The notes under the pieces were generated by a model that was not told where the DNA came from, searched no databases, and was given only the letters and a program-made list of their open reading frames with translations. From a virus: a DNA stretch of 24,410 nucleotides. Position 1 is the stretch's first letter, and each line of letters starts with the position of its first letter. The stretch lies in IMG/VR virus record IMGVR_UViG_3300025305_000135, positions 1 through 24,410 of that record; one strand, written 5' to 3'. This document shows, one piece after another, positions 1-24,410 of this stretch. Made by a program: the position numbers and the translations under genes.

Positions 1-300
1 AGGAGTGTATGGTCGTAGTCTAGACCATAGCGTAGAGCTTAGGCTGTGTACGCTGAAGTGTCCGTTAAAGTGCGGAAAGTTATCGTTTTCGAGGAGGAAC
101 TCCTTCAAAATGATAATAGAACTGCTATTGGGTACTACAGGTAGATTCTAGAGTCCCCCAATAGTGAGAACCACATAGATTTTTTTAAGAAAAGTGGTGT
201 TAACTTAAGACCGTTCACGGGGAGTAGTAGTAAGACTCGAAGGATCCTAAATGGTATGATAAGAACCGTACCGAGGCTACCCTACTACTGCTCCCCAACA
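1..300. other. Gene-free, hairpin-rich left-end region (candidate structured RNA or genome-end element)
   Basis: No credible ORF is visible on either strand. Inverted repeats follow one another: 8-14 with 23-29 (TATGGTC/GACCATA); 29-34 with 49-54 (AGCGTA/TACGCT); 61-64 with 73-76; 79-96 with 100-117 (long hairpin, listed separately); 125-132 with 157-164 (CTATTGGG/CCCAATAG); 170-174 with 194-198 (ACCAC/GTGGT); and 219-230 with 282-296 (GGGGAGTAGTAG pairing CTACTA and CTCCCC across a 3-nt bulge), enclosing a CTCG/CGAG stem (236-239 with 272-275). An 8-bp palindrome AGGATCCT lies at 241-248. No tRNA signature was found. The block precedes the early genes, so it could be the processed leader of early mRNA, a stable non-coding RNA, or part of a terminal repeat/packaging site. 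The strand cannot be fixed from stems alone, although transcription from the left would give + strand RNA. The function is unknown. Confidence 0.45.
79..117. other. Long 18-pair hairpin with GAA triloop
   Basis: Positions 79-96 pair with 100-117 around loop 97-99 (GAA). There is one C-C mismatch (90/106) and a few G-U pairs at 79/117, 85/111 and 91/105. The apical part is AGGAG-GAA-CTCCT. No T-run follows, so it is not an intrinsic terminator. In T7 the early RNAs are cut by RNase III at extended hairpins, and that is one possible role here. Confidence 0.5.
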
Positions 301-403
301 AACTACAGGAGAAAATTGTGTATGATATGAATCAAATATACTGGATGAGGATTATCATTATACTATGTATTAATCACACAGTCTATTGTTAGGAGGCACA
401 AAC
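301..403 (+). promoter_or_regulatory. A+T-rich leader before the first gene; weak promoter-like sequence
   Basis: This stretch has no ORF. TTGTGT at 316-321 followed after 15 nt by TATACT at 337-342 is a poor sigma70 match, and a second TATACT at 359-364 lacks a -35 box. AGGAGG at 391-396 is a perfect Shine-Dalgarno for the ATG at 404. A promoter is expected here or further left, but the sequence does not identify it clearly. Confidence 0.25.
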
Positions 404-589
404 ATGAGTAAGAAGTACGGAGTCTGGGTAACTGGAAAGCATAACGTAAAAGGATGGCTCATAGATGATGATGGCTACTGTACTTATGACACCCTAAGAG
501 AAGCTAACAAGGATGCTAATGAATTTAGCAACGCCTTCAGGGGAAGAGTAACAAAATACGAAGGAAGAAAGTTTAAGAAACCATCTTGA
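404..589 (+). CDS. Small early protein, 61 aa, function unknown
   Basis: The ATG at 404 sits 7 nt after a perfect AGGAGG Shine-Dalgarno (391-396), better than the in-frame TTG at 386. The product starts MSKKYGVWVTGKHNVKGWL and ends in a basic tail (GRKFKKPS). The pattern of Y/W-V-W at the start, a tyrosine after a turn and an alanine-rich helix resembles the product at 2415-2579, so the two may be distant paralogs of a small fold common in phages. It is the first gene of the early region, where T7-like phages keep host-takeover functions. No enzymatic motif is present. The stop codon overlaps the -35 box of the promoter at 586. Confidence 0.75.
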   Translation: MSKKYGVWVTGKHNVKGWLIDDDGYCTYDTLREANKDANEFSNAFRGRVTKYEGRKFKKPS

Positions 590-613
590 CATTCTTGAAA
601 TCTATGGTATAAT
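586..613 (+). promoter_or_regulatory. Host sigma70-type promoter with extended -10
   Basis: TTGACA (586-591), a 16-bp spacer, then TATAAT (608-613) preceded by TGG, which forms an extended -10 (TGnTATAAT). Both hexamers match consensus exactly. It lies in the short gap between genes 404-589 and 636-764, with the -35 overlapping the upstream stop codon. Inferred role: host RNA polymerase transcription of the early genes from 636 onward. Confidence 0.85.
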
Positions 614-635
614 GATACTATGAAAGGAAAATACC

Positions 636-764
636 ATGTTTGATCCTGACATTGATGAGGATGATGGAGAGATGATTGACTGGGATACTCTGTTACCCGA
701 ATGGCTTTATGATAATCATGGAATTTCTTGGAACATAGAGGAGGATTGTGATGACAACAGTTAA
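636..764 (+). CDS. Tiny, extremely acidic early protein, 42 aa
   Basis: The ATG at 636 follows an AAAGGAAA purine stretch and is the first gene after the promoter at 586-613. The 42-aa product has 16 Asp/Glu and no Lys or Arg. Its middle (DNHGISWNI) resembles the GISWDTIDWW segment of the next protein (751-1029) and GITWQDIEYR of 1759-2061, so it looks like a short or degenerate member of that family. It overlaps the start of 751-1029 by 14 nt, and its codons for EDCD coincide with the next gene's ribosome binding site. Strong acidity suggests possible DNA mimicry or binding to a basic host protein, which is inference only. Confidence 0.55.
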   Translation: MFDPDIDEDDGEMIDWDTLLPEWLYDNHGISWNIEEDCDDNS

Positions 765-1029
765 AGAGCATATAGAGAATCTTAATAAATACAATCCCGA
801 AGATCATGTGTGTCTAACAATATGGACGCGGGAAGATATAATATGGAGAATAGATCAGCTAGTAGGCAACGTAGAGTTTCATGACGAGGATCTTGACTGG
901 ATACTAGAACAGATGGAACATAATCATGACGCTAACTATGGTATCAGTTGGGATACCATAGACTGGTGGATTGATATAGTAGCTGAAGAGAAAAGGGAAC
1001 TAGAAAAACGGGAGAAAACCAATGCCTAA
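751..1029 (+). CDS. Acidic early protein, 92 aa, paralog of 1759-2061
   Basis: The ATG at 751 is 6 nt from AGGAGG (739-744); the in-frame GTG at 748 is too close to that site. The protein starts MTTVKEHIENLNKYN and carries NHDANYGISWDTIDWWID near its C-terminus. The product of 1759-2061 starts MTTAKEWIERLTNEY and has NHDASSGITWQDIEYRLDD at the matching place, so the two are clear paralogs. Counted composition is 23 Asp/Glu against 9 Lys/Arg, with many tryptophans. I recognise no domain. Position and charge fit a host-directed early protein, perhaps an Ocr-like mimic, but this is not shown. The stop overlaps the next start. Confidence 0.8.
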   Translation: MTTVKEHIENLNKYNPEDHVCLTIWTREDIIWRIDQLVGNVEFHDEDLDWILEQMEHNHDANYGISWDTIDWWIDIVAEEKRELEKREKTNA

Positions 1030-1501
1030 CTGGTGTCAAAACTTTGTGGATATAACTGTCTGGGGAAAAGATGATGAGGAGATTGCGAGAGAAATCTTTG
1101 ACCTTTTCTATGATAATTCCAATGGTGAGGATGAAGTAACTTTTGAAAAGGTATACCCTACGCCAGATGACCTAAGTAGTAAACAAGAATATGACTGGCA
1201 CATAAACCACTGGGGAACCAAGTGGGATGCAGCGTCTTCACACATAGAACTCGACGGTGGCTACGTAGAGATGCGGATTGAAACTGCTTGGAGTCCACCT
1301 GAAGGTGTCTACTGGGCGTTCATGAAGTGGCTAAAGGACAATGGCTATGAAGATAATGTCGATGTCGAATGGTTCTATAAAGAAAGAGGAATGAGATTAT
1401 CTGGCTGGTGTGGAGATAACACAATAGCTGAAGACTATGGTATAGTATATGATGCCCATAATTGGGAAGCTAGTATACCTGAAGAAAACAGGATAAGATA
1501 A
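1022..1501 (+). CDS. YubB ferredoxin-like (DUF1281/Api92-like) domain protein
   Basis: The 159-aa product opens with MPNWCQNFVDITVWG and contains NHWGTKWDA (about residues 62-70) and the TAWSPPEGVYWAF block (about 88-100). These are hallmark segments of the DUF1281/YubB ferredoxin-like family found in phages, plasmids and mobile elements. The family's role is not established. The start overlaps the previous stop by 8 nt, suggesting coupled translation. The charge is acidic like its neighbours. I see no catalytic residues to assign. A gap of about 50 nt follows, with a weak ATGTC/GACAT hairpin (1510-1526). Confidence 0.8.
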   Translation: MPNWCQNFVDITVWGKDDEEIAREIFDLFYDNSNGEDEVTFEKVYPTPDDLSSKQEYDWHINHWGTKWDAASSHIELDGGYVEMRIETAWSPPEGVYWAFMKWLKDNGYEDNVDVEWFYKERGMRLSGWCGDNTIAEDYGIVYDAHNWEASIPEENRIR

Positions 1502-1552
1502 CTAAAGAAATGTCGCATCAAGACATGGAAAAATAATAAGGAGGTACGGTTC

Positions 1553-1759
1553 GTGTATAATTATAAGATTACATTTGAAGAGTATTATGAAGACTATAAT
1601 AGTTTTGATGATTGTCTCAAAGCCTTTCGGATAATGCTTAATGACTTATCAAATGATAAAGATCAGATTCCACTCTACTTTAATTTTGATGAGTATGATA
1701 AAGAAGAGGAAGCTCTTCATGAGCACGGATATATAAATCGGAAAGGACAGGAACTCTGA
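1553..1759 (+). CDS. Small acidic early protein with GTG start, 68 aa
   Basis: GTG at 1553 follows AAGGAGG (1538-1544) at 8 nt, and no ATG lies nearby. The product is rich in Asp, Glu and Tyr. Its last residues (EEEALHEHGYINRKGQEL) nearly repeat the end of the next protein, because a 29-nt exact direct repeat (1703-1731 and 1996-2024) underlies both. The N-terminal 45 residues show no recognised relative. The stop TGA overlaps the next ATG (TGATG). The shared tail suggests that recombination or duplication swapped C-terminal ends between neighbouring genes. Confidence 0.75.
   Translation: MYNYKITFEEYYEDYNSFDDCLKAFRIMLNDLSNDKDQIPLYFNFDEYDKEEEALHEHGYINRKGQEL
1703..1731 (+). repeat. 29-nt exact direct repeat, copy 1
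   Basis: Identical over 29 nt to 1996-2024; it begins GAAGAGGAAGCTC and ends GCACGGATA. It encodes the EEEALHEHGY tail of the gene ending at 1759. The copies are 293 bp apart, close to the size of the gene between them. Confidence 0.9.
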
Positions 1760-2061
1760 TGACTACTGCAAAAGAATGGATCGAGCGTTTAACAAATGAA
1801 TATGATGGTGATGAGACGATTTGTGTGGTAGTGTGGAGTGCTGAGGATGTGGATACATTACTAGGCGATAGGGCTATGGAAGTTTCTCGAATCGAAATAG
1901 ATCATATGCTATCATCTATAGAACAAAACCACGATGCCAGCTCAGGTATTACATGGCAAGATATCGAGTATCGTCTTGATGATATCCTTGAGGAGGAAGA
2001 GGAAGCTCTTCATGAGCACGGATACAATACTAGAAAAGAACAAGAAGGACAGGAGTTATAA
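1759..2061 (+). CDS. Acidic early protein, 100 aa, paralog of 751-1029
   Basis: ATG at 1759 overlaps the previous stop. The product starts MTTAKEWIERLTNEY and has NHDASSGITWQDIEYRLDD near residues 57-75, matching the 751-1029 product throughout its length. It adds an acidic run of Glu and the tail EALHEHGYNTRKEQEGQEL, which is shared with the preceding gene through the 29-nt repeat. Counted charge is 28 Asp/Glu against 7 Lys/Arg. No known domain is recognised. The bounding repeats mean this gene could be gained or lost as a unit by recombination. TAATG links it to the next gene. Confidence 0.8.
   Translation: MTTAKEWIERLTNEYDGDETICVVVWSAEDVDTLLGDRAMEVSRIEIDHMLSSIEQNHDASSGITWQDIEYRLDDILEEEEEALHEHGYNTRKEQEGQEL
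1996..2024 (+). repeat. 29-nt exact direct repeat, copy 2
   Basis: Identical over 29 nt to 1703-1731. It encodes the shared C-terminal tail of the gene ending at 2061. Together the two copies bracket most of gene 1759-2061. Confidence 0.9.
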
Positions 2062-2237
2062 TGAAACCCGGTGAAACTATCTATGAAGTATGTATTAGTG
2101 GGTTTGAAAATCAAGATTCCGCTACAGAATTTATGTGTTTTATTGCAAATGAATATGGAATAGCACTTAATAATATAGAATTTAAAGCTCGAACCCCTGT
2201 GATTTGGGAGGATTGTGATGTACAATCTAAAGAATGA
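2061..2237 (+). CDS. Small early protein, 58 aa, function unknown
   Basis: ATG at 2061 overlaps the previous stop as TAATG. AGGAG at 2051-2055 precedes it by 5 nt. The product begins MKPGETIYEVCISGF and ends VIWEDCDVQSKE. The EDCD near its end is encoded by the same 13-nt cassette (2208-2220) that serves as ribosome binding site and start for the following gene, exactly as at 741-753. No domain is recognised. It overlaps gene 2218-2349 by 20 nt. Confidence 0.6.
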   Translation: MKPGETIYEVCISGFENQDSATEFMCFIANEYGIALNNIEFKARTPVIWEDCDVQSKE

Positions 2238-2349
2238 TCCTTGGTATAAACTTCATGTTTATTCAGAATTACTGTTGACATGTGCCATACGGTGTGGTAT
2301 AATAGTCAGCATTGGCTATCTTATATGGAGATACTACAATGCAGGTTGA
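2218..2349 (+). CDS. Tiny single-pass membrane protein, 43 aa
   Basis: ATG at 2218 lies 6 nt after GGGAGG (2206-2211), within a 13-nt cassette identical to the one in front of gene 751. The product has a charged N-terminus (MYNLKNDPWYKLHVYSEL), then a hydrophobic stretch at about residues 18-37 (LLLTCAIRCGIIVSIGYLIW) interrupted only by one Arg, ending RYYNAG. This fits a small inner-membrane protein. The consensus promoter 2275-2303 lies inside its coding sequence, so either the reading frame or the promoter is constrained by the other. The function is unknown. Confidence 0.5.
   Translation: MYNLKNDPWYKLHVYSELLLTCAIRCGIIVSIGYLIWRYYNAG
2275..2303 (+). promoter_or_regulatory. Perfect-consensus sigma70 promoter with extended -10
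   Basis: TTGACA (2275-2280), exactly 17 bp spacer, TATAAT (2298-2303), with TGG immediately before the -10. Both hexamers and the spacing are consensus. It lies within the 43-aa ORF 2218-2349 and upstream of genes 2339-3823, including the DUF932 gene. The terminator at 3834 would end its transcript unless readthrough occurs. Confidence 0.85.
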
Positions 2350-2509
2350 AGAAAACCACGTTCCACATGGATGTTTAGATGATTTTATGTGTTTTAAAAG
2401 TTGCGAGGAAATATATGAAGTGGGCAATATGGAACCACACGACGAAGAAATATTTGAAAATGAATGGTCAAACCGTAACCTATGGATCGAAAGACCTAGC
2501 TGTTTCTGA
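2339..2509 (+). CDS. Possible small early protein, 56 aa
   Basis: ATG at 2339 follows GGAG (2327-2330) by 8 nt. The product (starting MQVEENHVPHGCLDDF) is acidic and Cys-containing, with no recognised relative. Its last 95 nt overlap, in another frame, the gene 2415-2579, which has the better family resemblance. If only one of the two is real, 2415-2579 is preferred. It would be the first gene downstream of the promoter at 2275-2303. Confidence 0.4.
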   Translation: MQVEENHVPHGCLDDFMCFKSCEEIYEVGNMEPHDEEIFENEWSNRNLWIERPSCF

Positions 2510-2579
2510 GCAAAGGAACTTAGGTCCTACTTTTGAGGTAGAAAAATATAGAAAGAAACGGGATAGAAACAATGAATAA
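2415..2579 (+). CDS. Small early protein, 54 aa, of a common phage fold
   Basis: ATG at 2415 follows GAGG (2405-2408) by 6 nt. The product reads MKWAIWNHTTKKYLKMNG and continues with a VTYGSKDLAV segment and a basic end (EKYRKKRDRNNE). This pattern (W-x-I/V-W-N, K-Y-L, a turn, V-T-Y, then an alanine-type helix) is familiar from short uncharacterised phage proteins and echoes the first gene (404-589). It overlaps 2339-2509 out of frame by 95 nt and the next gene by 8 nt. The function is unknown. Confidence 0.6.
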   Translation: MKWAIWNHTTKKYLKMNGQTVTYGSKDLAVSEQRNLGPTFEVEKYRKKRDRNNE

Positions 2580-2811
2580 TTATGAGGTAATATGCTACGA
2601 GTTAGCATCAAATTTAGTGACGGAGGGAGTTGTTGAAGATTGTGCGGTAGGAAATATAGGAAAACACCAATGGTTGCTTGATAGTAACGAATGGTTTCCT
2701 CTTCCTGTAATTGCTGAAAGCCTATATGAATCTCTTCTGGAAGATAGGTGTGTATTTAATTTATCTAGTGAGACAATCCATTTACTTAAGGAGTATTTGA
2801 ATGAGTCATGA
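2572..2811 (+). CDS. Small acidic early protein, 79 aa, function unknown
   Basis: ATG at 2572 overlaps the previous stop by 8 nt, and only a weak purine stretch precedes it, so translation is probably coupled. The product begins MNNYEVICYELASNLV, has two Trp-containing turns (HQWLL, NEWFPLP) and ends in a helix (TIHLLKEYLNES). No known domain is seen. It overlaps the DUF932 start by 11 nt, so it belongs to the same transcription unit. Confidence 0.7.
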   Translation: MNNYEVICYELASNLVTEGVVEDCAVGNIGKHQWLLDSNEWFPLPVIAESLYESLLEDRCVFNLSSETIHLLKEYLNES

Positions 2812-3823
2812 AATGTATAGCACAGATACTGCTATGTACGCTAAGACAAAAGCTTGGCATGGTCTTGGAACTGTTGTCGAAGACTACCCTAATGTTAAAG
2901 AAGCTCTGAAATTAAGTGGACTTGACTGGGAAGTACTACAAAGCGATTATCTATACGCTGAAGTAGAGGGTGATACCTACATTGCTGACGGTTATGTAGC
3001 TAACATCCGAAGCGATACCAATGAAGTACTTGGTGTAGTAAGCAAAGACTACCAGCCAGTACAGAATCGAGAACTGTTTGACATAGCTGAAGCAGCAGCT
3101 GGTCAACACTGCAAGGTTGAAACTGCTGGCTCCCTAAAGGGAGGAAGAAATGTTTACTTACTATTGAAGGCTGACTCGTTCGCCGTAGGCGAAGATGAGA
3201 TCCAACCATACTTCGGTCTGTTCGATGGTAAGGATGGAAGCATGTCCACCTGTGGATTGAACACAGGAGTTCGTGTTGTATGTAGCAACACAATGGAGTA
3301 TGCTATGAGTGGTGCTATACACAAGGTTACTCTTCGTCATCGAGGCAATACAATTGACGATGTATATGACCAAATGTGTGATGCAATCACAAACTTTAAG
3401 GAAACTGGTAAGATATTCCGAGAGAAGGTAGATCATATTGCTACCTATGCTCATTGGAATGAAGACAGGATTCAAAAATTCTTCAAAGAATGCTATGTTA
3501 ATATCATTGACCCTAGCATTAAGAAGGAAAAGGATGAAGTCAAGAAAGAAAAGTATTCTATTAAGATGGGTACTAGTATCATGAAGATGCAGGCAAAGAT
3601 GCAAGCAGAACTAGAACTTAATCTTAATGTTTCAACTGGATGGTTGGCTGCAAACGCTGTGACTAACTACATTCAGAAAAAACAAGGAGAGCGTGGTCGC
3701 AAGACTAGTACAGAATCTCGTATCCAAAGCAACCTTATTGGTGCTGGAGCCACACAAAGTTCCAAGGTTATGAGGACTGCACTTAATTGGAGTAGCATCA
3801 GCGATTCGCTTCCTGCTAACTGA
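2801..3823 (+). CDS. DUF932 (TIGR03299-type phage/plasmid-like) protein
   Basis: The 340-aa product starts MSHEMYSTDTAMYAKTKAWHGLGT, where the W-H-G-L-G-T segment is the signature start of DUF932/TIGR03299 proteins. It goes on with VLGVVSKDYQPVQNRELFD (about residues 77-95) and GRNVYLLLKAD, and has the CSNTM motif (about 162-166), all typical of the family. Family members occur on plasmids and phages; their biochemical role is not established. ATG at 2801 follows AAGGAG (2788-2793) by 7 nt. This is the last and largest early gene. A strong hairpin terminator begins 11 nt after its stop, so it closes the early operon. Length is normal for the family. Confidence 0.9.
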   Translation: MSHEMYSTDTAMYAKTKAWHGLGTVVEDYPNVKEALKLSGLDWEVLQSDYLYAEVEGDTYIADGYVANIRSDTNEVLGVVSKDYQPVQNRELFDIAEAAAGQHCKVETAGSLKGGRNVYLLLKADSFAVGEDEIQPYFGLFDGKDGSMSTCGLNTGVRVVCSNTMEYAMSGAIHKVTLRHRGNTIDDVYDQMCDAITNFKETGKIFREKVDHIATYAHWNEDRIQKFFKECYVNIIDPSIKKEKDEVKKEKYSIKMGTSIMKMQAKMQAELELNLNVSTGWLAANAVTNYIQKKQGERGRKTSTESRIQSNLIGAGATQSSKVMRTALNWSSISDSLPAN

Positions 3824-3833
3824 TCCCCTCTTA

Positions 3834-3880
3834 AACTGGAGATCCTAGGTTTAATTATCTAGGATCTCCAGTTATTATTT
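3834..3880 (+). terminator. Strong rho-independent terminator ending the early region
   Basis: Perfect 15-bp inverted repeat: 3834-3848 (AACTGGAGATCCTAG) pairs with 3859-3873, with a 10-nt loop. It is followed by TTATTATTT, an imperfect U-tract. It separates the early genes from the RNA polymerase gene. In T7 the early terminator lies beyond gene 1, so here host transcription of the polymerase would need readthrough or another promoter. Confidence 0.85.
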
Positions 3881-3889
3881 CCATCTCCC

Positions 3890-3919
3890 AATAATTGGGT
3901 AATGGAGTAACACTCCATA
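3890..3919 (+). repeat. 30-nt repeated element, copy A (candidate phage promoter or RNA control element)
   Basis: Matches 7687-7716 at 28 of 30 positions. The core TTGGGTAATGGAGTAACACT contains a dyad: ATGGAGT (3902-3908), AAC loop, ACTCCAT (3912-3918). It lies just after the early terminator and 17 nt ahead of the RNA polymerase start codon. It is not a sigma70 promoter: TTGGGT resembles a -35, but no -10 follows. It may be a promoter for the phage polymerase or a regulatory hairpin that hides the GGAG at 3904-3907. Confidence 0.6.
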
Positions 3920-3936
3920 TGCCACAAGGAGAATAT

Positions 3937-6384
3937 ATGATAAAATGGAATGAGTTATCTCCTGAGATACAGGAACAAAGGCTATCACTACAGTCTGCTC
4001 TTGAGGAACAGATGCTTTATGATGGTAGTAATAAATACTGGGATGAATATTCCAGAGCCTGTGATGAGGGTATACCTGAACAGCAGTTACTAGACTCTGT
4101 AGTTTTTCAGCTCGCTCCTGTCTATCAAGAATGGATAGATAATATATCTAAAAATAGAAAGACACCTGACTGGGTTCATCCCCTGTTAACTCTAGGTGCT
4201 GCTAAGATGGCTGACCTAACTGTTAGGTGTGTCATTAGAATGTGGCTCAAAGCCAGCATGTTTGGGTTTGGAAGAGATGATATCAAGAGTACGCCCCCTC
4301 TTGCACAGCATGTAGCAAGAACAATATCCAAGGAAGCTATTCATATCATCGCCTACCAGACGGCAAAGGAAACTTTCAAGGACGATTGGAGAAAGCAATC
4401 CAAGTTCATTAAGAACTGGACAGAGAAAAGATGTATTGCTTTCACAAAGAAAATGCTACAGATTCCCCGCATGACCTTGAAACAAAGAGATGACTTCGGA
4501 CACCACATGATTAGGATTGCTGAGCTGTCCTCTGTCATCCATACATTCAGGGATAAGTATCCTCACGGAAAGAACCAATGGAGAAACAAACTATTCGTCA
4601 CACTTGATGACAGTATCCTAAAAGATATACACAATAAGCACAAGTTCCTAGAAAATACGACATTATTGTATAGACCTATGGTATGTCCACCTGTGGATCA
4701 TACACTGGAACGAAGCGGAGGGTATCTCCACCACTGGATCAGGAAAGAAGTGGTCCATAGATACAGCTCAGATTATATTACTGAAGAAAGAAAGATTAAT
4801 CAACAATACTCTGAGCCTAGTCAGAAGGTTCTTGACGCAACCAATGCTATGCAAAGAACAGAGTGGACTATTAACACCAGAGTTTTTGATGTTATGAATA
4901 GCTTGTTCAAGAACAACACAAGACTATGTAATCTTCCTGCCTATTCTTTCGATGCCTTCTCCTTTGGAGATGAGTATCCTAAAGATAGTGGTAAGCAGGA
5001 GCAAGCAATCTGGTGTCAACGCAGAGAAGAAGCGTGGTCTGACTGGTTCAAGGAAGAACAAAAGAGAGGACGGATGTTGGTAAGACTACAGCTTGCTATT
5101 AATCTAACTCTAAATGGATTCTTTTATATGCCCATGACTCTGGACTTCAGAGGCAGGGGATATACTACCTGTGAACTACTTAGTTGTCAAGGTTCTGACT
5201 TTGATAGAGGCTTGATAATGTTTGCGAACGCTGTACCACAGACAGAAAGAGGAAGATACTGGATGAAGATCCATATAGCTAACCTCTTTGATATTGACAA
5301 AGTTAGTTTCAGTGACAGAGTTAAATGGTTTGATGATAATCAAGAAATGTTAAAGAGAATTAATGAAGACCCATACCAGAACAGAGAATGGATAGATGAT
5401 GCGGTCAAGAAAAACAAATCATTCCAAAGAATAGCAGCTGTCTTTGACTACTTCAGAAAAGATGGCATGACTCAGGTTCCTGTCCAAATGGACGGTGCTT
5501 GTAATGGAAGCCAACACTGGGCTGCTATCATGAGAGATCAGGATCTTGCCAAGCTTGTAAATATTATACCGAATGAAGTTCCCCAAGATCTTTATCAGTA
5601 TGTAGCAAACAAAAGCACTGAACATTTAAATGATAACAAAGAAAACCCTTGGTATAAAAAGTTTTTAGAATACTGGAAAGGAAATCTTGACAGAAAAATT
5701 ACGAAACGCAGTACAATGTGTGATGCCTACGGGCTCACGTTCTATGGCATTCAGAAGTACATGAAACTTGAGGGTCATGTGGACTGGGTTCCTCATGAAA
5801 CACAAGCAGGAGCAATCGTAGAGCTTGCAAGAGCTGTTCAAGCTGGTCTTGGTTCTGCTCTTGAGTCTGCCAATCATGGAAAAGAATATCTTAAAGATAT
5901 AACTAATATGATATCTACTATGGGACATCACTTAACATATACTGTACCAAGTGGATTCAAGGTAGTGCATAACTATACCAAGATCCGAAAGAGGAGAAGC
6001 TTAGCTGCTCTCTTTAATAATAAAGAGCTTATATTTTGGGAGGATGCTGGAGATCTTGATGCGAAAAAAGCAGAGCAAGGTATTCCACCAAATTATATTC
6101 ACTCTTTAGATGCAAGTCATTTGGTTTGCACTGTGTTTATACTGTATAATATGGGTATCAATTCTTTCAGTATGATACACGATTCATATGGATGTCACGC
6201 CCCGTTTGTGGATGACATGATAAAAATAACGAAGGAGCAATTTTATGAAATGCATCAAGTCAATCTTCTCGAAGAGCTTAAGAACCAGATCGAAGAAAGA
6301 TACAGAATTAGACTACCCAACCCCCCAGTCACAGGACAGCTTAGAATCAAGTCAGTTCTGGAATCGGATTATTTCTTCTCCTGA
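3937..6384 (+). CDS. T7-like single-subunit DNA-directed RNA polymerase
   Basis: 815 aa (T7 gp1 is 883). Catalytic motifs are in order: motif A MTLDFRGRGY with D403; the QMDGACNGSQHW segment at about 517-528, matching T7 FDGSCSGIQHF; motif B TKRSTMCDAYG with K590 and Y598, spaced as K631/Y639 in T7; PPNYIHSLDASH; and motif C MIHDSYG with D749 (T7 D812). The C-terminus LRIKSVLESDYFFS corresponds to the T7 foot LRDILESDFAFA. Start choice: ATG 3937 lies 5 nt after AAGGAG (3926-3931); an in-frame ATG at 3919 falls inside repeat A and has a poorer ribosome site. It transcribes middle and late phage genes. The gene's 3' end overlaps ORF 6245-6619 by 140 nt. Confidence 0.98.
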   Translation: MIKWNELSPEIQEQRLSLQSALEEQMLYDGSNKYWDEYSRACDEGIPEQQLLDSVVFQLAPVYQEWIDNISKNRKTPDWVHPLLTLGAAKMADLTVRCVIRMWLKASMFGFGRDDIKSTPPLAQHVARTISKEAIHIIAYQTAKETFKDDWRKQSKFIKNWTEKRCIAFTKKMLQIPRMTLKQRDDFGHHMIRIAELSSVIHTFRDKYPHGKNQWRNKLFVTLDDSILKDIHNKHKFLENTTLLYRPMVCPPVDHTLERSGGYLHHWIRKEVVHRYSSDYITEERKINQQYSEPSQKVLDATNAMQRTEWTINTRVFDVMNSLFKNNTRLCNLPAYSFDAFSFGDEYPKDSGKQEQAIWCQRREEAWSDWFKEEQKRGRMLVRLQLAINLTLNGFFYMPMTLDFRGRGYTTCELLSCQGSDFDRGLIMFANAVPQTERGRYWMKIHIANLFDIDKVSFSDRVKWFDDNQEMLKRINEDPYQNREWIDDAVKKNKSFQRIAAVFDYFRKDGMTQVPVQMDGACNGSQHWAAIMRDQDLAKLVNIIPNEVPQDLYQYVANKSTEHLNDNKENPWYKKFLEYWKGNLDRKITKRSTMCDAYGLTFYGIQKYMKLEGHVDWVPHETQAGAIVELARAVQAGLGSALESANHGKEYLKDITNMISTMGHHLTYTVPSGFKVVHNYTKIRKRRSLAALFNNKELIFWEDAGDLDAKKAEQGIPPNYIHSLDASHLVCTVFILYNMGINSFSMIHDSYGCHAPFVDDMIKITKEQFYEMHQVNLLEELKNQIEERYRIRLPNPPVTGQLRIKSVLESDYFFS

Positions 6385-6619
6385 TGTTCGATATATTCTA
6401 TGGAAAGATGCTCAAAGTTTCGGTGGACCTGAATGGGTTGATCATACTGAAGCCTATGAATGGGCGCACCGTACTCCCCCAACAATGAAGACAGTTGGGT
6501 TTGTATTAAAAGAAACAGAAGAGTGGATAAGTATAACAGATTCCGTTGGTCCTAACGAATGTGGTGGCGTAACCACTATTCCAAAGGTCATGATTTTATC
6601 TATGGAGAAAATAAGATGA
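6245..6619 (+). CDS. Conserved small phage protein, N-terminus overprinted on the RNA polymerase gene
   Basis: The region after the RNA polymerase stop encodes YILWKDAQSFGG, a TVGFVLKETEEWISI strand pair and a GGVTTIPKVMILSMEKI end. This is the architecture of a widespread short phage protein of unknown function, usually about 75-85 aa. There is no standard start codon close after the polymerase stop in this frame. The best start is ATG 6245, 7 nt after AAGGAG (6232-6237), which gives 124 aa with the first 46 residues read out of frame through the polymerase C-terminus. An unusual start near 6384 cannot be excluded. The stop overlaps the next ATG (ATGA). Confidence 0.7.
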   Translation: MKCIKSIFSKSLRTRSKKDTELDYPTPQSQDSLESSQFWNRIISSPDVRYILWKDAQSFGGPEWVDHTEAYEWAHRTPPTMKTVGFVLKETEEWISITDSVGPNECGGVTTIPKVMILSMEKIR

Positions 6620-6861
6620 CTCTCATTCCGATCAATTCAGAAGGAGATATGGAGCTGGCTATTAAGGAGACGATTCATATAGCCAGACATAGAGGAAAGG
6701 CAATAGTAGACCTAGCATTTACTACAGAGTTTTTAGCTCAAGTATTTTTATGGAATCTAAATTCTGCTATAGCTCAAACAGGAGTTTCTAGAAATAAAGA
6801 TGTAGAATTAAACATCATAATTGTAGGAGACGGTGATGCTGCCGAAGAAATACACGAATAA
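6616..6861 (+). CDS. Small protein, 81 aa, function unknown
   Basis: ATG at 6616 overlaps the previous stop (ATGA) and follows GGAG (6603-6606) by 9 nt; an upstream in-frame ATG at 6559 would lie deep within the previous gene. The product starts MTLIPINSEGDMELAIKETI, is predicted to mix helices and strands (ELNIIIVGDGDAAEE near the end), and has no recognised motif. The gene sits in a tightly overlapping run between RNA polymerase and the phosphoesterase, so it should be co-transcribed with them. Confidence 0.65.
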   Translation: MTLIPINSEGDMELAIKETIHIARHRGKAIVDLAFTTEFLAQVFLWNLNSAIAQTGVSRNKDVELNIIIVGDGDAAEEIHE

Positions 6862-7012
6862 GTATCAAGAGATGCATGATAAAGGTGAGTTCAATGTTTG
6901 GGCTCCTATTCCACAAAAAGATGGCAGCTTCTTGCCTCCACTCGCACAGCAATGGAAAGAAGAGTGGTCACGTAGATGTAAAGCCATGAATAAAGGAAAG
7001 AAAGATGTCTAG
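6836..7012 (+). CDS. Small basic protein, 58 aa, function unknown
   Basis: ATG at 6836 follows AGGAG (6825-6829) by 6 nt and overlaps the previous gene by 26 nt. The product reads MLPKKYTNKYQEMHDKGEFN, then a proline-rich stretch (WAPIPQKDGSFLPPL), then a basic helix ending SRRCKAMNKGKKDV. The net charge is positive. No family is recognised. It overlaps the phosphoesterase start by 8 nt, so the four genes from 6245 to 7691 form one translationally coupled set. Confidence 0.6.
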   Translation: MLPKKYTNKYQEMHDKGEFNVWAPIPQKDGSFLPPLAQQWKEEWSRRCKAMNKGKKDV

Positions 7013-7691
7013 AGTTCTTATTATAGGTGATACTCATTGCCCTGCTATGAAGAAGGGTTATGTTGATTTCCTTAATGACATGAAGAATCTATGGAACACA
7101 GATAAAACCGTACACATCGGAGATGTGGTTGATTGGGCAAGCATTAGCTTCCACGAAAAGCTCCCAGAGTTTCCTTCACCACATGATGAGTTCCATAAAG
7201 CTATGGAACAAGTACAACTATTATACAAAGCATTCCCGAAAGTTACAGTGTTGACTGGTAATCACGATGACCTACCAAAGAGAAAGATTAGTACTCTGAC
7301 TTTACCAACTCAATGTATTAAAGAATATTCTAACCTTTGGAATACTCCTAAGTGGGAGTGGAAGCCAAGGTTTTCTAGGATTAGTATTGATGGAGTAGCG
7401 TACAGTCATGGTGACAGCGGTAAGGGAGGTAAGTTTTCCTCCTTGAATAATGCACATGATAATTTCTGTTCTTGGGTTCAAGGACACCAGCACTCTATTG
7501 CTGGAGTAAACTATTATGCCAACCTAACCAAAAGAATTTTTGCGCTTTCTACTGGATGTGGGGTTGACCACGAAAATCTTAGTATGTATTATGGTAAGAG
7601 ATTCAACTCCAAGCCCATCGTGGGATGTGGAATTGTGTTGGATGGAGAGCATGGATTCTTTGAGCCTATGCCCTTTGAAGATTACGAATAG
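7005..7691 (+). CDS. Calcineurin-like metallophosphoesterase
   Basis: The 228-aa product has the metal-binding set of the family: GDTH (D9, H11), HIGDVVDW (D40), TGNHDD (GNHD at 85-88), a SHGDSGKGG segment (about 133-141) and GHQHS near 158-162. It probably hydrolyses phosphomonoesters or phosphodiesters using two metal ions; the substrate is not evident. Phage members include nucleic-acid phosphatases and cyclic nucleotide phosphodiesterases. AAAGGAAAG precedes the ATG closely, and the start overlaps the previous stop by 8 nt. The stop codon lies within repeat B. The class assignment is sure; the role is not. Confidence 0.92.
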   Translation: MSRVLIIGDTHCPAMKKGYVDFLNDMKNLWNTDKTVHIGDVVDWASISFHEKLPEFPSPHDEFHKAMEQVQLLYKAFPKVTVLTGNHDDLPKRKISTLTLPTQCIKEYSNLWNTPKWEWKPRFSRISIDGVAYSHGDSGKGGKFSSLNNAHDNFCSWVQGHQHSIAGVNYYANLTKRIFALSTGCGVDHENLSMYYGKRFNSKPIVGCGIVLDGEHGFFEPMPFEDYE

Positions 7692-7716
7692 TTGGGTAAT
7701 GGAGTAACACTTCATA
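7687..7716 (+). repeat. 30-nt repeated element, copy B
   Basis: Matches copy A (3890-3919) at 28 of 30 positions. The dyad arm ACTTCAT (7709-7715) differs from copy A by one C-to-T change at 7712, which keeps pairing with ATGGAGT (7699-7705) as a G-U pair in RNA. It spans the phosphoesterase stop and precedes the replication gene block, with an A-rich stretch and a perfect ribosome site following. Its placement before two transcription blocks supports a regulatory role. Confidence 0.6.
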
Positions 7717-7746
7717 CTCACTAGATAAAAAAGAAAGGAGAAACCG

Positions 7747-7986
7747 TTGGACACAAAAACCCTCAAGAACGAGTACCGAGATGGACTCGAAAAGGAAGAA
7801 GTAATGGCAGAGAAACCAGCTGTTGAAGTTGAAAATGTTGTACGATATCTTAATGATGTTGCCGCAGCCCTAAGCCATGTTGTTAGCGGTGTTCAAAAGA
7901 CAATCAGTCAATTGAATCACCAAGTATACACAATTAAACCAAATAATGAAATCACAGATCAAGAAGGAGAAAATAATGATGACTAA
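7747..7986 (+). CDS. Small protein before SSB, TTG start, 79 aa
   Basis: TTG at 7747 lies 6 nt after a perfect AAAGGAG (7734-7740). An in-frame ATG at 7804 with AAGGAAG upstream is the alternative and would give 60 aa. The product has a charged N-terminus (KNEYRDGLEKEEVMAEKP) and a helical segment (VVRYLNDVAAALSHVVSGVQ) with heptad-like hydrophobics, suggesting an oligomerising helix. No family is recognised. It is the first gene after repeat B and overlaps the SSB start by 11 nt. Confidence 0.65.
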   Translation: MDTKTLKNEYRDGLEKEEVMAEKPAVEVENVVRYLNDVAAALSHVVSGVQKTISQLNHQVYTIKPNNEITDQEGENNDD

Positions 7987-8497
7987 GATTTCCCAACTAT
8001 ACACTGATACTTTAGACGTACAGTGGGCGCACCTACACAAGCCAGACACTAAGTTTGGTAACCCCGGCAATCATAATATTACCGTGGTTGTTGATGAGGT
8101 ACTTCAAACTAACCTTGATAATCTCATGAAAGAGACAGGTGCTAAGAAGATTAATGGTATGCGAGAAGTTGAAGGTGTAACAACCATCAAGATCAAGTCC
8201 ACCATTTATACTAAAGATGGTACAAATACTTTCCCTTGTAAAGATGCAGCTGCTGAAGATACAGAAGCCGTACCTTTTGGCGGTGACAAAGTTCGTCTCC
8301 GTCTCGCCCCGATGGTAATTTCAAGGGACAATTCACTTAGTTTGTTTCTCAATGGTTGTCAGATCATAGAGAAGAACGAACAATCGAACACTGGAGGCTT
8401 CACTCCAACCGATGGATACGATGGCTCAGACTACAAAGCACCTGTAGCTACAACTCCTGAGGTTCCTGAAGTTTCCGATGACGATGTTCCATTCTGA
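7976..8497 (+). CDS. Single-stranded DNA-binding protein (T7 gp2.5-like)
   Basis: 173 aa from ATG 7976, 6 nt after AAGGAG (7964-7969). The product has an OB-type core (DVQWAHLHKPDTKFGNPG, then ITVVVDE and IKIKSTIYTKDG) and ends with an acidic tail whose last residues are SDDDVPF. A Phe-terminated acidic tail is the hallmark of gp2.5 and other phage SSBs, where it contacts the polymerase and helicase. It coats single-stranded DNA at the fork and in recombination. Its position beside the resolvase and ahead of primase-helicase fits. Length is somewhat below T7 gp2.5 (232 aa). Confidence 0.88.
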   Translation: MMTKISQLYTDTLDVQWAHLHKPDTKFGNPGNHNITVVVDEVLQTNLDNLMKETGAKKINGMREVEGVTTIKIKSTIYTKDGTNTFPCKDAAAEDTEAVPFGGDKVRLRLAPMVISRDNSLSLFLNGCQIIEKNEQSNTGGFTPTDGYDGSDYKAPVATTPEVPEVSDDDVPF

Positions 8498-8877
8498 TGG
8501 AACTTGAATGGACTTTTCCTATTAGTCCAGTCGCTGCAAGTAGGCCCCGTGTCTCAAGATACGGGGCTTACTTCACTGGACCCTATAAAAAATTCAGGGA
8601 AGAAGGTTCACAAGTTATATATGAAGTGTTAGGTGCAGACTTTGATTTAATTGATCAACCTCTCATGGTAGATTTAGAATGCTATATAAAACAACCTAAA
8701 TCTACAAAGCTAGATTGTCCCAAGGGAGACATAGATAATTTTATCAAAGGAATTTTTGACCTATTAAATGGTAAGCTATGGACAGATGATGGTATAATCC
8801 GTTCTGTCCATGCTACCAAAGAATGGGCTCCCAAAGGAGAAGATGGTTATTTCACGCTAGGAATTAGAAATGTATGA
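8497..8877 (+). CDS. rusA: RusA-like Holliday junction resolvase
   Basis: 126 aa. The N-terminus PVAASRPRV followed by YFTGPYKKF matches the RusA fold start. The catalytic block GDIDNFIKGIFDLLNG with D78, D80 and K84, then WTDDGII with D97/D98, matches the RusA D-x-D-N...K...D motif. It is expected to cut four-way junctions during recombination and to clear branched DNA before packaging, replacing T7 endonuclease I (gp3), which is absent at this position. The start overlaps the SSB stop (TGATG), so the two are coupled. The family call is confident; in vivo specificity is inferred. Confidence 0.92.
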   Translation: MELEWTFPISPVAASRPRVSRYGAYFTGPYKKFREEGSQVIYEVLGADFDLIDQPLMVDLECYIKQPKSTKLDCPKGDIDNFIKGIFDLLNGKLWTDDGIIRSVHATKEWAPKGEDGYFTLGIRNV

Positions 8878-9226
8878 CAATGCTTTTAAAGTTTATATCG
8901 CAGGACCAATGAGCGGTATGCCAATGCTTAATCAAAATGCTTTTCATGAAGCAGAAAAAAATCTTAAGAGATCTAATTTATTTAGAGAAATTATAAACCC
9001 AGCTAAGCTGGACACAAGTCAAGACATAGAAGAGCAAGAGCAACATGCATTAACGGATAAAGAATATAGAAAGAATGCAATCGCCAGAGACTTAAGTCTT
9101 CTTGTAGAATGTGATTCAATCTATATGCTTTCTGGCTGGGAGAATAGTAAGGGTGCTCAAGTAGAACATGCCTTGGCTAACTACTTGGGTCTTACTATTT
9201 TCTACCAAAGTAAGGCTACTATATAA
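8870..9226 (+). CDS. DUF4406 / nucleoside deoxyribosyltransferase-like protein
   Basis: The 118-aa product has KVYIAGPMSGMP (about residues 7-18), an NPA segment (about 43-45), and CDSIYMLSGWENSKGAQVEH (about 85-104). These are typical of DUF4406 and related to nucleoside 2-deoxyribosyltransferases, where the GPM loop and the GW...S.GA..E segment line the active site. It may modify or salvage nucleotides, but activity cannot be assigned from the sequence. The start overlaps the RusA stop by 8 nt. It belongs to the nucleotide/DNA metabolism block. Confidence 0.85.
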   Translation: MYDNAFKVYIAGPMSGMPMLNQNAFHEAEKNLKRSNLFREIINPAKLDTSQDIEEQEQHALTDKEYRKNAIARDLSLLVECDSIYMLSGWENSKGAQVEHALANYLGLTIFYQSKATI

Positions 9227-9247
9227 GGAGAAGGAGAATATTATATA

Positions 9248-9589
9248 ATGGGTGAAATAAGATCTAATGTAAATGAGTGGAGTAGAGAAAAAAAAGTCAA
9301 AGATATAATGAAAAGAAGAGAAAGAGTGGGAGGAGTTAAGAAATGGAAAAAAGAAAACATGCAAGTAAAGAACGACAGCTTCATGACTCCCTCGGAACAG
9401 AAGAATAAAAAATCATGGATGCCTCATATAGAAAAAGGATCACTGGCAGAAAATGGTAAGGGAGATTATAGAAGACCTCCAGCAATTACTAAAGAAGAAT
9501 TAGGTAATAGATATGATTTAGCATTTGGTAAAATAACTGAAAAGGAGTTTAAGAAGCGTGAACGCACAAGAAGAAAGTCAAGTAGTTGA
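9248..9589 (+). CDS. Basic phage protein with conserved KGDYRRP segment, 113 aa
   Basis: ATG at 9248 follows AAGGAG (9231-9236) at a longish 11 nt. The N-terminal half is Lys/Arg-rich (REKKVKDIMKRRERVGGVKK). The C-terminal half, NGKGDYRRPPAITKEELGNR then YDLAFGKI, resembles a short uncharacterised phage family whose core is N-G-K-G-D-x-x-R-P...F...W/Y-D-x-x-F-G. The basic charge suggests nucleic acid binding. The family's role is unknown. Its end overlaps the primase-helicase start by 32 nt. Confidence 0.7.
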   Translation: MGEIRSNVNEWSREKKVKDIMKRRERVGGVKKWKKENMQVKNDSFMTPSEQKNKKSWMPHIEKGSLAENGKGDYRRPPAITKEELGNRYDLAFGKITEKEFKKRERTRRKSSS

Positions 9590-11285
9590 CAGAGAACCCT
9601 GTCCATCATGTAGGAACAAGGGTAATGATAATTCAGGAGATAATTTAATAAGATACTCAGATGGTCATGGCTATTGCTTTGCCTGTGAGTACTTTGAAAA
9701 AGGAGATGGAATGACATACCAAACTACTATACCTACTAGCTTAAGTCTATCTCCAATCAATGGGGAGTGTGTTGGAAAACCTGATCGTCTTATTGAAATG
9801 AAGACTACCAAGCTGTATGGATATCAAACCGCAAGAGTTAATGGAAAGAATGTTGACATCGCTAATTATTATCTTAGCAGCGGAGAGCTTATTGCTCAGC
9901 ATCTAAGATCTGAAACTAAACAATTCCATTGGCGTGGAGATACAAGCAACCTACCTCTGTGGGGTCAACACCTATGGAGTGGCAGCGGAAAGAAAAATAA
10001 ACGATTGATTATTACAGAGGGCGAAATTGATTGTATGACATGTAATCAATTGCTTCAAGGAAAATGGCCTGTGGTTTCTTTACCAAACGGTGTAGCTTCA
10101 GCGGTGAAATCAATCAAACAAAACCTAGAATTTGTCACAAGCTACAACGAGATCGTACTATGCTTTGATCAAGACGAGGCTGGTCGTGCTGCTATGGCTA
10201 GGGTTGCTGAGATTCTACCTCCGGGCAAGTGCCACATTGCATCCCTACCATATAAGGATGCCAACGAATGCTTGATGAAGAATACTGGCAAAGAAGTTAT
10301 CAATGCGTTGTGGCAAGCACAAGTGTATGCGCCTGATGAAATAATACATGTTAAAGATATTGTTAATAACCTAGAAAATATGGAGCCTAAAGTATATGGA
10401 TTCCCTTTTGATACGCTTACTGAATTCCTTGTCGGTCAACGATCAGGTGAAATTACTTTATGGTGTTCTGGAACAGGATCCGGAAAGACCACAATCCTCA
10501 AAGAAATGGTCATGCACCATCTTGAAGAAGGTCGTAGTGTCGGTGCTATTATGCTTGAAGAATCTCCGCAGGAGATCTTAGATGATATGATTTCTATCAT
10601 GATCAACAGACCAGTTCGTGCGCTTAAGGCAGCAAAGACTATGAATGATCTTCGTATTAAACTAGGAAAACCTCCTATTGATATGAGTATTGTCAGTGAC
10701 TTTACTGATGAAATGTATAACGATGCAAAGGAAAGGCTTAATCAAACCAACCTGTATATATACGATCACCTTGGTCACAGTGGTTTGAATAATCTCTTCG
10801 CTCGTATGGAATACATGGCAGTATCTTTAGGAGTTGAAGTAATTATACTCGATCATATTACCGCAGCTGCTGTTGGTCTGGCTATGGTAGAGGACAAGTT
10901 TGACTCTGAAAGAATGGTCATTGATAATCTTATGAAAGAAATGAGAAACCTTGTCTCCCGTACTGGAGTACGGATTGATGTGGTATCTCAACTTAAGAAG
11001 ACCAACAAAGCATACGAAGAAGGAGATAGAATTACTCTTCAAGATCTTCGAGGCTCTGGATCCTTAGGTTCAGTTCCCAATACCGTGATAGCATTGGAAC
11101 GAGATCGACAGAATTCTGATGATCGTCTTGCTAATACTACAACAGTTAGAGTTCTAAAGAATAGACTGACTGGTAGAGCTGGTGTTGCTTCTGCTCTATA
11201 CTATGACAGAGGCACAGGTAGGCTTCGTGAAATTGTTTTTGCCCTTGACGATACTGGACAGATTATGCTTGGAAATGACGAATGA
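9558..11285 (+). CDS. Bifunctional DNA primase-helicase (T7 gp4-like)
   Basis: 575 aa (T7 gp4A is 566) from GTG 9558, 10 nt after AAGGAG (9542-9547). This start keeps the zinc finger: C15-x2-C18 and C40-x2-C43. The TOPRIM catalytic residues are in ITEGEID (E154) and CFDQDEAG (D204, D206). The RecA-like helicase has Walker A GTGSGKTT (305-312), Walker B VIILDH (D432) and a late RGSGSLG segment. It unwinds DNA at the fork as a ring and makes primers for the polymerase. No internal helicase-only start with a strong ribosome site was identified. The stop overlaps the ATG of ORF 11282. Confidence 0.97.
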   Translation: MNAQEESQVVDREPCPSCRNKGNDNSGDNLIRYSDGHGYCFACEYFEKGDGMTYQTTIPTSLSLSPINGECVGKPDRLIEMKTTKLYGYQTARVNGKNVDIANYYLSSGELIAQHLRSETKQFHWRGDTSNLPLWGQHLWSGSGKKNKRLIITEGEIDCMTCNQLLQGKWPVVSLPNGVASAVKSIKQNLEFVTSYNEIVLCFDQDEAGRAAMARVAEILPPGKCHIASLPYKDANECLMKNTGKEVINALWQAQVYAPDEIIHVKDIVNNLENMEPKVYGFPFDTLTEFLVGQRSGEITLWCSGTGSGKTTILKEMVMHHLEEGRSVGAIMLEESPQEILDDMISIMINRPVRALKAAKTMNDLRIKLGKPPIDMSIVSDFTDEMYNDAKERLNQTNLYIYDHLGHSGLNNLFARMEYMAVSLGVEVIILDHITAAAVGLAMVEDKFDSERMVIDNLMKEMRNLVSRTGVRIDVVSQLKKTNKAYEEGDRITLQDLRGSGSLGSVPNTVIALERDRQNSDDRLANTTTVRVLKNRLTGRAGVASALYYDRGTGRLREIVFALDDTGQIMLGNDE

Positions 11286-11446
11286 GTATTGACTGGAAAG
11301 AAGTTGTGTGGTATAATAAGTATTGGAGTAGTCTTCAAGATCAGGACGAAGGAGATGATAATGAAATTAGTATTCGATATAGAAGCGAATGGACTGAACG
11401 AATTGATACTAGACAGGAAGGGGAACGCGATACCCTCTGGAACTAA
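11282..11446 (+). CDS. Possible small acidic protein overlapping the DNA polymerase start, 54 aa
   Basis: ATG at 11282 overlaps the primase-helicase stop (ATGA). The frame runs MSIDWKEVVWYNKYWSSLQD, then an acidic stretch, and stops at 11446, 86 nt into the polymerase gene. The stop/start overlap and protein-like first 28 residues support it; the second half is read out of frame in the polymerase gene and could be passenger sequence. The promoter-like sequence 11289-11317 lies inside it. No family is recognised. Confidence 0.4.
   Translation: MSIDWKEVVWYNKYWSSLQDQDEGDDNEISIRYRSEWTERIDTRQEGERDTLWN
11289..11317 (+). promoter_or_regulatory. Sigma70-type promoter-like sequence before DNA polymerase
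   Basis: TTGACT (11289-11294), 17-bp spacer, TATAAT (11312-11317), with TGG before the -10. Eleven of twelve hexamer bases match consensus. The ten bases GTGTGGTATA here also precede and enter the -10 at 2294-2303. It may let host RNA polymerase express DNA polymerase, or it may be a by-product of the WYNK codons of ORF 11282. Confidence 0.6.
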
Positions 11447-13046
11447 AGTCTGGTGTCTCGTTGCAAGAGATGTTGAAACAGATAAAACATATACTTATGG
11501 ACCCGATGAAATTTCTAAGGGTATTCAGTTATTACGTGACGCTGAGCTTATTATTGGGCATAATATTATTATGTTTGATAAACCTATGCTTGAGCGTTAT
11601 TATGGTCCCATTAATACCCCTACTTTTGATACTCTGGTTGTAAGTCGTATGATGTATCCAGAGAAATCTAATCACCCACTTGGAGGAAACTCCTTGGAGT
11701 GTTGGGGTCGAGAGGTTGGAGTTGAGAAACTAAACTATCAACATGGATGGGATGTGTTTACTCAAGAGATGATGGATTATTGTATACAAGATGTTAAAGT
11801 AAATGTTAAAGTTTATAAAGCTCAGCAAGAATTTGCTAATAAATATCCCAAGCCTGTTTGGCTTGAGCATAATGTAACTGATATAATTAGCGAACAAACT
11901 ATCAATGGTATTGGTTTTAATCTTGAAGCTGCTGAACAATTGGAGTTTGATTTACTCATTGAGAAATCTTCAGTTGAAGATAGTATGAGAGAGATCTTTC
12001 CAACCAAAGTAGAAGAACGACATTCTGAAAAGACTGGTAAGAGATTAAAGGATAAAATAACTATCTTTAATCCCGGCTCTAGAAAACAAATTGCAGAAAG
12101 ATTGTCTGAGAAATATAATTGGAAACCACCTCAAACTGAAAAGGGAAATCCTAAAGTAGATGAATCAGTACTTAAGAAGTTAAAATATCCTGAAGCTACT
12201 ATGCTTGTAGATTATTTTAATAACACTAAACTTATGGGTCAGGTATCTGACTGGGTTAAGAGATCGGAACATAGCCGAGATGGTAGGATTCATGGTTCTA
12301 TTAATCCACAAGGTACAGTCACAGGTCGGATGACCGCAAGCCAACCCAATCTTCAACAGGTAAGTGGAGACAAGCGAGCGAGAAGATTGTTTGTTCCTAG
12401 AAAAGGATGGGTTATGCTAGGAGCTGATGCTTCTGGACTTGAAGCTAGAATGTTAGCGACTCACATGATGAAGTATGATGATGGAGCATATGCAAATGTT
12501 CTTCTTAATGATGATATACACTCTGTAAATCAAAAAGCTGCGGGTCTTCCTTCGAGAGACACCGCAAAAACTTTCTTCTATGGATTAATATATGGTGCGG
12601 GTGATGCAAAGATTGGTAAGATTGTTAATCAATCATCACACGTAGGAAGAAAACTTAAGGAATCCTACTTTGCTAAGATTCCTGCTATTAAGAAAGTTAT
12701 TGATGATGTTAAGTTTCAAGTAGCCAAGAAGGGTACTATTACTTTATTAGATGGTAGAGAAGTTCCTTGTAGATCAGAGCATAGTTCACTCAATGTTCAG
12801 CTTCAAGGTGACGGTGCAATTGTTATGAAGCTTGCACAAGTTTTACTCCGAAAGAAAATGGGAACCAATCCCGCTAAATTTATGGCAACTGTCCATGATG
12901 AGTGGCAAATGGAATGCTATCCTGACATGGCTGACAAGCTAGGTCAGTGGGCTGTAGATTCTATTCGTGAAGCCGGAGAAAAACTAGGATGTATGCAGCT
13001 TGATGGTGAATATCGTATAGGTAAAGATTGGAGCGAAACACATTGA
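11361..13046 (+). CDS. Family A DNA polymerase with 3'-5' exonuclease (T7 gp5-like)
   Basis: 561 aa from ATG 11361, after GGAG (11351-11354); this start places the exonuclease motif LVFDIEANG (D6, E8) at the very beginning, as in T7. Motif A is LGADASGLEAR (D356). The O helix is RDTAKTFFYGLIYGAG with R399, K403 and Y407, corresponding to T7 R518, K522 and Y526. Motif C is VHDEW (H512-D513-E514). The C-terminus GKDWSETH parallels T7 GPNWAICH. It is about 140 aa shorter than T7 gp5, and no thioredoxin-binding insertion is apparent in the thumb (about 255-315). It replicates the phage genome with gp4-like helicase and SSB. Confidence 0.97.
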   Translation: MKLVFDIEANGLNELILDRKGNAIPSGTKVWCLVARDVETDKTYTYGPDEISKGIQLLRDAELIIGHNIIMFDKPMLERYYGPINTPTFDTLVVSRMMYPEKSNHPLGGNSLECWGREVGVEKLNYQHGWDVFTQEMMDYCIQDVKVNVKVYKAQQEFANKYPKPVWLEHNVTDIISEQTINGIGFNLEAAEQLEFDLLIEKSSVEDSMREIFPTKVEERHSEKTGKRLKDKITIFNPGSRKQIAERLSEKYNWKPPQTEKGNPKVDESVLKKLKYPEATMLVDYFNNTKLMGQVSDWVKRSEHSRDGRIHGSINPQGTVTGRMTASQPNLQQVSGDKRARRLFVPRKGWVMLGADASGLEARMLATHMMKYDDGAYANVLLNDDIHSVNQKAAGLPSRDTAKTFFYGLIYGAGDAKIGKIVNQSSHVGRKLKESYFAKIPAIKKVIDDVKFQVAKKGTITLLDGREVPCRSEHSSLNVQLQGDGAIVMKLAQVLLRKKMGTNPAKFMATVHDEWQMECYPDMADKLGQWAVDSIREAGEKLGCMQLDGEYRIGKDWSETH

Positions 13047-13552
13047 TTGAAATATATATTTTATTTAGTGAACTCAAAGCACCTTGGGGAAAGGTTGTTA
13101 ATATCCTAACAGGCTCTAAAATTAATCACGCTTCTTTAGTTGTTCGTGAAAAAGGTATAGATAATTTAAGAAATATCTTTGCTTTACATTGTGATATAAC
13201 AATAGGATGTCGATGGGTTTCTTTTGAAACTATGAATAAGATTACTAATCCCATAGACATTTTATATTTTGGGGATGTAAATCCCCCTAGTATGCTCTTT
13301 GAAAACATAGAAACATATGATATGAATCCTTGGATAATGACTAGATATTGGTTAACAAAAGGATTTAAGAAACAAGAACTTCCTAATTGTTGTACACAAC
13401 CAATCATTAGTTGGTTAAATTACTTTAGAAATTCAGAAGTCTATTCTAAAGAAGATAATTATAGTCCTATAGAGCTTTGGAAAACACTTAAGACAAGGTG
13501 TCCTAGAAAACAAAGTGTTATGGAGAAGTGGAAATGCAAATCATTACTATAA
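13043..13552 (+). CDS. Possible permuted NlpC/P60-like (papain-fold) protein
   Basis: 169 aa from TTG 13043, which overlaps the polymerase stop as TTGA and follows GGAG (13030-13033) by 9 nt. The order of features is that of permuted papain-like enzymes: an early GSKINHASLVV strand with the candidate His, a central ILYFGD strand, then LPNCCTQPIISWL with the candidate Cys and a late YSPIELWKTL helix. Members of this superfamily cleave amides or are acyltransferases; a cell-wall or host-protein target is conceivable. The resemblance is by pattern only. Alternative: an uncharacterised phage protein without activity. Confidence 0.5.
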   Translation: MIEIYILFSELKAPWGKVVNILTGSKINHASLVVREKGIDNLRNIFALHCDITIGCRWVSFETMNKITNPIDILYFGDVNPPSMLFENIETYDMNPWIMTRYWLTKGFKKQELPNCCTQPIISWLNYFRNSEVYSKEDNYSPIELWKTLKTRCPRKQSVMEKWKCKSLL

Positions 13553-14250
13553 GTGGTCAGGCTAGGGTTGGAAAAACAACTACGGCTAAGATAATAGCAG
13601 AGCAAGCGTTTAGACTTGGTTTTATACCAATGTTTCTACCGTTTGCTAAGCCAATCAAAGACCTAGCAGAATCTGAGGGAATTAACAAAGACGATTCTCC
13701 TGAAGAATATAGGGAGTACTGTCAAAATATTGGTAAGGCAATGAGAGATAAGGATATAAATCATTGGATTAAATCTTGGGCAAAAGACCTACAAAAAATA
13801 AAACAATCTGAGTTTAAGGATTTAGAAAATGAGAAAAAATATTGGGAAAGAGTTATCATCTCAGATGATTGTAGATATCTTAATGAATTATCCAGAACTA
13901 GGAAACTCGGTGCATCCCAAATATTTATTACTGCGGGAAAGAGGTCGTTACCTGAGGCAAATGCAACATGGCGTAGCCACGAATCCGAACAGCTGTCAAT
14001 ATCAAAAGATATGGGTCATCCTGATTATCAAGACTTATTTACAACTATTATTGTTAATGAGAATACAAAAGAAAATCTGGAATCTATAGTATCAAGACGT
14101 ATTAGGATGTGGCTTGGTCTTGAGATACATGATAAAGTATGTCTATGTGAGCTATGTAAAGCTCGTAGAGAAGATAGATTACCTGATATTGATGTTGTTA
14201 TTGATGACTTAATAGATAGATTGTTTGGAGATTTTAATGAAGAAACCTAA
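13534..14250 (+). CDS. P-loop kinase, deoxynucleoside monophosphate kinase-like
   Basis: 238 aa from ATG 13534, 8 nt after GGAG (13522-13525). The P-loop GQARVGKTT is at 8-16. Later come YCQNIGKAMRDKDINHW and VIISDDCRYLNEL, a layout like phage dNMP kinases (LQ..G...R...W and a Walker-B-like I-D-R-N-E segment). It likely phosphorylates dNMPs to feed dNTP synthesis, matching the RNR and exonuclease nearby. The C-terminus carries an extra CLCELC cluster (C203, C205, C208), perhaps a metal site, not expected in this enzyme class. It overlaps the previous gene by 19 nt and the next by 14 nt. Confidence 0.7.
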   Translation: MQIITISGQARVGKTTTAKIIAEQAFRLGFIPMFLPFAKPIKDLAESEGINKDDSPEEYREYCQNIGKAMRDKDINHWIKSWAKDLQKIKQSEFKDLENEKKYWERVIISDDCRYLNELSRTRKLGASQIFITAGKRSLPEANATWRSHESEQLSISKDMGHPDYQDLFTTIIVNENTKENLESIVSRRIRMWLGLEIHDKVCLCELCKARREDRLPDIDVVIDDLIDRLFGDFNEET

Positions 14251-14998
14251 ACTTGCTGTTATTGATGGCGATATACTTGCCTACAAAGCCTCGTTCTGGG
14301 CTGATGTAGAGGGGATAGATTGTTTAGAAGACAGACTGGCTGTTGATTTAGAGAACTGGACTCCAGAAGGAGTCACAAAAACAATCGTTGCTTTATCTTG
14401 TCCTCGAAGTAAAAACTTTAGACGGGATATTTGGCCTCGATATAAGGCTCATAGAGACGGAACTGCCCAACCAGATAGTCTTGACTATGCTATTGAGATT
14501 TTATATGACAATGCTGATACAAGGTGTATTGATAAGTTGGAAGCCGATGATCTTATGGGACTAGCCTCCAGTAAGGGGGCTGCTATCTCCGTAACTATTG
14601 ATAAGGACTTGAGATCTGTACCCGGATGGCACTGGAATCCTGATAAGGAGGAGGATAGTGTGTTCATTACAGAGGAAGAGGCAGATAAATTCTTCTTCAA
14701 GCAATGGATTATGGGAGATTCTACTGATGGAATTCCCGGTCTATGGAGGGTAGGTCCTAAGAAAGCTGAGAAGTTTCTGAATAGCTGGGCTAAGGAGTCT
14801 TGGGTTGATGAGATCTTTAATTTATATGAGAATGAAGATAGACCTAATCAATCTGACTATGGAGATATGACAAGAAAAGAGTTTGCTTTATCAATGGCTA
14901 GGTGTGTACGAATCTTAAGGGAGGGTGAATATACTAAGTCTACAAGGAGCATTAATTTATGGGAACCGAATAATTGGGTAAAGGAGATACAGCCTTGA
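14237..14998 (+). CDS. 5'-3' exonuclease (T7 gp6-like, FEN family)
   Basis: 253 aa from ATG 14237, 6 nt after GGAG (14227-14230). Metal-binding residues are in LAVIDGDILAY (D10, D12), LEADDLMG (E102, D104, D105), TIDKDLRS (D122, D124) and MGDSTDGIPG (D161, D164). The helical arch motif RRDIWPRYKAHR and the helix-hairpin-helix VGPKKAEKFL complete the FEN pattern. T7 gp6 removes RNA primers and degrades host DNA to supply nucleotides; the same role is expected. Its last bases contain both the ribosome site and the TTG start of the RNR gene. Confidence 0.95.
   Translation: MKKPKLAVIDGDILAYKASFWADVEGIDCLEDRLAVDLENWTPEGVTKTIVALSCPRSKNFRRDIWPRYKAHRDGTAQPDSLDYAIEILYDNADTRCIDKLEADDLMGLASSKGAAISVTIDKDLRSVPGWHWNPDKEEDSVFITEEEADKFFFKQWIMGDSTDGIPGLWRVGPKKAEKFLNSWAKESWVDEIFNLYENEDRPNQSDYGDMTRKEFALSMARCVRILREGEYTKSTRSINLWEPNNWVKEIQP
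14969..14986 (+). repeat. Partial third copy of the left half of the 30-nt element
   Basis: AATAATTGGGTAAAGGAG matches 3890-3907 at 17 of 18 positions. It lies at the end of the exonuclease gene, and its GGAG is the ribosome binding site for RNR. The dyad half is absent. It may be coincidence or a related control site. Confidence 0.35.
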
Positions 14999-16905
14999 GC
15001 AAGTTATTTGAAGATTTTATAGCAACAAGTAAATACTGCCGCTGGATTGAAGAGTCTGGGCGTAGGGAAACTTGGGACGAGTGTGTTTATAGATACTTTG
15101 ATTATTTTATTGATAGATTTGATCTAGAATTCGATGATCCAGAGCTGTCTACAGCACGAAATCACTTGTTAAACCGTGAAGTATTTCCTAGTATGAGAGC
15201 TTTGATGACCGCTGGTCCAGCCGCAGACGTAGACGATACCTGTCTATATAACTGTAGCTATGTGGCTGTCAATGATACCTCTGTTTTTGCTCAAATATTG
15301 TACATTCTCTGCTGTGGGACAGGCGTTGGCTTCTCCTGTGAGCAGAAGAATGTTAATGAATTACCCAAAATACCTGATGATATTATTCGCAGAGAAGATA
15401 TCAGCCTCGTAGTAGCCGACTCACGAAGGGGTTGGGCTGAGGCTCTTGATCAATTAATCTGGCATCTATATAAAGGTATTCATCCCACATGGGAAACACA
15501 ACTCATTCGTCCAGCTGGTGCTAGACTTAAGACCTTTGGAGGAAGAGCCTCAGGTCCAGAGCCATTAGTCAGACTGTTTAAGTTTGTTGTGAATACCTTC
15601 ATGAAAGCCAAGGGTCGCCAGCTCTCTAGTCTTGAAGTCCACGATATAGTTTGTATGATCGGTGAGATTGTTATTGCTGGTGCAGTTCGTAGATCTGCCC
15701 TCATTTCACTCAGCGATCTTAACGACAAGAGCATGGCAAAGGCTAAGAGTGGTCCTTGGTGGGAATCCTCAGGCTATAGATCTCTCGCAAACAACTCCGC
15801 AGTCTATGAAACCAAGCCGTCCTTTGCTGTCTTCTTAGATGAATGGCAGGAAATGTACAACTCAAGGTCTGGTGAGCGTGGTATTTGTAATAGAGAATCT
15901 ATGAAGATGATCGCAAACATGGCTGGAAGGGATTCAGATTATGATTTTGGTACAAACCCATGCTCTGAAATTATTCTTAGGCATAAACAATTTTGTAATC
16001 TATCAGAGATTGTAATTAAATCATCAGATAATCCGTCTACAATAAGAGAAAAGATACGTTCAGCTGTTATCTTTGGAACTATTCAATCGGCTTGTACTAA
16101 CTTCACCTACTTGGATCATCAATGGAAACTTAATTGCGATGAGGAAAGACTTCTTGGTGTTTCCTTTACTGGAATTTTTGACAACGAATTCTTTAGTGGT
16201 CGAGAAGACATGGACAAACTTGCCCTTCATCTTGGTCGCCTTAAGGATTATGCTAGAGAACAAAATATTATATGGGCTAGTAAGCTTAAGGTAAGTCCCA
16301 GCAAGGCTGTGACCTGCGTTAAACCAAGTGGTACTACCAGTTGTGTTGCTGGCTCATCTTCTGGTATGCATCCACGATTTAGTGAAATATATATTCGTAG
16401 AGTTCGTATGGACAAACAAGATCCAATGACAAAGTTTATGATGGATAAAAATATTCCACACGAAGATTGTAGTATGCGACCTCATAGTACTGTTGTGTTT
16501 TCCTTTCCTATTAAATCTCCTATTGATTCTATTACCCAAAAAGAACTTACAGCAATTGATCATTTAGAACTATGGAAAACATATCAACAATGCTGGTGTG
16601 ACCATAAACCAAGTGTTACTATTTCTTATTCGGATGATGAGTTTCTTGCTATTGGTGATTGGGTTTGGAAACACTGGGAATGGGTTAGTGGAATTTCATT
16701 CCTTCCAAAAGAAAACCATGTCTATGATCAAGCACCGTTTGAAAAAGTAAGTCCTGAAGAATGGTTTGACCTATCTAATGGAATGCCTACGGAAATTGAG
16801 TGGTCTGAATTAATAGGCTATGAAAAAGAAGATACTACAAACAACTCTAGAGAGTTGGCATGTACTGCCAATGGATGTGAGGTTGTTGATTTAACAGGAG
16901 AATGA
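14995..16905 (+). CDS. Monomeric class II (B12-dependent) ribonucleoside triphosphate reductase
   Basis: 636 aa from TTG 14995, 8 nt after AAGGAG (14981-14986) and overlapping the exonuclease stop as TTGA. Compared with Lactobacillus leichmannii RTPR (739 aa): NPCSE holds C323 (thiyl radical Cys, C408 there) and E325; C334 lies 11 residues on, as C419 does; the NCSYVAV segment gives C87 (C119); and the C-terminal pair C623/C628 keeps the five-residue spacing of C731/C736. It reduces ribonucleotides to deoxyribonucleotides with adenosylcobalamin, so the host must make or import B12. This class is common in aquatic podoviruses. It is about 100 aa shorter than the model enzyme. Confidence 0.95.
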   Translation: MSKLFEDFIATSKYCRWIEESGRRETWDECVYRYFDYFIDRFDLEFDDPELSTARNHLLNREVFPSMRALMTAGPAADVDDTCLYNCSYVAVNDTSVFAQILYILCCGTGVGFSCEQKNVNELPKIPDDIIRREDISLVVADSRRGWAEALDQLIWHLYKGIHPTWETQLIRPAGARLKTFGGRASGPEPLVRLFKFVVNTFMKAKGRQLSSLEVHDIVCMIGEIVIAGAVRRSALISLSDLNDKSMAKAKSGPWWESSGYRSLANNSAVYETKPSFAVFLDEWQEMYNSRSGERGICNRESMKMIANMAGRDSDYDFGTNPCSEIILRHKQFCNLSEIVIKSSDNPSTIREKIRSAVIFGTIQSACTNFTYLDHQWKLNCDEERLLGVSFTGIFDNEFFSGREDMDKLALHLGRLKDYAREQNIIWASKLKVSPSKAVTCVKPSGTTSCVAGSSSGMHPRFSEIYIRRVRMDKQDPMTKFMMDKNIPHEDCSMRPHSTVVFSFPIKSPIDSITQKELTAIDHLELWKTYQQCWCDHKPSVTISYSDDEFLAIGDWVWKHWEWVSGISFLPKENHVYDQAPFEKVSPEEWFDLSNGMPTEIEWSELIGYEKEDTTNNSRELACTANGCEVVDLTGE

Positions 16906-16907
16906 TA

Positions 16908-17114
16908 ATGAGTTTTATTGATGGAACTCCCTTTGGGAATTTGGTAGATTTAGTCTTTGATAGACTAGAAGAAAGATTGGGATACTCTGGTAACAAACGA
17001 ACCAGATCAAAGAAGGGTACTTACATATCTGACGATCCTAGTACTCCTGAGAACGAAGCTTGGACTTGTGGCAAGGCTCCAAAGAAAAAGATTCGTAGGA
17101 GAAAAAATAAATGA
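16908..17114 (+). CDS. Small basic-tailed protein, 68 aa, function unknown
   Basis: ATG 16908 lies 7 nt after AGGAG (16896-16900); ATG 16902 in the same frame is too close to that site. The product begins MSFIDGTPFGNLVDLVFDRL, has a helical amphipathic start and ends in a strongly basic tail (APKKKIRRRKNK) after a Thr-Cys-Gly turn. No family is recognised. It follows RNR directly, and its stop overlaps the next start (ATGA), so it bridges the metabolism and structural blocks. Confidence 0.65.
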   Translation: MSFIDGTPFGNLVDLVFDRLEERLGYSGNKRTRSKKGTYISDDPSTPENEAWTCGKAPKKKIRRRKNK

Positions 17115-17452
17115 CTGATTATTCAAACAGATTTATAAGAAGTATGTATGGAGCTGGAAGATCTTTATCTCAAACAGAACGGCACTTGATGAGTATTGTT
17201 ACAGATTTGGAAAGTAGAGTAGAAAGGTTAGAACACAATGTCTCAAAAACCTCTGAAGGAAAGACTTCCTCTGATAGACGAGGAAGTGATAAAGGAACTG
17301 GACAAACTATATCCTCCGATGGAGTACAGCAACATGTCAACACGGGAGGAGTGGGCGTTTCGGGGGGGACAAAGGGACGTAATAAACAAACTAAAGTCCG
17401 TAAGAAGACAACAGATAGGAAGACAACCAATAAGAAAGAAGGGATAGTATAA
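17111..17452 (+). CDS. Small protein with coiled-coil start, overlapping 17238-17447
   Basis: ATG 17111 overlaps the previous stop. Residues 1-50 (MTDYSNRFIRSMYGAGRSLS, then a helix ending in LESRVERLEHNVSK) look like a normal protein with a short coiled coil. Residues from about 43 onward are Thr/Ser/Lys/Gly-rich low complexity and are encoded by DNA that, in the +1 frame, gives the better-looking protein 17238-17447. The stop overlaps the next ATG as TAATG. The C-terminal half may be overprinted, or the true product may be shorter through frameshifting. Confidence 0.55.
   Translation: MTDYSNRFIRSMYGAGRSLSQTERHLMSIVTDLESRVERLEHNVSKTSEGKTSSDRRGSDKGTGQTISSDGVQQHVNTGGVGVSGGTKGRNKQTKVRKKTTDRKTTNKKEGIV
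17238..17447 (+). CDS. Conserved small pre-portal phage protein, 69 aa
   Basis: ATG 17238 follows AGAAAGG (17221-17227) by 10 nt, a moderate ribosome site. The product starts MSQKPLKERLPLIDEEVIKE, continues LDKLYPP, and has a STREEWAFRGGQRDVINKL block. This resembles a short family often found just before the portal gene in T7-like phages (pattern D-x-x-L-P-E...S-x-R-E-x-W-F-x-x-G-Q-R-x-V-x-x-x-L). The gene is nested inside 17111-17452 in another frame and stops 4 nt before the next start. The function is unknown; a virion or assembly role is possible. Confidence 0.65.
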   Translation: MSQKPLKERLPLIDEEVIKELDKLYPPMEYSNMSTREEWAFRGGQRDVINKLKSVRRQQIGRQPIRKKG

Positions 17453-17766
17453 TGGGTGGAAAAGGAGGAGGAGGACCTGACTATGCTCAAATGGAGCAGA
17501 TGCAGCAAAGACAGTTTGCAAGAATGCAATCGCAAACACAAGAACAGATGGCAAGAGCTGAAGCTAAGGAAGCAGAACGAGAATCTTCCAGATTAGCTAG
17601 AGAAAAAGCTGCAAAAGAAGCTGAAGAACGTAAGAAAGCTGAGATCGAAACAGAAGAGACAAGAACTCAAGAAGAGATCGAAGCACAAGAAGATGTTGGA
17701 ACAAGAGCAGCTGAGTCTATCTATAGAGATCGACCTGATGTTGTTCAAATTCCAAGACCGGAGTAA
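17452..17766 (+). CDS. Glycine-start coiled-coil protein before the portal, 104 aa
   Basis: ATG 17452 overlaps the previous stop (TAATG). The product begins MGGKGGGGPDYAQMEQMQQR and then forms a long Glu/Arg/Ala/Lys helix (about residues 25-80) typical of a coiled coil, ending RDRPDVVQIPRPE. Proteins with an MGGKGGGG-like start and a charged helix are common next to the portal in marine T7-like phages. Its role is unknown; a minor virion or assembly factor is plausible. Confidence 0.75.
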   Translation: MGGKGGGGPDYAQMEQMQQRQFARMQSQTQEQMARAEAKEAERESSRLAREKAAKEAEERKKAEIETEETRTQEEIEAQEDVGTRAAESIYRDRPDVVQIPRPE

Positions 17767-17770
17767 TTAA

Positions 17771-19363
17771 ATGCAAGAGAAAACAATAGCAGAAAGATTT
17801 AAAAAATTAGATAGTTTTCGTCATGCTAAGTTGGAAAGAGCTAGGTTTTGTTCTTCTTTAACTATTCCTTCAATCTTTCCTCCTCATGGTTTCAATGATG
17901 ACAGTGATCTCAATAAACCATATTCATCGGTAGCCGCTCGCGGTGTTACTGCTATGTCTTCTCGTATTCTTCATGCTCTACTTCCTCTAGATGACTCTCC
18001 CTTTTTTAGATTCAATCTTAAAGGAGGACAAGAACCATCAACAGAGACTCAAGTTTATCTTAATAATTTAGCTTACCAAGTTTATACAAAACTAACAAGC
18101 CAAAACCTTAGGGAAACATTATTCCAAGCACTTCAACATTGTATTGTAGTTGGAGATGTAATGGTTGTTCAAGAAGATGATTATACATTTAGGAACATAA
18201 GGCTTGATCACTATGTTATAAGACGAGATGTGAATGGTGATTTACTTGAGATTATTTATTTAGAGTTTATTTCTAAGTCAGAAGATGAACAATTAAATGA
18301 TTCTGGATATGCTGTTGGTGCTGATTATTCAAAACAAGGATATGATGTCGAATTTAATAGGATATTTAAGGGAGAACAAGGAGAGTGGGTTGCTCAAAAA
18401 GAAATGAATGGCGATCTTATAGAAGTTGGTATGTATAATGTTATACCTTTTGCCGTTCTTCGTTGGAACTCAATTGCTGGTGAACCTTATTCAAGATCTC
18501 ATTGTGAAGACTTGATTGGTGATATTGAAACACTTGAGAATTATACTAGAGCAATGATCGAGGGTATGGCAGCAAGTTCTACTTTCTGGATGGCTGTAGA
18601 TCCAGCAGGTATCACAGATATTGATGATGTCGGTGTTGCTCCTAATGGTCAATGGATTGCTGCGAGACGGGAAGACATTGAAGCTATTAGTCCAGCTTCT
18701 ACAATGAGCCCTCAAGTTCAAGCTGTCTCAGCAGCTGTTCAAGTTATGCGAAGAGAAATTGGACAAGCTTTTCTTTTAGATTCTGCCTCCATTCCTTCGG
18801 GAGATCGTGTTACTGCTACAGCTGTAAGACGTATTGGTCAAGAACTTGAGAATGTTTTAGGCGGTGCTTTTAGTGCCATTGCTAGAGATTTATTTGTACC
18901 AATTCTTAACAGAACTGTCTTTCTTATGGTAGATGATGGGTCAATTGATCCTAGATTGTTTGAACAATTCTTTAATACCCAAGGTAATTTAGATGTAGAG
19001 ATTGTTACTGGACTTCAGGCTCTTAATAGAGAGTCTGATCTTACTAAGTTAATGCAGCTTGGAGAAATGGTTAGAAACCTACCACCAGAATCAATTGCTA
19101 CTTTTAGGTGGGACGAATTTGGAAGAGCTTTAGTTAGTACACTAGGATTTGATCCTGAGAATTGGATTAAGTCAGAAGAAGAAGTACAACAGATGCAACA
19201 ACAAATGCAACAGCAGCAAATGCAACAGCAAATGCAGCAACAACTTCTCCAGCAAGGCGGGGCAGCGGTTGCTAATGTGGCTCAGCAAGCTGCTGGTCAA
19301 GATTTAGAAGAGCAAACTGGTGGATCTAACATAGCTCAGGTTGCTCAGCAACTAGGGGTTTAA
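17771..19363 (+). CDS. Portal (head-tail connector) protein, T7 gp8-like
   Basis: 530 aa, close to T7 gp8 (536). ATG 17771 follows GGAG (17760-17763) by 7 nt. The N-terminal part (AERFKKLDSFRHAKLERARF) and the segment AARGVTAMSSRILHALLPLD are typical of podoviral portals, as is the REIGQAFLLDSASI / RVTATAVRRIGQEL stretch near residues 330-365. Twelve copies should form the ring at the capsid vertex through which DNA is packaged and to which the tail tube attaches. The C-terminus carries a Gln/Met repeat (473-495). It opens the structural block. Confidence 0.95.
   Translation: MQEKTIAERFKKLDSFRHAKLERARFCSSLTIPSIFPPHGFNDDSDLNKPYSSVAARGVTAMSSRILHALLPLDDSPFFRFNLKGGQEPSTETQVYLNNLAYQVYTKLTSQNLRETLFQALQHCIVVGDVMVVQEDDYTFRNIRLDHYVIRRDVNGDLLEIIYLEFISKSEDEQLNDSGYAVGADYSKQGYDVEFNRIFKGEQGEWVAQKEMNGDLIEVGMYNVIPFAVLRWNSIAGEPYSRSHCEDLIGDIETLENYTRAMIEGMAASSTFWMAVDPAGITDIDDVGVAPNGQWIAARREDIEAISPASTMSPQVQAVSAAVQVMRREIGQAFLLDSASIPSGDRVTATAVRRIGQELENVLGGAFSAIARDLFVPILNRTVFLMVDDGSIDPRLFEQFFNTQGNLDVEIVTGLQALNRESDLTKLMQLGEMVRNLPPESIATFRWDEFGRALVSTLGFDPENWIKSEEEVQQMQQQMQQQQMQQQMQQQLLQQGGAAVANVAQQAAGQDLEEQTGGSNIAQVAQQLGV
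19187..19255 (+). repeat. CAA/CAG-rich tract encoding a Gln/Met repeat in the portal tail
   Basis: 23 codons, of which 17 are Gln (CAA or CAG), 4 Met and 2 Leu, in a Q-Q-Q-M type period (portal residues 473-495). The DNA is a degenerate ATGCAACAGCA-like repeat. Such tracts vary in length by slippage. Confidence 0.85.
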
Positions 19364-19378
19364 GAAAGGGGGTTCGTT

Positions 19379-19486
19379 ATGCCAACTGTAGGTAAAAAGA
19401 AGTTTCCGTATTCTAAAAAAGGTAAGGCTGCTGCTAAAAAACATGCCAAGAAAACAGGAAAGAAGATTAAAAAGAAGGATTATTAA
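19379..19486 (+). CDS. Tiny lysine-rich protein, 35 aa
   Basis: ATG 19379 follows a GGGGG-containing purine run (about 19365-19372). The product reads MPTVGKKKFPYSKKGKAAAK and continues with KK-rich sequence to KKDY; about 16 of its 35 residues are Lys. Short proteins with the V-G-x-x-x-F-P-Y-x-x-x-G-x-x-A-A-x-x-x-A-K pattern are common beside portal genes of T7-like phages. The strong positive charge suggests DNA contact, perhaps in the virion or during packaging. The function is unknown. Confidence 0.75.
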   Translation: MPTVGKKKFPYSKKGKAAAKKHAKKTGKKIKKKDY

Positions 19487-19488
19487 AC

Positions 19489-19602
19489 ATGGGTTGTACA
19501 AAGTGTAAAAAAAATAAGAAAAAATCTGAGCCTTTATTTAAAAAGGTTACTAAGATTATTTCTACAAGTACTAAAAAAATATTAGAGGGGGCTGTTAAAT
19601 GA
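19489..19602 (+). CDS. Tiny lysine-rich protein with CxxC, 37 aa
   Basis: ATG 19489 starts 2 nt after the previous stop, and the end overlaps the next ATG (ATGA). The product is MGCTKCKKNKKKSEPLFKKV followed by a helix ending ILEGAVK. It has one C-x2-C pair and many lysines in its first half. The ribosome site is weak (AAGGA about 11 nt upstream), so translation is probably coupled. No family is recognised. Confidence 0.55.
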   Translation: MGCTKCKKNKKKSEPLFKKVTKIISTSTKKILEGAVK

Positions 19603-19811
19603 CTAAGAGAAGTATTGTTTCTTTTCTAGCGGGGTTTTTCTTTGGAAGTATCTTTTCTGCGTTAATATGCATAACTGCTGAGGGCTATTATGTGAATAAA
19701 GTAGATGAAGATCTTCAAGTACCTGTTAATACAAAGATATATACTTCTTCTGATACTCATAATCCAAGAGATAACCTTCCTAATAAACCTGATTTGGATG
19801 AAGGACAATAA
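19599..19811 (+). CDS. Small membrane-anchored protein, 70 aa
   Basis: ATG 19599 overlaps the previous stop and follows a GAGGGGG purine run at about 7 nt. After a basic start (MTKRS) there is a hydrophobic segment at about residues 6-25 (IVSFLAGFFFGSIFSALICI), then a hydrophilic acidic tail ending KPDLDEGQ. This suggests a single transmembrane or uncleaved signal-anchor protein with the tail outside the cytoplasm. Next to another membrane protein it could be part of a lysis cassette, but no spanin or holin motif is clear. Confidence 0.7.
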   Translation: MTKRSIVSFLAGFFFGSIFSALICITAEGYYVNKVDEDLQVPVNTKIYTSSDTHNPRDNLPNKPDLDEGQ

Positions 19812-19823
19812 AGGAGATTATGT

Positions 19824-20258
19824 ATGGATTTTTTAACACCCGATGTAGTTACAATGCTAGGTGGTTCTCTTGCTGGGTTTATTTTTAAACAACAAGCAGA
19901 GAAAAGAAAGAATGAGCAAGAGAGAATGAAGCTTATGCTTCAGGCTCAGAAAGCTTCAGATGATACTGCAAATAGTGCTGTTAAAAGGGTCGGCATTGAT
20001 GCTGGCAGAATAACAAGAAGGATCATTGTCCTTTCTGTTTTGTTTGCGTGTATGTATGCTCCTTTTATTGCTCCAATTTTTAACATACCTATCGTTGTAG
20101 AGGTTACCCAAAAGACACAAGAATTTTTCTTTGGTCTTTTTGGTGGCAAAGAAGAAACAGTTTTTAAAGAGATTAATGGTTATCTCTTTGCAGAAGAAAA
20201 CAGGCAAGCGTTGCTTGCTATTATAGGATTTTATTTTGGCAGCGCATCTGCCAAATAA
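19824..20258 (+). CDS. Membrane protein, possible 3-TM holin-like
   Basis: 144 aa; ATG 19824 follows AAGGAG (19811-19816) by 7 nt. An N-terminal hydrophobic patch (VTMLGGSLAGFIF) is followed by a charged helix, then a strong membrane segment at about residues 67-93 (IIVLSVLFACMYAPFIAPIF) and a C-terminal segment ALLAIIGFYFGSASAK. The closing IIGFYFGS segment and the charged helix before the central membrane segment recall the GTA_holin_3TM (PF11351) pattern. It could form the lysis pore, or be a virion membrane protein. The position between portal and scaffold is not where T7 keeps its holin. Confidence 0.55.
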   Translation: MDFLTPDVVTMLGGSLAGFIFKQQAEKRKNEQERMKLMLQAQKASDDTANSAVKRVGIDAGRITRRIIVLSVLFACMYAPFIAPIFNIPIVVEVTQKTQEFFFGLFGGKEETVFKEINGYLFAEENRQALLAIIGFYFGSASAK

Positions 20259-20272
20259 CATAGGAGAAATAG

Positions 20273-21253
20273 ATGACTGATCAACAAGTAAATGAGACTC
20301 CACAGACTCCAGAGCCAACTCCAACGGAACAATTGGCTACGGAACAATCTACACCGGAACTATCTCAAGGTGGAATTCCTGAAAACATTGCTCAAGAAGA
20401 TATTGCACAATATACTCATGAGAAACAGGCGTTCCTAAGTCATGTCAGAGATCAAGGGAAGGAAATCCCTGCAAACTTTAAGAATGCAGATGGTTGGTTT
20501 GATAGTTTGTTTGAAGCCCAAAAGAATTATACTCAAGCTCGTCAAGAAATTTCTGAGCTTAAGACTCAATATAATGAAAATGGAATTACAAATCCAAACT
20601 ATGATCCCAACGCAGGACAACCTGCCGTTGAAGCACCTATTGCTGATCCTCAAAAAGGGGAGCAGCTTCAGATTGATACTCCTCCTGAACCCACTACGAA
20701 AGAAAGTGCCTTAGATCAGGTTACTGTGAACGAGTGGAATAAATGGGGAGAAGAAATCGAGGCTAATGGAGAACTTACTCCTGAGTCTAGAGATCAAATC
20801 AGAACAAAGATGGGTGTTACTGATGAAGTGATTGATCATTTTGTTTATGGAAGACAAGCAGCTAATAAGGAAGCTTTCCGTACTGCTGCTGGTCATGTTG
20901 GGGGAGAAGAAAACCTCAATAATATTTTGGGTTGGGCGAGAGATAATCTCGAAGGTGGCGAACGGGATGCTATTAATGCACAGCTTCGTTCACCTAGTTA
21001 TGCTACAACTCTTCTGGGGTTGCAACAACGCTACAATCAGGCTGCTTCTAGTATAAGGCGACAAGAGCCTACACCTACTCCAAACAGGAGACAAGCGGGT
21101 GAAGCTATGTCTAAACAAGTTGTAGGGTATGCAAGTCAACAAGAGATGATGGCAGATATGAGAAACCCAAGATACAAAGTTGATCCTCGATTCCGAGAAG
21201 CTGTACAACAAAGAGTTAATGCTTCTCAAGGAATTATACAGGGTCACTTTTAA
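20273..21253 (+). CDS. Capsid assembly scaffolding protein (T7 gp9-like)
   Basis: 326 aa; ATG 20273 follows AGGAG (about 20262-20266) by 6 nt. The N-terminus is Pro/Thr/Glu/Gln-rich and probably disordered. The middle holds acidic helices, and the C-terminus has QEMMADMRNPRYKVDPRFRE followed by AVQQRVNAS, which is characteristic of T7-like scaffolds. It directs procapsid assembly around the portal and leaves before or during packaging. The position between portal and capsid genes supports the call. T7 gp9 is 307 aa. Confidence 0.93.
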   Translation: MTDQQVNETPQTPEPTPTEQLATEQSTPELSQGGIPENIAQEDIAQYTHEKQAFLSHVRDQGKEIPANFKNADGWFDSLFEAQKNYTQARQEISELKTQYNENGITNPNYDPNAGQPAVEAPIADPQKGEQLQIDTPPEPTTKESALDQVTVNEWNKWGEEIEANGELTPESRDQIRTKMGVTDEVIDHFVYGRQAANKEAFRTAAGHVGGEENLNNILGWARDNLEGGERDAINAQLRSPSYATTLLGLQQRYNQAASSIRRQEPTPTPNRRQAGEAMSKQVVGYASQQEMMADMRNPRYKVDPRFREAVQQRVNASQGIIQGHF

Positions 21254-21378
21254 TTAATGCGTTTGAAACAATAAATATTCTTAGGGGATATTGAATGGTT
21301 TCCTTTTACCAAAGAACTCGAAAGAATAATTCTAAGGTAGCTGTCGTATATTGTATTTTTATTTTAAATTCATAATAT

Positions 21379-21399
21379 ATGATAAAGGAGATTTATCAT
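21379..21399 (+). promoter_or_regulatory. Hairpin presenting the capsid gene ribosome binding site
   Basis: ATGATAAA (21379-21386) pairs perfectly with TTTATCAT (21392-21399) around loop GGAGA (21387-21391). The Shine-Dalgarno is therefore the loop, and the last two paired bases are the AT of the start codon at 21398. This may tune translation of the most abundant virion protein. The rest of the 144-nt gap (21254-21397) is A+T-rich with no gene; a weak TTGTAT/TAATAT pair (21351-21378) is the only promoter-like match. Confidence 0.6.
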
Positions 21400-22924
21400 G
21401 GCATTTAGTGGAGATCAAATTCTACTTCATGGAGATATCGGGTATCGAGCAGATACTTCGCTCCATACTGCTACAACTCCGGGTGCTCCGGGTCGTTTGT
21501 GGCTCCCGATATGGTCGGGTGAAGTCATCAATGCGTATGACGAATATAATATGTTTGAAAATTTAGTTACTAGCAGACAAATTGCTAGTGGTATGCAAAT
21601 GGAGTTCCCAATCACTGGTACAGTAGGTCTTAACGCTGTCTGGGCTGCGGGTGAAGAGCTTGGTGGTGGTAACGATAAAGACGGTAACTCACCAATTTCA
21701 GATTCATTTGTTGTTACTTTGGACAAGCGTCCAATGGCTGCTCACTTCGAGCTAGACAACATTGACCAAATGGTATCACAGTGGGAATACAGAGCAGAGC
21801 TTGCACGTCAAGCTGGTTTGCGTCTTGCTTCTACTCGTGATAAACAACTTGCGTCTTTCGTATCTCGTGCTATATGCAACAGTATTGAGCTTGAAAAGAC
21901 TGCTATAGATACAGTTTGTTTATCTTTTGACGAAGTTGGTGCTCCGGGCAACGATTCCACTTTGTGGGGAACTGTTACCGCAGGTATAGCTAGTACACGA
22001 GGTATGCAACCTAGACACCAGTTTGGATTTGCAAGAACTCGTGATAACTTCCAATACTTAGGAAGTGGCACTGCATCTGCTGCAAATAGAACTACAGCTG
22101 CTTTAGAACTTCTTCAATATGTGGAAGACTTCTTAGTACGTCAACAAGAAGCTGACATTCCTGAAGAACCATACTTCTTAGTAGTTGAACCAAGAACTTT
22201 CCAAGATATCCGTGCTCTTGGTGTTGCTCGTGCAACCGGCGATCTTGATGATGGCGGTCGTAGACCTTTATTCGGTGCAACTGAAGACATGGGTGGCTTA
22301 GGTGCTGGTTTATCTCAAGGTATGTTTGGACTAGGTGATACTCTAGTTTACATGGGTGTTACTATTGTTAAGAGCAATCACCTACCTGTTGCAAACTATG
22401 CAACTGTTGCCACAAGTAATCCTGATGCATCACCTGACACTAATCTTGTACCAGTTATTGGTGAAGATAAGTATAATGTTCAAGGTCTTGAAGCTGGTAT
22501 TAAAGCACTTATGTTTACAGCTTCAGCTATTGCATCAATTAGACTACAAGGTCTTAAAGTTGATACAGTAGATGATGTTCGTAGAAATACAGTATTTACT
22601 GTTGCTTCTATGATGGGTGGTACTGGTATTCTTAAACCAGAATGCACAGGTGTTGTCCTTGATGGTATCAAGTACAAAGGTTCTGTAACTGCTGAGGTGG
22701 ATGACATCGCAGGAGGTGCTTTAGAAATGAACGAAACTGATACTGATGATATTACGTTAGCAGAAATTAACGCTTCTGGTTCTGTAGATGCAGCTAAAGG
22801 TTCCATTCTTATTGACCTGTATGGAAATGCACTATTCAATGGTAAACCTGCACTTGATTCTGCACTATCAAATAATATTCCTACTGGTCTTGGTGCAATA
22901 CCGGGAGCATTTGTTAAGTCATAA
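21398..22924 (+). CDS. Major capsid protein (T7 gp10-like)
   Basis: 508 aa. The first 100 residues contain LWLPIWSGEVINAYDEYNMF, then ASGMQMEFPITGTVGLNAVW and AAGEEL, the familiar start of T7-like capsid proteins (F-x-G-E-V...F-P-x-x-G). The HFELDNIDQMVSQWEYRAEL segment (about 114-133) and the long central domain fit the HK97-type fold. It is larger than T7 gp10A (345) or gp10B (398), with extra C-terminal sequence (about 410-508). It forms the capsid shell. Its ribosome site lies in a hairpin loop and a strong terminator follows, both consistent with dedicated high-level expression. Confidence 0.95.
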   Translation: MAFSGDQILLHGDIGYRADTSLHTATTPGAPGRLWLPIWSGEVINAYDEYNMFENLVTSRQIASGMQMEFPITGTVGLNAVWAAGEELGGGNDKDGNSPISDSFVVTLDKRPMAAHFELDNIDQMVSQWEYRAELARQAGLRLASTRDKQLASFVSRAICNSIELEKTAIDTVCLSFDEVGAPGNDSTLWGTVTAGIASTRGMQPRHQFGFARTRDNFQYLGSGTASAANRTTAALELLQYVEDFLVRQQEADIPEEPYFLVVEPRTFQDIRALGVARATGDLDDGGRRPLFGATEDMGGLGAGLSQGMFGLGDTLVYMGVTIVKSNHLPVANYATVATSNPDASPDTNLVPVIGEDKYNVQGLEAGIKALMFTASAIASIRLQGLKVDTVDDVRRNTVFTVASMMGGTGILKPECTGVVLDGIKYKGSVTAEVDDIAGGALEMNETDTDDITLAEINASGSVDAAKGSILIDLYGNALFNGKPALDSALSNNIPTGLGAIPGAFVKS

Positions 22925-22963
22925 TAATTATATTATTTTTATTTATAATATTATATTGACATT

Positions 22964-23006
22964 CGCCCTCTCTTCTCGAAAGGGGAGAGTGGGTTTTTAG
23001 TTTTTT
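22964..23006 (+). terminator. Strong intrinsic terminator after the capsid gene
   Basis: CCCTCTCTTCTC (22966-22977), GAAA tetraloop (22978-22981), then GGGGAGAG-T-GGG (22982-22993): a 12-position stem with one T-T mismatch and two G-U pairs. It is followed by TTTTTAGTTTTTT. The position right after the capsid gene matches T-phi of T7, which attenuates transcription into tail genes. Confidence 0.92.
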
Positions 23007-23021
23007 ATAAGGAGCACTATA

Positions 23022-24410
23022 ATGGGAATGATTTCTAAGTTAGAAGCTATTAATCGTATGCTCCTCAATAGTGGGGAGCAAATAGTAACATCTCTTGATG
23101 ATGACCAATCTGTTGATCTAACGATAGCTAAATATGTTTTCAATGAAACTGTTAGAGACTATCAGTTAAGAGGTACACTACACAACAAAGATATCAAGAA
23201 GTATTTTCTTGGTTCTGTTGTAAACATGGGTCTACCCACTACTACTACTGCAAATACTGTGCTGTTGGATTCTGGTACACTGAAGACGTTTACGTTTGAT
23301 ACTGGATTATCTATTAGTGTTGTTTTTACAGCCAATACTATTCCATCTGATGGATTAACATTGGCTTCTTATGGTAAGAATTGGATTAAACAAATAGAAG
23401 AAGGCGACTCAGGACATGATGCTATTTCTAATATGTTCGGGACTACCACGACATCCGATGCTGTTAAGTTAAGAACTATAGATGGTACGGATACTAGTGT
23501 AACTGTTGATGTTTCCTACCTTATGGGTGTCTGTGAAAGCTTTACCGTATCTCCTAACTATAATGGGTCTGGATTTGCTGATGGGGATGAGGTAAGAATT
23601 AAACCAGTAGCTTCTGGCTTTGGTGCTGATGGTAATCATGGCGGTACTCATGCCTTTGAAGATCCTCTCATTGGAGATCTAGAAACAACTAGATGGATCT
23701 GGGATTCAGTAAGTGCTGCTAATACTACTAGTAATACTAGTTGTTGGGGAGCTGAAGAATATAATGCTGGTGGTGTCGTATGTACCGTAACTGCAAGTAC
23801 TGGTGCTCTTCGATATTTTGAAGATGGTTCTGGATCTACTGCTCCACAAAAGACTTCTTCTAGTGTTCTTCTGGATACTAGTACGTCTGTAACCAATGCA
23901 ACAAACAACTTCTGGAACCTATCAACATCGACTACCAAATCCTATCCGGGATATAACTATAGTTCTAGTAAAACCAAGAGTCAAGAGATTCAATACTTAA
24001 GTGGTACTGGTACTGGTAAAAGAGCTAGGGCTAATATAACACTGGCTGATGGTGTTGTCAAAACATTAGGTGACTTTAAGGATAGAGGAAAACTAAACAC
24101 AGCAGGAACCTATGTCCTTTTCCCTCCTTATCAAGGCAGCTACCAAGATCTTAGTGGATCTAGTAGATCTAGTGTAACTACAACTATTAAAAATAATGTG
24201 CTTCCTCCCGATGTTGAATCGGATAGTAATGCAAGTTTGTGTCTTGAAGATGCTGGTGAACTTAACTCATCTAACTTTACTGCGGCAACGTGGTATACGT
24301 TTGATAGTAGAATAGCAGGGTTGGATGGAACATCTAAACTTTATACTCATCCCACCTCCTATACAGGAGACGATGGAGAATCATATACCTGTCAAATTAA
24401 AGGATATGTT
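23022..24410 (+). CDS. Tail tubular protein A (T7 gp11-like), enlarged, partial at 3' end
   Basis: ATG 23022 follows AAGGAG just after the terminator. The frame stays open for 463 codons to the window edge. Residues about 5-65 (SKLEAINRMLLNSGEQIVTS, later YVFNETVRDYQLRGTLHNKD) match the T7 gp11 start, [20 protein letters not shown] and its Q-S-R-G-W segment. The tail tube A ring joins the portal to the nozzle. T7 gp11 is only 196 aa, while here at least 400 more residues follow, rich in Ser/Thr/Gly and predicted beta, such as a SSSVLLDTSTSV stretch. This may be an inserted or appended receptor-binding-like domain. No stop or frameshift is seen. Confidence 0.8.
   Translation, partial: MGMISKLEAINRMLLNSGEQIVTSLDDDQSVDLTIAKYVFNETVRDYQLRGTLHNKDIKKYFLGSVVNMGLPTTTTANTVLLDSGTLKTFTFDTGLSISVVFTANTIPSDGLTLASYGKNWIKQIEEGDSGHDAISNMFGTTTTSDAVKLRTIDGTDTSVTVDVSYLMGVCESFTVSPNYNGSGFADGDEVRIKPVASGFGADGNHGGTHAFEDPLIGDLETTRWIWDSVSAANTTSNTSCWGAEEYNAGGVVCTVTASTGALRYFEDGSGSTAPQKTSSSVLLDTSTSVTNATNNFWNLSTSTTKSYPGYNYSSSKTKSQEIQYLSGTGTGKRARANITLADGVVKTLGDFKDRGKLNTAGTYVLFPPYQGSYQDLSGSSRSSVTTTIKNNVLPPDVESDSNASLCLEDAGELNSSNFTAATWYTFDSRIAGLDGTSKLYTHPTSYTGDDGESYTCQIKGYV

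Follow-up and report, generated by a model that had tools for sequence, protein, structure and literature searches.

The first 385 nucleotides (nt) of the window, the whole 24,410-nt stretch of viral DNA analysed (IMG/VR record IMGVR_UViG_3300025305_000135, positions 1 to 24,410), belong to a gene-free stretch of roughly 550 nt that, judged from its sequence, probably acts as folded RNA. The block probably consists of exchangeable folded RNA domains, either in an untranslated leader or in a noncoding RNA. Its structured RNA modules are new as a set and fall into no existing class; the setting is of a familiar kind. By sequence comparison, one of its hairpins (hairpin 7) is a member of a recurrent, previously unrecorded family.

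Extent of the block and its genomic setting

The block had been described in an earlier note as the left end of the DNA. Position 1 is the end of a contig and not of the genome. Another IMG/VR contig, G001 (24,138 b), matches the window without a difference over the 15 kb that the two have in common and extends 9.1 kb upstream, with window base 1 corresponding to its base 9103. In G001 the structured block begins about 160 nt 5′ of window base 1, where additional hairpins are found, and the actual unit spans roughly -160 to 385 of the window. The absence of genes was correctly noted: no credible gene lies in window 1-310, no ORF longer than 49 aa overlaps 1-385, and a tRNA/tmRNA search of the window found none. 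The accompanying argument, that a coding-dense phage rarely leaves such a block empty, is weak for T7-like phages because T7 itself opens with gene-free DNA, the first ~0.9 kb of its genome being without genes. DNA matches of window 1-2000 to isolate phages were not found, and a distant-mode search gave none of use. No homologue of the whole block was found in IMG/VR, and a conserved-element pattern taken from the upstream DNA matches only G001 and G002, the closest relative.

From its gene content, the genome carrying the block is that of a T7-like podovirus of an uncultivated clade with two RNA polymerases. PHROG/Pfam matches in the window include a primase-helicase, PolA, a class II ribonucleotide reductase, portal, scaffold and capsid proteins, along with a single-subunit RNA polymerase (RNAP1). 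Isolate phages are only distantly related (best RNAP1 identity ~29%), and no RNAP1 relative was present among the genome contigs searched. The relatives compared are 80 related loci taken from IMG/VR; L002 and L010 are loci of G001, L006 and L007 are those of G002, L022 is that of G003, and W stands for the window plus G001. The second divergent T7-like polymerase, RNAP2, is 639-665 aa long, barely detected by Pfam, and 55% identical between the G001 and G002 phages. A profile search places it in about 12 clade lineages (W, G002, L025, L028, L030, L034, L036, L046, G003/L022, L082, L050 and L053), the match in L053 being weak (E 1e-4). A 103-aa gene follows RNAP2 in W, G002, L025, L028, L030, L034 and L036, and also occurs in L076.

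The surroundings of RNAP2 have further features of their own. In G002 a single ORF of ~5,200 codons (10413-26024; L006/L007, minus strand) separates RNAP2 from a lysozyme-like gene; a weak RNase_H_2-like match is the only part of it recognised. G001 and G003 have a very long counterpart that likewise ends 5′ of RNAP2. Between the giant gene and RNAP2, L010 3700-5320 (~1.6 kb) has few small ORFs and contains the strongest folding in the genome, a 300-nt segment at 4953 of L010 with a z of -11.6. Another structured element lies between RNAP2 and the block (L010 8035-8158; L006 7369-7493, minus strand), is 79% identical between G001 and G002, and has the sequence pattern GGAGCTGTTGG..CCAACCATC..CAGCTCC.

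The first small early ORF, which has distant homologues in other clade members, follows the block (Table 1). The DNA that separates the block from this 61-aa gene showed no terminator, and neither a T-run terminator nor a promoter was found within the block. A perfect host-type early promoter lies downstream, after the 61-aa gene, and in G002 a host-type promoter likewise follows the gap. Upstream of the block, a search for phage-promoter-like motifs and a strict sigma-70 scan gave no convincing promoter. The motif AATAATTGGGTAANGGAG precedes RNAP1, RNAP2 and other operons, in many cases with a hairpin after it, and is a candidate phage-polymerase promoter; it is absent from the block. Hairpin promoters of the N4 type, considered owing to the second polymerase, are an unlikely fit, the hairpins here being far longer. 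The early region also holds paralogous small genes (phrog_10258; window 748-1029 and 1759-2061) and an exact 29-bp direct repeat (window 1703-1731 and 1996-2024).

Table 1. Coordinates of the block, its predicted structures, neighbouring features and RNAs of related loci
Feature	Location	Strand	Details
Gene-free structured block	window 1-385	+	3′ two-thirds of segment L010 8940-9487 (contig G001)
Terminator closing the preceding (upstream) gene/operon	L010 8889-8909		G001, 5′ of the extra hairpins
Hairpin 1	window 8-29	+	TATGGTC/GACCATA (8-14/23-29), 7 pairs; pair probability >0.6 for 9-14/23-28
Hairpin 2	window 29-54	+	AGCGTA/TACGCT (29-34/49-54), 6 pairs; in MFE, absent from P>0.5 list
Hairpin 3	window 61-76	+	TCCGT/GCGGA (61-65/72-76); in MFE and pair-probability list
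Hairpin 4	window 79-117	+	79-96/100-117, 17 pairs (11 + 6, C/C mismatch)
Hairpin 5	window 124-165	+	124-136/152-165, 12 outer pairs; inner helix 139-141/147-149
Hairpin 6	window 171-197	+	CCAC/GTGG (171-174/194-197), weak; not above P 0.5
Hairpin 7	window 215-300	+	outer 219-232/283-296, inner 246-258/267-276; 3′ flank CCCC-AACA
Possible long-range helix	window 41-49 with 376-384	+	closes block just 5′ of ribosome-binding site; probability only ~0.5
First small early ORF	window 391-589	+	61 aa from ATG 404; AGGAGG (SD) at 391-396
Host-type early promoter, perfect	window 586-613	+	TTGACA-16-TATAAT
Motif AATAATTGGGTAANGGAG	window 3890, 7687, 14969; L010 3695; G002 3513, 10417, 27134, 56760		
RNAP1	window 3895-6384		PHROG/Pfam
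RNAP2	L002 833-2752		upstream of block in G001; Pfam RNA_pol E 1.8e-10
RNAP2 counterpart in G002	L006 8239-10233	-	
manA-related RNAs	L034 6038-6248; L030 3049-3276; L025 5696-5925; L036 3498-3727; L050 2945-3157		
Permuted tRNA-like element (YrlA-like)	L022 19223-19320; L013 605-701		two variants, two strain versions of one phage
H-type pseudoknot module	L034 6341; L036 3761; L030 3362; L025 6055; L043 997 and 1103		

Folding of the block and the hairpin 7 family

The block folds better than chance. On the plus strand, window 1-310 reaches -104.2 kcal/mol, whereas 100 dinucleotide shuffles average -77.9 ± 5.0 and none of them folds as low (z -5.3). The earlier note's observation is confirmed. 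Folding prefers the plus strand: the minus strand of the same region has a weaker z of -3.8, and a re-run of window 1-300 with other shuffles gives -7.25 (plus) and -3.78 (minus). The full segment, L010 8880-9420, has a z of -5.4. As the DNA of this phage is in general somewhat structured (mean z of -1.7, sd 1.8, for 223 segments of 300 nt in 33.5 kb) and window 1-300 ranks 8th of the 223 (z -5.85), with seven others folding equally well or better, the folding of the block is strong, though not unique in the genome. No H-type pseudoknots above shuffles were found in the window block.

The seven consecutive inverted repeats reported previously are all present between window 8 and 296. Hairpins 1 and 2 both claim base 29 and compete with each other, and hairpin 2 also competes with the long-range pairing. 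Hairpin 4 has pair probabilities of at least 0.89 and a z of -4.85 alone (75-121); in hairpin 5 they are at least 0.83, with a z of only -2.1 alone (120-170). No relatives of hairpins 1-6 were found, and since relatives exist for hairpin 7 only, the first six rest on single-sequence folding.

Hairpin 7 has a z of -4.96 when folded alone (210-301). Its relatives, detected by blastn, nhmmer and a covariance model, lie at L039 4583-4669 and 4398-4474, L059 28-111, L046 9416-9499, and L051 349-432 and 473-557; individually they score modestly, with E values between 0.0018 and 0.15 when 91 kb are searched. As L046 and L051 derive from near-identical phages, these represent three lineages besides the window. 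Because MAFFT misplaces a 3-nt stem change between hairpin 7 and L039, pairs in the stem were counted on the covariance-model alignment, which favours the structure of the window. In this alignment the 12 outer pairs are kept in the window, L059, L051 and L046, and both L039 copies keep them wherever letters exist, two positions being gapped in one copy. The outer helix changes from G-C to A-U at two pairs and carries G-U or U-G at others, with no A-C in the plus-strand copies. The family stem, of the GGRRAGUAGUAR/CUACUACUYCCC type and followed by RACA, is kept by compensation.

In W and L039 members of the family occupy the leader gap of the early genes, and in L046, L051 and L059 a site just 5′ of RNAP1. 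They are multicopy in L046, L051 and L039. The copies of L046 and L051 are in tandem immediately 5′ of RNAP1, with a repeated ACAATCTAA linker between them. A pattern search with the inner motif matches only G001 and the L039 phage. A separate element, module A (L013 46-117), also differs in location, as it lies upstream in L013, while ~90% identical copies with a rebuilt stem lie downstream of RNAP1 in L027 and L072.

RNA content of the corresponding gap in relatives

The block has a fixed position in the clade. About a dozen relatives have ORF-poor, usually well-folded DNA at the corresponding position, which lies 5′ of the early genes and follows RNAP2 and, if one can be detected, the 103-aa gene. 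Such a gap after RNAP2 and/or the 103-aa gene is seen in W, G002, L025, L028, L030, L034, L036, L076, G003, L082, L050 and L053. Its RNA content is lineage-specific: some gaps hold manA-related RNAs, others a second covarying RNA, hairpin arrays or an element resembling Y RNA.

The manA RNA (RF01745) is a structured RNA of marine phages (PMC2864571). An RNA common to L034, L030, L025 and L036 (A9) has seven two-sided covarying pairs (0/500 shuffles) and carries H-type pseudoknots; its 3′ end is a terminator-like hairpin in L034, L030 and L025. Against a manA cut-off of 55.2 bits, the L034 copy falls short at 44.1 (E 3.5e-10), and the L053 gap holds a manA RNA that exceeds it at 79 bits. A clade model built from A9 (R2) recovers the L053 RNA and another in L050, and the manA-related copies other than that of L034 came through this model. 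While manA occupies the orthologous gaps of L053 and L034, the window block does not match it. Membership was rejected, with no manA match to E 10 (window 1-600, L002 4380-5000) and at most 8.6 bits for R2 against the window, over one hairpin only.

The second covarying RNA (A10) is common to L013, L076 and L082, with seven two-sided pairs (0/500 shuffles). G003 carries a Y-RNA-like element that matches YrlA (RF02553) at 37.6 bits, below the cut-off of 69, and the L053 gap carries a tmRNA-like domain (51 bits); these elements share the locus and are absent from the window. In G002 the gap is just ~200 nt; it contains a single long hairpin and gave no match by blastn. As separate observations, L053 2560-3840 is ~1.2 kb without credible genes, where the manA RNA and tmRNA-like domain are accompanied by further T-arm-like sequences and a duplicated ~75-nt module. 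An H-type pseudoknot module, TAGCAGGG(G/A)TGCG..CTGCTA..CGCA(C/T), recurs with compensatory changes and is multicopy in L043 and L025.

No Rfam 15 family reaches its gathering score in the window or the upstream region, and at E 10 only chance matches appear (window 1-600, L002 4380-5000), the best being mir-761 and snoR1. GOLLD and ROOL are ornate phage RNAs of several hundred nt whose function is not known (PMC12286853). The block resembles them as a probable ornate phage RNA of several hundred nt, but it is not beside tRNAs, its content varies between close relatives, and their models give no match to the window at gathering score or E 10. A homo-oligomeric RNA particle is a further hallmark of GOLLD/ROOL. 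The earlier suggestion of a new structured RNA is supported in part, by the plus-strand folding, the lack of an Rfam match and the compensated hairpin 7 stem. The idea of a single new ncRNA is too simple; the block looks like an island of exchangeable modules, because relatives hold different RNAs at the same place.

Competing readings of the block

The preferred reading, held with somewhat less than even confidence, is that the block makes up most of a ~550-nt untranslated region that serves the first of the small early genes, or the first few of them, as a structured 5′ leader. It is favoured because no terminator precedes the first small gene and a possible long-range helix closes the block; the upstream operon, by comparison, is closed by a terminator. 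Lying where the RNAP2/late operon meets the early genes, the region would be transcribed rightward, presumably through the block with no internal transcript end. Separately folding hairpin modules would be exchanged between phages and between intergenic sites, and the hairpins would shape, stabilise or be processed from the leader RNA and may thereby affect stability, processing or translation. The processed early leader put forward earlier is possible under this model. The setting recalls T7, whose left end is gene-free and whose early genes have RNase III sites between them: in both, the early genes are preceded by untranslated DNA, and early transcripts carry, or here would carry, hairpins. 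It differs in its array of elaborate hairpins and clade-specific modules. Counted against a leader are the convincing promoter missing upstream, the short and unmatched G002 gap, the seven segments that fold as well, and the terminator-like RNA ends in L034, L030 and L025, which suit a free-standing RNA better. Such an RNA or RNAs, acting in trans as proposed for GOLLD/ROOL, is an unlikely reading, kept in view because the L034-group terminators argue for it. Long ornate folds, pseudoknots and Y-RNA-like or tmRNA-like elements in orthologous gaps (the latter in G003 and L053) also agree with it, as do the phage precedents (PMC12286853), but the window block itself has neither a terminator before the first gene nor a pseudoknot above shuffles, and no Rfam match.

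The recurrence of modules at different loci could also mean that, at the borders of operons, the hairpins insulate transcription or serve as cassettes for shuffling. According to the part of PMC4503421 that cites Arbiol 2010 and Comeau 2014, promoter early stem-loops (PeSLs) of T4-type phages are small stem-loop modules at several intergenic sites of related phages, and the hairpin 7 family likewise recurs at two kinds of site. Two strain variants of G003 are 99.7% identical across the block and diverge immediately afterwards, and early promoters follow the block and the G002 gap. Nevertheless, the hairpin 7 module contains no promoter, the nearest consensus promoter (586) lying beyond a gene, and the block lacks both promoter and T-run terminator. 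DNA upstream of 85 clade promoters is not more structured than random (mean z -1.13 vs -1.48, p 0.97), a result on which a general hairpin-promoter link was rejected; the insulator or cassette reading is improbable. Somewhat less probable again is a DNA-level element, such as a genome terminus, terminal repeat or packaging/concatemer-processing structure (cruciform or single-strand hairpins). T7-type genome ends lie between the late operon and early promoters, as the block does. The terminase large subunit of G002 is phrog_38, and 6 of 15 contigs of at least 60 kb end 4.6-8.3 kb upstream of RNAP1, though contig ends may equally reflect strain variation. Against this stand the plus-strand bias of folding and the G-U pairs, without A-C, of hairpin 7 on that strand. 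The earlier proposal of a terminal repeat or packaging structure is left without direct support because the sequence continues in another contig and no copy of the block occurs elsewhere in 33.5 kb of the phage, though assembled terminal repeats collapse. Least probable of all is that the block is drifting intergenic DNA which folds well by chance. The structured genome background and the lack of relatives for six of seven hairpins fit this, but no shuffle in 100 folds as well, the hairpin 7 stem is conserved in divergent phages, and covarying RNAs stand at the same place in relatives.

A broader reading is put forward tentatively and with some doubt: one syntenic site may swap unrelated structured RNAs that all serve one common early-infection function, the window having the hairpin-array version. 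The types exchanged would, with the same reserve, be manA-like RNAs with pseudoknots, the second covarying RNA, Y-RNA-like or tmRNA-like elements, and tandem hairpins of the new family. The manA-related RNAs, among them the L034 copy that scores below the Rfam cut-off, would widen the manA family. Most knowledge of structured phage RNAs comes from single families, and one site with different RNA families in relatives offers a natural comparison for a role in early infection.
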